Origin: Halomonas sp. GD1P12
Lineage (GTDB): Bacteria; Pseudomonadota; Gammaproteobacteria; Pseudomonadales; Halomonadaceae
DNA length: 64,000 nucleotides
Reading direction: 5' to 3'
NCBI RefSeq assembly: GCF_025725645.1
Contig: NZ_CP107007.1
Coordinates: 1,116,001-1,180,000, forward strand
In this document: one piece after another, positions 1 to 64,000 of the stretch
Layout: each line of letters starts with the position of its first letter
How positions within the stretch are numbered: the stretch's first letter is position 1
The notes under the pieces: model-generated
What the model was told of the DNA's origin: nothing
Databases searched by the model: none
Seen by the model: only the letters and a program-made list of their open reading frames with translations
Translations under genes and position numbers: made by a program

Positions 1-754
1 CCACAGGCGCCATGCCGGCGTCGCTGTAGCGTTTCGAGCCGGGCAGCTGCTCGCCCAGATAGTCGGCGAAAGAGGTGATCGCCTCGTCCGCAGAGAGCGC
101 GCGAAAGCCGACCGAATACGTCATGCAGTTGTCGGTCTGGCTTACGCCGTGGTGCGCCCAGCCCGGCGGCAGGTAGAGCATGTCGCCCGGGTTCAGCGTC
201 CAGTCGGAGTCCGGCTCGATGTCGAAGGTCTCGAGAATCTTGAGATCGATGCCCTGGATGATCGGCGCGTCGTCCGCCTGCGGCCCACCCAGCTGCCAGC
301 GGCGCTGGCCGCGCCCCTGGAGCAGGAACACGTCGTACTGGTCGACGTGGGGACCGACGCTTCCGCCGGGCGGGGCGTAGCTCACCATGATGTCGTCCAG
401 ACGCCAGCCGGGCAGAAAGTCGAACTCCTTCATCAGCGCGGCAACGCCGGGTACGTAGTGATCCACCGCCTGAACCAGCAGGCTCCAGTGGCTTGCCGGC
501 AGGCGCTCGAAGGTGGCGTCATCGAAGGGCCCGGCGCTCACCTGCCAGGGCCCGTCGGGGCCGTTCTCCTCGACCAGCCGCGCCTCGACGCCCGGCTCGC
601 AGGCAAGGCCTGCCAGCTCGTCCGGATCCAGCGGGCTGACGAAATCCGGGATCGCACCACGAATCAGCAGCGGCTTCTGCTGCCAGTAGTTTTTCAAAAA
701 CTCGTCGGGCGTCAGATCGCCCAGCAGGGTCAGCGGCTCGTTGCGGTGGCTCAT
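1..754 (-). CDS. roxA: Ribosomal protein uL16 arginine hydroxylase RoxA (partial, C-terminus beyond window)
   Basis: JmjC-type cupin dioxygenase, Fe(II)/2-oxoglutarate dependent, expected to hydroxylate an arginine of ribosomal protein L16. The reading frame starts at the ATG at 754 (AAGGA upstream) and runs off the left edge after about 251 residues. The metal-binding HxD motif is seen as HVD at residues 136-138 and the distal histidine at about 201 in PPGWAHHG. The N-terminus (FLKNYWQQKPLLIR) is typical of the YcfD family. It lies 39 bp downstream of purB in the same direction, matching the neighbourhood of ycfD in enterobacteria. The dimerisation and winged-helix part at the C-terminus is outside the window. 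Confidence 0.9.
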   Translation of the reverse strand, partial: MSHRNEPLTLLGDLTPDEFLKNYWQQKPLLIRGAIPDFVSPLDPDELAGLACEPGVEARLVEENGPDGPWQVSAGPFDDATFERLPASHWSLLVQAVDHYVPGVAALMKEFDFLPGWRLDDIMVSYAPPGGSVGPHVDQYDVFLLQGRGQRRWQLGGPQADDAPIIQGIDLKILETFDIEPDSDWTLNPGDMLYLPPGWAHHGVSQTDNCMTYSVGFRALSADEAITSFADYLGEQLPGSKRYSDAGMAPV

Positions 755-793
755 GGCGATATCCTTGGTGAACGGGTGGTTGAGCGGCGCGCC

Positions 794-2861
<2,068 letters not shown>

Positions 2862-2865
<4 letters not shown>

Positions 2866-4025
2866 GCGGCGACCTCGGCAACGTTCCAGGTCGCGCTGAT
2901 CACACCGCCCCCCAGGCAAACGTCCCCGTCGTAGAGCACCAGCGACTGGCCCGGGGTGACCGCCCACTGCGGGTCGTCGAAAACGACCTCGACGCTGCCA
3001 TCGGGGCGGCTGCGAACGGCGCAGGGGCAGTCGCTTTGGCGGTAGCGCGTTTTCGCGGTGAAGCGGCCCTCGGCGACCGGCGCTTGACCGGCGACCCAGT
3101 CCATCGCCTCGGTACAGAGCGCGTTGGTATAAAGGTGCTCGTCGGTTTTGCCCTGGACGACCTGGAGCACGTTGCGCTCGAGATCCTTGCCTGCCACGTA
3201 CCAGGGGTCCTCGGAGTAGTTGGCCAACCCCCCGATCCCCAAGCCCTGACGCTGGCCCAGGGTGTAGTACATCAAGCCCATGTGATCGCCGATGACATCA
3301 CCACTGAGGGTTTCGATTTTGCCTGGCTGGGCGGGCAGGTACTGCTGCAGGAAGTCCTTGAAGCGGCGCTCACCGATAAAGCAGATACCGGTGGAGTCCT
3401 TCTTCTTCGCCGTGATGAGATCGAACTCTTCGGCAAGTGCGCGCACCGCAGGCTTTTCGAGCTCGCCCACGGGGAAGAGCGTTCTGGCGATGGCGGCTTC
3501 CGGCACCGCGTGCAGAAAGTAGCTCTGATCCTTGTTGGTATCGAGCCCCTTCAGAAGCCGCGCACGGCCGCCGCGCTCGCCGCGGCGCACGTAGTGGCCG
3601 GTGGCGATCAGCTCGGCGCCGAGCATTTCGGCGTAGTCGAGGAACACCTTGAACTTGATTTCCCGGTTGCACAGGATGTCCGGATTCGGCGTGCGTCCGG
3701 CCTTGTACTCCTCGAGAAAGTGCTCGAACACGTTGTCCCAGTACTCCGCGGCGAAGTTGGCGGTATGCAGCTTGATACCGAGTTTGTCGCATACGGCCTG
3801 AGCGTCGGCCAGGTCCTCCTTCGCGGTGCAGTACTCGGTGCCATCGTCCTCGTCCCAGTTCTTCATGAATAGGCCTTCGACCTCATAGCCCTGCTGCAAC
3901 AGCAAAAGCGCCGAGACCGACGAGTCGACGCCGCCGGACATGCCGACGATCACCTTGCCGGCGGCCGGCGATCCGGTGGCCGGCACTCCGGCGCCCGGAG
4001 TGGAAGCGTTCTGTGTGGATGTCAT
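2862..4025 (-). CDS. mnmA: tRNA-specific 2-thiouridylase MnmA
   Basis: Makes s2U34 in the wobble position of tRNA-Glu, -Lys and -Gln, using ATP and sulfur relayed from IscS/TusE. The PP-loop SGGVDSS is at residues 30-36. The two catalytic cysteines are visible in [11 protein letters not shown] and [10 protein letters not shown]. The start is set at the ATG at 4025 because GAGGA lies five bases upstream; a TTG at 4040 and an ATG at 4031 are in frame but badly spaced. The N-terminus carries a Thr/Ser/Gly/Ala/Pro-rich extension of about 22 residues before the first strand. The gene overlaps hflD by 4 bp. Its tRNA-Glu(UUC) substrate is encoded three times at 38.5-39 kb. Confidence 0.96.
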
Positions 4026-4149
4026 TGCCATCCTCGTCAAGTGATATGCAGTTGGCCGCGATTATACACGATGCGGGGGCTGGCCTTCGAGTCAAAGGGC
4101 GCCGAGTAAAACGCCGGCTTCCCACCGCGTCATACGGGCAGTCGCGGCA

Positions 4150-4587
4150 TCACTCGCTGATGATGGCCAGGGGGTAAACGCGCCCGGCGCGGGCGGCCTC
4201 GAGACGCTTGATCACCAGCGGGCTTCGCACCCGCTCGTTGGTCGCAAGCTGTCTGACTTCATCGAAGGTTAGCCAGTGAGTGGCGAGGATGTCAGGGTCC
4301 AGCGGCGTGGCAAGCCATACCTCAGGCGTGGCGATGAAGCCGTGGCTATGAAAGGTCTTCTCCGGGGTGTGGAACACCTCAAGGCCAAGATAGTGGCTCA
4401 GGCGCACTCGCCAAGCCGTCTCTTCCTCGACCTCGCGCAAAATCGCCGCCATCGGGCCTTCGCCGGGCTCGATGTGACCGGCCGGCTGATTGAACAGCGT
4501 GTGCGGGCCGCCGCGCTCCTCCTCGACCATTAGATAGCGCCCGTCGCGCTCGATCACACAGGCCGCGGTGGTGTGGATGCGTTTCAT
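4150..4587 (-). CDS. nudJ: Nudix phosphatase NudJ
   Basis: A 145-residue Nudix hydrolase; E. coli NudJ removes pyrophosphate or phosphate from nucleotides and thiamine pyrophosphate precursors. The Nudix box starts at GHIEPGE and continues to REVEEETAW; the usual final Gly-hydrophobic pair is Ala-Trp here, while the metal-binding REVxEE core is intact. The ATG at 4587 overlaps the rluE stop as ATGA, so the longer open frame to 5082 is rluE sequence in another frame. The order rluE-nudJ-mnmA is the enterobacterial order, which supports NudJ among the many Nudix families. Confidence 0.9.
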   Translation of the reverse strand: MKRIHTTAACVIERDGRYLMVEEERGGPHTLFNQPAGHIEPGEGPMAAILREVEEETAWRVRLSHYLGLEVFHTPEKTFHSHGFIATPEVWLATPLDPDILATHWLTFDEVRQLATNERVRSPLVIKRLEAARAGRVYPLAIISE

Positions 4588-5234
4588 GAGCGTGGCCCTC
4601 GACCTGGTTTCTGACCCGCGCGGGGCGTTTGGCCCTGGCGTGGCTTCTTGTTCGGGCTCTGTTTGCCGCCCCTGGCAGCGGGCTTTTGGGGCGCGTGCAG
4701 GGTTTCGGTACGCCACTGCCCGGGGGCCAGGTCGTCGAGGCGCCAGTGGCCGATGGCCGCGCGAATCAGGCGCAGCGTGGGAAAGCCGACGTGGGCGGTC
4801 ATGCGCCTCACCTGGCGGTTTCGCCCCTCGGTGATGGTCAGCTCGATCCAGCTGGTGTTTGGATGGCGTTTGGGCTCGATGGGCGGGACGCGCGATCCCA
4901 CCGCTGGGGTGGTGATGCGCCGGGCCTTGGCTGGGCGGGTCGGGCCATCCTTTAGCGTCACGCCGGCCTTGAGCGCGGCGAGTGCCTCGTCGTCGATCTC
5001 GCCTTCGAGCTGAACCCAGTAGGTCTTGGGTTGCTTGTGGCGCGGATGGGTGATCTGGTGGATGAGCGCGCCGTCGTCGCACAGCAGCAGCAGCCCTTCG
5101 GAGTCGTAGTCCAGCCGCCCCGCGGCGTAGACGTTGGGGACGTCGATCACGTCGGAGAGTGTCGCGCGCCCCTCACTATCGGTGAACTGGGACAGCATTT
5201 TATAGGGCTTGTGCAGAAGATAGAGCGTGCTCAT
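4584..5234 (-). CDS. rluE: 23S rRNA pseudouridine synthase RluE
   Basis: Isomerises one uridine (2457 in E. coli numbering) of 23S rRNA. The 216-residue product has the RsuA/RluB-type catalytic motif GRLDYDSEGLLLL with the nucleophilic Asp, followed by KTYWVQ and the GRNRQVRRM motif. It lacks the N-terminal S4 domain, as RluE does. The C-terminus is a basic low-complexity tail rich in Lys, Pro, Gly and Arg, probably an rRNA-contacting extension. The start at 5234 (MSTLYLLHKPY) fits the family; upstream in-frame codons run into the icd promoter region. First gene of the minus-strand block, divergent from icd. Confidence 0.92.
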   Translation of the reverse strand: MSTLYLLHKPYKMLSQFTDSEGRATLSDVIDVPNVYAAGRLDYDSEGLLLLCDDGALIHQITHPRHKQPKTYWVQLEGEIDDEALAALKAGVTLKDGPTRPAKARRITTPAVGSRVPPIEPKRHPNTSWIELTITEGRNRQVRRMTAHVGFPTLRLIRAAIGHWRLDDLAPGQWRTETLHAPQKPAARGGKQSPNKKPRQGQTPRAGQKPGRGPRS

Positions 5235-7690
<2,456 letters not shown>

Positions 7691-7741
7691 CGCCCGCCTG
7701 GAGGTACATACCCTCGTCCGCTCGGCGGGCGGGGGTTTTTT
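7691..7741 (+). terminator. Terminator of icd
   Basis: CGCCCGCC at 7691-7698 pairs with GGCGGGCG at 7724-7731. This is followed by a T-run at 7736-7741, immediately after the icd stop. Confidence 0.75.
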
Positions 7742-7860
7742 GTATGACCCAGTGTGATAATTTTGTCTTTTCCATGAACCCTTGCTGAGCATGGGCGTCT
7801 TATAGCAAGCCTGCTTGCCACATCTTCGCCTGTCAGCACAGAGACGATACGCAACGCTTT

Positions 7861-8229
7861 ATGCCCAATCTTGAGAATCCTTGCCTGAATGCTTCGGTGT
7901 CAGGCATGACATGCTCGGCATCGACCGAGCACGACGACGACCTGGACGTACAGACGTCAGAGCCCGAACTCGCCCAGCCGCCGCTGTATAAAGTAGTGCT
8001 GCACAACGACGACTACACGCCGATGGAGTTCGTCATCGAAATACTCCAGGGCTTTTTCAACATGGATAACGAAAAGGCCGTGGAGATCATGCTGGCCGTG
8101 CACACCCAGGGCAAAGGTACCTGCGGTATTTTCACTCGCGACATCGCGGAGACGAAAAGCCATCAGGTCAACGAATACGCCCGCGAATGCGAGCATCCGC
8201 TCATGAGCGACATCGAAGCTGCCGACTGA
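7861..8229 (+). CDS. clpS: ATP-dependent Clp protease adaptor ClpS
   Basis: Adaptor that recognises N-degron residues (Leu, Phe, Tyr, Trp) and hands substrates to ClpA. The core matches the family: [20 protein letters not shown] with the DDYTPMEFV ligand pocket, then [11 protein letters not shown] and the helix ending in CEHPL. The first ATG gives 122 residues; an internal ATG at 7906 gives 107, closer to the usual 106. Neither has a clear Shine-Dalgarno sequence, so the start is uncertain. It lies 171 bp before clpA in the same direction, as in most proteobacteria. Confidence 0.93.
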
Positions 8230-8400
8230 GACAAGCGCCGGAGAACGCGCGAAAGCGCGCCGGTAAACGTTGAAAAAAAGTGGCAGTGGGGCTTGCAAGC
8301 GGGGCATTTGTACCCGATGTTGAAAGTGCCGGTCGATTAAACTGATCCGACGCAAGTCCCGGGTGAATACGCCCCGGGGAGTAGCGAAAAGGGGACTGCC

Positions 8401-10677
8401 ATGCTGAGCAAAGAACTTGAACTGACCCTGAACACGGCCTTTACCGTGGCTCGCTCAAAGCGCCACGAGTTTATGACCGTCGAGCACCTGCTTTTAGCGC
8501 TTCTGGATAACGCGTCCGCCGTCGATGTGCTCAAAGCGTGCGGGGCCAATCTCGACAAGCTGCGGTCCGATCTGCAGGATTTCATCAATTCGACCACGCC
8601 ACTGATTCCCGAAGGTCAGAGCGAGCGCGAAACCCAGCCCACGCTTGGCTTTCAACGCGTGCTTCAGCGCGCGGTTTTTCACGTACAGTCATCGGGTAAA
8701 AGCGAAGTCAGCGGCGCCAACGTGCTCGTGGCCATCTTCTCCGAGCAGGAGAGCCAAGCCGTCTACTTCCTGAAACAGCAAAACGTGGCGCGGGTCGACG
8801 CCGTCAACTACATCGCCCACGGTATTTCCAAGGTATCCGGTCACAATTCGTCGAATACATCTTCTCAGCAGGAGGGTGACGATGTGGAAGAAGCCAGTGC
8901 CGAAGGCGGCGCACACCCTCTGACCGGCTACGCCACCAACCTCAACGAGCAGGCGCGTCTGGGCAAGATCGACCCACTGATCGGGCGCGATCATGAGCTC
9001 GAGCGCGTGGTTCAGATTCTGGCGCGCCGGCGCAAGAACAACCCGCTTCTGGTCGGTGAAGCCGGCGTGGGCAAGACCGCGATCGCCGAAGGCCTGGCCA
9101 AGCGCATCGTCGAAGAGGACGTGCCAGACGTCATCGCCGACGCCGTGGTCTACTCCCTCGACATGGGCGCGCTGCTCGCTGGTACCAAGTACCGCGGCGA
9201 TTTCGAAAAGCGCTTGAAAAGCCTTTTGAGTGAGCTCAAAAAGCAGCCCAATTCGATTCTCTTCATCGATGAGATTCATACCGTGATTGGCGCAGGTGCG
9301 GCCTCTGGCGGCGTGATGGACGCCTCGAACCTGTTGAAGCCGCTACTCTCCTCCGGTGAGCTTCGCTGCATCGGTTCGACCACGTTCCAGGAGTTTCGCG
9401 GTATCTTCGAGAAGGACCGCGCGCTTGCCCGGCGTTTCCAGAAGGTCGACGTGCCGGCGCCCTCGGTGGACGACACCATCAAGATCCTCAAGGGGCTGCG
9501 TTCGCGCTTTGAAGAGCATCACGAGCTCAAGTACACCGACGGGGCGCTCGAGAGCGCCGCGCGTCTGGCGGATCGCTACATCAACGACCGCCATCTGCCG
9601 GACAAGGCGATCGACGTGATCGACGAGGCGGGGGCGCATCAGCGCATGCTGCCCTCTGAGATGCGGGTCGACACCATCGATGTCGAGCAGGTCGAGGCCG
9701 TGGTGGCGTCCATCGCGCGGATCCCGCCGAAGAGCGTCTCCAGCTCCGATCGCAAGCTGCTCGAAAAGCTCGACCGCGACCTCAAGATGCTGGTGTTCGG
9801 GCAGGACGAGGCGATCGACTCGTTGGCGGCGGCCATCAAGCTCTCCCGCGCCGGGCTCAAGGCGCCGGACAAGCCGGTGGGCAGCTTCCTGTTCGCCGGC
9901 CCCACCGGTGTGGGCAAGACCGAAGTCGCCAAGCAGCTCTCGCACATCATGGGGATCGATCTGGTGCGCTTTGACATGTCCGAGTACATGGAGCGCCACA
10001 CGGTGTCACGCCTGATCGGCGCGCCGCCCGGGTACGTTGGCTACGATCAGGGCGGCCTTTTGACCGAGGCGGTCAATAAACAGCCGCACTGCGTGTTGCT
10101 GCTCGACGAAATCGAAAAGGCACACCCGGAAGTCTTCAACCTGCTGCTGCAGGTGATGGATCATGGCCGCCTGACCGATAACAACGGCCGCGAGGCGGAC
10201 TTCCGCCACGTCATTCTGATCATGACCTCCAACGCCGGTGCCGAACAGGCATCGCGCCGCTCGATCGGTTTCCAGACTCAGGATCACACCACGGACGCGA
10301 TGGAAGTCATCCGCCGCACGTTCTCACCGGAGTTCCGCAACCGTTTGGACGGTATCATTCAGTTCAGCGCGCTTCCGATGACCGTGGTGCGCAACGTGGT
10401 CGACAAGTTCCTGATCGAACTTCAGGCTCAGCTCGACGAGAAGCGCGTACAGCTCGACGTAGACGACTCGGCCCGCGACTGGCTGGCGGACAAGGGCTAC
10501 GACCCGGATATGGGCGCACGCCCGATGGCTCGCCTGATTCAGGAGAAACTGAAAAAGCCGCTGGCCGAGATGATTCTCTTCGGCGAGCTGGCCGAGCATG
10601 GCGGTACGGTGCACGTCAGTCTGGAAGAAGGGGAGCTTTCGCTTTCGACCGAAGCTGAAATGGCCGACGCCCCGTAA
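8401..10677 (+). CDS. clpA: ATP-dependent Clp protease ATP-binding subunit ClpA
   Basis: Hexameric AAA+ unfoldase that feeds substrates to ClpP. At 758 residues it equals the E. coli length. It has the N-terminal Clp repeat domain, a first Walker A GEAGVGKT at about 219, a second GPTGVGKT at 500-507, and Walker B motifs LFIDEIH and [11 protein letters not shown]. The ClpP-docking loop appears as SIGF after [19 protein letters not shown] precedes the ATG. With clpS, bpt and aat nearby, the whole pathway from marking N-termini to unfolding is encoded within about 5 kb. Confidence 0.97.
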
Positions 10678-10708
10678 CGGTCAACGCGTAAGATTCAACC
10701 GCGTACAG

Positions 10709-10740
10709 CGCCCTGTCATTGACGGGGCGTTGTCATTTTA
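10709..10740 (+). terminator. Terminator of clpA
   Basis: A 9-bp stem, CGCCCTGTC (10709-10717) with GACGGGGCG (10721-10729), one G-T pair and a three-base ATT loop, followed by TTGTCATTTTA. Confidence 0.7.
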
Positions 10741-10832
10741 AGGCGCCGTAAAAGAGGAGAAACGCTCGTGCTTGTGCGCGTAACGAAGGGGGCGGTTACG
10801 CCAGTTCAAATAAGCACGAAAGCGTTGGGTGT

Positions 10833-11051
10833 TTAGCGCGAACGGTAAACGATGCGGCCCTTGGAAAGGTCGTAAGGGGTCAGCTCTACCTTGACCTTGT
10901 CACCGGTCAGAATGCGGATGTAATTCTTGCGCATCTTGCCCGAAATGTGGGCGGTCACCACGTGGCCGTTTTCGAGCTCGACACGAAACATGGTGTTGGG
11001 AAGGGTATCGACAATGACGCCTTCCATTTCAATATGGTCTTCGCGTGCCAT
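10833..11051 (-). CDS. infA: Translation initiation factor IF-1
   Basis: 72-residue S1/OB-fold protein that occupies the 30S A site during initiation. It shows the family sequence [39 protein letters not shown] and [18 protein letters not shown]. The length equals E. coli IF-1. It is convergent with clpA and has its own 227-bp upstream region, so it is probably transcribed alone. The clpA-infA-aat neighbourhood is conserved in gammaproteobacteria. Confidence 0.98.
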
Positions 11052-11135
11052 ATAGGCAAATCCTCACTTATTTAATATCGTCGTTGCCAGTTTAACAGAT
11101 TCGCTGGCACTGTGGTGGCCAAGAACTTTGCTTGT

Positions 11136-11165
11136 CAAAACCAGGTTTACCAAAACCAGGGTTGC
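11136..11165. repeat. Tandem 15-bp repeat upstream of infA
   Basis: Two adjacent copies, CAAAACCAGGTTTAC (11136-11150) and CAAAACCAGGGTTGC (11151-11165), lie about 90 bp upstream of the infA start in the infA-bpt gap. They could be a regulator site or a chance duplication. Confidence 0.5.
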
Positions 11166-11262
11166 CCGATACAGCCGTCGGCCAATACGAGTCAACTGGC
11201 AAAATCGTTTACAAGGGCTTGGTAAGCAGCGCTATATTGTGCCGCAAGGCTGGCGTCAAGGC

Positions 11263-11296
11263 AAAAAAGCGCGCCGTTTTAGCGAATGAGCGCGCG
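11263..11296 (-). terminator. Probable terminator of bpt
   Basis: On the minus strand, GCGCGC near the end of the bpt coding sequence (about 11290-11296) can pair with GCGCGC at 11269-11274. This is followed by six T (11263-11268). The stem overlaps the bpt stop codon. Confidence 0.5.
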
Positions 11297-12013
11297 CCAG
11301 CGGCGCCCTTCCAACACCTCGAGCGGAGAAAACGCCTGCTTGTAGCGCATTTTCCGGCACTCCTCGATCCAGTAGCCCAGATACAGGTGGCACAAGTCCT
11401 GCTGCTGGCAAAGCTCGATCAGCTTCAGGATCGCAAGCGTTCCCAGTGAGCGCCGGTCGAGTTCCTCATCCACGGCGAAGAACGTGTAGATCGCCGAGAG
11501 ACCGTGCTCGAGGCGATCGAACGCGGCGACACCGATCAGCCGTTCTTCCAGGTAAAGCTCCATCAGGTTGGCGTAGGGCTGGTCGAGGGTCAAAAAGGTG
11601 CGATACTGCTCCTGGCTTGGCGGGTACATGTCGCCGTCGCTATGGCGCGCGCGTATGTAGTGGGCGTAGAGCGCATAGTGGGCGTTATGGTAATGGGCGG
11701 CCACGACGCGCGTCGTGACATCGGCATTACGTTTGGAGATTTTGCGCTGGGTCCGATTGGGTTCGAACTGCGCGACGGGAATGCGCACCGACTGGCACGC
11801 CTGGCAGCCTTCACAGTGAGGCCGATACAGGTGCCGGCCGCTGCGGCGAAAGCCCAGCAGCGAAAGCGCATCGTACACGCCGTGGGAGGGGGCTTCCTTG
11901 GGGTCCAGAAACAGCGTCGTCGCTTTTTGATCCGGCAGGTAGCTGCAGGCGTGGGGCACGGTCAGAAAAAAGCGTAGATCGCGGACCGGGCCGCGGGAGG
12001 CGCTGCTGCTCAC
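11279..12013 (-). CDS. bpt: Aspartate/glutamate leucyl-tRNA-protein transferase Bpt
   Basis: Transfers leucine from Leu-tRNA to N-terminal Asp or Glu, making them primary N-degrons for ClpS. The start is a GTG at 12013 with AAGGAGA six bases upstream, giving 244 residues; the longer open frame has no such signal. The family hallmarks are the conserved N-terminal Cys (PHACSYLPDQKA), CEGCQACQSVRIPV, and the C-terminal LYLGYWIEECRKMRYKQAFSPLE. It sits 29 bp after aat in the same direction. This bpt-aat pairing is common in gammaproteobacteria but absent from E. coli. Older names are Ate and arginyltransferase; the bacterial enzyme is known to use leucine. Confidence 0.93.
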   Translation of the reverse strand: MSSSASRGPVRDLRFFLTVPHACSYLPDQKATTLFLDPKEAPSHGVYDALSLLGFRRSGRHLYRPHCEGCQACQSVRIPVAQFEPNRTQRKISKRNADVTTRVVAAHYHNAHYALYAHYIRARHSDGDMYPPSQEQYRTFLTLDQPYANLMELYLEERLIGVAAFDRLEHGLSAIYTFFAVDEELDRRSLGTLAILKLIELCQQQDLCHLYLGYWIEECRKMRYKQAFSPLEVLEGRRWRALIR

Positions 12014-12042
12014 GGCTATCTCCTTGAGTGTTGACCCTCGCG

Positions 12043-12774
12043 TCAATAGGCGGCGGGTACGGCGTTGAGCCAGGGCGAAGCCGGAACGACCGGGTGGTGA
12101 CCGGTCAGGTCGAACGCGTTTTCCGGCAGCCACTGTTCAAGATAGCTCACGAACGTCGCGCGGGCGATGGGGGCGGCACCCAAACGCTCCAGGTGTGGCG
12201 TATGCATCTGACAGTCGATCAGCGCGCCGCCGTTGTCCGCCATGGCGCGCGCCAGGTGCGCCAATGCCACCTTGGAAGCATCCGGCGCTTTCGAAAACAT
12301 CGACTCGCCGAAAAATACCGGCCCCATGGCCAGTCCGTAAAGCCCGCCGACGAGTTCGTCGTCCTGGTGGACCTCGACGCTGTACGCAATGCCCAGGCTG
12401 TGAAGATGGCAATAGGCCGCGCGCATGTCCGGGTTGATCCAGGTGTCTGGCTCGCCCTGGCGGGGCGCGGCGCAGGCGTCGATCACGGCATCGAAGTGTT
12501 GATTCAGCGTCACGCGAAAGCCACCATTGCGCAGGCGCTTGGCAAGGCTTCGCCGCAGTTTGAACTGCGAAGGCGCCAGTACCATTCGCGGGTCGGGGCT
12601 CCACCAGAGCACGGGGTCGCCGTCGCTGTACCAGGGGAAGACCCCGCGGCGATAAGCCTCGATGAGCCAGCGGGGGGTCAGCGCGCCGCCGGCGGCGAGC
12701 AGGCCGTTGGGCGTGTCGAGCGCGCTGGCGGTCTCCGGAAAGGCGGGTAGTGGCGATGAAAGCCAGGGCAGCAT
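12043..12774 (-). CDS. aat: Leucyl/phenylalanyl-tRNA-protein transferase
   Basis: Adds Leu or Phe to N-terminal Lys or Arg, creating substrates for ClpS-ClpA. The start at 12774 (MLPWLSSPLPAFP) has AAGGAGT upstream; a longer frame to 12927 would enter the ftsK promoter region. Family motifs are GLLAAGGALTPRWL, YRRGVFPWYSDGDPVLWWSPDPR, GGLYGLAMGPVFFGESMFS and LIDCQMHTPHL. The 243 residues are close to the E. coli length (234). It is probably co-transcribed with bpt and divergent from ftsK. Confidence 0.95.
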   Translation of the reverse strand: MLPWLSSPLPAFPETASALDTPNGLLAAGGALTPRWLIEAYRRGVFPWYSDGDPVLWWSPDPRMVLAPSQFKLRRSLAKRLRNGGFRVTLNQHFDAVIDACAAPRQGEPDTWINPDMRAAYCHLHSLGIAYSVEVHQDDELVGGLYGLAMGPVFFGESMFSKAPDASKVALAHLARAMADNGGALIDCQMHTPHLERLGAAPIARATFVSYLEQWLPENAFDLTGHHPVVPASPWLNAVPAAY

Positions 12775-12948
12775 GAAGGACTCCTTGTCGCCTTTGGAAA
12801 CAGCCTTGGTGATCGTCTCGAAAAAACGCCGCGAGTACGTTTGAACGCCAACTCGAAGCGACAAGCGCTGTGATGGCGAAAGGATGCTCGGTATGATGCA
12901 AACTCGCAAGTCGATTAACGACGCCACCAGGTGTAAAGGGAGAATCGC

Positions 12949-16473
<3,525 letters not shown>

Positions 16474-16637
16474 GTGAGGCATCAATCGTGCAACAAGCGT
16501 GAAAGTCGCGCCACCGGTGAAACCCCGGGGCGCGATGAGCGTCTGAGTGTGGACACAGGGATGTTCCTGTCCAAATATCAAAACCGTTGCGGCACGCGCG
16601 TGCCGCCATTTGGCAACACTGCCTGGGGAGTAAGGTA

Positions 16638-17291
16638 ATGAGCGATCAAGACACACGGCGTGGTTCTTCGCTGGCGCTGACGGCCAGCGCACTGGGTTTG
16701 ACCTTCGCAGCACCGATGGCGTTTGCCAACGAGGCCGCCGAGCGTCTCTCTGAACGTCTCGAGCCGCTGGAGAGCTATCAGGCATCGTTTGAGCAGATGA
16801 TCAGCGGCAGCGGCGGTGAGCGCCTGCAGGATGCGCGCGGTGAAATGTGGCTATCCCGCCCGGGCATGCTGCGCTGGGAAGTCGAAGCCCCGTACGCTCA
16901 GGTAGTGGTGTCCGACGGAAGCGAAGTCTATCTCTATGACCCGGATCTGGAGCAGGTCACGGTGCAGGCAATGGACAACCGTGTCTCCCACACCCCGGCG
17001 CTGCTGCTCTCGGGGAGCGCCTATGATCTGACTGAGAACTTCGACGTCTTCTACGCCCAGGAAGGCAGCGAAGACGTGTTCACGCTCGTGCCGACCTCCA
17101 ACGAGACGCTGTTCGAAGAGCTCTCCATGGTGTTCGAAGGCGAGACCCTAAGCGAGCTGATGATGACCGACAGCACCGGCCAGCGCACGCTGATCACCTT
17201 CGACGATATCGTGCAAAACGGACGTGTCGACCGCAGCCTTTTCGATTTCGAGATTCCCGAAGGCACCGACGTCATTCGCGAAACCTACTAG
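16638..17291 (+). CDS. lolA: Outer-membrane lipoprotein carrier protein LolA
   Basis: Periplasmic chaperone that takes lipoproteins from LolCDE and delivers them to LolB. The start at 16638 (GGGAG and TAAGG upstream) gives 217 residues with a Sec signal peptide, an Arg-containing n-region then a hydrophobic segment ending in APMAFA before NEAAERL. The mature part shows SYQASFEQ, GEMWLSRPGMLRWEVEAPYAQ and YDPDLEQVTVQ, which fit the open-barrel family. It follows ftsK by 164 bp and converges with rarA, as in enterobacteria except for strand. Confidence 0.93.
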   Translation: MSDQDTRRGSSLALTASALGLTFAAPMAFANEAAERLSERLEPLESYQASFEQMISGSGGERLQDARGEMWLSRPGMLRWEVEAPYAQVVVSDGSEVYLYDPDLEQVTVQAMDNRVSHTPALLLSGSAYDLTENFDVFYAQEGSEDVFTLVPTSNETLFEELSMVFEGETLSELMMTDSTGQRTLITFDDIVQNGRVDRSLFDFEIPEGTDVIRETY

Positions 17292-17306
17292 GAAAACCCG
17301 GCCTTG

Positions 17307-17343
17307 GCCCCGGCGCTGACCGGGGCTCAAAGCCGGCGGCTTT
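17307..17343. terminator. Possible terminator between lolA and rarA
   Basis: Two hairpins lie between the convergent genes: GCCCCGG/CCGGGGC (17307-17326) and AAAGCC-GGC-GGCTTT (17329-17343). The short A and T flanks of the second could serve both directions, but there is no long T-run. Confidence 0.4.
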
Positions 17344-17365
17344 AAAGTCAGTCTCTAAAAGCCAA

Positions 17366-18709
17366 TCAGGCGCTTCCCGGCGCCTGGTTGGCTTCTTCGT
17401 CTCTGGCCTCGCGCCAAGCCATGATCTCGGCAAAGCGCTTCTCCTGGCCCTGGGCGCTGGGTTCGAAAAAGCGCGTTTTGGGCAGCGCCTCGGGCCAGCA
17501 GTCGTGGGCGTCGCCGGCCGGATAGCCGTTGGGCTCATTATGGGCGTAGCGGTAGCCTTCGCCGTGGCCGAGCTCCTCCATCAGCTTCGTCGGCGCGTTT
17601 CTCAGGTAGCTCGGCACGTCCACCTGGGGCTGGCTGTTGACGAACGACTGCGCCGCTTTCCAGGCGCGGTCGATGCGGTTGCTCTTGGGCGCGACCGCCA
17701 GGTGAATGGCGGCGTGGGCGATCGCCCGCTGGCCCTCGTAGTCGCCCAGGCGCAGGTAAGCATCCCAGGCGGCGATCACCAGCGGCAGCGCCCGCGGGTC
17801 GGCGTTGCCCACGTCTTCCGAGGCGATGGCGCTGAGCCTTCGCACCACGTCCAGCGGGTCGCCGCCGCCCTGAATGAAGCGCGCCATGTAGAGAAGCGCG
17901 GCGTCCGGGCGCGAGGAGCGAATCGATTTGTGGATCGCCGAGAGCAGATCATAGTAGGCGTCACCCTGCTTATCGAAGGCGCTGGACTGGTGGCCGATCA
18001 CATCCAAAAGCGCCGCCTTTGCCAGCACTTCCCGCTCGCCGCGCTGCTCGGTGAAGTCGCAGGCGGTCTCGAGAAGCCCCAGCGCCCGGCGCGCGTCGCC
18101 GGCGCTGGCGCGGGCCAACGCCTGGAGCACGCCTTCTTCGAGCTCGATCGACCGCCGGCCCAATCCGCGCTCGCGGTCCTCGAGCGCCTGGCGCATCACG
18201 TCGATCAACTCCTGCTCGCTTAAAGGCTTCAACACGTAGACCCGGGTGCGGGATAAAAGCGCCGAGTTGACCTCGAAGGAGGGGTTTTCGGTGGTCGCGC
18301 CGATCAGCGTCAATAGCCCGGATTCGACGTGGGGCAAAAGCGCATCCTGCTGGCTCTTGTTGAGGCGATGGATTTCGTCCAGAAAGAGCAGCGTCTGCGC
18401 GCGGGTCTGACGCGCGCGCTCGACCACCGCGCGAATCTCCTTCACCCCGGCCATCACGGCACTTAGCTGCTCAAGCGCCGAGTCCGAGGCGCGGGCCAAC
18501 AGCTCGGCAAGCGTGGTCTTGCCCACCCCAGGCGGGCCCCAGAGGATCATCGAGCGTACGCTTTTCGACTCGACCATCTGGCGCAGCGGTTTATGAGGGC
18601 CGACCAGCGCCTGCTGGCCCACGTAGTCGTCCAGGTGGCGCGGGCGCATGCGAAAGGCGAGGGGGGCGCCGTCGGCGGGCGGGGCCTTGGCGCTGTCAAA
18701 AAGGTCCAT
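17366..18709 (-). CDS. rarA: Replication-associated recombination protein A (RarA/MgsA)
   Basis: AAA+ clamp-loader-like ATPase that acts at stalled replication forks. 447 residues match the family. Walker [11 protein letters not shown] is at about 57-66, Walker [17 protein letters not shown] follows, with sensor region [18 protein letters not shown]. The C-terminal domain contains [36 protein letters not shown] precedes the ATG. It is convergent with lolA; in E. coli the partner serS follows, but here no serS is seen. Confidence 0.95.
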
Positions 18710-18983
18710 GTCTTTATCCTTCGTGCGTCAGGGCGTCGAGAGTCGCCGGGTCATGCTATGGCAAAGCGCGTTGCGGCAGGCTACCTTAGGACATACGCTT
18801 TGTAACGCGGTGTCTCGAAGCGCCGTCGTTGCCACGGATTTTTTGCTACAGATAGGTTATCAAAGGTCAGTTGCTAAAAATCAGTTGTCACAGTGTAGTA
18901 GACATTGCTTATCCAGCGCGTGTCCAATGCCTTGACAGGGACTTTGAAGGTAAGGCTCGACCACCATTTAAGGAGTTTGGCTC

Positions 18984-19529
18984 ATGTTAAATCAACTGCG
19001 TCTGGACCATGCCAATATGGCGCGCATGCTTCATGTGCTTCAGCTTAAGCAAAAAACGCTGGTGCAAGGCGAGCGGCCCAACTTCAAGCTGATGCGTGAA
19101 GTCGTGGACTACATCCTCGCTTACATGGACGAGTTCGCCACACCTCTGGAAAAGATCTGCGTGGAGCGCCTGGAGGAGAAGGCCTCGGAAGAGCTGCCTT
19201 TCATGGAGAAGATGGCCGAGGACTACCGCCAGCTCAAGCCGAGCCTGGCTCAGCTCTCTGATGATATCGATATGATCCTGATGGACAACGTGCTGCCGAT
19301 GGATCGTTTTGCCGAGGACTTGAGCACCTACCTCGACGCCCATCGCACCTACCTTCGTCACGAGCGCGAGCATCTGTTCCCGTTGATCGACAAGTACTTC
19401 ACTGACGAGGATCTGGAAGCACTTCGCCAGGCGCTGCCGGACAAGGCGCAGCAGGAGCTCGAGCGCCTGCAAAATGCCTATCCCGAGCTTTACGCCGAGC
19501 TCAATAACGCCGAAGTGCCCGACCTCTAA
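18984..19529 (+). CDS. Hemerythrin-like four-helix protein with degenerate metal site
   Basis: A 181-residue all-helical protein resembling HHE-type hemerythrin domains. The first-helix histidine is kept (DHANMARML, His9). In the second helix the usual HHPxE pattern reads ATPLE, so the His-His pair is replaced by Ala52-Thr53 while Glu56 remains. In the third helix H120, H126, E129 and H130 (HRTYLRHEREHLFPLI) are kept. Canonical hemerythrins bind a diiron centre for oxygen or NO sensing; with the pair missing, binding of one iron, another metal or none is possible. TAAGGAG lies before the ATG. Monocistronic and divergent from rarA. The function is unknown. Confidence 0.8.
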   Translation: MLNQLRLDHANMARMLHVLQLKQKTLVQGERPNFKLMREVVDYILAYMDEFATPLEKICVERLEEKASEELPFMEKMAEDYRQLKPSLAQLSDDIDMILMDNVLPMDRFAEDLSTYLDAHRTYLRHEREHLFPLIDKYFTDEDLEALRQALPDKAQQELERLQNAYPELYAELNNAEVPDL

Positions 19530-19538
19530 GACCACGCG

Positions 19539-19560
19539 CGCCCGAGCCTTTCGGGCGTGT
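19539..19560 (+). terminator. Weak terminator after the hemerythrin-like gene
   Basis: Stem CGCCCGA/TCGGGCG with loop GCCTT (19539-19557), followed by GTGTTAAA. It lacks a strong T-run. Confidence 0.4.
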
Positions 19561-19630
19561 TAAACTGGCGCCTTTTAAACACCCAGAGAGCGCTTGTGGC
19601 TTACTCATCCATTGGCCCGGGCGGGGCGCC

Positions 19631-20416
19631 ATGAGCGGGCCCGTCCTGATCTTCGATTCTGGTGTCGGTGGGCTTTCGGTGGCCCGCTCGCTCACCTTGC
19701 GCCATCCAGATATCCCCCTGTGCTACGCCTGCGATAACGCCTGGTTGCCCTATGGGCTGCGCGACGACGTTACGCTCTCCAGACGTATTCTGTCCGTATG
19801 CCAAGCGGCGGTCACCGCCTGTCGGGCCAGCGCGCTGGTCGTGGCCTGTAACACCGCCAGCACCCTGGCACTGAGTGGGCTTCGCGAGGCGCTGGACATT
19901 CCGGTGATCGGCACCGTGCCCGCCATCAAGCCCGCCGCGCTTGCAAGCCGAACACGGCATATCGGCCTTCTGGCTACCCGCGCCACGGTGCACCGCCCCT
20001 ACACCCAGGATCTGATCGAGCGCTTCGCCAGCGACTGCGAAGTCACCAAAGTGGCGGCCGACGCCCTGGTCACCGAGGCCGAGGCCTGGCTTGCCGGCCA
20101 ACACGTCGATCACGCACGCGTGCAGCATGCGCTGGAGCCGCTCTGGCAGGCGGTGACCGCGCCATGTCCGCTCGATACCGTGGTGCTCGGCTGTACCCAC
20201 TTTCCGCTGTTGAAGCCGGTGCTCGAAACCCTGGCGCCTGGGCCGCTTCAATGGATCGACTCCGGCGATGCCATTGCCCGCCGGGTCGTCGACGTCATGC
20301 CCCACGCCCGCGGCCCTCAGGATGGGCGCTCTTTCACCACCGCCGACGCCGACCACCTCGTTCGCGGCTTCGAGACCTTCGGTTTCAAGGCCCCGCACCG
20401 CTTGTCGCTGCCCTGA
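19631..20416 (+). CDS. murI: Glutamate racemase
   Basis: Provides D-glutamate for peptidoglycan. The 261-residue protein shows the N-terminal IFDSGVGGLSV with Asp9, the first catalytic cysteine in VACNTAST (Cys73), and the second in LGCTHFPLL. It lies 36 bp before trmA in the same direction; in enterobacteria murI and trmA are also near neighbours. The start at 19631 follows a G-rich stretch that may act as a weak ribosome binding site. Confidence 0.95.
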   Translation: MSGPVLIFDSGVGGLSVARSLTLRHPDIPLCYACDNAWLPYGLRDDVTLSRRILSVCQAAVTACRASALVVACNTASTLALSGLREALDIPVIGTVPAIKPAALASRTRHIGLLATRATVHRPYTQDLIERFASDCEVTKVAADALVTEAEAWLAGQHVDHARVQHALEPLWQAVTAPCPLDTVVLGCTHFPLLKPVLETLAPGPLQWIDSGDAIARRVVDVMPHARGPQDGRSFTTADADHLVRGFETFGFKAPHRLSLP

Positions 20417-20452
20417 GCGAGGGCAGCGCTGATCACTTTTTAAGGAGCCCCC

Positions 20453-21556
20453 TTGGCCATTCCCGCTGTCGACCCCCAACGTTACGATGAGCAGCTCGAT
20501 GAAAAGCGCGTGTTCGTCGAGGCGCTGTTCGCGCCGTTTTCACCGCCAGCGCTCGAGGTCTACGCGTCGCCGCCGAGCCATTACCGTCAGCGCTGCGAGT
20601 TTCGGATCTGGCACGAAGGCGACGACCTGTTTTACGCCATGTTCGAGGTCAACCCGAGTGATCCCAAGGATAAAAAGGTCGTGCGTCTGGATCAGTACCC
20701 GGTGGCCAGCGAGCGTATCAACGCGCTGATGCCGAAGCTTAGAGAGGCGTTTTTGCAAAGCGATACGCTCAGGCGGCGACTCTTTCAGGTCGAGTTTTTG
20801 ACCACGCTTTCCGGCGAGGCGCTGGTCACGCTGATCTACCACCGACCGCTCGACGAGGCTTGGGAAACTGAGGCGCAGGCGCTGGAGAAGACGTTGGGCA
20901 TCATGATCATCGGCCGCTCGCGCAAGCAGCGCCTGGTGCTGACGCGTGACCACGTCTGGGAGCGGCTGACGGTGGAGGGGCGCAGCCTCGACTACCAGCA
21001 GGTGGAGAACAGCTTCACCCAGCCCAACGCCCACATCTGCCAGACCATGCTCGAGTGGGCAAGGCAAGCGACCCCTGATCAAACCGGGCGCGATCTGGTG
21101 GAGCTTTACTGCGGTAACGGCAACTTCACCATCGCGCTTGCAAGTAATTTTCGCCGCGTGCTGGCCACGGAAATTTCTCGTACGTCGGTGGCCAGTGCTA
21201 ACGTTAATATCGAGGCTAACCATATTGAGAACGCGGTGGTGGCGCGGATGTCCGCCGAGGAGTTTTCGCTGGCGTTAAAAGGCGAGAAAACCGGGCGCCG
21301 GGTCGCCGAGATGGAACTCGATAGCTTCGATTTTTCGACCGTGCTGGTGGACCCGCCGCGGGCGGGGCTCGATGAGCAGAGCTGTCGGCAGATCAGCGAG
21401 TACGAGCGGATCGTCTATATTTCCTGCAATCCGCAAACGCTTGCCGACAATCTCGCACTTTTGACGCAAACCCACGACATCGAGCGCTTTGCGCTGTTTG
21501 ACCAGTTCCCGTTTACCCACCACTGTGAGTGTGGCGTGGTGCTGGTAAAGCGATAA
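20453..21556 (+). CDS. trmA: tRNA/tmRNA (uracil-C5)-methyltransferase TrmA
   Basis: Methylates U54 of the T loop in all tRNAs with S-adenosylmethionine. The start is a TTG at 20453 with TAAGGAG six bases upstream, giving 367 residues (E. coli 366). Motifs are ELYCGNGNFTIALA for SAM binding, VLVDPPRAGLD, and YISCNPQT with the catalytic Cys325. There is no TRAM domain, which separates it from RlmC and RlmD. It is probably co-transcribed with murI. Confidence 0.95.
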   Translation: MAIPAVDPQRYDEQLDEKRVFVEALFAPFSPPALEVYASPPSHYRQRCEFRIWHEGDDLFYAMFEVNPSDPKDKKVVRLDQYPVASERINALMPKLREAFLQSDTLRRRLFQVEFLTTLSGEALVTLIYHRPLDEAWETEAQALEKTLGIMIIGRSRKQRLVLTRDHVWERLTVEGRSLDYQQVENSFTQPNAHICQTMLEWARQATPDQTGRDLVELYCGNGNFTIALASNFRRVLATEISRTSVASANVNIEANHIENAVVARMSAEEFSLALKGEKTGRRVAEMELDSFDFSTVLVDPPRAGLDEQSCRQISEYERIVYISCNPQTLADNLALLTQTHDIERFALFDQFPFTHHCECGVVLVKR

Positions 21557-21707
21557 ATGACCTTGATGCCAGTACGGCATACTCCATAAGCAAGTTGGCA
21601 GATGGTTAGAGAGGAGCGAGCTGCTACAGTAAGCTAACGGAAATCGTGGCCCCAAGGCCGATTATTGTTCGTTTTGGCCCCACCGGCCCAGGCAATCGAG
21701 GTGATGG

Positions 21708-24700
21708 ATGCACAACGTTGCGAGTGATGAGAGTCGACAAGATCTTTTGAAACAGCTGCAGGAGCGCCTGGAAGCGCGGCTGGAGCCGGACCGGGCGGCG
21801 TGTATCGAAGCGTTCGCCCGCCACTTTTACGCCACCGTCCCGGTGGAGGATCTTGTCGACCGCCGTCTCGACGATCTCTACGGCGCCACGCTATCGATCT
21901 GGCAGTTTTTGCTGCACCACGACCCGCAAAGCCCGAAGGTGCGCATTTTCAACCCGGATTTTGAAGAGGACGGCTGGCAGTCGCACCACACCTTCGTGGC
22001 GGTGCTGCACGAAGACATGCCGTTTCTGGTCGATTCGGTGCGCATCGAGCTCAACCGCCGGGGCTTGACCGTTCACGCGATTCAAAACGCCGTGTTCGCC
22101 GTGGACCGCGACGACCGTCATCGCCTCGAGACCTTGACCACGCCGCGCGACGAGAACGCCCCGGAGGCGCGAGAGTCGCTGATCGTCATCGAAGTGGATC
22201 GTCAGACCGACCCACAGGCGCTGTCGAATATGGAGGAGAAGCTTCACAACGTGCTGCGCGACGTGCGCACCGCGGTGGAAGACTTCGACCCGATGTGCAA
22301 TCAGATCACCTCGGCCATTCAGGAGCTCGAGAAAAACTGCCCGCCGCAGCTCGATCCGGACGACCACGAAGAGGCCATCGCATTTCTCGAGTGGCTCTTG
22401 AAAGACAACTTTACCTTTTTGGGCTACGACGAGTACTACCTGAAGGACGGCGAGCTCGAGCGCGATCCCAATAGTGTGCTGGGCGTTTTTCGCCTGAACC
22501 AGACGCGCTACCGCGAGCGCATCCGTACCGAAGAGGGCGTCGACGAAAGTGGCTTCGTGCTGGTACCGCAACTTCTGTCGTTTGCCAAGAGCGCGCACCA
22601 TAGCCGCGTACATCGCCCTACCTACCCGGACTACATCACCGTCGACCGCTACGACGACGACGGCAACGTGATCGGCGAGCGGCGTTTTTTCGGCCTGTTC
22701 ACCGCCACGGTGTACAACGAATCGCCGCGCAACATCCCGCTATTGCGTCGCAAGCTCAAGGCGGTGATGGATATTGCGGGCTTCAACCCGCGCGGCCATA
22801 ACGGCAAGCAGCTGCTGCAGATTCTGGAAGTCTTCCCGCGCGACGATCTTTTCCAGATCGACACCGAGCAGCTTGCCGAGACGGCACTGGGGATTCTCAA
22901 TATCCGCGAGCGCCGTCAGGTGCGCCTGTTCATCCGCACCGACGTGAGCGGCAAGTTCTATTCGTGCCTGGTGTTCGTGCCGCGGGACGTATTCTCCACC
23001 GACCTACGTCAGCGCATCCAAACCATGCTGTGCGACGAGCTCGACGCCCGCTTTGGCGATTTCAACACCTACCTCTCCGAGTCGGTGCTGGCGCGCATCC
23101 AGCTCATTTTGCGCTTCAAGGGCGACTCGCCCACGCCCTACGATTTGAAACGGCTCGAGAACAAGGTGTCGAGGCTTTCGCGCAGCTGGCGCGACGAGCT
23201 TTTTGACGCCATGAGCGAGGGCTTTGGCGAAGAGCGCACCAACGAGCTGATGGAGCGGTTCCAGCATGCGTTTTCGGCAAGTTACCGCGAGGACTTCAAC
23301 GCCCGCACCGCGGTGTTCGACATCCAGCACCTGCTGACGCTTCGCGACGACAAAAAGCTGTCGCTGTCGCTCTACCGGCCGATGGAAGAGCAGGTCGGCG
23401 GCATGAACCTGAAGCTCTATCATCGCGACAGTCAGATTCCGCTCTCTGACGTGCTGCCGATGATGGAAAATCTTGGCCTGCGCGTGCAGGGCGAGCGCCC
23501 TTACGATATCGCAAGCCCCCACGCGCGCTACTGGATCCATGACTTCGAACTCGAGCATTCGCGCACCGGGGTCGACATGAGCCAGATGCGCGATATTTTC
23601 AGCGAAGCGTTCCAGCGCATCTGGGCAGGCCAGGCAGACAACGACAGCTTCAACCGGCTGGTGCTCGGCGCCGGGCTCGACTGGCGCGAAGTCGCGATGC
23701 TTCGCGGCTACGCGCGCTATCTCAAGCAGATTCGCTTTGGCATGTCCCAGGACTACATCGCCACCACGCTTGCCAACTACCCGTTGATCACCCAGAGCCT
23801 GGTCGAGTTGTTCCAGCAGCGCTTCGACCCCGAGGTCGAGTCTCACGACACCCAAGCGTGCGAAGAGCGCCTGAACGAGCATCTCGACGGCGTGGCGAGT
23901 CTCAGCGACGACCAGCTGTTGCGCCGCTTGATGGAGCTGATCAAGGCGACGCTTCGCACCAACTACTATCAGCGAACCGAGCAGGGCGAATTCAAGGATT
24001 ACATCGCCTACAAGCTCGAACCCACGAAAGTGACCGGCATTCCCAAGCCGCGACCGATGTTCGAAATTTTCATGTGTTCGCCGCGGGTCGAGGGTGTTCA
24101 TCTGCGCGGCGGCAAGGTCGCGCGCGGCGGGCTGCGCTGGTCCGAGCGCCTCGAGGATTACCGCACTGAGGTGCTGGGGCTGATGAAGGCGCAGCAGGTC
24201 AAGAACTCGGTGATCGTGCCGGTCGGCGCCAAGGGCGGTTTCGTCTGCAAGCGCATGCCGGAAAACGCCGACCGCGAAACCGTGCAGAACGAGGGCATCG
24301 CCTGCTATCAGATCTTCATCCGCGCGCTGCTGGACGTGACCGATAATCTCGAAGGAAGCGAAGTGGTGCCGCCGCAGAACGTGGTGCGCCACGACGAGGA
24401 CGATACGTATCTGGTAGTAGCAGCGGACAAGGGCACGGCGTCGTTTTCCGACTACGCCAACGCGATCTCACTGGAGTATGGCCACTGGTTGGGCGATGCC
24501 TTCGCCTCGGGCGGCGCCAACGGCTACGACCACAAGAAGATGGCGATCACCGCGCGCGGTGCCTGGGAGTCGGTCAAGCGTCACTTCAAGAACCTGGATC
24601 TCGACACCCAGCGCGACCCCTTCACCGTGGTCGGTGTCGGCGACATGGCCGGCGACGTGTTTGGCAACGGCATGCTGCTATCCGACAAGATCCAGCTGGT

Positions 24701-26528
24701 CGGGGCGTTCAATCATCTGCACGTCTTCGTCGACCCCAATCCGGATACCGACGCCTCTTTTGCCGAGCGCAAGCGAATGTTCGACATGGGCCGTTCGAGC
24801 TGGGAAGACTATAGCCAGGAGCTGATCTCCCAGGGCGGCGGCGTGTTCAGCCGCAGCGCGAAGTCGATCACGATCACCCCGGAAATGGCTGAGGTCTTCG
24901 ATATCGAGGCCGACAAGCTCTCGCCTAACGAGCTCATCAACGCCATGCTCAAGGCGAAGGTCGATCTGATCTGGAACGGTGGTATCGGCACCTACGTCAA
25001 GGGCTCCGAGGAGACCGACGCCGACGTGGGCGACAAGGCCAACGATGGGCTTCGCATCAACGGTAATGAGCTCAACTGCCGCGTGGTGGGCGAGGGCGGC
25101 AACCTTGGTTTGACCCAGCGCGGGCGCATGGAAGCCGCGGCAAAAGGCGTGCGCGTCTACACCGACTTCATCGACAACGCCGGCGGCGTGAACTGCTCGG
25201 ATCACGAGGTCAACATCAAGATCCTGATCGACGAGGTGGTCAAGCGCGGCGACATGACCGAGAAGCAGCGCAACGAGCTGCTCGCCGAGATGACCGATGA
25301 GGTCGGCGAGCTCGTGGTTCTGGACAACTACCGTCAGACCCAGTCGATCGACCTGTCTGAAATGCTCTCCCGCCAGGGCTCCGGGCCGTACCGGCGCTTT
25401 ATCAGCGAGCTCGAAAGCGCCGGTCAGATCGACCGTGAACTCGAGTTTTTGCCCTCGGACGAAGTGCTCAAGGAGCGCGCCAGCAATAACGAAGGCATGC
25501 GCCTGCCCGAGCTATCGGTGCTGACGTCTTATGCGAAAAGCACGCTCAAGGGGGATCTGATCGAGTCCAACGTGCCGGACGATCCTTACATCGACCGCCA
25601 CCTCGAGCGGCTGTTTCCCTCCGTTTTGGTCGAGCGCTACCAGAAGGAAATGTACGAGCACCGTCTGAAGCGTGAAATCGTCGCCACCCAGGTCGCCAAC
25701 GATCTGGTGGATCACATGGGCGTGGTGTTCATTCGCCGGCTGATCGACTCTACCGGCGCGGGCCGCGCGGACATTACCCGCGCCTACGTGATTGCCCGCG
25801 ACGCCTTCAACTTCAATGAGCTGTGGGGCCAGATCGAGGCGCTGGACAACCAGGTTCCCAACCGCGTTCAGTACTCGATGATGCTCGATTTGATGCGCCT
25901 GATCCGCCGCGCGACGCGCTGGTTCGTGCGCCTGCACATGGGGCTCTCCACCCAGGATGCGATCGAATACTTCCGTCCGCGGCTTTCGCAGCTTCAGGAG
26001 AGCATCGGCGAGCTTCTAAGCGGCGAGGAGCAAACGCAGTGGCTCAAGCGCCGCGACGAGCTCGTCGAGCAGGGTGTACCGGAAACACTGGCCTCGACCG
26101 TGGCCGGCGCGCCCAATCTTTACGGCGGGCTTGGGATCATCTTCGCCGCGCGCAGCACCAACGAAAAGCCCCAGCGCGTGGCCGAGGTATTCCACGAAAT
26201 CGGCAGCCGCCTGGAGCTGCCCTGGATGACGCGTCAGGTGACACAGCTCGAGGTGCGCGATGCCTGGCAGGCCCAGGCGCGGGAAACCTTCCGTGACGAC
26301 ATCGACCGCCAGCAGCTGGCGCTGACCATCAGCGTACTCAACATGGACGCCGGCAGCCGCGATACCCAGGAGCTGGTGGATGAGTGGCTCAAGCAGCACG
26401 CGGACCTTCACCGCCGCTGGCGCCGTTTGATCGAAGAGGTGAGCGGCGGCACCGAGGGCGGCTTTGCGCTCTTTGCCGTGGCCGTACGCGAACTCGTCGA
26501 TCTGGCCGAAAGCGGTAGCGAAGGCTAG
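21708..26528 (+). CDS. gdhB: NAD-specific glutamate dehydrogenase (large, about 180 kDa class)
   Basis: Deaminates glutamate to 2-oxoglutarate and ammonium with NAD+. The 1606-residue length is typical of the L-GDH180 class found in Pseudomonas, Caulobacter and Streptomyces. N-terminal ACT-like regulatory segments lie in roughly residues 30-450. The catalytic domain is around 720-1230 and contains GGLRWSERLEDYRTE and VGAKGGFVCKR with the catalytic lysine. Next come TGSFSDYAN-like ADKGTASFSDYAN, GGANGYDHKKM and VVGVGDMAGDVFGNGMLLS for NAD binding. A helical C-terminal domain ends the protein. GAGGTG lies before the ATG and a strong terminator follows, so the gene stands alone. It probably drives glutamate catabolism. 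Confidence 0.95.
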   Translation: MHNVASDESRQDLLKQLQERLEARLEPDRAACIEAFARHFYATVPVEDLVDRRLDDLYGATLSIWQFLLHHDPQSPKVRIFNPDFEEDGWQSHHTFVAVLHEDMPFLVDSVRIELNRRGLTVHAIQNAVFAVDRDDRHRLETLTTPRDENAPEARESLIVIEVDRQTDPQALSNMEEKLHNVLRDVRTAVEDFDPMCNQITSAIQELEKNCPPQLDPDDHEEAIAFLEWLLKDNFTFLGYDEYYLKDGELERDPNSVLGVFRLNQTRYRERIRTEEGVDESGFVLVPQLLSFAKSAHHSRVHRPTYPDYITVDRYDDDGNVIGERRFFGLFTATVYNESPRNIPLLRRKLKAVMDIAGFNPRGHNGKQLLQILEVFPRDDLFQIDTEQLAETALGILNIRERRQVRLFIRTDVSGKFYSCLVFVPRDVFSTDLRQRIQTMLCDELDARFGDFNTYLSESVLARIQLILRFKGDSPTPYDLKRLENKVSRLSRSWRDELFDAMSEGFGEERTNELMERFQHAFSASYREDFNARTAVFDIQHLLTLRDDKKLSLSLYRPMEEQVGGMNLKLYHRDSQIPLSDVLPMMENLGLRVQGERPYDIASPHARYWIHDFELEHSRTGVDMSQMRDIFSEAFQRIWAGQADNDSFNRLVLGAGLDWREVAMLRGYARYLKQIRFGMSQDYIATTLANYPLITQSLVELFQQRFDPEVESHDTQACEERLNEHLDGVASLSDDQLLRRLMELIKATLRTNYYQRTEQGEFKDYIAYKLEPTKVTGIPKPRPMFEIFMCSPRVEGVHLRGGKVARGGLRWSERLEDYRTEVLGLMKAQQVKNSVIVPVGAKGGFVCKRMPENADRETVQNEGIACYQIFIRALLDVTDNLEGSEVVPPQNVVRHDEDDTYLVVAADKGTASFSDYANAISLEYGHWLGDAFASGGANGYDHKKMAITARGAWESVKRHFKNLDLDTQRDPFTVVGVGDMAGDVFGNGMLLSDKIQLVGAFNHLHVFVDPNPDTDASFAERKRMFDMGRSSWEDYSQELISQGGGVFSRSAKSITITPEMAEVFDIEADKLSPNELINAMLKAKVDLIWNGGIGTYVKGSEETDADVGDKANDGLRINGNELNCRVVGEGGNLGLTQRGRMEAAAKGVRVYTDFIDNAGGVNCSDHEVNIKILIDEVVKRGDMTEKQRNELLAEMTDEVGELVVLDNYRQTQSIDLSEMLSRQGSGPYRRFISELESAGQIDRELEFLPSDEVLKERASNNEGMRLPELSVLTSYAKSTLKGDLIESNVPDDPYIDRHLERLFPSVLVERYQKEMYEHRLKREIVATQVANDLVDHMGVVFIRRLIDSTGAGRADITRAYVIARDAFNFNELWGQIEALDNQVPNRVQYSMMLDLMRLIRRATRWFVRLHMGLSTQDAIEYFRPRLSQLQESIGELLSGEEQTQWLKRRDELVEQGVPETLASTVAGAPNLYGGLGIIFAARSTNEKPQRVAEVFHEIGSRLELPWMTRQVTQLEVRDAWQAQARETFRDDIDRQQLALTISVLNMDAGSRDTQELVDEWLKQHADLHRRWRRLIEEVSGGTEGGFALFAVAVRELVDLAESGSEG

Positions 26529-26549
26529 GCGGTCCACTCGCTTGACCCG

Positions 26550-26581
26550 GCGCGCCCCGCTTTGCGGGGCGCGCTTTTTTG
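26550..26581 (+). terminator. Terminator of the glutamate dehydrogenase gene
   Basis: An 11-bp perfect stem, GCGCGCCCCGC (26550-26560) and GCGGGGCGCGC (26564-26574), with a TTT loop and a run of T. Confidence 0.92.
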
Positions 26582-26710
26582 TGGGCAGATGCCGCGTTGT
26601 GATGCATGGCCTCGGCGCATTTCTGCGACACCCACCGCTTTAAGGTATACTCCCGCCCGATTCTGTTGCCTACGCTATCGCCACCCTTCGATGAATGCCC
26701 GGAGCCCTCG

Positions 26711-27724
26711 ATGTATCAGCTCACTCGCTCGCTGCTGTTTCGCCTCGACCCTGAAACCGCGCATGGCCTTACCCTCACCGCGTTGGACAAGCTCTATCAA
26801 GCGGGCGGCGTCGAGCGGCTATATGGGCCCGCAGTGAGCGATCCGGTAGAGCTGATGGGGCTCAGGTTCGCCAACCGCGTGGGGCTGGCCGCGGGGCTCG
26901 ATAAAAACGCCGATCACCTGGATGCACTGGGCGCGCTCGGCTTTGGTTTTGTCGAGGTGGGTACGGTGACGCCCAAACCCCAGCCGGGCAACGACAAGCC
27001 GCGCCTGTTTCGCCTCGCCAAGCATGGCGCCATCATCAATCGCTTCGGGTTCAACAACAAGGGCGTGCTGCACCTGGTCGAGCAGGTCAAAAAGCGCCGC
27101 TATGCGGGGCTGGTCGGCATCAATATCGGCAAGAACCTCACGACGTCGGTGGACGGGGCGCTGGGCGATTACCTGACGTGCCTGGAGGCAGTGCATGGCG
27201 TGGCGGACTATGTGACGGTGAACGTCTCTTCGCCCAATACGCCGGGGCTTCGAACGCTGCAGTTCGGCGACCAGCTCGATGCGCTGCTTGGGCCTCTTCG
27301 CGAGCGCGCCAATGAACTGGATGCGCAAACCGGGCGCCGGGTGCCGCTTTTGATCAAGATCGCCCCGGACATGAGCGATGAGGAGATCGCGCTGGTCGCT
27401 CAAAGCATTACACGTAACGCTTTTGACGGCGTTATTGCGACCAATACCACCGTCGAGCGCAGCGCGGTGAAAGGTCACGTTCACGCCGAGGAGGCGGGCG
27501 GGCTTTCGGGGCGGCCGGTGTTCGAACCCTCGAACCGGATCATTCGCGCGCTGCGCGCGCACTTGCCGGGCTTGCCCATCATCGGGGTCGGCGGCATCGA
27601 TAGCCCTAAAAAGGCGCAGGAAAAGCTCGCTGCCGGCGCGGATCTCGTGCAGCTCTACTCCGGGCTCATTTATGAAGGCCCCAAACTCGTGAGTGGCTGC
27701 GCCAGGGCGCTTGCGAAGGGGTAA
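26711..27724 (+). CDS. pyrD: Dihydroorotate dehydrogenase (quinone), class 2
   Basis: Membrane-associated flavoprotein that oxidises dihydroorotate in pyrimidine synthesis and passes electrons to quinone. The start is set at the ATG at 26711 (GGAG upstream), giving 337 residues as in E. coli (336). The N-terminal quinone-tunnel helix pair (LTRSLLFRLDPETAHGL) marks class 2. Conserved motifs are FGFVEVGTVTPKPQPGN, NRFGFNNKG, NVSSPNTPGLR with the catalytic serine, and GVGGI for FMN phosphate. pyrD beside rmf is also seen in the E. coli neighbourhood. Confidence 0.96.
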   Translation: MYQLTRSLLFRLDPETAHGLTLTALDKLYQAGGVERLYGPAVSDPVELMGLRFANRVGLAAGLDKNADHLDALGALGFGFVEVGTVTPKPQPGNDKPRLFRLAKHGAIINRFGFNNKGVLHLVEQVKKRRYAGLVGINIGKNLTTSVDGALGDYLTCLEAVHGVADYVTVNVSSPNTPGLRTLQFGDQLDALLGPLRERANELDAQTGRRVPLLIKIAPDMSDEEIALVAQSITRNAFDGVIATNTTVERSAVKGHVHAEEAGGLSGRPVFEPSNRIIRALRAHLPGLPIIGVGGIDSPKKAQEKLAAGADLVQLYSGLIYEGPKLVSGCARALAKG

Positions 27725-27756
27725 GGGGTAAGGTGTAAAGTCTCGCGGTCAGGCAC

Positions 27757-27786
27757 GAAAAAGCCCGCTTGAAAACAGGCGGGCTT
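27757..27786 (-). terminator. Terminator of rmf
   Basis: Stem AAGCCCGC (27761-27768) with GCGGGCTT (27779-27786). The A-run before it on the plus strand reads as a T-run for minus-strand transcription. It may also stop pyrD read-through. Confidence 0.75.
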
Positions 27787-27832
27787 GGTCGGTTAAATCT
27801 GGTTTTGAAGGTTCGTTTGAAAAACGTCCGGG

Positions 27833-28042
27833 TCAGGTCATGACCATCGGGTTTTTATGGATACCGGAGACGCCCGTCATGCCGTCCCACTGATCACCGC
27901 GACCTTCACGCCAACCGCTCATCCAGTACTCGCGTAAATTGATGTCCTGGCTTGGGCAATCGTCACGAGAGCGACCCGTGACACCCGCTTTGTAACCGTG
28001 AACGTATGCCCGCTGGAAGCGATCACGCTTTTGTCGTTTCAT
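27833..28042 (-). CDS. rmf: Ribosome modulation factor
   Basis: Small basic protein that dimerises 70S ribosomes into inactive 100S particles in stationary phase. The 69 residues include the family core MKRQKRDRFQRAYVHGYKAGVTGRSRD (residues 1-27, quoted here as MKRQKRDRFQRAY and VHGYKAGVTGRSRD), then CPS and WMSGWREGRGDQWDGM. It is longer than the 55-residue E. coli protein by a C-terminal extension, as in Pseudomonas and Halomonas. It is convergent with pyrD and has a 340-bp upstream region shared with rlmKL. Confidence 0.95.
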   Translation of the reverse strand: MKRQKRDRFQRAYVHGYKAGVTGRSRDDCPSQDINLREYWMSGWREGRGDQWDGMTGVSGIHKNPMVMT

Positions 28043-28381
28043 TGGCTGACCTCTCTTATGAAAGCCTTGAGTATGAAGCGGCTAACCGGCGCGATGAAAA
28101 AAACCGGAAGCAGCCTCGGAGCTTACTTCAAGAGCGAGTAGGTTCCGGGCCACGGGTTCGGCACTCACGTGCATAACGACCCGGAACAACTCGACAAGCC
28201 AAGGGTTTGCGTCGACGCAAAGGTTGGTCGTTCGGCGTCAAACCCTGACAATGTACGCATGCGTTTAAGTAGCTACTCTCTTATTGTTAGCCCATGATAT
28301 GGTCCCTTGTCGACCCCCAAATTGTCATCGAACGTAAACACATTTGCCATATACAGGAATTTCGCGCGGTTACGCGCGCCG
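28043..28381. promoter_or_regulatory. Divergent rmf / rlmKL upstream region with palindromes
   Basis: 339 bp without a gene. It contains a perfect 16-bp palindrome TTTGCGTCGACGCAAA at 28206-28221. It also has a second inverted repeat AGGGTTTG (28202-28209) with CAAACCCT (28239-28246) that shares the TTTG. The two hairpins cannot form together. Growth-phase control of rmf is known in E. coli; these elements could be an operator or an attenuator. No core promoter was assigned. Confidence 0.5.
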
Positions 28382-30601
28382 ATGCTTATGACCGAGCCCA
28401 GCCAGAACGCCTCGCTAGAGTTTTTAGCCACCTGCCCCAGAGGCATCGAAAGTCTTCTGCTCGATGAGCTTTTGGCGCTGGGCGCCCGTCCGGACAAGGC
28501 CACGGTGGCCGGGGTCTACTTCAGCGCCGATCTCGAAACCGCTTACCGCGCCTGTCTCTGGTCGCGGCTGGCCAACCGAGTCGTACTCGTGATCAAGCGC
28601 GCGACGATGGTACAGAGCGCCGCCGAGCTCTACAGTGCTGCGCTCGGCGTGAGCTGGCCGTCGCACGTTAGCGCCGGTAACACCCTGGCGGTCGATTTTC
28701 ACGGGCGCAGCGACCAGATTCGCCACACCCGCTTTGGCGCGCAAACGGTCAAGGACGCGGTAGTGGATTCGCTGGCGCTGGCGGGGTTGCCGCGCCCGGA
28801 CATCGACACCAAAACGCCGGATCTGCGCCTTTACGCCCATCTTCATCGGGCGAATTTGACCCTGGGGGTCGATCTTTCCGGCGACAGCCTGCACCGGCGC
28901 GGCTATCGCAAGGAGGTCGGTCACGCGCCGCTCAAGGAAAACCTGGCCGCTGCGCTTTTAGTGCGGGCGGGTTGGCTTGAGCGCACCAAGCAAGGGGAGG
29001 CGCTGGTCGACCCGCTTTGCGGCTCGGGCACACTGTTGATCGAGGCGGCCCTGATGGCCGCCGATCAGGCTCCCAACCTGCATCGCCCGCGTTTTGGCTT
29101 CGAAGGCTGGGCGGGCCACGACGTCGCTATCTGGCAGGAGCTCAAGCGTGAAGCCCAGGCGCGCGCCTCGATCGGGCGAAAACGCTGCAAGACCACGCTC
29201 TACGGCTTCGATCAGAGCCCGGCGGCAATCTCCTCGGCCCGGGCCAATGCCATGCGCGCCGGCGTGCCCGCGCTGATCGAGCTGGCCGGGCAGAGTCTGT
29301 CACAGCTCACCCGGCCCGAGGCGCTCGATCAGTCGCGCGGCCTGATCATCACCAACCCGCCGTATGGTGAGCGCTTGGGCGAACTTCCGGAGCTTGTCGG
29401 CCTGTACGCCACGCTTGGCGACAAGGCGCGCGCGCTCTTTCCTGGCTGGACGCTGGCGGTGTTTACCGGCAACCCGGATCTGGGCCATCGCCTCGGGCTT
29501 CGCGCCCACAAGCAGTACGCGCTGAAAAACGCCGCGCTCGACGCCAAGCTGCTGCTGATGGAGATCGACGCGACGCCTCAGGCGAGCGAAAGCGATGAGC
29601 GTATCGAGCAAGGGGAGAGCCAACCCGCCGCGCAGGCGGTAAGCGGCGAGCGCCAGGTCTCGGAGAACGCCCAAATGTTCGCCAACCGGCTGGCCAAGAA
29701 CCAGAAGCGCTTGAAGAAGTGGCTCAAGCAGAGCGGAGAGACCTGCTACCGGATATACGATGCGGACATGCCCGAGTTCGCGCTGGCCGTCGACCGCTAT
29801 GGCGACAAGGTGCACGTGCAGGAGTACGCCGCGCCGAAGTCGATCAACGCCGGCCAGGCGCAAAAGCGCCTGTTCGATGCGCTCGAAGTGCTGCCCGAGG
29901 CGCTCGGCGTGCATTCAAGCGCCATCTACATCAAGCGCCGCGAGCGCCAGGTTGGCAACGCCCAGTACCAAAAGCGCGGTGCCAGCGGTGAGCGTTTCGA
30001 GGTGCGCGAGGGCGATGCCCGGCTGTGGGTCAACCTGCGTGACTACCTGGACACCGGGCTTTTTCTGGATCACCGCCCGGTGCGGCGTATGCTCGGCGAG
30101 CTGGCTCAGGGGAAGCGCTTTTTGAACCTGTTCTGCTACACCGCGACCGCCACGGTACAGGCCGCGCTCGGCGGGGCGAGCGACAGCGTCAGCGTGGACA
30201 TGTCCAACACCTATCTGGAGTGGGCCAAGGACAATTTCGCGCTCAACGATCTCGACCAGCGCCGCCACCGGGTAGTGCGCGAGGACTGCTTTCGCTGGCT
30301 CGAGCGCGCCGATACCCAGTTCGATCTGATCTTCATGGACCCGCCGACCTTCTCCAACTCGAAGAAGATGCGCGACACCCTGGACGTGCAGCGCGACCAC
30401 CCGCGCTTGATCGAACTCGCGATGGCGCGGCTGGCCCCCGGCGGCACGCTGGTGTTTTCCAACAACCAGCGCCGCTTCAAGCTCGACGAAGCGCTCACCG
30501 AGCGCTATCTGGTGGAAGAGATCACCGCTAACACCTTCGACCCGGATTTTCAGCGGCGAACGAATCTGCACCACGTCTTCACGCTGCGCCACCGGGTCTA
30601 A
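28382..30601 (+). CDS. rlmL: Bifunctional 23S rRNA methyltransferase RlmKL (G2069-N7 / G2445-N2)
   Basis: Fusion of two rRNA methyltransferases that modify helix 74 of 23S rRNA. The N-terminal half has a THUMP domain (residues about 50-160) and the RlmL domain with DPLCGSGTLLIEAALMA and IITNPPYGERLG. The C-terminal half (RlmK) has DTGLFLDHRPVRRML, FLNLFCYTATATVQA and FMDPPTFSNSKKM. The start is uncertain: ATG at 28382 or 28388; no Shine-Dalgarno sequence is visible and the longer TTG frame to 28307 is unlikely. Length about 739 residues versus 702 in E. coli. The two domains are joined by a short acidic and Gln-rich linker. Confidence 0.94.
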   Translation: MLMTEPSQNASLEFLATCPRGIESLLLDELLALGARPDKATVAGVYFSADLETAYRACLWSRLANRVVLVIKRATMVQSAAELYSAALGVSWPSHVSAGNTLAVDFHGRSDQIRHTRFGAQTVKDAVVDSLALAGLPRPDIDTKTPDLRLYAHLHRANLTLGVDLSGDSLHRRGYRKEVGHAPLKENLAAALLVRAGWLERTKQGEALVDPLCGSGTLLIEAALMAADQAPNLHRPRFGFEGWAGHDVAIWQELKREAQARASIGRKRCKTTLYGFDQSPAAISSARANAMRAGVPALIELAGQSLSQLTRPEALDQSRGLIITNPPYGERLGELPELVGLYATLGDKARALFPGWTLAVFTGNPDLGHRLGLRAHKQYALKNAALDAKLLLMEIDATPQASESDERIEQGESQPAAQAVSGERQVSENAQMFANRLAKNQKRLKKWLKQSGETCYRIYDADMPEFALAVDRYGDKVHVQEYAAPKSINAGQAQKRLFDALEVLPEALGVHSSAIYIKRRERQVGNAQYQKRGASGERFEVREGDARLWVNLRDYLDTGLFLDHRPVRRMLGELAQGKRFLNLFCYTATATVQAALGGASDSVSVDMSNTYLEWAKDNFALNDLDQRRHRVVREDCFRWLERADTQFDLIFMDPPTFSNSKKMRDTLDVQRDHPRLIELAMARLAPGGTLVFSNNQRRFKLDEALTERYLVEEITANTFDPDFQRRTNLHHVFTLRHRV

Positions 30602-30608
30602 AACGGCG

Positions 30609-30890
30609 TTAGAGCGCGTCCAGAAGCGATAGCTGGCGCATCGCGTCCTGAGCTTCCGGGGTGTGGTCGTCGGCTTCCAGCACTTTATCGAACCCGCGCG
30701 AGGCCTGGATGGTGGCCTCGTCGTCGAGCCACATTTGCGCCTGTTCGCGGGTATCGGCCAACTGATGTTTCAGCCCGCCGAACTGAGTGCCGATCTGCCC
30801 CCAGGCGCGGCTGAAGATCCAGTCGCCGAACATGTCCTGGTGAATATGCACCAGCACATAGTCATGGTCGGTTTCCCAGCGTACGATCAC
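30609..30890 (-). CDS. Small stand-alone WGR-like domain protein
   Basis: 93 residues starting at a GTG (30890) with GAGGAG six bases upstream. The sequence DYVLVHIHQDMFGDWIFSRAWGQIG, quoted here as DYVLVHIHQDMFGDW and SRAWGQIG, resembles the WGR domain of PARP and MolR proteins, including the Trp-Gly core and a later alanine helix (EQAQMWL). WGR domains bind nucleic acid or nucleotides, but here nothing else is attached. Convergent with rlmKL (7 bp gap) and divergent from pdxB. The assignment rests on motif resemblance only. Confidence 0.7.
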   Translation of the reverse strand: MIVRWETDHDYVLVHIHQDMFGDWIFSRAWGQIGTQFGGLKHQLADTREQAQMWLDDEATIQASRGFDKVLEADDHTPEAQDAMRQLSLLDAL

Positions 30891-30982
30891 TATGGTCTCC
30901 TCAAAACCTGTTCTCCTTGAATACGTCCTGTCACGCCTCGCGCGCCTCCAACGTATTGTAAAGCCCGGATATTGAAACGCCT

Positions 30983-32131
30983 ATGAAACTCGTCATCGAT
31001 GCGAACATTCCCGCCGCCGACACCTGCTTTGGTCACCTGGGCGATATCCTGCGTCGCCCCGGTCGCGAGATCAGCGCCCAGGACGTAAGCGATGCCGACG
31101 CGCTGATCGTGCGCTCGGTCACCCAGGTCGATGCGGCGCTGCTCCAAAAGAGCCCGGTGCGCTTCGTGGGAAGCTGCACCATCGGCGTGGATCACGTCGA
31201 CCTCGACTTTCTGGACGAGCGCGGCATCGGCTTTGCCAGTGCCCCGGGCTGTAACGCCGAGGCGGTGGTGGACTACGTGCTGGCAAGCCTTTTGACGTTG
31301 GCCGAGCAGGGCGGCTGGTCGCTGTTCGAGCGCACCGTTGGAATCGTGGGCGCGGGCAACGTCGGCGGGCGGCTCAGGGCGCGCCTCAAGGCGCTTGGGC
31401 TGGCGGTACTGGTGTGCGACCCACCGCGGGCCGAGCGCGAGGGGGCCGAAGGCTTCGTCGCGCTCGATGAGCTCATCGAGCGCTGTGACGTGCTCTGCCT
31501 GCACACGCCGCTGGTACGCGAAGGCGAGCATGCAACCCGCCATCTGCTCAACGCCGAGCGGCTCGCGGCGCTTGCGCCCAACACGGTGCTGATCAATGCC
31601 GGGCGCGGCGACTGTGTGGATGGCCAAGCGCTGGATGAGCGCCTGGCGGCGCGCGGTGATCTCGAGGCCGTGCTGGACGTGTGGGAGAGTGAGCCTGCCA
31701 TCGATGCCGGCTTGTTCGAGCGGGTCGCGCTTGGCACACCCCACATTGCCGGCCACAGCCTGGATGGCAAGCTGCGCGGCACCTTCATGATTCAACAAGC
31801 GCTGACGCAAACGCTAAACCTGCCCGAAGGGCCGTCATTTTCCAGCCTTTGCCCAGCGCCTGCATTGAGAGCGGTGCATTTACAAGGTGCGCTGCCCGTC
31901 GAGGATGCGCTACGTTTATGTATGAGAGCGGTCTACGACGTGCGCCGCGATAGGCAGGCGCTCAAACGAGAGTGCCGCCAGCGCGGACCGGCGGCCGGTT
32001 TCGATGACTGCCGAACGAACTATCCGCTGCGCCGTGAGTTCGCCACCCTGGAGGTTCAGTTGTCGGGCGATGCGCGCTCACTCGAAGCTGTGCTGTCTGG
32101 GGCGGGCTTCAGCGCCCGATGCATCGAGTAG
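30983..32131 (+). CDS. pdxB: Erythronate-4-phosphate dehydrogenase
   Basis: Second step of pyridoxal phosphate synthesis, oxidising 4-phosphoerythronate. 382 residues match the family. It has the D-2-hydroxyacid dehydrogenase layout: the N-terminal MKLVIDANIP, FVGSCTIGVDHVD and FASAPGCNAEAVVDYV, the Rossmann GIVGAGNVGGRL, NAGRGDCVDG with catalytic Arg, and TPHIAGHSLDGK with catalytic His. The C-terminal PdxB dimerisation domain is present. It stands between a WGR-like gene and a MetE-like gene. Confidence 0.95.
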   Translation: MKLVIDANIPAADTCFGHLGDILRRPGREISAQDVSDADALIVRSVTQVDAALLQKSPVRFVGSCTIGVDHVDLDFLDERGIGFASAPGCNAEAVVDYVLASLLTLAEQGGWSLFERTVGIVGAGNVGGRLRARLKALGLAVLVCDPPRAEREGAEGFVALDELIERCDVLCLHTPLVREGEHATRHLLNAERLAALAPNTVLINAGRGDCVDGQALDERLAARGDLEAVLDVWESEPAIDAGLFERVALGTPHIAGHSLDGKLRGTFMIQQALTQTLNLPEGPSFSSLCPAPALRAVHLQGALPVEDALRLCMRAVYDVRRDRQALKRECRQRGPAAGFDDCRTNYPLRREFATLEVQLSGDARSLEAVLSGAGFSARCIE

Positions 32132-32222
32132 GCGCCATAGCGGCGAGCGCGATAGATAACGCTTGCACGGGCCCGGCAGGTTGTTTTATATCGAACAAAC
32201 TACCCGACGAGGACCGCACGTC

Positions 32223-33320
32223 ATGGATAAACGAATCACGATCCTGCCGACCGAGGCCATCGGAAGCCTTCCCCGTACACAAGCGCTGATGCAGGCCCAG
32301 CGCGAGTACAATGCGGGCCAGCTGGATTGGGCAGCCATGCAGGCTCTTTTTGATGAAGCGGTAAAGCAAACCATGAGCGAGCTGGAAGCCACCGGCTCGC
32401 CGATCATCACCGACGGCGAACAGCGCAAGACCCATGGCTTTGCCACCTATCTGGTCGAGGGCGGTCACAACTTCGCCCCGGACGGTCTCGAAATTCCCTT
32501 CAGCGATGGCCACGTGCGCCGCCTGCCGCGGCTGGTATCCGGCCCGTTTCGCTACGCACTCTCTGCCGCCGACACGCTCGTAAAAGCGAGGCACTACACG
32601 AAACTGCCCATGAAGCAGGCGATCATCTCGGCTTCGGCGGTGAGCCTTTTTTACCCCTCCGAGCCAATCGAGGGCTACAGCCGCGCTCAGTTTCTCGAGG
32701 ATTTGATCGACGAGCAGGAGAAAGAGATCCGCGGCTGCTTCGTCGCGGGGGCCGACAAGGTGCAGATCGACTTTACCGAGGGCAGGCTGGCGCTCAAGCT
32801 CGACCCCAGCGGCAGCGTGCTCGATAGCTTCATCGAACTCAATAACCGGGTGCTGGCACGGCTCACCGAGGAAGAGCGCCAGCGTATCGGTGTTCACACC
32901 TGCCCAGGCGCTGACCACGACGCCACTCATAGCGCCGATGTCGACTACGCGGAGCTGTTGCCGAGTTTGTTCGAGCTCAAGGCCGGCAGTTTCTACATCG
33001 CCATGGCCGGCGAGGCGGACCCGGAGCGCGGACTCAAAATCGTTGCGCGCTATTTAAAGCCTTGGCAGCGCGCCTTTATCGGCGTGATCGATGTCAACGA
33101 CCCGCGTATCGAAACCCCCGAAGAGGTGTGTGAGCGCGTGCTGCAGGCGGCTCGCTTCATCCCGCTCGAGCAGTTGGGTACCACCGACGACTGCGGTTTT
33201 TCACCGTTTTGCGACGATGTTTCCACCTCGCGGGAAACCGCGCTGGCCAAGATTCGCGCGCGCATAGAAGGAACGAAGCTGGCGCTCGAACGGCTGCACG
33301 CCGGCGCCCTGCATGAATAG
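32223..33320 (+). CDS. MetE C-terminal-like (cobalamin-independent methionine synthase family) protein
   Basis: 365-residue TIM-barrel protein resembling the C-terminal catalytic half of MetE (COG0620). Family features are the start ILPTEAIGSLPRT, the DGEQRK segment, GADKVQIDFTEGRL, and zinc-ligand-like regions with HTCPGADHDATH and TTDDCGFSPFCDD. It lacks the N-terminal MetE half, so it may use a simpler methyl donor such as methylcobalamin-independent thiols or be a methionine synthase of the short type; this is not decided by sequence. GAGGA lies before the ATG. Its stop overlaps the start of the diguanylate cyclase by 8 bp. Confidence 0.82.
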   Translation: MDKRITILPTEAIGSLPRTQALMQAQREYNAGQLDWAAMQALFDEAVKQTMSELEATGSPIITDGEQRKTHGFATYLVEGGHNFAPDGLEIPFSDGHVRRLPRLVSGPFRYALSAADTLVKARHYTKLPMKQAIISASAVSLFYPSEPIEGYSRAQFLEDLIDEQEKEIRGCFVAGADKVQIDFTEGRLALKLDPSGSVLDSFIELNNRVLARLTEEERQRIGVHTCPGADHDATHSADVDYAELLPSLFELKAGSFYIAMAGEADPERGLKIVARYLKPWQRAFIGVIDVNDPRIETPEEVCERVLQAARFIPLEQLGTTDDCGFSPFCDDVSTSRETALAKIRARIEGTKLALERLHAGALHE

Positions 33321-34260
33321 AGATCCAGCGCCCCTTCAGAGCATGGCTGTCTTCGATGCCCAGCAGCGTCTGGTCGACTGGAACGCCGGGTTTGCCGAGG
33401 AGTTCGCCGATGCCGCGACGCTTCTCAACCCGGGCGTGAGCGCCACGGCGATTCTTGAGGCTTGCCTGTTGCCTGAACGGGCGCTGGATCTTTCCTGGCT
33501 CGACGCGCAGGCACTGCCACCGGAATTCGAGTACATCAATGGCCGGCGCTCGCTAACGGTCACCCAGTTACCTGGCGTCAATGGTCACGTCATTCGCTTG
33601 GCCCGTACCCACGAGCCCGCGCCGCCACTTCACTCTGGCATGCTCGAAGAGAGCGCCGATCGGCTGCGCTCGGCGGCGCTGCAAATTTCCACGGCGGTAT
33701 TGCGCCGCCGCGAGCAGGAGCATCAGCGTCTTCACGAACTGGCCCTCAAGGACGGGCTCACTAGCGTTGCAAACCGTCGCTATTTCAATGAGCGGCTGGA
33801 CCAGGAGTGGCGGCGCTGTCGTCAGGACCAGCTATCGCTGTCGATGTTTTTTCTCGATATCGACTTTTTCAAGCGCTACAACGATCACTACGGCCATGTA
33901 AGCGGCGACGAGTGCCTGAAGGCCATCGCCGACCTGCTCAAACAACATATTCACCGCCCCCGGGATCTGGTCGCGCGCTACGGCGGCGAGGAGTTCATCT
34001 GCCTGCTGCCGGGCACGGATCTATTCGACGCAACGCGCAAGGCGCTCGAGCTCGAAGCCGCCGTTCGCGCGCTGGCGCTGCCCCACAGCACCTCGGATGT
34101 CGCGCCGGTAGTGACGATCAGCCTGGGCGTTGCCAGCACGCGCTGTGTGACCGGCGACGACCCGTCGGTACTGATCAAGGCGGCCGATCAGTTACTTTAC
34201 GAGGCCAAGGCGGCCGGGCGAGGGTGCGTGCGTTCGGCGCTGTATACGCTGGTCACGTGA
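33313..34260 (+). CDS. Diguanylate cyclase with PAS-like N-terminus
   Basis: GGDEF-domain enzyme that makes cyclic di-GMP. The N-terminal 120 residues (SMAVFDAQQRLVDWNAGFAEEF) look like a PAS sensor, followed by a helical linker. The active site is GGEEF at 224-228 and an inhibitory RxxD site is present (RPRD, 215-218) five residues before it, so product inhibition is expected. No membrane segment is visible, so it is likely cytosolic. The start overlaps the preceding MetE-like gene (ATGAATAG), suggesting translational coupling. Confidence 0.93.
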   Translation: MNRDPAPLQSMAVFDAQQRLVDWNAGFAEEFADAATLLNPGVSATAILEACLLPERALDLSWLDAQALPPEFEYINGRRSLTVTQLPGVNGHVIRLARTHEPAPPLHSGMLEESADRLRSAALQISTAVLRRREQEHQRLHELALKDGLTSVANRRYFNERLDQEWRRCRQDQLSLSMFFLDIDFFKRYNDHYGHVSGDECLKAIADLLKQHIHRPRDLVARYGGEEFICLLPGTDLFDATRKALELEAAVRALALPHSTSDVAPVVTISLGVASTRCVTGDDPSVLIKAADQLLYEAKAAGRGCVRSALYTLVT

Positions 34261-34275
34261 GCATTCAAGGGCATG

Positions 34276-34318
34276 AAAAAGCGAGGCGCCCTGAACCGGC
34301 TGGTCCAGGGCGCCTCGC
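34276..34318 (-). terminator. Terminator of htpX
   Basis: Thirteen-bp perfect stem GCGAGGCGCCCTG (34281-34293) with CAGGGCGCCTCGC (34306-34318). Five A precede it on the plus strand, which read as a T-run for minus-strand transcripts from htpX. It also separates the diguanylate cyclase gene. Confidence 0.85.
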
Positions 34319-34360
34319 GATCGCGTAGCAAGTGTTTTTAAAAGGGCTGGATATAAGCGC

Positions 34361-35263
34361 TTATTGGCGATAGGCCGCTTCCTTCAACGCGCGAATGCGC
34401 TCATCCAGCGGCGGGTGGCTGGCAAAGAGTTTCTCCAGAAGCGAGCGGGTCTGGCCCTTGGTGATCGCCATGGCGCGCATGGTGTCGGGCATTTGATCCG
34501 GCATCTCGGTTTCGGCTTTCAAACGCGCCAACGCATTGACCATGGCGTTGGTGCCCGCAAGCCTGGCGCCGGCTTCATCGGCGCGATACTCGCGAAAGCG
34601 CGAAAACCAGGCGACGATGGCCGAGGCGATGATGCCAAAGACGATCTCCGCGACCATGACCACCGCAAAGTAGCCCATGAACCCAAGCCCGCCTTCGCTG
34701 CCGCGGCTTTTCAGGAAGCCGTCGAGCAGGTGCGCCACGGCCCGGGCGAAGAACATGACGAAGGTGTTGACCACGCCCTGAATCAGCGCCAGCGTCACCA
34801 TGTCGCCGTTGGCCACGTGACCGATTTCGTGGGCCAGTACCGCGCGTACCTCGTCCGGGCGCATGCGGTTGAGTAGCCCCGCCGATACCGCGACCAGCGC
34901 ATCGTTTTTGTTCCAGCCGGTGGCGAAGGCGTTGGACTGCTGCGCCGGAAAGATACCGACTTCCGGCGTCTTGATGCCCGCCTCGCGGGAAAGCTCGGCC
35001 ACGGTGTCCACCAGCCACTGTTCGGTGGAATTGGAGGGCGCCTCGATCAGCACGGTGCCGGTGGAGCGCTTGGCCAGCCACTTCGACATGAACAGCGAGA
35101 TCATCGAGCCCGCCATGCCAATGATGAAGCAGAACAGCAAAAGGCCGGTGAAGTTGATGCCCTGACTTCGTAAATAGCCTTCCACGCCAAACAGGCGCAG
35201 CGTAAAGCTTGCTACCAGCACCACTGCAAGGTTGGTGGCCAGAAACAGCAGAATACGCATCAT
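34361..35263 (-). CDS. htpX: Membrane protease HtpX
   Basis: Zinc metalloprotease of the inner membrane that degrades misfolded membrane proteins. 300 residues with two N-terminal membrane segments (about 3-22 and 39-60), the zinc motif HEIGH at 145-149, two further hydrophobic segments around 155-220, and the third ligand region [20 protein letters not shown] precedes the ATG. In E. coli it is controlled by CpxR and heat shock; no matching site was searched in detail here. Confidence 0.95.
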
Positions 35264-35341
35264 CGTAGTGATCTCCTTCAGGATTTTAAACGGTTGACGT
35301 TCAGCGGTTAGAGTCGGTTATCGCGCGCCAGTTTCCAGCGT

Positions 35342-36604
35342 CTACTGACGATAGCGGGATAAAAAGTTGGCGAACCGATCCAGCGCGTCGCCAAGCTGAT
35401 CCGCCCAGGGCAGGGTGACGATCCGCACGTGGTCGGTATCCGGGGCGTTGAAGGCGCTGCCCTGTACCAGCAGGATTTTCTCCTGCAGCAGCAGATCCAG
35501 CACCAGCTGCTGATCATCCTTGATGTTGAAGATCGCCGGGTCCAGCCGCGGAAAGGCGTAGAGCGCGCCCTTGGGTGTGACGCAGGATACCCCGGGAATG
35601 GCGTTGAGCTTTTCCACGGTGATGTCGCGCTGGGCCAGAAGTCGCCCGCCGGGCAGCACCAGATCGTTGATCGACTGATAGCCGCCGAGCGCCGTTTGAA
35701 TGGCGTGCTGAGCCGGCACGTTGGCGCACAGACGCATCGAGGCGAGCATGGTCAGGCCCTGTATGTAGTCCCGCGCCCGCTTTTTGGCCAGCGTGCCGGA
35801 AATGGTCATCCAGCCGGAGCGAAAGCCGGCGCAGCGGTAGCTCTTGGACAGCCCGTTCATGGTGATCACGAGCTGGTCGTCATCGGCAAGCGCGCCGGTG
35901 GCGGTGTGCTCGACGCCGTCGTAAAGGATCTTGTCGTAGATTTCATCGGAAAATACGACCAGCTGGTGCTCCTGGGCGACCTTTAACACCTGGCGAACCA
36001 CCTCCGGCGGGTAGACGGCGCCGGTCGGGTTGTTGGGGTTGATCAGCACGATCGCCCGCGTGCGGCTGGTGACTTTGGCGCGAATGTCGTCGATGTCCGG
36101 TGCCCAGTCGGCCTGCTCGTCGCAGCGGTAGTGAACGCCGTGGCCGCCGGACAGGTGCGCCGCGGCGGTCCAGAGCGGGTAGTCCGGTGCGGGAATCAGC
36201 ACTTCGTCGCCGTCGTTCAAAAGTGCCTGCATGCACATCACGATCAGCTCGGAAACGCCGTTGCCGATATAGATGTCCTCGATGCCCACACCGGGAATCT
36301 CCTTGCGCTGGCACTCCTGCATGATCGCCTTGCGCGCCGAGTAGAGCCCCTTGGAGTCACAATAGCCCTGAGCGGTGGGCAGGTTGCGCATCACGTCCTG
36401 AAGAATCTCTTCGGGCGCTTCGAACCCGAAGGGGGCGGGGTTACCGATGTTGAGCTTCAGAATGCGTTGACCTTCGTCCTCCAGCCGTTTGGCGTGCTCG
36501 AGAACGGGGCCGCGAATGTCATAGCAGACGTTGTGCAGCTTGTTCGATTTCTTGAGCGGCTGCGGCTCTGTGAGCGATGAGTCTACGGGGTGCGTCGTGT
36601 CCAT
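35342..36604 (-). CDS. alaA: Glutamate-pyruvate aminotransferase AlaA
   Basis: PLP enzyme that forms alanine from pyruvate and glutamate. The start at 36604 (MDTTHPVDSS) gives 420 residues; a TTG 42 bp upstream has no better signal. The class I/II fold is seen in LNIGNPAPFGFEAP, NGVSELIVMCMQALLNDGDE, INPNNPTGAVYP, SDEIYDKILYDG and the PLP lysine in NGLSKSYRCAGFRSGW. It lies 78 bp from htpX in the same direction. The related AlaC and aspartate aminotransferases differ in these stretches, so AlaA is the best fit. Confidence 0.93.
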   Translation of the reverse strand: MDTTHPVDSSLTEPQPLKKSNKLHNVCYDIRGPVLEHAKRLEDEGQRILKLNIGNPAPFGFEAPEEILQDVMRNLPTAQGYCDSKGLYSARKAIMQECQRKEIPGVGIEDIYIGNGVSELIVMCMQALLNDGDEVLIPAPDYPLWTAAAHLSGGHGVHYRCDEQADWAPDIDDIRAKVTSRTRAIVLINPNNPTGAVYPPEVVRQVLKVAQEHQLVVFSDEIYDKILYDGVEHTATGALADDDQLVITMNGLSKSYRCAGFRSGWMTISGTLAKKRARDYIQGLTMLASMRLCANVPAQHAIQTALGGYQSINDLVLPGGRLLAQRDITVEKLNAIPGVSCVTPKGALYAFPRLDPAIFNIKDDQQLVLDLLLQEKILLVQGSAFNAPDTDHVRIVTLPWADQLGDALDRFANFLSRYRQ

Positions 36605-36664
36605 GAAGTGTCCCAGAGTACCTTGGTTGGTCGGGTTATTGGTCAACGGGGTCGATCGGCGAAG

Positions 36665-37666
36665 TCACTGGTCATTATGCGCGTGGGGGCCTGCGCTGTC
36701 TGCGCCCAATTCGGCGTTATCGGCGGGCGTCTCACCTGCATCGATCTCGTCCGCCGGGGCGGGGATGTCGTCCGGGGTTTCCAGCGTAATGCGCCCGAGT
36801 TTGCCGTCGCGAAGCTCGTGCAGCAGTACCTCGCTTCCGCGGTGCCAGTCCACCTCGCCGCCGGGGCGCAGGCCGCCGCGCTTGGCGGCGATCTCCTTGA
36901 GGATCGCGTGGCCGTCGAAGCCCGCCAGGGCGAGAAAGTCCGGGCGCGTGGGGCCGTCGGCGTCGACGCTCTGAGGCGTTGGGAGCGCCTCGTAAACCGG
37001 CAGCGCCTTGAGCTTGTAGCGGCTCTTGAGCGCCTCGGGATAGCGTTTGGCGAGCTCGGCGCAGGCGACGATCGCCACGTCCACGTACTCGATGGCGGTG
37101 TCGCGAATGGCGCCGCTGGCGGCCAGCCGGTAGGCGCTCGCCTGATCCTCGATCTTGGGCCACAGTACCCCGGGCGTGTCGATCAGCGCCACGCGCCCGT
37201 CGATGCGCACCTTCTGCTGGCGCTTGGTGACCGCCGGCTCGTTACCGGTCTTGGCGATCTTGCGCCCGGCCAGGCCGTTGATCAGCGTGGATTTACCCAC
37301 GTTGGGAATGCCCATCACCATCACGCGCACGTCGCGGTCCGCGCGCACCGCGCCGGCAAGCTCGTGGCAGAGCTTGGGGATCTTCTTGAGTTCGCGGCTC
37401 TGGGTGGTGGTCACCGCCAGCGCTCGGGTGTCGGGTTGGGCATCGAAATGCGCGACCCATTCGCTGGTGCGCGTCGGGTCGGCCAGATCCGCCCGGGTCA
37501 GAATCTTCAAAACCGGCTTGTGGCGGGTCAACTCGGCCAGCATCGGGTTGGCGCTGGAGTAGGGCAGACGCCCATCGAGCACCTCGATGACCACGTCGAT
37601 TTCCGGCAGCGCCTCCTTGATCTGGCGGCGGGCCTTGTTCATGTGTCCGGGAAACCAGCCGAGCAT
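36665..37666 (-). CDS. ylqF: Circularly permuted ribosome-biogenesis GTPase (YlqF/RbgA type)
   Basis: 333-residue GTPase whose motifs come in permuted order: G4-like LTRADLAD at about 56-63, then G1 GIPNVGKST at 119-127, then G3 DTPGVLWPK. RbgA of Bacillus helps late 50S assembly. The start at 37666 (MLGWFPGHMNKARR) has AGGAGAG upstream. The C-terminus is an acidic Pro/Ala-rich tail. In gammaproteobacteria the role is less studied than in Firmicutes. Confidence 0.9.
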   Translation of the reverse strand: MLGWFPGHMNKARRQIKEALPEIDVVIEVLDGRLPYSSANPMLAELTRHKPVLKILTRADLADPTRTSEWVAHFDAQPDTRALAVTTTQSRELKKIPKLCHELAGAVRADRDVRVMVMGIPNVGKSTLINGLAGRKIAKTGNEPAVTKRQQKVRIDGRVALIDTPGVLWPKIEDQASAYRLAASGAIRDTAIEYVDVAIVACAELAKRYPEALKSRYKLKALPVYEALPTPQSVDADGPTRPDFLALAGFDGHAILKEIAAKRGGLRPGGEVDWHRGSEVLLHELRDGKLGRITLETPDDIPAPADEIDAGETPADNAELGADSAGPHAHNDQ

Positions 37667-37696
37667 GGAACTCTCCTGAAAGCGCAATCAAAGGGC

Positions 37697-37735
37697 AAAA
37701 AAAACGGGCTGCCATTCTATCAGAATGCCAGCCCG
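37697..37735 (-). terminator. Terminator of msrB
   Basis: On the minus strand a 12-bp stem with one mismatch (GGGCTGGCATTC and GAATGGCAGCCC, loop TGATA) is followed by eight T (37697-37704). Confidence 0.9.
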
Positions 37736-37780
37736 CGAGTGCGCGACTCATGTGGATGCGCCCGAAAACCGGGGGCGCCA

Positions 37781-38179
37781 TTACTCGTTGGGGTGAAACT
37801 CCAGCGACACCGAATTTATACAGTAGCGAAGCCCGGTGGTGTCCGGCGGCCCATCCGGGAAGACGTGGCCCAGATGGGCATCGCAATGCGAGCAGACGAC
37901 CTCGGTACGGGTCATGCCGTGGCTCGTATCGCTGTGCTCCTCGACGCTGTGGCTCCCCAGCGGCCGGTCGAAGCTTGGCCAGCCGCAGCCAGCCTCGAAC
38001 TTGTGCTCGTTTTCAAACAGCGGGGCATGACAGCAGACGCAGTGATAAATGCCCTGTTCGTCGCTGACCTGATAGTCGCCGGTGAACGGACGCTCGGTGC
38101 CTTTTTCCCGCGCCACGCGGTACTGCTCGGCGCTGAGCTCGCTGCGCCACTGCTCCGGCGTTTTTTCGATCTTGGCCAT
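37781..38179 (-). CDS. msrB: Peptide-methionine (R)-S-oxide reductase MsrB
   Basis: Repairs methionine-R-sulfoxide in proteins. The 132 residues carry two zinc CxxC motifs (Cys47/Cys50 and Cys96/Cys99) and the catalytic Cys120 in [13 protein letters not shown]. The resolving cysteine position of two-Cys types was not clearly found, although Cys65 (EAGCGWPSF) is a candidate. AGGAGG lies upstream of the ATG at 38179. Monocistronic with its own terminator. Confidence 0.95.
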
Positions 38180-38503
38180 GGGCGCCTCCTTGATGGCGTG
38201 TGTCGGTAAAGCGTTGGTTCTTCAAAGCGATAGGTATCGCTTGGACTACTCATGACGGCATAGGGTTCAGTTTAGGCGATAAGCGCGGCTTTACCCAACC
38301 GGCGCACGGTGAGCGGCCAGTGGCTTGTAACAAGCGCCGCGCCTGCGATGGGAAGAAGGGAAGAAACAAAGAAGGGCGGCGGCGCTGTACGCCAGCTCGA
38401 TACTCGGGTCGAGCGTAAGTAAAATCACAAACTGAAAATCAGTGGCTTGACATCAAAAGGCCCTCTGAGTAATATACGCGCCACCTCGACGAGGCAATGA
38501 AAC
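38180..38503. other. Intergenic region upstream of the tRNA array
   Basis: 324 bp between the divergent msrB and tRNA operon. Apart from the tRNA promoter at its right end I see only a purine-rich stretch near 38348-38380 and no convincing open reading frame. Confidence 0.6.
38447..38482 (+). promoter_or_regulatory. Promoter of the tRNA-Glu/tRNA-Gly operon
   Basis: A perfect -35 TTGACA at 38447-38452, a 17-bp spacer and TAATAT at 38470-38475. The discriminator that follows (ACGCGCC) is GC-rich, typical of stringently controlled stable-RNA promoters. The first tRNA begins at 38504. Confidence 0.8.
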
Positions 38504-38579
38504 GTCCCATTCGTCTAGTGGTCCAGGACACCGCCCTTTCACGGCGGTAACAGGGGTTCGAACCCCCTATGGGACGCCA
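38504..38579 (+). tRNA. tRNA-Glu (anticodon TTC), copy 1
   Basis: Acceptor GTCCCAT pairs with ATGGGAC, CCA is encoded, T loop GGTTCGAAC, anticodon loop CTTTCAC gives TTC. First of three identical or nearly identical copies. Confidence 0.97.
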
Positions 38580-38602
38580 CTTCATCGTCAAGGTATCGGA
38601 GT

Positions 38603-38677
38603 GCGGGAATAGCTCAGTGGTAGAGCATCGCCTTGCCAAGGCGAGGGTCGAGAGTTCGAATCTCTTTTCCCGCTCCA
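38603..38677 (+). tRNA. tRNA-Gly (anticodon GCC), copy 1
   Basis: Acceptor GCGGGAA with TTCCCGC, CCA encoded, anticodon loop CTTGCCAAG gives GCC. Confidence 0.97.
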
Positions 38678-38683
38678 TAACGT

Positions 38684-38759
38684 GTCCCATTCGTCTAGTG
38701 GTCCAGGACACCGCCCTTTCACGGCGGTAACAGGGGTTCGAACCCCCTATGGGACGCCA
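38684..38759 (+). tRNA. tRNA-Glu (anticodon TTC), copy 2
   Basis: Identical to copy 1; starts six bases (TAACGT) after the preceding tRNA-Gly. Confidence 0.97.
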
Positions 38760-38781
38760 CTCCGAACGCGAAAATTGATAA

Positions 38782-38856
38782 GCGGGAATAGCTCAGTGGT
38801 AGAGCATCGCCTTGCCAAGGCGAGGGTCGAGAGTTCGAATCTCTTTTCCCGCTCCA
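38782..38856 (+). tRNA. tRNA-Gly (anticodon GCC), copy 2
   Basis: Identical to the first tRNA-Gly copy, in the same tandem unit arrangement. Confidence 0.97.
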
Positions 38857-38862
38857 TAACGT

Positions 38863-38938
38863 GTCCCATTCGTCTAGTGGTCTAGGACACCGCCCTTTCA
38901 CGGCGGTAACAGGGGTTCGAACCCCCTATGGGACGCCA
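38863..38938 (+). tRNA. tRNA-Glu (anticodon TTC), copy 3
   Basis: Differs from the other copies by one C-to-T change in the D loop (GGTCTAGG instead of GGTCCAGG). Anticodon and acceptor are unchanged. Confidence 0.97.
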
Positions 38939-38960
38939 ATTTCGCGCCTTCCAGTACTAA

Positions 38961-39035
38961 GCGGGAATAGCTCAGTGGTAGAGCATCGCCTTGCCAAGGC
39001 GAGGGTCGAGAGTTCGAATCTCTTTTCCCGCTCCA
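38961..39035 (+). tRNA. tRNA-Gly (anticodon GCC), copy 3
   Basis: Identical to the other two tRNA-Gly copies; followed directly by a run of T (39037-39042) that may help termination. Confidence 0.97.
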
Positions 39036-39201
39036 ATTTTTTACCCCCTACTTTTCGATCGGTTCGCTATTACACGGTAGCGACGGTTTTGCCGTTTCCG
39101 ATTTTCAGGCGTGCCCAGCCGTTAGCTTGAAAACGATCCCGACTGCCCCCATCTATGGGCGTTCTATACTGTTTATCCTCTTTTGCTGACAGGACATGTT
39201 C

Positions 39202-40164
39202 ATGGCCGAACCGGCATTGTCTATCCGTGGCCTTACCAAAGTGTACGGCAACGGCTTTCACGCCCTGAAGGGTATCGATCTCGACGTCCAGCAGGGCGAT
39301 TTTTTTGCGCTGTTGGGGCCCAACGGAGCGGGGAAGTCGACCACCCTGGGGGTGGTGTGCTCGCTGGTGCAAAAAACCGAAGGCAAGGTCTCCATCTTCG
39401 GTATCGACATCGACAAGGACTTCGCTAAAGCCAAATATCAGCTTGGCGTGGTGCCCCAGGAGTTCAATTTCAGCCAGTTCGAGAAAGTGCTGGATATCGT
39501 CATGGCCCAGGCGGGCTACTACGGCATGAAGCGCAGCGAGGCGCTTCCGCGGGCCAAACAGCTTCTCACCGACCTCGGCCTTTGGGACAAGCGAAACGGC
39601 AGCGCGCGCATGCTCTCCGGTGGCATGAAGCGGCGCCTGATGATTGCCCGCGCCCTGATGCACCGCCCGAAGCTCCTGATTCTCGACGAGCCCACCGCCG
39701 GCGTAGATATCGAGCTTAGACGCAGCATGTGGGAGTACATGCGTCGCCTCAATCGCGACGAGGGCACCACTATCATTTTGACCACGCACTACCTGGAAGA
39801 GGCCGAAAGCCTGTGTCGTAACATCGCCATCATCAATAATGGCGACATCGTGCGTAACACCAGCGTGCGTGAGCTGCTCGCCGAGCTCGACATCGAAACC
39901 TTTCTGCTCGACCTGGCCGAGCCGATCACCACCGTACCCGAAATCGAAGGCTTCGCGATCCAGCAGATCGAGCCGTCGCAGCTTTCGCTGGCGATCGAGC
40001 GGGGCCAAGAGCTCAACACCGTGTTCGAGGCGCTCAGCGCCCAGGGCATCAAGGTGGTGTCGATGCGCAACCGCGCCAACCGGCTCGAGGAAATGTTCGT
40101 GTCCATGGTCGAGCAGGGCCAGAAATCCATCGATGAGCCGAGCTCCAAGGAGACCTCCGCATGA
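39202..40164 (+). CDS. yadG: ABC transporter ATP-binding protein (YadG type)
   Basis: ATPase of an ABC-2 type exporter. It has Walker A GPNGAGKST, signature LSGGMKRR, Walker B LLILDEPTAGVD and the H-loop TTHYLEEAE. The ATG at 39202 is preferred because AGGAC lies at a normal distance; an in-frame ATG at 39196 is too close. It overlaps the permease gene by 4 bp (ATGA), so both are translated together. The substrate is unknown. Confidence 0.93.
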   Translation: MAEPALSIRGLTKVYGNGFHALKGIDLDVQQGDFFALLGPNGAGKSTTLGVVCSLVQKTEGKVSIFGIDIDKDFAKAKYQLGVVPQEFNFSQFEKVLDIVMAQAGYYGMKRSEALPRAKQLLTDLGLWDKRNGSARMLSGGMKRRLMIARALMHRPKLLILDEPTAGVDIELRRSMWEYMRRLNRDEGTTIILTTHYLEEAESLCRNIAIINNGDIVRNTSVRELLAELDIETFLLDLAEPITTVPEIEGFAIQQIEPSQLSLAIERGQELNTVFEALSAQGIKVVSMRNRANRLEEMFVSMVEQGQKSIDEPSSKETSA

Positions 40165-40934
40165 ACGCAACGCAAACCCTGGTGGCGCTCTGGACGCTGG
40201 TGATCAAGGAGGTCAAGCGCTTCACTCGGATCTGGCCGCAGACGCTCTTGCCGCCGTCGATCACCATGGCGATGTACTTCATCATCTTCGGCAACCTGAT
40301 CGGTTCACGCATCGGCGCGATGGATGGCTTCAGCTACATGGACTTCATCGTGCCCGGCTTGATCATGATGTCGGTGATCACCAACAGCTACTCCAACGTC
40401 GCCTCGAGCTTCTTCTCCAACAAGTTTCAGCGCTCGGTCGAGGAGATGATGGTCTCGCCGATGCCCAACTGGGTGATCCTCTCCGGCTTCATTCTGGGCG
40501 GTATGGCGCGCGGGCTGGGCGTGGGGCTGATCGTCACGGTCGTGTCGCTGTTCTTTACCAGGCTTAGCCTCGAGCATCCGCTGTTGACCCTGCTGGTGGT
40601 CGTGCTGACCTCGGCGCTATTCTCCATCGGCGGCTTCATCAATGCGCTCTTGGCCAACAAGTTCGACGACATCTCGATCGTGCCGACCTTCGTATTGACG
40701 CCGCTGACCTATCTGGGCGGGGTGTTCTACTCGATCTCGATGCTGCCGGACTTCTGGCAGGGCGTATCGATGCTCAACCCGATCCTCTACATGGTGAACG
40801 TGTTCCGCTACGGCTTTCTGGGCGTGTCGGACATTCCCGTGGGCTGGGCGCTGGCCGCCGTGTTCGCGTTCATCGTCGTGCTGTTCACCGTCGCGCTGTT
40901 CATGCTCGAGCGCGGTCGCGGCATTCGCAGTTAA
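40161..40934 (+). CDS. yadH: ABC-2 type transporter permease (YadH type)
   Basis: Integral membrane partner of the preceding ATPase. 257 residues with about six hydrophobic segments, and the ABC-2 signature region around LTPLTYLGGVFYSISMLPDF. The start overlaps the yadG stop. Ten bp separate it from queF, so yadG-yadH-queF may form one operon. Confidence 0.93.
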   Translation: MNATQTLVALWTLVIKEVKRFTRIWPQTLLPPSITMAMYFIIFGNLIGSRIGAMDGFSYMDFIVPGLIMMSVITNSYSNVASSFFSNKFQRSVEEMMVSPMPNWVILSGFILGGMARGLGVGLIVTVVSLFFTRLSLEHPLLTLLVVVLTSALFSIGGFINALLANKFDDISIVPTFVLTPLTYLGGVFYSISMLPDFWQGVSMLNPILYMVNVFRYGFLGVSDIPVGWALAAVFAFIVVLFTVALFMLERGRGIRS

Positions 40935-40944
40935 GGAGTCTGTC

Positions 40945-41778
40945 ATGGCACACCGCCCCGATACTCTGGAACACGCGCCCCTGGGGCGCGATTCCGCCTA
41001 CCCGGAGCAGTATGACGCGGCGCTGCTCTTCCCCATTGCCCGCGCCGCCAACCGGGCGCCGCTGGGCATCGAGGAGGGCGCGCTGCCCTTCATCGGCGAG
41101 GACGAGTGGCACGCCTTCGAAGTGTCCTGGCTCAATGGTCGTGGCAAGCCCGTCGTGGCGGTGGCGCGCTTCACGCTGCCGGCAAGCTCGCCGAACCTGA
41201 TCGAATCCAAATCCTGGAAGCTCTACCTCAATAGCTTCAATCAGACGCGCTTTGAAAACATCGACGCGGTGCGAGGCGTTTTGAAAGAGGACCTTTCCCG
41301 TGTGGCCGGTGCCGCGGTAGGCGTCGAGCTTTTCGACGTGGACGATGCCGCCCTCGACTCGGTGCGCCTGCCCGGCGAATGCCTGGACGCGCTTGATATC
41401 GCCGTCGACGACTACACCCCGAGCGCGGATCATCTAAGTGCCGATGGCGAAGTCATCGAGGAAACCCTCTACTCGCACCTGCTGAAATCCAACTGCCCGG
41501 TCACCGGCCAGCCGGATTGGGGTAGCGTGATGATTCGCTACAAGGGCAAAAAGATCGACCGTGAAGGGCTGCTGCGCTATTTGATCGGCTTTCGCCAGCA
41601 CCAGGATTTTCACGAGCACTGCGTCGAGCACATCTTTACCGATATGATGCAGCGCGCCGATCCCGAGGAGCTTCTGGTGCTGGCGCGCTACGTACGCCGG
41701 GGCGGGCTCGATATCAGCCCCTGGCGGGCCACGAAGGGAATGGCGCCGCCGGGGTCGCTGCGTCTGGCAAGACAGTAA
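40945..41778 (+). CDS. queF: NADPH-dependent 7-cyano-7-deazaguanine reductase QueF
   Basis: Reduces preQ0 to preQ1 in queuosine synthesis. 277 residues place it in the long, two-domain type I class. The QueF motif ESKSWK is at 87-92 and the catalytic Cys184 lies in LKSNCPVTGQPDWG. The C-terminal half has HEHCVEHIFTDM. AAGGAG precedes the ATG. No other queuosine genes are in the window. Confidence 0.96.
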   Translation: MAHRPDTLEHAPLGRDSAYPEQYDAALLFPIARAANRAPLGIEEGALPFIGEDEWHAFEVSWLNGRGKPVVAVARFTLPASSPNLIESKSWKLYLNSFNQTRFENIDAVRGVLKEDLSRVAGAAVGVELFDVDDAALDSVRLPGECLDALDIAVDDYTPSADHLSADGEVIEETLYSHLLKSNCPVTGQPDWGSVMIRYKGKKIDREGLLRYLIGFRQHQDFHEHCVEHIFTDMMQRADPEELLVLARYVRRGGLDISPWRATKGMAPPGSLRLARQ

Positions 41779-41834
41779 GGCGTTGCGCTAAAGTAGAGCG
41801 CTCACCACAGGCCGGCTTAATCAAAGGACGCAGA

Positions 41835-42395
41835 ATGGATGCACTGACGCTTCTTCACGAACGGAGCTCCATGGGCAAGCTCACCGAGCCCGCGCCCAGC
41901 GCCGAGCAGCTCGAAGCGCTTTACCAGGCGGCGCTGCGCGCGCCGGATCACAAGGAGCTGCGCCCCTGGCGTTTCATCGAGTTCAGCGGGGAAGGACGCG
42001 AGCGCCTCGGCGAGCTGTTCGCCGAAGCGGAGTTCCAGGAAGACCCCAGCGCGTCTGATGATACGCTCAACGCCGCGCGCCAGAAGCCGCTTCGCGCGCC
42101 GATGATCATCGCGGTCATCGCCCGCGTGACGCCGGAGCTTCCCAAGGTACCCAAGATGGAGCAGGTCATCTCCGCTGGCTGCGCCGCCCACGGCATTCTG
42201 CTGGCCGCCCACGCGCTGGGGCTGGGCGCCATGTGGCGAAGCGGCAAGTACGCGTTCGACCCGGTCGTGCGCAAGGGGCTGAGTCTCGAAGAGGACGATG
42301 AGGTCGTCGCGTTCATCTACCTGGGCAGTTTGGGCGGGCGCCACAAGCCGCTGGCCCGCCACGATGTCAGCGACTTCGTCGAGCGCTGGAACTAA
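41835..42395 (+). CDS. Nitroreductase family protein (YdjA-like)
   Basis: 186-residue FMN oxidoreductase of the small single-domain type. Typical features are the start MDALTLLHERSS, RAPDHKELRPWRFI for FMN phosphate, the DTLNAARQKPLRAPM segment, and GAMWRSGKYAFDP with LGSLGG near the C-terminus. This pattern is close to E. coli YdjA, whose substrate is not established. AAGGAC lies before the ATG. It is 22 bp upstream of a thioesterase gene. Confidence 0.88.
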   Translation: MDALTLLHERSSMGKLTEPAPSAEQLEALYQAALRAPDHKELRPWRFIEFSGEGRERLGELFAEAEFQEDPSASDDTLNAARQKPLRAPMIIAVIARVTPELPKVPKMEQVISAGCAAHGILLAAHALGLGAMWRSGKYAFDPVVRKGLSLEEDDEVVAFIYLGSLGGRHKPLARHDVSDFVERWN

Positions 42396-42417
42396 CCCGA
42401 TACGTCGAGGAGGTCGC

Positions 42418-42921
42418 ATGGCCACGTCTCGCGAGCCCGGTACGCCATTCCCACGCTTGTCACTTCCCGAAAAGGGGGAGGAGGACCTGGACGCCTTTCA
42501 GCGCTGGCTGACCCAAGCGATCCCCATGGTGGACGCCCTCGGTCTCAAAAGAATGAGTCAGAACAACGGCCATCTGGTGTGGGAGCTTGCGCTTGCGCCC
42601 TCGCTCAACGACAAGGGCACCGGTTTTGGCGGTGCGCTGACCGCCCAAACTACGCTGCTGGGCTGGTGCTGGACCACGCTCTGGCTTCGCCAGCAGGGCC
42701 TGGCGCGCGACGTGGTGGTCGCCGAGGCCTCCCAGCGCTTTCTGGCCCCGGTCACTCACGACTACCGGCTGATATGCAAACCCGAAGACCCTCGGGGCCC
42801 GGATGATCTCGCAAGCCGCCTCGAAACCCGTGGAAAGGGCCGTATTACGCTGGTGCAGGCGCTCTACTGCCACGACGTTCTCTGTCTGGAGGCCCGCGGT
42901 ACCTACGCCGTTTTGAGCTGA
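42418..42921 (+). CDS. Hotdog-fold thioesterase (YiiD C-terminal type)
   Basis: 167 residues with a single hotdog domain like the C-terminal part of YiiD/FabY-type thioesterases. Visible features are the helix region LNDKGTGFGGALTAQTTLLGW, quoted here as NDKGTGFGGALTAQTTLL, and VVVAEASQRFLAPVT. The start at 42418 has an excellent GAGGAGGT; a longer frame from 42298 lies within the nitroreductase gene. The substrate is likely an acyl-CoA or acyl-ACP but cannot be named. Confidence 0.82.
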   Translation: MATSREPGTPFPRLSLPEKGEEDLDAFQRWLTQAIPMVDALGLKRMSQNNGHLVWELALAPSLNDKGTGFGGALTAQTTLLGWCWTTLWLRQQGLARDVVVAEASQRFLAPVTHDYRLICKPEDPRGPDDLASRLETRGKGRITLVQALYCHDVLCLEARGTYAVLS

Positions 42922-43013
42922 ATGCGGAAAAGACTTGCTATTTAATACCTTAACCCCTAAAATACGCGCCGTTCTGTTGGGAAAGGCAACGCCCGGACCG
43001 ATAGACAAAATGC

Positions 43014-43101
43014 GGAGGGGTGTCCGAGTGGTCGAAGGAGCACGCCTGGAAAGTGTGTAAGTCGAAAGGCTTCGAGGGTTCGAATCCCTCCCCCTCCGCC
43101 A
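43014..43101 (+). tRNA. tRNA-Ser (anticodon GGA)
   Basis: 88 bases with the long variable arm of class II tRNAs. Acceptor GGAGGGG pairs with CCCCTCC, CCA is encoded, and the anticodon loop CTGGAAA gives GGA. A terminator follows. Confidence 0.96.
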
Positions 43102-43110
43102 CCGAATATG

Positions 43111-43147
43111 AAAAGGGGAATCAAGCATCAGCTTGGTTCCCCTTTTT
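43111..43147 (+). terminator. Terminator of tRNA-Ser
   Basis: A 16-bp stem with one G-T pair, AAAAGGGGAATCAAGC (43111-43126) with GCTTGGTTCCCCTTTT (43131-43146), and a T-run. Confidence 0.92.
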
Positions 43148-43287
43148 CGTTTCTGGTTTTTAAGCATTTTCCCGGCATGGCTAAAGAGCAGGGTGCTTTG
43201 GTTAATCTTTTTATGCTCTTTTCCTGGCTACCAGTGCCTCGCCTCATGCTGATGCAATAATTGTGTAGATCGATACAGGGAGAGCGA

Positions 43288-43611
43288 ATGGTCATTAAAA
43301 CCGTACTCGCGTTATCCACGTTGGTCCTATCAAACCTGGCCATGGCTGCCGATATACCGCGCTTTAAAGTTGAGGCCATTTGCAAGGAAATTTCTGGCAA
43401 TAGCCACGAGATGTATGATTTTTGTATTGAGCAGGAGCAAAAGTCCTATGACCAACTGCGCGATAACGCCGAATCGATCGACCCGCGCACGATGCGCTAT
43501 TGCACCGAGGGCGCTGGCGATAGCTATGAGGTGCTGCTGTTTTGTGTAGAAGATGAAACCAGCGATGACGCCGAGCCCTACAGTCACCCGAAATCCTTCA
43601 GCTTCGACTAA
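43288..43611 (+). CDS. Small secreted protein with a duplicated cysteine motif
   Basis: 107 residues, start at 43288 with AGGGAGAG upstream. A signal peptide is clear (MVIKTVLALSTLVLSNLAMA, cleavage before ADIP). The mature part contains two copies of one pattern, CKEISGNSHEMYDFCIEQE and CTEGAGDSYEVLLFCVEDE, about 40 residues apart. Four cysteines suggest two disulfides in the periplasm. I do not recognise the family and no function is proposed. It lies between tRNA-Ser and dcm. Confidence 0.8.
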   Translation: MVIKTVLALSTLVLSNLAMAADIPRFKVEAICKEISGNSHEMYDFCIEQEQKSYDQLRDNAESIDPRTMRYCTEGAGDSYEVLLFCVEDETSDDAEPYSHPKSFSFD

Positions 43612-43971
43612 CTAGCGAAAGGACTGCCTCGCGAAAGGTGGCGCGAGCAAGCGCGACTTGCCGCCAGACGATCTGCAATCGATGAGCGCCCGCCATGCAG
43701 GACGGGCGCAGTTGCCTGGTGTTGTCGTCCGTACCGGCGAGAACGGTTTTGCGCAGTGCCACGGGTTTCATTCCAATAGGCTTTCACACCGCTGTAGGCA
43801 TCGTCATCGGTGACGCTGGCGATGCACAATGGAAAGCTTTTGGTTCTGCCTTCGGTTGGACTTCGGTAGAGCACTTCGACAGCAGTGCCACATTCCTTGG
43901 TACCCCTCGCGATCCCCTCCCAATCCGCATACAATCCCTCATCTCGTCACACCTTTGACCCAGAGAGTTTC
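43612..43971. other. Gene-poor gap upstream of dcm
   Basis: 360 bp between the secreted protein and dcm. Open frames occur on both strands (43608-43934 minus, 43695-43958 plus), but none has a convincing start or resemblance to a known protein. The dcm promoter must lie here; none was assigned. Confidence 0.5.
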
Positions 43972-45405
43972 ATGGCCCTTTCTTTCGATACCGATAACGC
44001 TGCCGGCGCGGATGAATCGCCCTACGCCGAATTTGGCGAGCACGCGCTGCTGGAAAAGCTGCTGGAAATTTATGACCAGCGGGCGATCGCTGAAGCGCTT
44101 TCGGAAGTGGAGCCGGGGCGCTGGTGTCGGGAAACCGTCAACCGCTGGGCGAAGGGGAAGGCGAGCCCAAGTGTGACGCCGGCCGCGCGTCAACGCATGA
44201 TCGCCATGCTGCCCGCGCCCAAGCCAAACGATATTAAACCGGCGTTTCGCTTTGTGGATCTGTTCGCCGGTATCGGCGGGATTCGCAAAGGGTTCGAGGC
44301 GATTGGCGGGGAGTGCGTACTGACCTCGGAGTGGAACAAGTACGCGGTGCGCACCTACAAGGCCAACCACTTTTGCGATCCGCTCAAACATCGCTTCAAC
44401 GAGGACATTCGCGAGCTGACTCTGAGTGCGGATCTCTCCGTGGACGAAGAGGCGGCTTACCGCCATATCGACCGCCACGTACCGGACCACGATGTGCTGC
44501 TGGCGGGCTTTCCCTGCCAGCCGTTTTCGCTGGCGGGCGTATCGAAGAAGAACTCGCTGGGGCGCAAGCACGGGTTCGAGTGCGACGCTCAGGGCACGCT
44601 CTTTTTCGACGTGGCGCGCATTCTCGCGGCCAAGCGGCCGGCGGCCTTCGTGCTGGAGAACGTCAAGAACCTCAAGAGCCACGACCAGGGCAAGACCTTT
44701 CGCGTAATCTGCGAAGCACTTGACGAGCTGGGTTACGAGGTGGCCGATGTCGATGCGCCGAAAGGGCGCGATCCAAAAGTGATCGATGCCAGGCACTTCG
44801 TTCCGCAGCACCGAGAGCGCATCGTGCTGGTCGGCTTTCGCCGCGACCTGAACGTTCACGAAGGCTTCAGCCTGAAAGAGATCGCCAACCTCTACCCGGA
44901 TCAACCGTCGAGCTTTGGCGAGCTGCTCGATGCCGAGGTCAACGATAAGTACGTGCTCACGCCCAAACTCTGGGAGTACCTCTACAAGTACGCCCAAAAG
45001 CATCGCGAAAAGGGCAACGGTTTCGGCTTTGGGCTGACGCGTGAGAATGATGTGGCCCGCACGCTCTCGGCGCGCTATCACAAGGATGGCTCGGAGATTC
45101 TGGTCGACCGCGGATTCGACGACGCCGAGGATTTTTACACTGATGCCAACCAGCGTAACCGGCCCAGGCGGCTCACGCCTCAGGAGTGCGCGCGGCTGAT
45201 GGGGTTCGATGCGCCCGGCGAAAGCCGCTTCGTCATTCCGGTCTCCGATACCCAAGCGTATCGCCAGTTCGGCAACTCGGTGGTCGTGCCGGTGTTCGAA
45301 GCCGTTGCCCGGCTGATGAAACCGCGCCTTCTCGCCGCCGTTAACATAGAAGCAAACCGTCCAATACAGAAAGAGTCCCAACTCGAAACACCGCTGGCGC
45401 GCTAG
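43972..45405 (+). CDS. dcm: DNA (cytosine-5)-methyltransferase, Dcm type
   Basis: C5-cytosine methylase of 477 residues, close to E. coli Dcm (472). An N-terminal helix-turn-helix-like segment (residues 20-75) precedes the catalytic domain: motif I DLFAGIGG (96-103), motif [13 protein letters not shown] with Cys182, ENVKNL (motif VI), and QRxR-like [11 protein letters not shown] (motif VIII). The C-terminal motifs IX-X include [14 protein letters not shown] and [10 protein letters not shown]. By analogy the target is CCWGG, which is inference. It sits 79 bp upstream of vsr, so methylation and mismatch repair are paired. Confidence 0.93.
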
Positions 45406-45484
45406 CTTTTGCTAGAGGTCTGGCGCGGCGGTAAAGGTAGGCCGAGCGTGCTACGCTTTGAAGACCTTCCCGGCGGATACTCGC

Positions 45485-45943
45485 ATGACCGACATCGTTG
45501 ATCGTTCCACGCGTTCGAAAATGATGGCTTCCATCAAGGGCAAGAACACCGCGCCGGAGCGCTTCGTGCAGGCCGAGCTCGAACGGCGCCATATGTCCTT
45601 CGAGGCGCACTCGGTCGAGCTTCCCGGCAAGCCGGACGTGATCCTTCCGCTTTATCAGGTCGCACTTTTCGTCAACGGCTGCTTCTGGCACCGCCACCAG
45701 GGCTGCTTCTACGCCACCACGCCGGCCAGCCAGAAAACGTTCTGGCAGGAGAAACTGGGCGAAAACGTCGAGCGCGACGTGCGCAAGCGCGCCGAGCTCG
45801 AAGCGCTGGGTTGGCGGGTGATCGTCGTGTGGGAGTGCGGGGTCAAGCACTGCCCGGATCAGTTCGAGGAGGTGGTGGAGGCGATCGAAGGCGAGCTTAC
45901 CCTGACCGAGTGGCCCGAGAAGCCGCCGCGAGTACGCGAGTGA
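45485..45943 (+). CDS. vsr: Very short patch repair endonuclease Vsr
   Basis: Nicks DNA next to T:G mismatches that arise when 5-methylcytosine made by Dcm deaminates. The start at 45485 (MTDIVDRSTRSKMMASIKGKNT, quoted as MTDIVDRSTRSKMM) gives 152 residues (E. coli 156). The catalytic Asp51 in PGKPDVILP and the region NGCFWHRHQGC with His69 are conserved, as is RDVRKRAELEALGWRV. Its place behind dcm is the usual arrangement. Confidence 0.95.
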   Translation: MTDIVDRSTRSKMMASIKGKNTAPERFVQAELERRHMSFEAHSVELPGKPDVILPLYQVALFVNGCFWHRHQGCFYATTPASQKTFWQEKLGENVERDVRKRAELEALGWRVIVVWECGVKHCPDQFEEVVEAIEGELTLTEWPEKPPRVRE

Positions 45944-46113
45944 CCCGTGTCAGCGCCAACTTCATTACATGGATTAAACAACCGCCTTCATTTGTCTCGA
46001 TCTGGCGCTGTGCCCGCGCTAAATCCCCCATCTTTGCTACCCTGATAGGGCTGTCGGCCATGGTCGGCGGCGGTAATGGAGCAACGACACTCATTGGATG
46101 ATCGAGGTATTTC

Positions 46114-46386
46114 ATGGCGGACTTTCAGCGTATCAATCTGAGCCTGGACCACTACAGCTGGGACGACATCCCGAGCAACGACCCGCGCGTGAGCGGCGAG
46201 CCGGAAGAGAGCACGACCTTCGACCCCAAACACGGAAGCGAAGTGCTCTATATGCTGAACATGGTGCTTTCCGCCTCGGCGCCGATCTCCGCGCTGCACA
46301 AGGGAGAGGAACTGATTCGCGATGAGCTGCCCGCCGGCTCGCAGGACCAGTTTGCGGTCAAGAAGTGGCTCGACGAGCGCCTCTAA
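46114..46386 (+). CDS. Conserved hypothetical small protein
   Basis: 90-residue acidic protein (MADFQRINLSLDHYSW...) with GAGGT before the ATG and a clean terminator after it. It has no signal peptide or membrane segment. A helical C-terminal half (VLYMLNMVLSASAPISALHK) is likely. I do not recognise the family. It is convergent with luxS. Confidence 0.75.
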   Translation: MADFQRINLSLDHYSWDDIPSNDPRVSGEPEESTTFDPKHGSEVLYMLNMVLSASAPISALHKGEELIRDELPAGSQDQFAVKKWLDERL

Positions 46387-46425
46387 ACGATGTAAAGACA
46401 GGCAGCTCAAGCGCTGCCGGAAATG

Positions 46426-46453
46426 AAAAAGCCCCGCCATGGCGGGGCTTTTT
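46426..46453. terminator. Bidirectional terminator between 46114-46386 gene and luxS
   Basis: AAAAAGCCCCGCC (46426-46438) and GGCGGGGCTTTTT (46441-46453) are perfect inverted repeats with A and T tails on both sides, so they can stop transcripts in both directions. Confidence 0.93.
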
Positions 46454-46471
46454 AGTGTCCGGACGTACGCG

Positions 46472-46996
46472 TTATTTGACGTCGTTGCCCAGTGCCGACA
46501 AACGCTCTTCGCTCAGCGCGATATCCGCGTTCTTGTTCACGCCGATGCCCTGGTCGATGATGTTCTGGGCGATCTGCTTGGCATCGTCCAGCGAGTGCAT
46601 CACGTAGGTGCCGCACTGGTATTCGTTGAGCTCGGGAATTTCGTCCATGCGGTTGAGTGCCAGCACATCGCGCATGGAGGCAAGCCAGGCCTCGCTGACG
46701 CGCTCTTCCGAGGGGCTTCCCAGAAGGCTCATGTAAAACCCGGTACGACAGCCCATGGGCGAAATGTCGATGATCTCGACGCCGTCGCCGTTCAGGTGGT
46801 TGCGCATGAAACCGGCGAACAGGTGCTCCAAGGTGTGGATGCCTTTTTCACCCATCATGTCTTCGTTGGGCTTGTTGAAGCGCAGATCGAACACGGTGAT
46901 GGTGTCGCCAGAGGGAGACGTCATGGTCTTGGCAACGCGAACCGCCGGGGCGTTCATGATCGTGTGATCGACGGTAAAGCTATCGAGTAGTGGCAT
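46472..46996 (-). CDS. luxS: S-ribosylhomocysteine lyase LuxS
   Basis: Cleaves S-ribosylhomocysteine to homocysteine and DPD, the precursor of autoinducer-2. The 174 residues have the zinc motif HTLEH (His54, His58) with the third ligand Cys128, and the catalytic Cys83 in [17 protein letters not shown] precedes the ATG. No pfs gene is nearby. Whether AI-2 is used as a signal here cannot be told; recycling of methyl-cycle product is certain by family. Confidence 0.97.
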
Positions 46997-47059
46997 GGGA
47001 GCTCCTTGGTGTCATCGATGGGGCCGTTTGAAGTGGCGCCTGCCTCAAACAGGGATACA

Positions 47060-47096
47060 ACGAGAGCGGGGCGCTTCGAGCGCCCCTTCGTCTCGT
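47060..47096. other. Hairpin between luxS and the 27-residue gene
   Basis: ACGAGA (47060-47065) with TCTCGT (47091-47096) encloses GGGGCGC (47068-47074) with GCGCCCC (47080-47086). No T-run follows on either strand. It could be an mRNA stabiliser or weak terminator for the small gene upstream. Confidence 0.5.
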
Positions 47097-47110
47097 TCGA
47101 TTTAGCGGTC

Positions 47111-47194
47111 TTAAAAAGGCAGCGCGCCGCTAAAGCCGATGCCCAGCACGGCAATGATGACGATGATAACAACGATGGCGGTGGTTGATGGCAT
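47111..47194 (-). CDS. 27-residue hydrophobic membrane peptide
   Basis: A short frame starting at the ATG at 47194 with AGGGAAAG as a good ribosome binding site. The peptide (MPSTTAIVVIIVIIAVLGIG then FSGALPF) is one hydrophobic segment from about residue 6 to 18, with no charged residues. It is too short for standard gene finders. It lies between luxS and the metallothionein gene on the same strand. The function is unknown; single-segment small proteins often modulate membrane proteins. Confidence 0.6.
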   Translation of the reverse strand: MPSTTAIVVIIVIIAVLGIGFSGALPF

Positions 47195-47286
47195 TTTCTT
47201 TCCCTGATCCGTTGGTTAAACCCTCAAAGCTTAGTGCAAGGTGCCTGGTTACGCACGGCGCATTCCCTCGCGGTGCTTCGCTATAC

Positions 47287-47321
47287 AAAAAGCGCCCGAT
47301 CGTCGATGACGACCGGGCGCT
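47287..47321 (-). terminator. Terminator of the metallothionein gene
   Basis: A 14-bp stem with one mismatch, AGCGCCCGATCGTC (47291-47304) with GACGACCGGGCGCT (47308-47321), followed on the minus strand by five T (47287-47291). Confidence 0.85.
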
Positions 47322-47322
47322 C

Positions 47323-47353
47323 GGCTAACGCTACGCTTTAAGCGGCGTTAGCC
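47323..47353 (-). other. Stem-loop overlapping the metallothionein stop codon
   Basis: GGCTAACGC (47323-47331) pairs with GCGTTAGCC (47345-47353), and the loop itself folds (CGCT-TTA-AGCG). The stop codon (47348-47350) is inside the stem, just before the terminator. It may protect the short mRNA. Confidence 0.55.
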
Positions 47354-47500
47354 GCACTGACAGTTATGGCCGCAGTCGGCGCTGCCGTCTGTGTGGCCAA
47401 TGGCGCAGGACTGGCAACAAAAACGTTGACCATCTTTTTCGATGGACTCCGCGTTAACGGCGCACTCGCATTTGGGGCATGCACACTGTTGTTCAGACAT
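47348..47500 (-). CDS. Bacterial metallothionein
   Basis: A 50-residue protein with ten cysteines (positions 6, 8, 11, 13, 28, 29, 32, 43, 47, 49), starting MSEQQCACPKCECAV and ending CGHNCQCG. It matches the SmtA/BmtA family, which binds zinc, cadmium or copper in a zinc-finger-like cluster with histidines. AAGGAGGT lies just upstream. The conserved core includes RFCCQSCAIGH. It has its own terminator. Metal-dependent control is likely, but no SmtB-like regulator is nearby. Confidence 0.93.
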   Translation of the reverse strand: MSEQQCACPKCECAVNAESIEKDGQRFCCQSCAIGHTDGSADCGHNCQCG

Positions 47501-47656
47501 AACGACCTCCTTGGTGGACACTCTTGAGCGTAGTGGTCTGATGCGGTGTTATGTAATTGCTATTTCCAGGAAAATTTCGATCCAGCCGATCAGGGCGCGG
47601 TGTTTGGGCTATCGTGAACGGGAAAGAGCTTTACGGTCGGTTTTGGAGCAGATACG

Positions 47657-47686
47657 AAAAAGCACCCTTAAAAAAAGGGTGCTTTT
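47657..47686 (-). terminator. Terminator of the CsrB-like RNA
   Basis: AAAAGCACCCTT (47658-47669) pairs with AAGGGTGCTTTT (47675-47686) around an A-rich loop. The stem has A and T tails on both sides and works on the minus strand for the small RNA. Confidence 0.9.
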
Positions 47687-47883
47687 CCGTTGCCTCTGCT
47701 GGCCTTCCCTGTATTTTGCTTGCTCGTCCTGAGCTTCTCATTTCCTTGAGACGTAAACGCTCGATCCTGAGCTATTTTCATCCTTGAACGCTGGGTACTC
47801 ATCCTGAGTACGTTCACTCCTTGAAGACTTCGTTCTTCCTGAACGGGCGATCCTTCGCGAAGCGGTTTCCTTACCGCGAACAC
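47657..47883 (-). ncRNA. CsrB/CsrC/RsmZ-like CsrA-sequestering small RNA
   Basis: Read on the minus strand, this stretch contains nine successive short hairpins whose loops carry AGGA or AAGGA. Examples are GTACTCAGGATGAGTAC (47795-47811), GTTCAGGAAGAAC (47832-47844), GCTCAGGATCGAGC (47759-47772), GCTCAGGACGAGC (47722-47734), GCGGTAAGGAAACCGC (47862-47877) and CTCAAGGAAATGAG (47737-47750). The others are at 47777-47788, 47813-47825 and 47847-47858. Another GGA (ACAGGGAAGG) lies near the end, and a terminator follows. CsrA/RsmA binds GGA in hairpin loops, and RNAs of this build sequester it. The length of about 227 nt resembles CsrC. A near-consensus promoter lies upstream. There is no coding potential that fits. 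The exact ends are estimates. Confidence 0.88.
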
Positions 47884-47888
47884 TACAG

Positions 47889-47917
47889 ACTATAGAACAA
47901 CGCCAAGGCGTGTACAA
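47889..47917 (-). promoter_or_regulatory. Promoter of the CsrB-like RNA
   Basis: On the minus strand TTGTAC (47912-47917) and TATAGT (47889-47894) are separated by exactly 17 bp. This predicts transcription from about 47883. The -35 overlaps the left arm of the AT-rich dyad at 47912-47941. Confidence 0.8.
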
Positions 47918-47941
47918 TATAAAATTATATTTTTATTGTAC
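47912..47941. promoter_or_regulatory. AT-rich dyad upstream of the CsrB-like RNA
   Basis: Perfect 8-bp inverted arms GTACAATA (47912-47919) and TATTGTAC (47934-47941) with a 14-bp A/T-only centre. It covers the -35 and UP-element region and lies between divergent RNA genes, so it may be a regulator site. Confidence 0.6.
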
Positions 47942-48095
47942 CTGCCTAGTACGTAAATGATTCCGGTGTAGAAAACCGGGCCTCTGTCCAAATTTTGCTC
48001 ATATTTTGCGGCGTTATCGCTTTGCAGGCTAAAAAACCGGTGAATTTCGGCATTGGTTAACCCAGGATAAATCGTTTGCCCTCTATAGGGTCCAC

Positions 48096-48239
48096 TGTGT
48101 GCGCACTGCTTAGGGAGAAGCGAGAAGGAAGAGGCGAACAGGAGGTTTGCACTCACAAGGATGCATGAGCGGGACGTTTATGGAGCAGGGTTAAGGAAGA
48201 TTCGGAGAAGCCCCGGCCGCTATCGGCCGGGGCTTTTTT
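48096..48239 (+). ncRNA. Candidate CsrA-binding small RNA A
   Basis: A plus-strand intergenic stretch with a strong terminator but no reading frame. It has eight GGA motifs in about 130 nt, several in loops: GCTTAGGGAGAAGC (48108-48121), GCGAACAGGAGGTTTGC (48134-48150) and CTCACAAGGATGCATGAG (48152-48169). The last includes ACAAGGATG, which agrees with the known CsrA consensus ACARGGAUG. Single-stranded GGA sites follow (GAGCAGGG, TTAAGGAAG, CGGAGA). A weak -10 (TATAGG, 48084-48089) gives the start estimate; no clear -35 is seen, as expected for an activator-dependent promoter. Functional assignment is inference. Confidence 0.68.
48208..48239 (+). terminator. Terminator of small RNA A
   Basis: A 12-bp perfect stem AAGCCCCGGCCG (48208-48219) and CGGCCGGGGCTT (48224-48235), then six T. 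The T-run is only on the plus strand, and no plus-strand gene lies upstream. Confidence 0.93.
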
Positions 48240-48260
48240 AGTGCGCTGGCGTTTTGGTGT

Positions 48261-48476
48261 TCAACAGGCCTTGTCCAGATACTGCGGGCCGAGCTGATCA
48301 AGCGGTACGTCCATACCGGTTTGGCACGCCAGACAGCGCAGAGTCGCGCTTTGCTTGCCGGTACCTTCCAGACGAAAATGCTTGAAATAGACCGTTTTGA
48401 CGGTTTCCGCGTTTCCGCAATGGCGACAGATGATATCCAAACCGCCCACGGTATGACTGATCATGATATCCCGCAC
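48261..48476 (-). CDS. Small zinc-ribbon protein
   Basis: 71 residues, start at a GTG (48476) with AGGAGG five bases upstream; the ATG at 48464 is too far from it. Two CxxC pairs (CRHC and CLAC) about 31 residues apart indicate a zinc ribbon. Between them lies a basic and aromatic stretch (VKTVYFKHFRLEG). No further family was recognised. It separates the two plus-strand small RNA candidates and is read in the opposite direction. Confidence 0.78.
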   Translation of the reverse strand: MRDIMISHTVGGLDIICRHCGNAETVKTVYFKHFRLEGTGKQSATLRCLACQTGMDVPLDQLGPQYLDKAC

Positions 48477-48639
48477 GCTAACCTCCTGCTGTTATTGAGT
48501 TGTGGGGTCTCGCGTAAAAAAGCTCAATTCCCTTTGCCCTTGCTACTCTTTCAGCATAAGCGGGTTCTCGCGCTGTGCCACTGATTTGGGTTAACAAGCG
48601 CGTTTTAATTTTGTCATGCGGCTGACACATTGCGAGCGC
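48477..48639. other. Upstream region of small RNA B and of the zinc-ribbon gene
   Basis: AT-rich intergenic DNA. It holds an inverted repeat TGTCA-N6-TGACA at 48612-48627 just before the small RNA, a possible regulator site, and a TTGTCA (48611-48616) that could be a -35, but no good -10 follows it. Confidence 0.45.
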
Positions 48640-48780
48640 ATGGTAGGCAAGACGCCGGGAGGGCGCAGGAGGGAGCAAGCAGGATGCTGGCTAAACCAGG
48701 GAGGCGCGACAGGAGGTTGCGAAAGTCTTCAGGGAGGACATGCTCGTACTGGACCCGGCCGGATGGCCGGGTCTTTTTTT
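48640..48780 (+). ncRNA. Candidate CsrA-binding small RNA B
   Basis: A second plus-strand intergenic transcript predicted from a strong terminator without an upstream gene. It carries about eight GGA motifs: CGCCGGGAGGGCG (48653-48665), GCAGGAGGGAGC, AGCAGGATGCT (48678-48688), CCAGGGAGG, CGCGACAGGAGGTTGCG (48705-48721), and GTCTTCAGGGAGGAC (48725-48739). Even the terminator loop is GGAT. The hairpin at 48705-48721 resembles that at 48134-48150 of candidate A, so they may be paralogs. The 5' end is not defined; no convincing core promoter was found. Confidence 0.63.
48753..48780 (+). terminator. Terminator of small RNA B
   Basis: ACCCGGCC (48753-48760), loop GGAT, GGCCGGGT (48765-48772), then seven T (48774-48780). 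The T-run is on the plus strand only, and the neighbour at 48798 is convergent. Confidence 0.92.
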
Positions 48781-48797
48781 GTGGGTAAGCCAGCGCC

Positions 48798-50252
48798 TTA
48801 CAGGGGCGAGGGCAGCAGTAGCGGTACGATGAAGTAGACGAACAGCGTAATCACCAGGGCGCTTACGATGTTCATGATAAAGCCGGCCTTGGCCATCTGC
48901 TTGATGGTGATGCGCCCGCTCGAGAACACCGCGGCGTTGGGCGGCGTCGAGATCGGCATCATGAACGCGCAGGTGGTGGCCAACGCCACCGCTACCATCA
49001 ACCCCAGCGGGTTGCCGGTGGTGATCGCCGAGGCAAGCCCAGCGGTAATCGGAATCGCCATGTTGGCCGTCGCGGTATTGGAGATGATCTCGGTGAGAAA
49101 TAGCATCAAGGCCACCATGAACAGCAGCAGCCAGAAGTAGCTCACCCCATCCAGCAGTTCGAGCTGGTCGCTGATCCAGCCGGTCAGGTCACTGGCGCTG
49201 AACGCCGCCGCCAGCGCCATGCCGCCACCCCACAGGATGAAAAGCCCCCAGGGAAGGTTTTTCATGTCATCCCAGATCAGAAGGCTACGATTTTCGTGGT
49301 GCGCAGGAATGATGAACAGCGACACCGCCGCGATCACCGCGATCAGCGTGTCGTTGATGGGCAGATCGAAATACGGCGCCAGCCAGCCACGCAGCGCCCA
49401 GGCAAGCGCGGTGATGACGAATACGCCAAGCACACGCTTTTCGTTGCGCGTGATCGGCCCCAGCGCTTCAAGCTCTTGGGCGACGAAGTTCACCTCCAGG
49501 CGGCTGTTGGGCACTTTCGAGTAGACGCGTGTGAGATAAAGGTACAGGAAGATCAGCAGCAAGAGCGTGAGCGGCAGCGCAAAGATCATCCACTGCAAAA
49601 AGCTGATCTCGACATCGAAGAACTGCGGAATCATCGCCACCACGATGGCATTGGGCACTGAGCCTATGATGGTGGCAAGCCCACCGATCGACGCCGAGTA
49701 GGCCACGGTCAACAGCAGCGTGCGCGCAAAGGCGTCGCGCTGGTTCTTCTCGAACTGGTCGCGCTCGTCGAGTTCGCCTAAAAGCGCCACGGCAATAGGG
49801 AGCATCATCAGCGCCGTGGCGGCGTTGGAGATCCACATCGAGAGAAACGCCGAGGCTATCATCACCCCCAATACGATGCTTCGAAGGCTGTTGCCGATGC
49901 GGTTGACGATCGAAAGCGCAATGCGCCGATGCAGGTTCCAACGCTCGATGGCGATCGCCAGGATGAAGCCGCCCATGTACATGTAGATGACCGGGTTGGC
50001 ATAACCCACCACCGCCTCGTCCATGGGCATGACGCCGGTCAGCGGCAGCAAAATCATGGGCAGAAAGGAGGTGACCGGAATGGGCACCGGCTCGGTCACC
50101 CACCAGACGGCCATCCAGACCGTCAAACCCAACACGATACGCGGCATCGGATCGATCAGCGTGGTCGGCATCGCGAACTGAACAAGCGCGAATAGTAGCG
50201 GCCCCGCCAGTAGCGGCACCCAGCGGCGCCACTGGTCGGTCAATGAACTCAT
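48798..50252 (-). CDS. DASS family Na+/anion (dicarboxylate-type) symporter
   Basis: 484 residues with about 12 hydrophobic segments. The two Na+-site repeats are visible as SNAATALMMLPIA and SNTATANMAIPIT, and each is followed by a proline-rich hairpin region such as SVPNAIVV and STPPNAAVFSSG. These are features of SLC13/DASS carriers (citrate, succinate or sulfate). The exact substrate cannot be deduced. The ATG at 50252 has AGGGAG upstream. Na+ coupling suits a halophile. Confidence 0.9.
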   Translation of the reverse strand: MSSLTDQWRRWVPLLAGPLLFALVQFAMPTTLIDPMPRIVLGLTVWMAVWWVTEPVPIPVTSFLPMILLPLTGVMPMDEAVVGYANPVIYMYMGGFILAIAIERWNLHRRIALSIVNRIGNSLRSIVLGVMIASAFLSMWISNAATALMMLPIAVALLGELDERDQFEKNQRDAFARTLLLTVAYSASIGGLATIIGSVPNAIVVAMIPQFFDVEISFLQWMIFALPLTLLLLIFLYLYLTRVYSKVPNSRLEVNFVAQELEALGPITRNEKRVLGVFVITALAWALRGWLAPYFDLPINDTLIAVIAAVSLFIIPAHHENRSLLIWDDMKNLPWGLFILWGGGMALAAAFSASDLTGWISDQLELLDGVSYFWLLLFMVALMLFLTEIISNTATANMAIPITAGLASAITTGNPLGLMVAVALATTCAFMMPISTPPNAAVFSSGRITIKQMAKAGFIMNIVSALVITLFVYFIVPLLLPSPL

Positions 50253-50513
50253 GGCTAACTCCCTGAAAAAGATAAGCGAATACGTAACAAATCGTTGGCG
50301 AGCGGGATGCTACCACTTACGTCTATAAAACGTTGGTCGAATGCATACGACTTTGGTCGTGTATGGCTTGCGCCTTTGGGAAGCCACATGAAGGGGGAAA
50401 CGGGCTGGACCCGTGCTGAGTCAAGGGAGGGAAGGGTGCTGAAAAAAGGCACTGGAAAAGGGAGCAGGAGAAGGGTGCAGGAGAAGGGCGGTAGAGGATT
50501 GGCCCAAAGTGAA

Positions 50514-50534
50514 GCCCCCGGCGTGGCCGGGGGC
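50514..50534 (-). terminator. Hairpin after the M42 peptidase gene
   Basis: GCCCCCGGC (50514-50522) and GCCGGGGGC (50526-50534) with a GTG loop. It is followed on the minus strand by TTCACTTT, a moderate U-rich tail. Confidence 0.6.
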
Positions 50535-50541
50535 AGATGCC

Positions 50542-51819
50542 TTACTTGTCGTCGTTCTCTTTTTCGTCGTTCTCTTTTTCGCTGTCAGGCTTGTCGCTGC
50601 CCTTGTGGACAAGCTCGCTTGCCTGGTCGAGCCGTGGGTGGTGATCAAAGAACAGCTCGTTGATGTTATCGACCTTGTCGAGCAGCTGGATCGTCTCGGC
50701 CAGTACGTGAATCGCGGCCAGCACGTCCTGAGTATTGCCGCTTTCGGAGATGGTGTGCATGTTGCGCGTTGGAAAGCCCAGCGAGGTCGCGGCGCTATCG
50801 ATGGAGGCAAGGACGCTGGCCATCCCGTCGGTGCCGGTGTCCACGCCGACGATATCGCGCTGCATGGGAATATCCTTCTGGCGCGCGGTTTCGGCGATGA
50901 TGCGGTTGAGCTGCTCGCTGGCGATCGAGCCGACGGACAGCGTAAAGCCCTTGCCCATCTCCAGCGCCTGCATGCGCTTGTCGCCGATGCCCGGGGCGGC
51001 CACGTAGTCGTGGTTGACGTCGATGCCGATCAGCGCGTCGGGTTTGAGATCACCGGCCAGCACGCGGCTACCGAAGCGGCCAATCTCCTCGTAGCTTGCG
51101 ATGGCGAACATCACGCGCACGTTGTTCGTGCCGCCGGCTTCGGCCACCAGGCGCGCCACTTCCGCGGTGACGAAGCAGCCCAGGCCGTTATCCAGGTAGG
51201 CGCCGTAGAAGGTGTTGGGGCTGAAACCTTTTTTGATCGGGCGGTTGAAGATGATCGAATCGCCCGGGCGCACGCCCAGGTTCAGCACCTGCTGCTTCTT
51301 GTTCTCGCCGTGAATCTGCAGATCCAGATAGATCTGCTCTTTCTTGATGCCTTTCTCGCCGCTTCTGACACCGGGGTCGGAAAAGTGGATGGCGCCCAGC
51401 GCCTCGACGGTGCCGCCTTCCAGCCGGCGATAGCTGCCCGGCGCCTCCGGGTCCTCGCTGAACAGGATGACTTCGTGGCCGATCAGCACCGTCGGCAAAA
51501 ACGAGTCGGTGTTGATCCAGATCTTGCCGTCCTCGCCGATCGAGCGCACCTGCATGCGGATCTTGTCGGCGTGGCCCACCAGCATGATCTTGAACATATC
51601 GTCCTGGCCCGGGTGGGTATCCAGCACCACGCCGGCGTTGCCACGATACTGATGAAGCTTCCACTCCTCTGGGGCGAAACTCTCGAAATAGGGCTTCAAG
51701 ACGCCGTAGGTCATCGCGCCTTCGAGCCCGACCGGGCTGGGGGCGGCAATGATGTTGCGCATCAAATCGAACTGCGCCTCGGGCATTGGCTGCGTCCAGG
51801 GTTTGGCGCTTTCGCTCAT
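50542..51819 (-). CDS. M42 family metallopeptidase
   Basis: 425-residue dimetal aminopeptidase-like enzyme. Metal and active-site regions visible are VGHADKIRM, GAYLDNGLGC, SYEEIGRFGS, IDVNHD and NMHTISESGNTQD. The start MSESAKPWTQPM is good, and a typical PDZ-like inserted domain lies between about 90 and 190. The C-terminus is an acidic tail with a repeated EKEND unit coded by two 15-bp copies (50551-50580). In osmoadapted bacteria members of this family occur near osmolyte genes, but no such genes are here. Substrate unknown. Confidence 0.85.
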   Translation of the reverse strand: MSESAKPWTQPMPEAQFDLMRNIIAAPSPVGLEGAMTYGVLKPYFESFAPEEWKLHQYRGNAGVVLDTHPGQDDMFKIMLVGHADKIRMQVRSIGEDGKIWINTDSFLPTVLIGHEVILFSEDPEAPGSYRRLEGGTVEALGAIHFSDPGVRSGEKGIKKEQIYLDLQIHGENKKQQVLNLGVRPGDSIIFNRPIKKGFSPNTFYGAYLDNGLGCFVTAEVARLVAEAGGTNNVRVMFAIASYEEIGRFGSRVLAGDLKPDALIGIDVNHDYVAAPGIGDKRMQALEMGKGFTLSVGSIASEQLNRIIAETARQKDIPMQRDIVGVDTGTDGMASVLASIDSAATSLGFPTRNMHTISESGNTQDVLAAIHVLAETIQLLDKVDNINELFFDHHPRLDQASELVHKGSDKPDSEKENDEKENDDK

Positions 51820-52012
51820 GTAAAACTCTCCATGTTGGCTTGTGAGTAGGCTATCCAGTTTGGCACAAATCCAGCGAGAACGTGTTCTCTGCTGTGCCCT
51901 GATCGTTCGACGAATCGCTGACTCGACTTAGGTGGTCATGACGGCTGGCGCCGGACGCCTTATCATGCGTTGATGGTTCAACAATAATGCATATAAGGTA
52001 ACGGAGCCGCCC

Positions 52013-53221
52013 TTGACCGCCTCGATCTCCCTGCAGCGCTACAAGGTGCTGCTCGCCGGTATTTTCAGCCAGCTTTTGTGTGTGGGCGTTGCGCGCTTTG
52101 CCTATACGCCGCTGTTGCCGGTGATGCAGGGCGACGGGCTCTTGAACGACGCCGAAGGCGGATGGCTGGCCGCGTTCAACTACGCAGGTTACATGCTGGG
52201 TGCGGTGCTCGCCGCCTCGACCGGGAGTCTCGCGCTCAAGGATAAGCTCTACCGCGCCGGGCTCTTGCTGGCGGTGGTGACGACTCTTGGCATGGCGCTG
52301 ACCGAAAGCGTCTGGCTCTGGGCCCTGCTGCGCTTTCTGGCCGGGCTTTCCAGCAGCGCCTCGATGCTGTTGGCTTCGGGGCTGATTCTGCACTGGCTGA
52401 TCGAACACAAGCGCCGACGCGAGCTTGGCATTCACTTCGCGGGCCTGGGGCTTGGCATCGTGCTGGCGGCGCTGGCGGTGGAGGGGTTGCTTTCGCTTTC
52501 CATCGACTGGCGCGGCCAGTGGCTTTGGCTGACCGCGCTGGGCGCCTTGCTGGTTGTGCCCGCCTGGCGGTGGCTACCCTCTCCCAAAAAGCCTGCTGCC
52601 AGCGCCGCGCCCAGACCCGCCACGACTCGCCCCGTCAGCATGATCTTTCTGCGCCTGATGGTACCGGCCTACTTCTGCGCCGGGTACGGCTACGTGGTCA
52701 ACGCTACTTTCCTCGTCACCATCGTCGAGCGCGAACCGCTGCTTGCCGGTACCGGCAACTGGGCGTTTGCGCTGGTGGGGCTTTCCGCAGCACTGACGGT
52801 CGTGATATGGGACTTCGTCGCCCGGCGGCTGGGCTACCTGGCGGCGCTGGGTCTTGCCATGGCCATTCAGGTGGTAGGGATCTGGCTTCCGCTCTGGAGC
52901 ACGAGCCTGGCCGCGCTGCTGCTGAGCGCAGTGCTTTATGGCGGCACCTTTTTGGGCTGCGTGTGTTTGGTGCTGACCATGGCCGGGCGGCTTTATCCGG
53001 ATAACCCGGCAAGGTTGATGGGCCAGCTGACACTGGCCTACGGCGCGGCGCAAATCATCGCGCCAGCGGTGACCGGAACGCTTGCCGAAGCCGTGGGCGA
53101 CTACCGGCTGGGGCTGTGGCTGGCCGGCGCGTTGGTGGCGCTGGGCGCGGTGATTCTGCTCATACTCAAGCGCGTGGATCACACCGCCCAGGGCCTGGAC
53201 GCCGAGGCGCGCGCGCTCTAG
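52013..53221 (+). CDS. MFS transporter of the YbfB/YjiJ type
   Basis: 402 residues, about 12 membrane segments. The N-terminal pattern (FSQLLCVGVARFAYTPLLPVM) and GWLAAFNYAGYMLGA are characteristic of the YbfB/YjiJ family of major facilitator proteins, whose substrates are mostly unknown. The start is a TTG at 52013 with CGGAG upstream; the family usually starts near this point. It is 71 bp before the sodium symporter in the same direction. Confidence 0.85.
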   Translation: MTASISLQRYKVLLAGIFSQLLCVGVARFAYTPLLPVMQGDGLLNDAEGGWLAAFNYAGYMLGAVLAASTGSLALKDKLYRAGLLLAVVTTLGMALTESVWLWALLRFLAGLSSSASMLLASGLILHWLIEHKRRRELGIHFAGLGLGIVLAALAVEGLLSLSIDWRGQWLWLTALGALLVVPAWRWLPSPKKPAASAAPRPATTRPVSMIFLRLMVPAYFCAGYGYVVNATFLVTIVEREPLLAGTGNWAFALVGLSAALTVVIWDFVARRLGYLAALGLAMAIQVVGIWLPLWSTSLAALLLSAVLYGGTFLGCVCLVLTMAGRLYPDNPARLMGQLTLAYGAAQIIAPAVTGTLAEAVGDYRLGLWLAGALVALGAVILLILKRVDHTAQGLDAEARAL

Positions 53222-53292
53222 CGCAAAACCCCTGGGCTTTTACGTCCAAATCCGCCAGGATGTCGCCTTTTTTTCAAGGCAGGGGAAAAGGC

Positions 53293-54756
53293 ATGGCGTC
53301 TTCTGAACAACCGCGCGCGCAGTGGCTGGGCCGCTGGGGATTTCTGCTGGCGGCGACCGGCTCCGCAGTGGGGCTTGGCAACGTCTGGAAGTTTCCCTAT
53401 ATGACCGGCGAGTACGGCGGCGGCGCCTTCGTGCTGGTGTATCTGATCTGCATTCTGGCCGTGGGCGTGCCGGTGATGATGGCCGAGATCGCCTTTGGCC
53501 GGCGCGGCCAGGGAAGCCCGGTCGACGCCTTTCGCCGCATGGCAACCGGCTCCGGGCGCTCACCGGCGTGGTCGGCGCTGGGCTGGATGTCGATGCTCGC
53601 CGGCTTCATGATCCTGTCGTTTTATGTGGTCGTGGCGGGCTGGTCGTTCTCTTACCTGTGGAAGACGCTCAGCGGCGGGCTCAGCGGTGGCAGTGTCGAC
53701 GAGCTCGCGGCGGTGTTCGAGGCCAATAACGCCAATCCCTGGAATCTGGGGTTCTGGAGCACGCTGGTGACGCTTGTCACCATGGTGATCGTGGGCAAGG
53801 GGGTTCAGGAGGGCATCGAGAAGAGCGTGCGCTGGATGATGCCCGGGCTGGTGCTGATGCTGGTGGTGCTGATCGGCTTCGGCGCGCTCTCCGGCGGCTT
53901 CGGTGAGGCTTTTGCGTTTTTGTTTTCGTTCAACACGGGAAGCCTTTCGAGCGCCGGGATGCTGGCCGCGCTGGGACACGCGTTTTTCACGCTATCGCTG
54001 GCCGCCGGGGCGATTTTGACCTACGGCAGCTACCTGCCCAAGACCGCCTCCATAGGGCGCACCACGCTCGGCGTCGCGCTGGCGGATACGCTCGTCGCGC
54101 TCATGGCCGGTCTTGCCATCTTCCCGGTCATTTTCGCCAACGGCATGGACCCGGCGGGTGGGCCGGGGCTCATCTTCATGAGCCTGCCCGTTGCCTTTCA
54201 GGCGATGCCGCTGGGGTCGCTGTTCGGCGCGCTGTTTTTCATCATGCTCTCGATGGCCGCGCTCACCTCGTCGATCTCCATGGTCGAGGCCACGGTCTCC
54301 TGGCTTTGCGACAACAAGGGCTTTACGCGCCGCTCGGCGGCCTGGGGCACCGGCATCGTGCTGTGGCTGATCAGCACCGCTGCGATGCTCTCGTTCAACG
54401 TGGGCGCGGACTGGACGCTGGCGGGCAAGACCTTCTTTGACTGGCTCGACTATCTGACCTCGCGCTGGCTGATGCCGCTGGGCGGGTTGGGCACCATTTT
54501 CGTCGCCGGGTTTTTGCTCAACAAGAACGTGATGCGCGATGAGCTCGGGCTTGGCCCGCGCTTCTATGCGCTGTGGCTATTGATGGCGCGCTACGTAAGC
54601 CCCTTGGGCATTCTGGTGATCTTTGCCGACGTGCTGGGGCTTTATAGCGTCGTGTTCGCTCAGCACTGGCCGTACCTGCTGGGCGTTCTGCTGCTGATGA
54701 TTCTGGTTGGGGAGCGTTTAAGCCCGCGTCTGCGTCAGGCGCTCGCGCCGCGCTGA
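53293..54756 (+). CDS. Sodium-dependent transporter of the NSS (SNF) family
   Basis: 487 residues and about 11-12 membrane segments, LeuT-like. The hallmark N-terminal motif GFLLAATGSAVGLGNVWKFP and GGGAFVLVYLICI are present, with helix 8 motif AALTSSISMVEATVSW. Na+/amino-acid or betaine-like solute uptake is the family role. The start at 53293 has AGGGGA upstream; the longer frame from 53116 overlaps the preceding MFS gene. Its 3' end overlaps the convergent gene at 54735 by 22 bp. Confidence 0.93.
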   Translation: MASSEQPRAQWLGRWGFLLAATGSAVGLGNVWKFPYMTGEYGGGAFVLVYLICILAVGVPVMMAEIAFGRRGQGSPVDAFRRMATGSGRSPAWSALGWMSMLAGFMILSFYVVVAGWSFSYLWKTLSGGLSGGSVDELAAVFEANNANPWNLGFWSTLVTLVTMVIVGKGVQEGIEKSVRWMMPGLVLMLVVLIGFGALSGGFGEAFAFLFSFNTGSLSSAGMLAALGHAFFTLSLAAGAILTYGSYLPKTASIGRTTLGVALADTLVALMAGLAIFPVIFANGMDPAGGPGLIFMSLPVAFQAMPLGSLFGALFFIMLSMAALTSSISMVEATVSWLCDNKGFTRRSAAWGTGIVLWLISTAAMLSFNVGADWTLAGKTFFDWLDYLTSRWLMPLGGLGTIFVAGFLLNKNVMRDELGLGPRFYALWLLMARYVSPLGILVIFADVLGLYSVVFAQHWPYLLGVLLLMILVGERLSPRLRQALAPR

Positions 54757-55856
54757 TCGTTCGATGCCATCTCGCAGCGCTGCCCGGCGATGAACTCATG
54801 GGTCAGCGGTGTCTGGCAGCGGGCGAACACCTGGCGTAAAAATCGCTTGCGCGCGCCGCGGTAGCCGCCGCTCAACAGCACCGCTTGGGTCAGGTTTTTC
54901 AGAAGCGGTGCGCGCTCGCCCTCGTCAAGTCGCGCAAACTCGTCCAGAGCGCTTGGCCACGCCACGGTCAGGTCGCTGGGGGCGCCTGGAAGCGTGGCCA
55001 ATACGCGCGAAAGCAGCAGCACCAGGTTCGGATGCGGGTGCTGGTTGCGCATGATCATTTCGCCCACGCCCTGGGCGAGCAGGCGGCGGATGTGTTCCGG
55101 AGCGCGCTCGATGCGCGGCATCAGTCGGTCGATGCGCTGGGGGCCCAGGGCGAGCAGGCAGGCATCCTCGGTCACGCGGGCGGCGATCCAGGCATTCCAT
55201 AACGCGTAGAGCGGCGCGACAAGAAAGGGAACGAAGCCGCGCAGGGTCAGCCGCCCGAGCAGGCGGCGCATGACCATGCGAAGCAGGAAGCTGCTCAGGC
55301 TGACCTTGAGCCGGTAGAGCAGGGCGCGCAGCGTCAGCTTCCAGCCGCGAAGATACGCGTGCGGGTCGACGCCATAAACGGGGCTACCGGGGCTTGGGTA
55401 CTCCAGCGCCACCCGGGCTGCGCCCTGCAGGGTCAGCTCCACCGTGGGGGGCTGGGGCGAGCGGTGGCGGTAGTCGAGTCCGCAAAAGTGCATCATGCGC
55501 GCTACGCCGCGCAGCGAGTTCCAGTAAAGAAAGCCGATTTCGAGCAGCGTGACCACGCCGGCGAACGCCAGGTAGCCGCTCCAGTAGGGCAGCTGTTCGC
55601 GAAGCGACAGCGCCTCCCAGTCGTCGACGAGTATCTCGCGCATCCACCACTCGGCGCCGCCGATCAGCGTGCCCGAGACGATTCCCGCCAGCGCCGCCCA
55701 AACGATCACCCAGCGGCGGCTTCTTTTCACAGCGTCCATGTCCGGGGCGCCCAGCGCTTTATGGCGGGTCAGGCGGCGGCCGATGTAGCGGCTTGCGAAA
55801 CGCTGGATGCGGTCCGGGGCGGGGGCGAACTCCCTGTCGGGGCGGGTAAGCGGCAT
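54735..55856 (-). CDS. Uncharacterised membrane protein
   Basis: 373 residues from the ATG at 55856 (MPLTRPDREFAPAP). Two adjacent hydrophobic segments lie near 50-70 and 85-105 (VIVWAALAGIVSGTLIGGA, LAFAGVVTLLEIGFLYW), followed by a long basic helical region and a membrane-like stretch (FVPFLVAPLYALWNAWIAA). The C-terminal half includes leucine-rich helices. I do not recognise the family. It has no strong Shine-Dalgarno, and an open frame continues upstream through umuC in another frame, which is a shadow. Confidence 0.72.
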   Translation of the reverse strand: MPLTRPDREFAPAPDRIQRFASRYIGRRLTRHKALGAPDMDAVKRSRRWVIVWAALAGIVSGTLIGGAEWWMREILVDDWEALSLREQLPYWSGYLAFAGVVTLLEIGFLYWNSLRGVARMMHFCGLDYRHRSPQPPTVELTLQGAARVALEYPSPGSPVYGVDPHAYLRGWKLTLRALLYRLKVSLSSFLLRMVMRRLLGRLTLRGFVPFLVAPLYALWNAWIAARVTEDACLLALGPQRIDRLMPRIERAPEHIRRLLAQGVGEMIMRNQHPHPNLVLLLSRVLATLPGAPSDLTVAWPSALDEFARLDEGERAPLLKNLTQAVLLSGGYRGARKRFLRQVFARCQTPLTHEFIAGQRCEMASNDQRGASA

Positions 55857-55885
55857 GAGATATAACGTAACTTCGAGTAGGCCCT

Positions 55886-57202
55886 TTAGGGTAGCGGCTT
55901 CTTCCGCTCGGCACACGCCTCGATGGCCCCTGGATGGGTGCCGGCTTTCATCAGCTCGCCCCAGCGGGTGGTGAAGCGGTTCGAGCGGTGGCCGCAGCGC
56001 AGGTGCCAGGACGCCTCTTCCGGCTCGACGCCAAAGCGCACCTTGTTCTGGCCCATGCGCCGGTTGATGTCGTCGAGTGTAGCCATCAGCGCCGGGTGAT
56101 GACGGTGGCGCGGCGGCTGGTGCAAAAGCGAGAGCTGATACTGCTCGGCGTCGACCAGATCCAGCAGCATCACGCCGGCCTTCATGAAGCGGTGATCCGG
56201 CCGGTAGATCTGCTCGAGCCCCTCGCGCACCGCGGCCAGCACCACGCGGGTGTCGTCGCTGGGGGCGGCGAGCGGAATCATGGCGTGGGGAAAATACTGC
56301 GGCTGGTCCTGGCGGTGACGGTTGGTGGCGAGAAAGATCATCACCGCCCGGGTCAGGCTTCGCTGCTCGCGTAGCTTCTCGGCGCTGCGCTGGGCGTGGC
56401 GGCTCAGCGCGCTGTACACATCGGCCTTGTCGCCGGTGGGCCTGCCGAAGGAGCGCGAGGTCATGATGCGCTGGCGCGGCTCGTCCACCGCGTTCATGGA
56501 AAGGCACGACGTGCCGCGAAGCTCGAGCGCCGTGCGCGCCAGCACCACGGAGAAGCGCCGGCGAAGGTCGTGGTGGTCGCACTCGCGCAGATCCCAGGCG
56601 GTGTGAATGCGCTGCACCGCCAGCCGCTCGGCCAGCCGCCGCCCGATGCCCCACACCTCGCCTACCGGAAGCTCTTTTAATAGCGCCGCGGTCTCTCTGG
56701 ACGCGGCGTCCAGCAGGCAAACGCCCTGGTAGCGCGCGCGCTTTTTGGCGGCGTGGTTGGCCAGCTTGGCCAGCGTATGGGTCGGGGCAAGCCCGACGCA
56801 GACGGGAAGCCCCAGGTGGCGGCGGATGCGGCGGCGAAGCGCCTCGCCCACCGCTTGGCACTGCTCGGGTGAGAGCCCGTCCAGATAAACGAACATTTCG
56901 TCGATCGAGTAGGGCGCCACCGCCGGACAGGCGTCGCGCAGAAGCTGGCAGAGCCTTCCTGACATGTCGCCGTAGAGTTCGTAGTTCGATGACTTGAGAT
57001 GAATACGCCCCGCGCGGCGCAGCCCCTCGAGCTTGAACGCCGGCACGCCCATGGGGATCTCCATGGCCTTGAGCTCTTCCGAGCGGGCGATGATGCAGCC
57101 GTCGTTGTTGCTCATGACGCCCACCGGCTGGCCGTCGAGCTCGGGCTGGAAAACGCGCTCGCAGCTGACGTAGAAGTTGTTGGCGTCGACCAGGCCGATC
57201 AC
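55886..57202 (-). CDS. umuC: DNA polymerase V catalytic subunit UmuC
   Basis: Error-prone Y-family polymerase used in SOS mutagenesis with UmuD' and RecA. The start is a GTG at 57202 that overlaps the umuD stop (GTGA). The 438 residues show the Y-family metal sites (LVDANNFYVSCE and YSIDEMFVYLDG), GLAPTHTLAKLANHAAK and the little-finger domain with RQRIMTSRSFG. It is complete and translationally coupled to umuD, as in E. coli. Confidence 0.95.
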   Translation of the reverse strand: MIGLVDANNFYVSCERVFQPELDGQPVGVMSNNDGCIIARSEELKAMEIPMGVPAFKLEGLRRAGRIHLKSSNYELYGDMSGRLCQLLRDACPAVAPYSIDEMFVYLDGLSPEQCQAVGEALRRRIRRHLGLPVCVGLAPTHTLAKLANHAAKKRARYQGVCLLDAASRETAALLKELPVGEVWGIGRRLAERLAVQRIHTAWDLRECDHHDLRRRFSVVLARTALELRGTSCLSMNAVDEPRQRIMTSRSFGRPTGDKADVYSALSRHAQRSAEKLREQRSLTRAVMIFLATNRHRQDQPQYFPHAMIPLAAPSDDTRVVLAAVREGLEQIYRPDHRFMKAGVMLLDLVDAEQYQLSLLHQPPRHRHHPALMATLDDINRRMGQNKVRFGVEPEEASWHLRCGHRSNRFTTRWGELMKAGTHPGAIEACAERKKPLP

Positions 57203-57642
57203 GACACGTACTCGTGAATCACCGCGCGCACCACGCCCCACAGCTGGCACTCGGTGCCCGATAGCGGCAGCGGTGGGTAGAGCGGGTGGGCGGAGCATAG
57301 GTGCGGCGTGCCCTGGTAGAGCGCGTAGCGCTTGATCAACACCTCGCCCTCGAGCAGCGCTACCAGAATGTGCCCAAGGCGCGGCTTGATGCTGCGGTCC
57401 ACGACCAGCAAATCGTCGTGGAAAATGCCCCAGCCTTCCATGCTGTCGCCGATCGCCGTCAGGTAGAACGTTTGCGTCGGGTTCTTGATCAACCGCGTGT
57501 TCAGATCCAGCGTGCGCTGCTCGTAATCCTGCGCCGGCGAGGGAAATCCGCTAAAGCCGGCACGCGCGTACAGGGTGGGAAACGCCAGCGGTTGAAAGGT
57601 TAACGGCCAGGCTGTCGCAACGTGGGCGGGTTGAGACGGCAT
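57199..57642 (-). CDS. umuD: DNA polymerase V subunit UmuD
   Basis: S24 peptidase-like protein that cuts itself when RecA is active to form UmuD'. 147 residues from the ATG at 57642 (GAGGAC upstream). The cleavage region is FSGFPSPAQDY, where E. coli has CGFPSPAADY, with the bond likely between Ser31 and Gly32. The catalytic dyad is Ser67 (GDSMEGWG) and Lys104 (VLIKRYAL). A LexA box lies 24 bp upstream. Confidence 0.95.
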   Translation of the reverse strand: MPSQPAHVATAWPLTFQPLAFPTLYARAGFSGFPSPAQDYEQRTLDLNTRLIKNPTQTFYLTAIGDSMEGWGIFHDDLLVVDRSIKPRLGHILVALLEGEVLIKRYALYQGTPHLCSAHPLYPPLPLSGTECQLWGVVRAVIHEYVS

Positions 57643-57665
57643 CGTGACGTCCTCGAACAATCAAA

Positions 57666-57685
57666 TAGTGTATGTATATACAGTA
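57666..57685. promoter_or_regulatory. LexA (SOS) box of umuDC
   Basis: TAGTGTATGTATATACAGTA matches the gammaproteobacterial consensus CTGT-N8-ACAG with one change (GTGT on the plus strand). It is 24 bp upstream of the umuD ATG, so DNA damage should induce the operon. Confidence 0.85.
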
Positions 57686-57724
57686 TTAATATTCGAGTCT
57701 TGAAATGCAAGGTTGAAGCCGTAC

Positions 57725-57752
57725 CCGGTTTTCAACGTCCGGTTTTCAACGT
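57725..57752. repeat. Two tandem 14-bp copies of CCGGTTTTCAACGT
   Basis: Perfect adjacent copies (57725-57738 and 57739-57752). The second copy contains the stop codon of the 30-residue frame at 57746-57838. Confidence 0.9.
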
Positions 57753-57838
57753 GCGAGCCAAAGCCCCACGACGATGGCGCTGGTCACGGCGATGAAAAAG
57801 ACGGCATTGCGGGCGCGGGTATCACGGCGAGGTTTCAT
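57746..57838 (-). CDS. Putative 30-residue single-span membrane protein
   Basis: Frame from ATG at 57838: MKPRRDTRARNAVFFIAVTS, then a hydrophobic part to the end (AIVVGLWLAR). A basic N-terminus followed by one membrane helix fits a small inner-membrane protein. GAG lies seven bases before this ATG, a weak signal; an ATG at 57850 would add four residues. It lies between umuD and the hydrolase gene. It is speculative but well formed. Confidence 0.5.
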   Translation of the reverse strand: MKPRRDTRARNAVFFIAVTSAIVVGLWLAR

Positions 57839-58007
57839 AACGGTACTCATCTGGCGAAGGGGTGGATGACGGTTGGCGTATCAGCGCGTGTCGAGCGTGG
57901 CGCGCAGAATTTTGAAAACGCGGCGCTCCAGGCACCGGGCCCGGCATGGTAACGTTTACGCCATAAGGCGTCATCAAACGAAAAACGCGCACACGGAGAG
58001 AACGCTT

Positions 58008-58898
58008 ATGGTGGAGGTGGCAAGCACCGCGCCCAGGCCCCTGTCGCTGGCCAGTGGCCGCCTGGCGGGCCTTGCATGGGGAAGCGTCGAGGCGCCGGTC
58101 TGGGTGGCGCTGCACGGCTGGCTGGACAACGCCGCAAGCTTCACGCGCCTGGCCCCGCATTTGGCGCGCGCGCTCGGCGTTCGCATCGTCGCGCTCGATT
58201 TTCGCGGCCACGGCCACTCCGCCCACGGGCCCGACCAAACCGACTACGCGCTGTGGGACTACGTTTTCGATGTGCTCGACGCGCTGGACGAGCTGGAAAT
58301 CGAACGCGCCACGCTTCTGGCTCACTCGATGGGGGCGGCGGTGAGCTGCCTGCTGGCCGCCGCGCTGCCCGAACGCGTAGAGAAGCTGCTGCTCATCGAC
58401 GGACTGGGGGCGCTCAATACCGAGGCCGAGCAGAGCACCGAGCAGCTGAGAAAGGGGCTTTTGGCCCACCGACGTCAGGCGTCGCGCACGCCGCGCTACG
58501 CGGATATTGATCGCGCGGTCGGCGCGCGGGTGGCCGGCGGCGTGACGCCGGTGAGTGCGTCGACCATCACCCCGGTGGTCGAGCGTAATACCCGGGCAAG
58601 CTCCCAGGGCGATCTCGAGATGCGCACCGACGCGCGCCTGCTCAAGCCGTCGCTGGTGCGCTTTACGCCGGAGCAGGTGCTGGCGATGCTGGCGAGTATT
58701 CAGGCGCCAGTACTGCTTATCGAGGGCGATCGCGGCATTCTGGGCGAGCGCCACTGGGCGCACAAGGCCCGCCAGCAGGTGCCTGATTTGACGCGGCAGG
58801 TGCTTTTGGGTGGCCATCATCTGCACCTGGAGGCTGAGGCCGTCGAGGCCGTCGCGGCCACCATCGTGGATTACTGCAAACGCCAGATGAACGTGTAA
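58008..58898 (+). CDS. Alpha/beta hydrolase
   Basis: 296 residues with the serine nucleophile in AHSMGA (Ser107), the oxyanion-region VWVALHGWLD, and the His in GGHHLHLE near the C-terminus. The acid is probably in LLIEGDRG. CGGAGAG precedes the ATG at 58008; the longer frame from 57873 is not supported. The reaction (esterase or epoxide hydrolase-like) cannot be named. It is 23 bp upstream of the patatin gene, so the two may be co-transcribed. Confidence 0.88.
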   Translation: MVEVASTAPRPLSLASGRLAGLAWGSVEAPVWVALHGWLDNAASFTRLAPHLARALGVRIVALDFRGHGHSAHGPDQTDYALWDYVFDVLDALDELEIERATLLAHSMGAAVSCLLAAALPERVEKLLLIDGLGALNTEAEQSTEQLRKGLLAHRRQASRTPRYADIDRAVGARVAGGVTPVSASTITPVVERNTRASSQGDLEMRTDARLLKPSLVRFTPEQVLAMLASIQAPVLLIEGDRGILGERHWAHKARQQVPDLTRQVLLGGHHLHLEAEAVEAVAATIVDYCKRQMNV

Positions 58899-58921
58899 AA
58901 CGGAACAGATCGGAACGTCGA

Positions 58922-59956
58922 ATGAGCAAGCCAACAGAGCAAGCGTTAAGCCATATTTCTCCTCAACAAGACGGTCACGGCAAGAAGGTCGCCCTGGTGC
59001 TGGGCAGCGGCGGTGCCCGCGGCTATGCCCATATCGGCGTGATCGAAGCGCTCGAGGCACGCGGCTTCGAGATCATTTCGATCGCCGGCTGCTCCATGGG
59101 CGCGCTGATCGCCGGCATCTACGCATCGAACAAATTGGCCGAGTACCGCGAGTGGGTCTGCAACCTGGACTACCTGGACGTGTTGAAACTGGTCGACGTG
59201 ACCTGGAGCCCGATGGGCGCAATGCGCGCCAACAAGGTGATGAACAAGCTCGAGGCGCTGATCGGCGATACGCTGATCGAGGATTTGCCCATTCCAGTGA
59301 CCACGGTGGCAACGGATCTTGTCCGCCAGCGCGAAGTCTGGTTTCAGCGCGGCCCGCTTTTGCGCGCCATTCGCGCCTCGATCGCCGTGCCCGGGGTGAT
59401 CACCCCGGTGCATCTGGGCGATCAGGTGCTGGTCGATGGCGGGCTTTTGAATCCGCTGCCGATGATGCCGATTCTCTCCGCCCACGAGGCGGATCTGGTC
59501 GTGGCGGTGAACGTCACTGCCCAGAGCCCTCAGCTCGTAAGCCTCGAGGAGCTTCTGCCCGTCGACGAGCAGGACGAGCGCACACGCCTTGAGCGCGACC
59601 ACGACGCCAACCTGGGCGGCTGGATGGACGGGGTGCGCGCGGCGACGAAACGGCTATGGGACGGCTTTGGTGCTCAGGACGACGAGTGGGTCGAAGAGGA
59701 GAGCATCGAGGCGCGTGGGCAGCGCGAGTGGGGCAAGCTCGACATGATTCTGGAGTCCTTCGATATCACCCAGGCGGCACTGGCCAAGTACAAGGTAGCG
59801 GGCTACCCGCCGGACGTGTTGATCGAGGTACCGAAAACGGTGTGCAGCACCTACGAGTTCCACCGCGCCCGGGACTTGATTCGCCTCGGCCGCCACTTGA
59901 CCGATGAAGCGCTCGAACGACGCATGCCAAGCGTGGCATCGGAGGCGACAGAGTAG
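58922..59956 (+). CDS. Patatin-like phospholipase (RssA type)
   Basis: 344 residues with the patatin catalytic dyad: the nucleophile in GCSMG (Ser58), the oxyanion loop GSGGARGYAHIG (28-39), and the Asp in VLVDGGLLNP. It likely hydrolyses lipid acyl chains in the cytosol or at the membrane. The C-terminus has a long extension after the core. It overlaps nothing but ends within a short repeat zone. Confidence 0.9.
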   Translation: MSKPTEQALSHISPQQDGHGKKVALVLGSGGARGYAHIGVIEALEARGFEIISIAGCSMGALIAGIYASNKLAEYREWVCNLDYLDVLKLVDVTWSPMGAMRANKVMNKLEALIGDTLIEDLPIPVTTVATDLVRQREVWFQRGPLLRAIRASIAVPGVITPVHLGDQVLVDGGLLNPLPMMPILSAHEADLVVAVNVTAQSPQLVSLEELLPVDEQDERTRLERDHDANLGGWMDGVRAATKRLWDGFGAQDDEWVEEESIEARGQREWGKLDMILESFDITQAALAKYKVAGYPPDVLIEVPKTVCSTYEFHRARDLIRLGRHLTDEALERRMPSVASEATE

Positions 59957-59965
59957 ATGAAAAAA

Positions 59966-59989
59966 GTGGATGAAAAAGTGGATGAAAAA
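59966..59989. repeat. Tandem GTGGATGAAAAA repeat after the patatin gene
   Basis: Two perfect 12-bp copies (59966-59977 and 59978-59989) preceded by a partial copy (ATGAAAAAA from 59957). They lie in the 56-bp gap before the smrB stop. Confidence 0.85.
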
Positions 59990-60012
59990 GGACTGAGGAA
60001 AGACAGTCGCCG

Positions 60013-60582
60013 CTAGCGGCCACGCTTTCGCAGCAGCACATAAACCGCGCCGGTGCCGCCGTCGGCGTCCACCGCCGAGCAAAACGCCAGCACCCCGGGC
60101 CACTCTCTAAGCCAGGCGTTGGTGTGGCTTTTCAGCACCGGAAAATCCGCCGTCGCGCCCCACGCCTTGCCATGGACCACCAGCACGCAGTGAAGATGCT
60201 GGGCGGCGGCGTCGGTCAGAAAACTTTCGAGCTCCAAGCGCGCCTCTTCCAGGGTGTAGCCGTGAAGGTCCAGTCCCGCTTGCCAGGAGGTTTGTCCGCG
60301 TTTGAGCTGGCTGAAGGTGCGGTAGGGCAGATCGGTCACGCAAAACTCGAGATACTCCGAGGGGCGCACCGCCTCGACCCGGCCATCGGAGGTGCGCCCG
60401 GTCGTGACCTGAGCGTCCTGCTTGACCGCCGCCTGGCGGCGCGCGGCCTGGGCGTCGCGCTCGCGTTTGGGCCGGCCGGGGTCGGCCAGGTCGCTTTTGA
60501 TCTGGCGCACCCCGGCCTCCTGGAGCGCCTGGCGAAAGGCGCTGATCTCTTCATCGTTGGGCGAGTGGCGGCGTCGCGACAT
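60013..60582 (-). CDS. smrB: Ribosome rescue endonuclease SmrB
   Basis: Smr-domain nuclease that cuts mRNA between collided ribosomes. The start at 60582 (MSRRRHSPNDEEIS) gives 189 residues. The catalytic Smr motifs are DLHGYT (105-110) and HGKAWG (137-142). A basic Arg/Lys-rich N-terminal segment (30-60) fits ribosome binding. It is divergent from prmB, as in E. coli. Confidence 0.92.
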   Translation of the reverse strand: MSRRRHSPNDEEISAFRQALQEAGVRQIKSDLADPGRPKRERDAQAARRQAAVKQDAQVTTGRTSDGRVEAVRPSEYLEFCVTDLPYRTFSQLKRGQTSWQAGLDLHGYTLEEARLELESFLTDAAAQHLHCVLVVHGKAWGATADFPVLKSHTNAWLREWPGVLAFCSAVDADGGTGAVYVLLRKRGR

Positions 60583-60782
60583 GAAAGGCTCACAAAAAAA
60601 TGAAAAACGGCGGTGTGGACGATGGCGTGAACGGCACAGTATAGCGGCCCTGGCGGCGCTGTGAACCGGGCGACGACGAAGGTACAATCATTTCCCGATG
60701 TTAAGCCAACGACGTTTTTCACGTTTCACCCCTTGATGGGCCGGAAGCCCGACGCTTTCGGCTCGCCTGGCCAGGAGCCCTT

Positions 60783-61742
60783 GTGACCACGCACCTCAAT
60801 GCCGAGACTTCTCCCTCAACGCTTTCCCTGCCGGAGTCGGCGCTGGCCAGCGATCTGATCACGCTGCGCGACTATCTGCGCTGGGCGACCAGCGAGTTCT
60901 ACGTCGCTGGTTTGCACTACGGCCACGGCACCGACTCGCCCTGGGACGAAGCGGTGGCGCTGTGTTTGGGCGCGCTGCACCTGCCCTGGAACGTCGACCC
61001 CGGCGTTCAGGATGCGCGCCTGCTGCCCGTCGAGCGCCAGCGCATCATCGAGCTGGTGCGCCGGCGGATCACTACTCGGGCGCCGCTGCCGTACCTGCTG
61101 GGCGAGGCGTTCTTCGCCGGTTTTCCTTTCGATGTCGATGAGCGCGTGCTGATTCCGCGCTCGCCGATCGCCGAGCTGATTCTCGACGGCTTCGGCGCCT
61201 GGTTCGACGAAGAACCGCCGGCGCACGTGCTCGATCTGTGCACGGGCTCGGGCTGCATCGGTATCGCCACGGCCCTGGTGCTGCCCACCAGCCACGTGAC
61301 GCTGGCGGACTTGAGCCCCGATGCGCTGGCGGTGGCGAAGCAGAACATCACCCGCCACGACGTCGGCGACCGGGTGCGCGCGGTCGAATCCGACGTCTTC
61401 GACGGGCTCTCGGGCCAGCGCTTCGATCTGATCGTCTCCAACCCGCCCTACGTCGATGCGCGCGATTTGGCCACCATGCCCGCGGAGTTTCGCCACGAGC
61501 CGGCGCTGGCGCTTGGCGCAGGCTCTGATGGGCTCGACATCGTGCGGCGCATTTTGCGCCAGGCGCGCAATCACTTGACCGACGACGGCTGGCTGATCGT
61601 TGAGGTCGGCAACTCCGATCGCCACGTCGAGGCGGCCTTTCCCGAGGTCGGCTTCATGTGGCTTGAATTCGAGCACGGCGGCCAGGGCGTCTTTGCCATC
61701 AGCGCCGCGGAACTCGACGCCCACGCGGCGTCTTTTGCGTAA
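60783..61742 (+). CDS. prmB: Ribosomal protein uL3 glutamine methyltransferase PrmB
   Basis: Methylates the glutamine of ribosomal protein L3 with SAM. 319 residues from a GTG at 60783 with AGGAG upstream. Motifs are [14 protein letters not shown] for SAM binding and [12 protein letters not shown]. It lies 12 bp before aroC. The order smrB-prmB-aroC is the same as in enterobacteria. Confidence 0.95.
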
Positions 61743-61754
61743 GGAACTAGCGAC

Positions 61755-62846
61755 ATGTCTGGCAATACGTTCGGCAAGCTTTTCAGCGTGACCACTTTCG
61801 GCGAGAGCCACGGCGTGGCCCTTGGCGCCATCGTCGACGGCTGCCCGCCGGGAATCGAGATCAGCGAGCAGGAGCTGCAGGTCGAGCTCGACCGCCGCCG
61901 CCCGGGAAGCTCGCGCCACACCACCCAGCGCAAGGAGGCCGACGAGGTTCGCATTCTCTCTGGCGTGTTCGAGGGCAAGACCACCGGCACCTCGATCGGC
62001 CTTTTGATCGAGAACACCGACCAGCGCTCGAAGGACTACTCCAAAATCAAGGAGCAGTTCCGCCCGGCCCACGCCGACTACACCTACCACCACAAGTATG
62101 GCCACCGCGACTACCGCGGCGGCGGGCGCTCCAGCGCCCGTGAAACCGCCATGCGCGTTGCCGCCGGCGCCATCGCCAAGAAGGTGCTCGCCGCCCAGGG
62201 CATTCAGGTGCGCGGCTACATGAGTCAGCTCGGGCCCATCGAGATCGACTTCAAGGGCTGGGAGAGCGTCGAGCAGAACGCCTTCTTCTGCCCGGACCCG
62301 GACCGCGTGGCCGAGCTCGAAAACTACATGGACCAGCTGCGCCGCGACCAGGACTCGATCGGCGCCGAGATCACCGTGATCGCCGACGGCGTGCCGGTGG
62401 GCCTTGGCGAGCCGGTGTTCGACCGCCTCGACGCGGAGCTTGCCCACGGCCTGATGAGCATCAACGCGGTGAAGGGCATCGAGATCGGCGCCGGCTTTGA
62501 AAGCGTGACCCAGCGCGGCACCGAGCACCGCGACGAGCTGACTCCGGAGGGCTTTCTCTCCAACCAGGCCGGCGGTATTCTCGGCGGTATCTCGAGCGGG
62601 CAGCCGATCGTCGCGCGCCTGGCGCTGAAGCCAACCTCCAGCATCACCACGCCCGGGCGCTCGATCGACGTGCACGGCGAGCCGGTCGAAGTGATCACCA
62701 GGGGGCGCCACGACCCTTGTGTGGGCATTCGCGCCACGCCCATTGCCGAGGCGATGATGGCGATCACGCTGCTCGATCATCTGCTGCGCCATCGCGGTCA
62801 GAACGGCGACGTTCGTGTCGATACGCCGCGCCTGAATCAGCGTTAA
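61755..62846 (+). CDS. aroC: Chorismate synthase
   Basis: Final step of the shikimate pathway, converting EPSP to chorismate with reduced FMN. 363 residues match the family. Three signature stretches are [34 protein letters not shown] and [22 protein letters not shown] lies in front of the ATG at 61755. It follows prmB in the same direction, likely in one operon. Confidence 0.97.
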
Positions 62847-62970
62847 ACCCGAACGCAGGGCGCTGCTACACTTCACACAAGAGCAGACCGCCGCCCCTTC
62901 TGGCGGCGAGTCGCCAGAACGCTCAACGGATCACGCGCAATTCAGCCACATCACGCAAGGGGAGTCGGCC

Positions 62971-63357
62971 ATGAAAATCAACGTCGAGTTCGATCTCACG
63001 CCGGAAGAGTTTCGCCAGTCGCTGGGCCTGCCCGACGTCGAAGCCTTTCAGCAGCACCTGTTGACCAGCATCCAGCGCCAGATGGAGTCGGGTGTCGAAG
63101 GCTACGACCCGATGAGCCTGATGCGCCCGTTTTTGCAGCAGCCGATGATGCAGCAGGGGCTTTCTCAAGGACTCTCCCAGGGGCTGTCCCAGGGCCTTGC
63201 CCACTTCGGTACCTACCAGCAGATGATGCTGGATATGCTGAAACAGGCGGGTAACGCCAGCGCCAGCGCGGGAAGCGAGGCGCCCGAGGCCGAGCCGGAG
63301 AAGCCGGCATCCAAAGCGCGGGCCAGCGCCTCGTCACGCTCGCGGGCCAAAGAATAG
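62971..63357 (+). CDS. DUF6489-like protein with a QGLS tandem repeat
   Basis: 128 residues starting MKINVEFDLTPEEFRQSLGLPD, a pattern of a small family (DUF6489) that often sits beside phasin or polyhydroxyalkanoate genes. The middle has four QGLS-like units (QGLSQGLSQGLSQGLA). The C-terminus is a Lys/Arg/Ser/Ala-rich tail. AAGGGGAG lies before the ATG. A role in PHA granule biology is inferred from position only. Confidence 0.7.
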   Translation: MKINVEFDLTPEEFRQSLGLPDVEAFQQHLLTSIQRQMESGVEGYDPMSLMRPFLQQPMMQQGLSQGLSQGLSQGLAHFGTYQQMMLDMLKQAGNASASAGSEAPEAEPEKPASKARASASSRSRAKE

Positions 63358-63667
63358 CTCGGGGCTGCGTTGCTAAACGCCAGGGCAATCGTTACGCTGT
63401 TTCGATAGCGCCGGGCAAGCGTTTCGGGTTAAAAAGAGGGCGCGCCCTTCTGGTTTGAAAAACGCCGCAAAAGCGGGTTCTGGATGGCGCTGAACGGGCA
63501 AGACAACGCGTGGCAAAGCGCTTTGGCCGCAGGCAGGCGTGCCTTCTGCTTTGCTTTCGTGGATCGGAGTACGCGGTATCGCCTTCAAGCGGCGCGTACG
63601 AAAAAGCACTACAACACCCATCTGCCAACGTGAATGCCGCCTCATTGCCTTGAAAGGAGACAGGACC
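63358..63667. promoter_or_regulatory. Upstream region of the phasin gene
   Basis: 310 bp without a gene. It contains a perfect 12-bp palindrome CAAAGCGCTTTG (63514-63525) and, next to it, GCAG/CTGC-containing inverted sequence (about 63530-63552). PhaR, the repressor of phasin genes, binds TGC-rich sites in other bacteria, so these are candidates. No core promoter was assigned. Confidence 0.45.
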
Positions 63668-64000
63668 ATGCAGGATAAAATGTTCGACGCCTTCAGTAGC
63701 CAGACCCGCCAGATGTTCGAGCCGATGCGCAAGATGAACTCGCTGATGCTCGACAACATGGAAAAACTCACCCACTACCAGCTGGACGCGATGCAGCGCT
63801 ACAGCCAGATGGGCACCGACCGGCTGCGCAAGGCCACCGATGTCAGCGACGCGGAAAGCCTGAAGAACTTCGGGACCAAGCAAGCCGAGATGATGAAAGA
63901 GCTCTCCGAGCAGATGCAGGAAGATGCCCGCGCGATGAGCGAGATGAGCCTGCAGTTCAAATCCGAAATGGAGAAGCTCTTCAGCGACGCTGGCCGCCAA
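63668..64000 (+). CDS. phaP: Phasin family protein (partial, C-terminus beyond window)
   Basis: Granule-associated protein coating polyhydroxyalkanoate inclusions. The ATG at 63668 has AAGGAG upstream. The first 111 residues are helical and amphipathic (MFDAFSSQTRQMFEPMRKMN, LTHYQLDAMQRYSQMG), with many Met, Gln and Lys residues, typical of phasins. It continues past the right edge. Confidence 0.85.
   Translation, partial: MQDKMFDAFSSQTRQMFEPMRKMNSLMLDNMEKLTHYQLDAMQRYSQMGTDRLRKATDVSDAESLKNFGTKQAEMMKELSEQMQEDARAMSEMSLQFKSEMEKLFSDAGRQ

Follow-up and report, generated by a model that had tools for sequence, protein, structure and literature searches.

Architecture of the locus

The window, a 64,000-nt stretch of the genome of Halomonas sp. 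GD1P12 (genome code G000; 3.78 Mb, a single contig), carries on its minus strand a row of short GGA-loop hairpins enclosed by a promoter and an intrinsic terminator. Positions are 1-based within the window. The start of the predicted RNA was placed from the -10 box and its end from the T run. The RNA and its homologues are called type-1, and a sibling set of about 105 nt is called type-2. The features, with their basis in brackets, are:

47912..47941, minus strand: predicted 30-bp operator GTACAA-N18-TTGTAC, overlapping the -35 box (type-1 comparison)
47925-47929, minus strand: predicted third operator half-site, TATAA here and TACAA in most homologues, 11 bp from the first half-site
47912..47917, minus strand: -35 box TTGTAC (sequence; hexamer and 17-nt spacer the same in the 16 genomes matching the promoter pattern without mismatch)
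47889..47894, minus strand: -10 box TATAGT (sequence; homologues)
47657..47883, minus strand: predicted CsrA-sequestering small RNA, about 227 nt (sequence, fold, nine GGA-loop hairpins, homologues)
47862..47877, minus strand: GGA hairpin 1, GCGGTAAGGAAACCGC (strongly conserved)
47847..47858, minus strand: GGA hairpin 2, GCGAAGGATCGC (compensatory G-C to A-U change in two of five long homologues)
47831..47845, minus strand: GGA hairpin 3, CGTTCAGGAAGAACG (compensatory changes at three pairs in the 17-row core alignment)
47813..47825, minus strand: GGA hairpin 4, TTCAAGGAGTGAA (hairpin finder)
47795..47811, minus strand: GGA hairpin 5, GTACTCAGGATGAGTAC (hairpin finder; five-homologue alignment)
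47777..47788, minus strand: GGA hairpin 6, TTCAAGGATGAA (three-pair stem)
47759..47772, minus strand: GGA hairpin 7, GCTCAGGATCGAGC (hairpin finder)
47737..47750, minus strand: GGA hairpin 8, CTCAAGGAAATGAG (hairpin finder)
47722..47734, minus strand: GGA hairpin 9, GCTCAGGACGAGC (hairpin finder)
47657..47686, minus strand: intrinsic terminator, stem AAAAGCACCCT/AGGGTGCTTTT followed by a T run (sequence, fold)

The promoter consisted of TTGTAC (47917-47912) and TATAGT (47894-47889) separated by 17 nt; the automatic scan instead gave an overlapping promoter, TGTACA-N16-TATAGT, and listed no minus-strand terminator for the RNA. The terminator was an 11-pair stem (47686-47658) with the T run reaching 47657, and 10 of its 11 pairs were identical in five homologues, the eleventh being gapped in four. 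The GGA motifs of hairpins 1-9 were spaced by 17, 14, 19, 16, 21, 16, 22 and 16 nt, and two extra GGAs (CAGGGA and ACGGAA) between hairpin 9 and the terminator brought the total to 11. A sequence-only reading of the window had described nine such hairpins recurring every 14-22 bases, bracketed by this promoter and a strong terminator, and each of these elements was found at the place it had given.

The hairpin finder, applied to 47890-47691, returned nine non-overlapping GGA-loop hairpins, which exceeded the maximum of six among 2,000 dinucleotide-preserving shuffles (range 0-6, mode 1, mostly none to two). The runner-up 170-nt stretch of the window reached five on the plus strand and four on the minus strand. 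The raw GGA count alone was not unique, as the plus strand near 50350-50378 also reached 10 per 170 nt. The fold of 47883-47640 had an energy of -83 kcal/mol (z = -4.09, strong terminator included), and none of 200 shuffles was equally stable. The minimum-energy fold paired hairpins 4-6 otherwise and not as separate loops.

Conservation and structure of the RNA

The promoter pattern GTACAA-N18-TTGTAC-N17-TATNGT, which was derived from six loci, was searched in 82 genomes of the genus, which is probably Vreelandella and many members of which have borne the name Halomonas, and occurred without mismatch in 16 of them; with up to two mismatches it reached 25 genomes, some of them with unrelated matches. 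All 16 zero-mismatch genomes had a GGA-rich RNA candidate downstream, starting with GTTCGCGGCAAGGAAACCGC or similar. A covariance model built from the first 58 nt of the type-1 RNA (17 rows) matched 21 of the 82 genomes at 63.9-79.6 bits, with one locus in each, and the next-best match scored 36.3 bits. Seventeen of the matched genomes had themselves given rows to the model (L017 being the G088 locus), and G087, G010, G095 and G074 had not. The remaining 61 genomes, in each of which a limited candidate set was scored, had nothing at or above 63.9 bits, and the type-1 RNA therefore does not belong to the core genes of the genus. In the best-matching named record, Halomonas sp. S3-1-1, the RNA and the metallothionein gene are both present and arranged as in the window.

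Of the cells in the 17-row core alignment, 97.1% were paired, and three of the eight pairs had changed on both sides, a number reached by 12 of 500 shuffles. The covariation score was 0.176 against 0.074, and none of the 500 shuffles, which ignore relatedness, reached 0.176. Among the five long homologues, 96.7% of the cells were paired and two pairs had changed on both sides; covariation of this long form was modest, its score being reached by 28 of 500 shuffles. In the 10 of 22 rows in which a script located the terminator, the type-1 RNAs were 111-227 nt long with 4-11 GGAs, and single-base insertions and deletions occurred inside the RNA region of the alignment.

Diverged type-1 RNAs were also sought in 29 loci sharing the neighbour gene of L018, the initial 1,600 bases of each being scanned for hairpins, and three-hairpin clusters were found only in G005 and G010, both already known. 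The known carriers G034 and G063 scored two hairpins in the same scan, which indicates its limited sensitivity. At L040 (G087) the type-1 RNA lay near the end of the stretch, with its terminator apparently replaced by a different one, possibly through an assembly artefact. Two further stretches, L138 (G023:C1:2354050-2354450) and L149 (G069:C13:77150-77550), were rich in GGA hairpins and had terminator-like ends; they may be diverged Csr RNAs, and their host species had no strong type-1 match. The loci L085, L086, L099, L102, L137, L139-L148, L150, L200, L205-L208, L211, L212 and L215 were dropped as RNA candidates, since they looked like chance matches or were unclear by eye.

A stand-alone RNA predicted to antagonise CsrA

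The locus is very probably a free-standing gene whose product, a small non-coding RNA, antagonises CsrA, and the earlier view of it as a CsrB/CsrC/RsmZ-like RNA is supported by its architecture, its conservation, the compensatory changes in its stems, the lack of a conserved frame, the presence of CsrA and GacA, and its siblings. CsrA was found in all 41 genus genomes searched, the host protein (G000:C1:2851351-2851506) scoring 92.8 bits to PF02599. GacA was found in 18 of 19 genomes searched, and the GacA/UvrY orthologue of the host scored 284.5 bits at a cut-off of 280.

Protein coding was considered because the minus strand has an open GTG frame of 71 aa (47883-47668) and frames of 76 and 96 aa overlap it on the plus strand. 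The single-base insertions and deletions among the homologues and the variation of their length rule out such a frame almost completely, and the compensatory changes in the stems speak against it as well. With its own promoter and terminator and no conserved frame, the RNA has the marks of an independent non-coding unit, as judged from sequence and homologues.

It is also very improbable that the RNA serves as a 5' leader controlling the metallothionein gene at 47500-47348, which lies on the same strand about 155 bp downstream and matches Pfam Metallothio_Pro (PF02069). A strong terminator intervenes; L018, L020 and L021 keep the metallothionein gene with no GGA-hairpin RNA seen by eye in the preceding 700 bases; and in L003, L004, L018 and L024 the RNA adjoins other genes. 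An RNA that stands next to different genes in different species is not a leader, so that the terminator and the gene order together rule this reading out. The neighbours of the RNA elsewhere include a PfpI-like gene (by eye) and, at L018, a gene that we take to be CLCA-like, to which no Pfam family was assigned.

As a stand-alone sponge, the RNA would act in the manner of CsrB and RsmZ. RNA polymerase would start near 47883 and stop at the terminator near 47657, and the transcript would fold into a row of short hairpins, each showing a GGA in its loop. Each GGA loop would be expected to fill one RNA-binding face of a CsrA dimer; with one loop per face, about four or five dimers might be held by one RNA, and the mRNA targets of these dimers would be freed. 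We infer transcription, CsrA binding and titration, as well as the action of a regulator other than GacA at the operator, by analogy with these known systems.

Other features of the window were noted around the RNA. At 43885-45943, a frame that by eye resembles a DNA cytosine methyltransferase precedes a Vsr mismatch endonuclease (TIGR00632). The luxS gene (S-ribosylhomocysteine lyase, NF002602) lies at 46472-46996, about 660 bp past the terminus of the RNA, and six tandem tRNA genes, two kinds alternating three times, lie at 38504-39032.

Relation to known Csr RNAs

At the gathering level, Rfam found only tRNAs and no Csr family in the whole 64-kb window. When the region was scanned alone, its best match was CsrC with 19.2 bits (E 9e-4) at a cut-off of 61, and when CsrC was searched across the genome at E 10, two other weak places came up and not the window locus. 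None of 20 homologue loci had a Csr-family match above the cut-off; the best sub-threshold matches were to rsmX in L100 (33.5 of 56 bits, E 0.0066) and to CsrB in L002 (24.3 of 71 bits, E 0.0038), and the sub-threshold matches fell in the Csr clan CL00106. The similarity points to the Csr clan, and the RNA does not qualify as a member of CsrB (RF00018), CsrC (RF00084) or PrrB/RsmZ (RF00166), the families named by the sequence-only reading, either at the gathering level or at relaxed E-values.

With CsrB and CsrC of Enterobacteria the window RNA shares the array of GGA-loop hairpins, the promoter and the intrinsic terminator, but the similarity to their models is weak and below the Rfam cut-offs, the number of GGAs is 11 as against 22 in CsrB and 14 in CsrC (counts from an excerpt of PMC11882849), and the TGTAAG-N6-CTTACA box was not found within 367-403 nt upstream. 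As with RsmX, RsmY and RsmZ of Pseudomonas, the host has several sibling RNAs in one genome, the short siblings here being about 105 nt long. According to an excerpt of PMC4950607, an 18-bp upstream site for GacA is part of the promoters of rsmX/Y/Z, whereas such a site was not found before the type-1 RNAs in the stretch scanned or in the 142-259 nt before the type-2 RNAs, the box at L134 excepted. The same excerpt describes RsmW of P. aeruginosa and CsrC of Yersinia pseudotuberculosis as not activated by GacA, RsmW being apparently processed from a 3'-UTR and the Yersinia CsrC responding to PhoP/PhoQ (PMC4950607). Compared by description only, the window RNA differs from RsmW in having a dedicated promoter with its own predicted operator. 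Since GacA-independent Csr RNAs are already known, the window RNA is of a known kind and would be a lineage-specific addition to it with an unusual promoter. In Pseudoalteromonas fuliginea, a non-model marine gammaproteobacterium, the Csr RNAs Pf1, Pf2 and Pf3 have 25, 21 and 9 GGA motifs; Pf2 and Pf3 were recognised by their GGA motifs together with a promoter and a terminator, and their binding of CsrA was demonstrated by EMSA (PMC11882849).

In a comparative table of 2020, available in excerpt, the Csr RNA partner of Halomonas anticariensis was entered as 'Unknown', and its GacS-GacA system was tabulated with quorum sensing, exopolysaccharide and biofilm (PMC7366521). CsrA targets have been modelled in H. 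hydrothermalis, and the excerpt of that paper names no Csr RNA for the species (PMC12889724). No Csr RNA was described for Halomonas or Vreelandella in the titles and abstract openings of the open-licence literature, and no paper there dealt with Vreelandella together with CsrA. The window RNA, its siblings and the two covariance models provide named candidates for the gap in H. anticariensis.

Sibling RNAs in the host and its relatives

The chromosome appears to have at least three candidate sponge RNA genes, including that of the window, and their promoters differ. The type-2 set was reached from second-tier matches of the type-1 model, and its own model (13 rows, about 105 nt) matched 16 places in 12 of the 82 genus genomes at E below 1e-10; at E 0.05 it matched 27 genomes, type-1 loci included. 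The type-2 sibling of the host was matched at G000:C1:2210001-2210073 on the minus strand with 54.8 bits, its own row being part of the model. The locus of this match, L084 (G000:C1:2210074-2209970, minus strand), is a type-2-like sibling of 105 nt and has four GGAs, with no GacA box in the 235 nt scanned and no exact dyad. Among 151 genomes of the family, 17 matched the type-2 model at E 0.001, eight of them in the same genus. Eleven matches in other genera were inspected; L201-L204 appear to be genuine RNAs with GGA hairpins, and the rest were coding-looking or unclear.

The third host candidate, L230 (G000:C1:2863116-2862946, minus strand), came from the search for GacA boxes and contains 10 GGAs in 171 nt. 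Its box, TGTAAGAGATCGCTTACC, has one mismatch and is centred 175 nt upstream; the GacA/UvrY box of csrB is centred at -183, as given in an excerpt of PMC4682653. Similar RNAs with perfect GacA boxes were seen by eye in G059, G063, G068 and G074 (L225/L244, L235, L239, L251). The GGA count of L230 (10) was not above that of dinucleotide shuffles, whose mean was 7.4 and maximum 12, and Rfam found nothing in it, so that the case for this candidate comes from the box, its distance and its conservation. More small GGA-rich RNA candidates were noted at L134, L093, L238, L243 and L249, some of them in tandem behind another Csr-like RNA, and perfect GacA boxes were present at L134, L238, L243 and L249.

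The operator and the GacA box

The type-1 promoter appears to have a conserved TACAA/TACAA/TTGTA operator in place of a GacA box. Both arms of the operator were identical in 19 distinct type-1 loci, which had been selected by that pattern. The middle TACAA lies outside the selecting pattern; with at least four of five letters, it was retained in 17 of 18 loci at a distance of 11 bp from the first half-site, the shuffled maximum being 7. Among the type-2 loci (n=10), GTACAA stood 17 or 18 nt before TTGTGC, exactly in seven, with one mismatch in one and with two in two; by eye, the dyad was not seen in the host type-2 sibling, L093, L094, L096 or L134-L136. Without mismatch, GTACAA-N18-TTGTRC occurred at 18 distinct loci in 15 genomes, 13 of them before type-1 RNAs, four before type-2 RNAs and one inside a 527-aa frame, and the reversed control pattern occurred in one of the 15 genomes (G068). 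The operator of the window was the sole such site in the host genome. As these genomes were chosen for carrying such RNAs, the presence of the operator is biased, and the scarcity of other sites is not.

The box that usually, though not universally, marks GacA-driven Csr RNAs (consensus TGTAAG-N6-CTTACA) did not turn up before the window RNA, judging by the sequence scanned. In the 367-403 nt upstream of the type-1 RNAs, the best match had 4-5 mismatches in 12 positions at 17 of 17 loci, and 64-100 of 100 mononucleotide shuffles matched as well. In the type-2 or related loci (n=17), only 142-259 nt were scanned except at L134, so that a box as distant as that of csrB could be missed in some of them; here too the best match had 4-5 mismatches, apart from L090 (three mismatches, equalled by 4 of 100 shuffles) and L134, where a perfect box lies behind a first RNA and before a second tandem RNA. 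Each of the 15 genomes in which boxes were counted had some with at most one mismatch, 5-39 per genome compared with 0-7 occurrences of the reversed pattern; the surplus was small in the host (5 and 2, respectively) and in G027 (8 and 7).

An unlikely but still appreciable alternative is that the window RNA is an ordinary Csr RNA driven by GacA, either through GTACAA...TTGTAC, through a diverged GacA site or through a box beyond the scanned range. The host does possess the GacA/UvrY orthologue, but near-canonical boxes exist in these genomes, one of them before another Csr-like RNA of the same chromosome, and the recognition helix of GacA looks by eye near-identical to that of other families (SPKTVNTYRYRLF versus SPKTVNSYRYRIF); the upstream matches of the type-1 loci, as given above, are no better than chance. 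In favour of this alternative, UvrY of E. coli cross-links near the -35 of csrB and csrC, where the inverted repeat is not preserved, as described in an excerpt of PMC4682653. If the operator is instead separate from the GacA system, as we prefer to read it, it raises the question of what second signal reaches CsrA in these organisms.

A possible LitR/CarH-type regulator

Sites of similar layout, TGTACAA...TGTACAAT...TTGTACTGTATAAG, were found among the two-mismatch pattern matches upstream of a photolyase-type gene in G005, G066, G075 and G100. Three of them were read as DNA (L025, L032, L047), and that of G005 was taken from its frames (G005:C1:3100267-3100319, L252). Pfam gave photolyase domains in G066 and G005 and DUF2256 in a small intervening frame of G066; the rest were assigned by eye. 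On the opposite strand of the photolyase-linked site, the TACA repeats are also 11 bp apart, and in another genus L203 has TGTACA-N5-TGTACA, likewise with 11-bp spacing, before a GGA-hairpin array. No photolyase site of this pattern is present in the host genome.

CarH binds 11-bp nnTnTACAnnn repeats. Class II LitR binds TGTACA-N12-TGTACA, and one such site overlaps the -35 of a light-induced gene, as stated in an excerpt of PMC9758184. The 11-bp spacing of the type-1 operator fits CarH better than class II LitR, whose N12 spacing was not seen by eye, but two of the operator half-sites are without the leading T of the TnTACA half-sites of CarH and LitR. No MerR/LitR gene was seen near the operators in the window and seven 19.9-kb stretches, which were searched with regular expressions, a weak test; five loose matches were obtained, none of them MerR-like by eye.

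The similar site before photolyase genes in four relatives weakly suggests a regulator of the LitR/CarH type. On this basis one may speculate, with little confidence, that the sponge RNAs of Vreelandella answer to two or more inputs, one group through GacA boxes and the other, including the window RNA, through a TACAA-repeat operator read by a MerR-family sensor of light or B12 of the LitR/CarH type. If this were true, a Csr RNA would link the sensing of light (or cobalamin) to post-transcriptional control on a global scale. As a separate observation, the long GGA-hairpin array of L203, in minus orientation with its match at 1501, continues directly into a start codon, which gives it the look of a Csr-like RNA fused to an mRNA leader.
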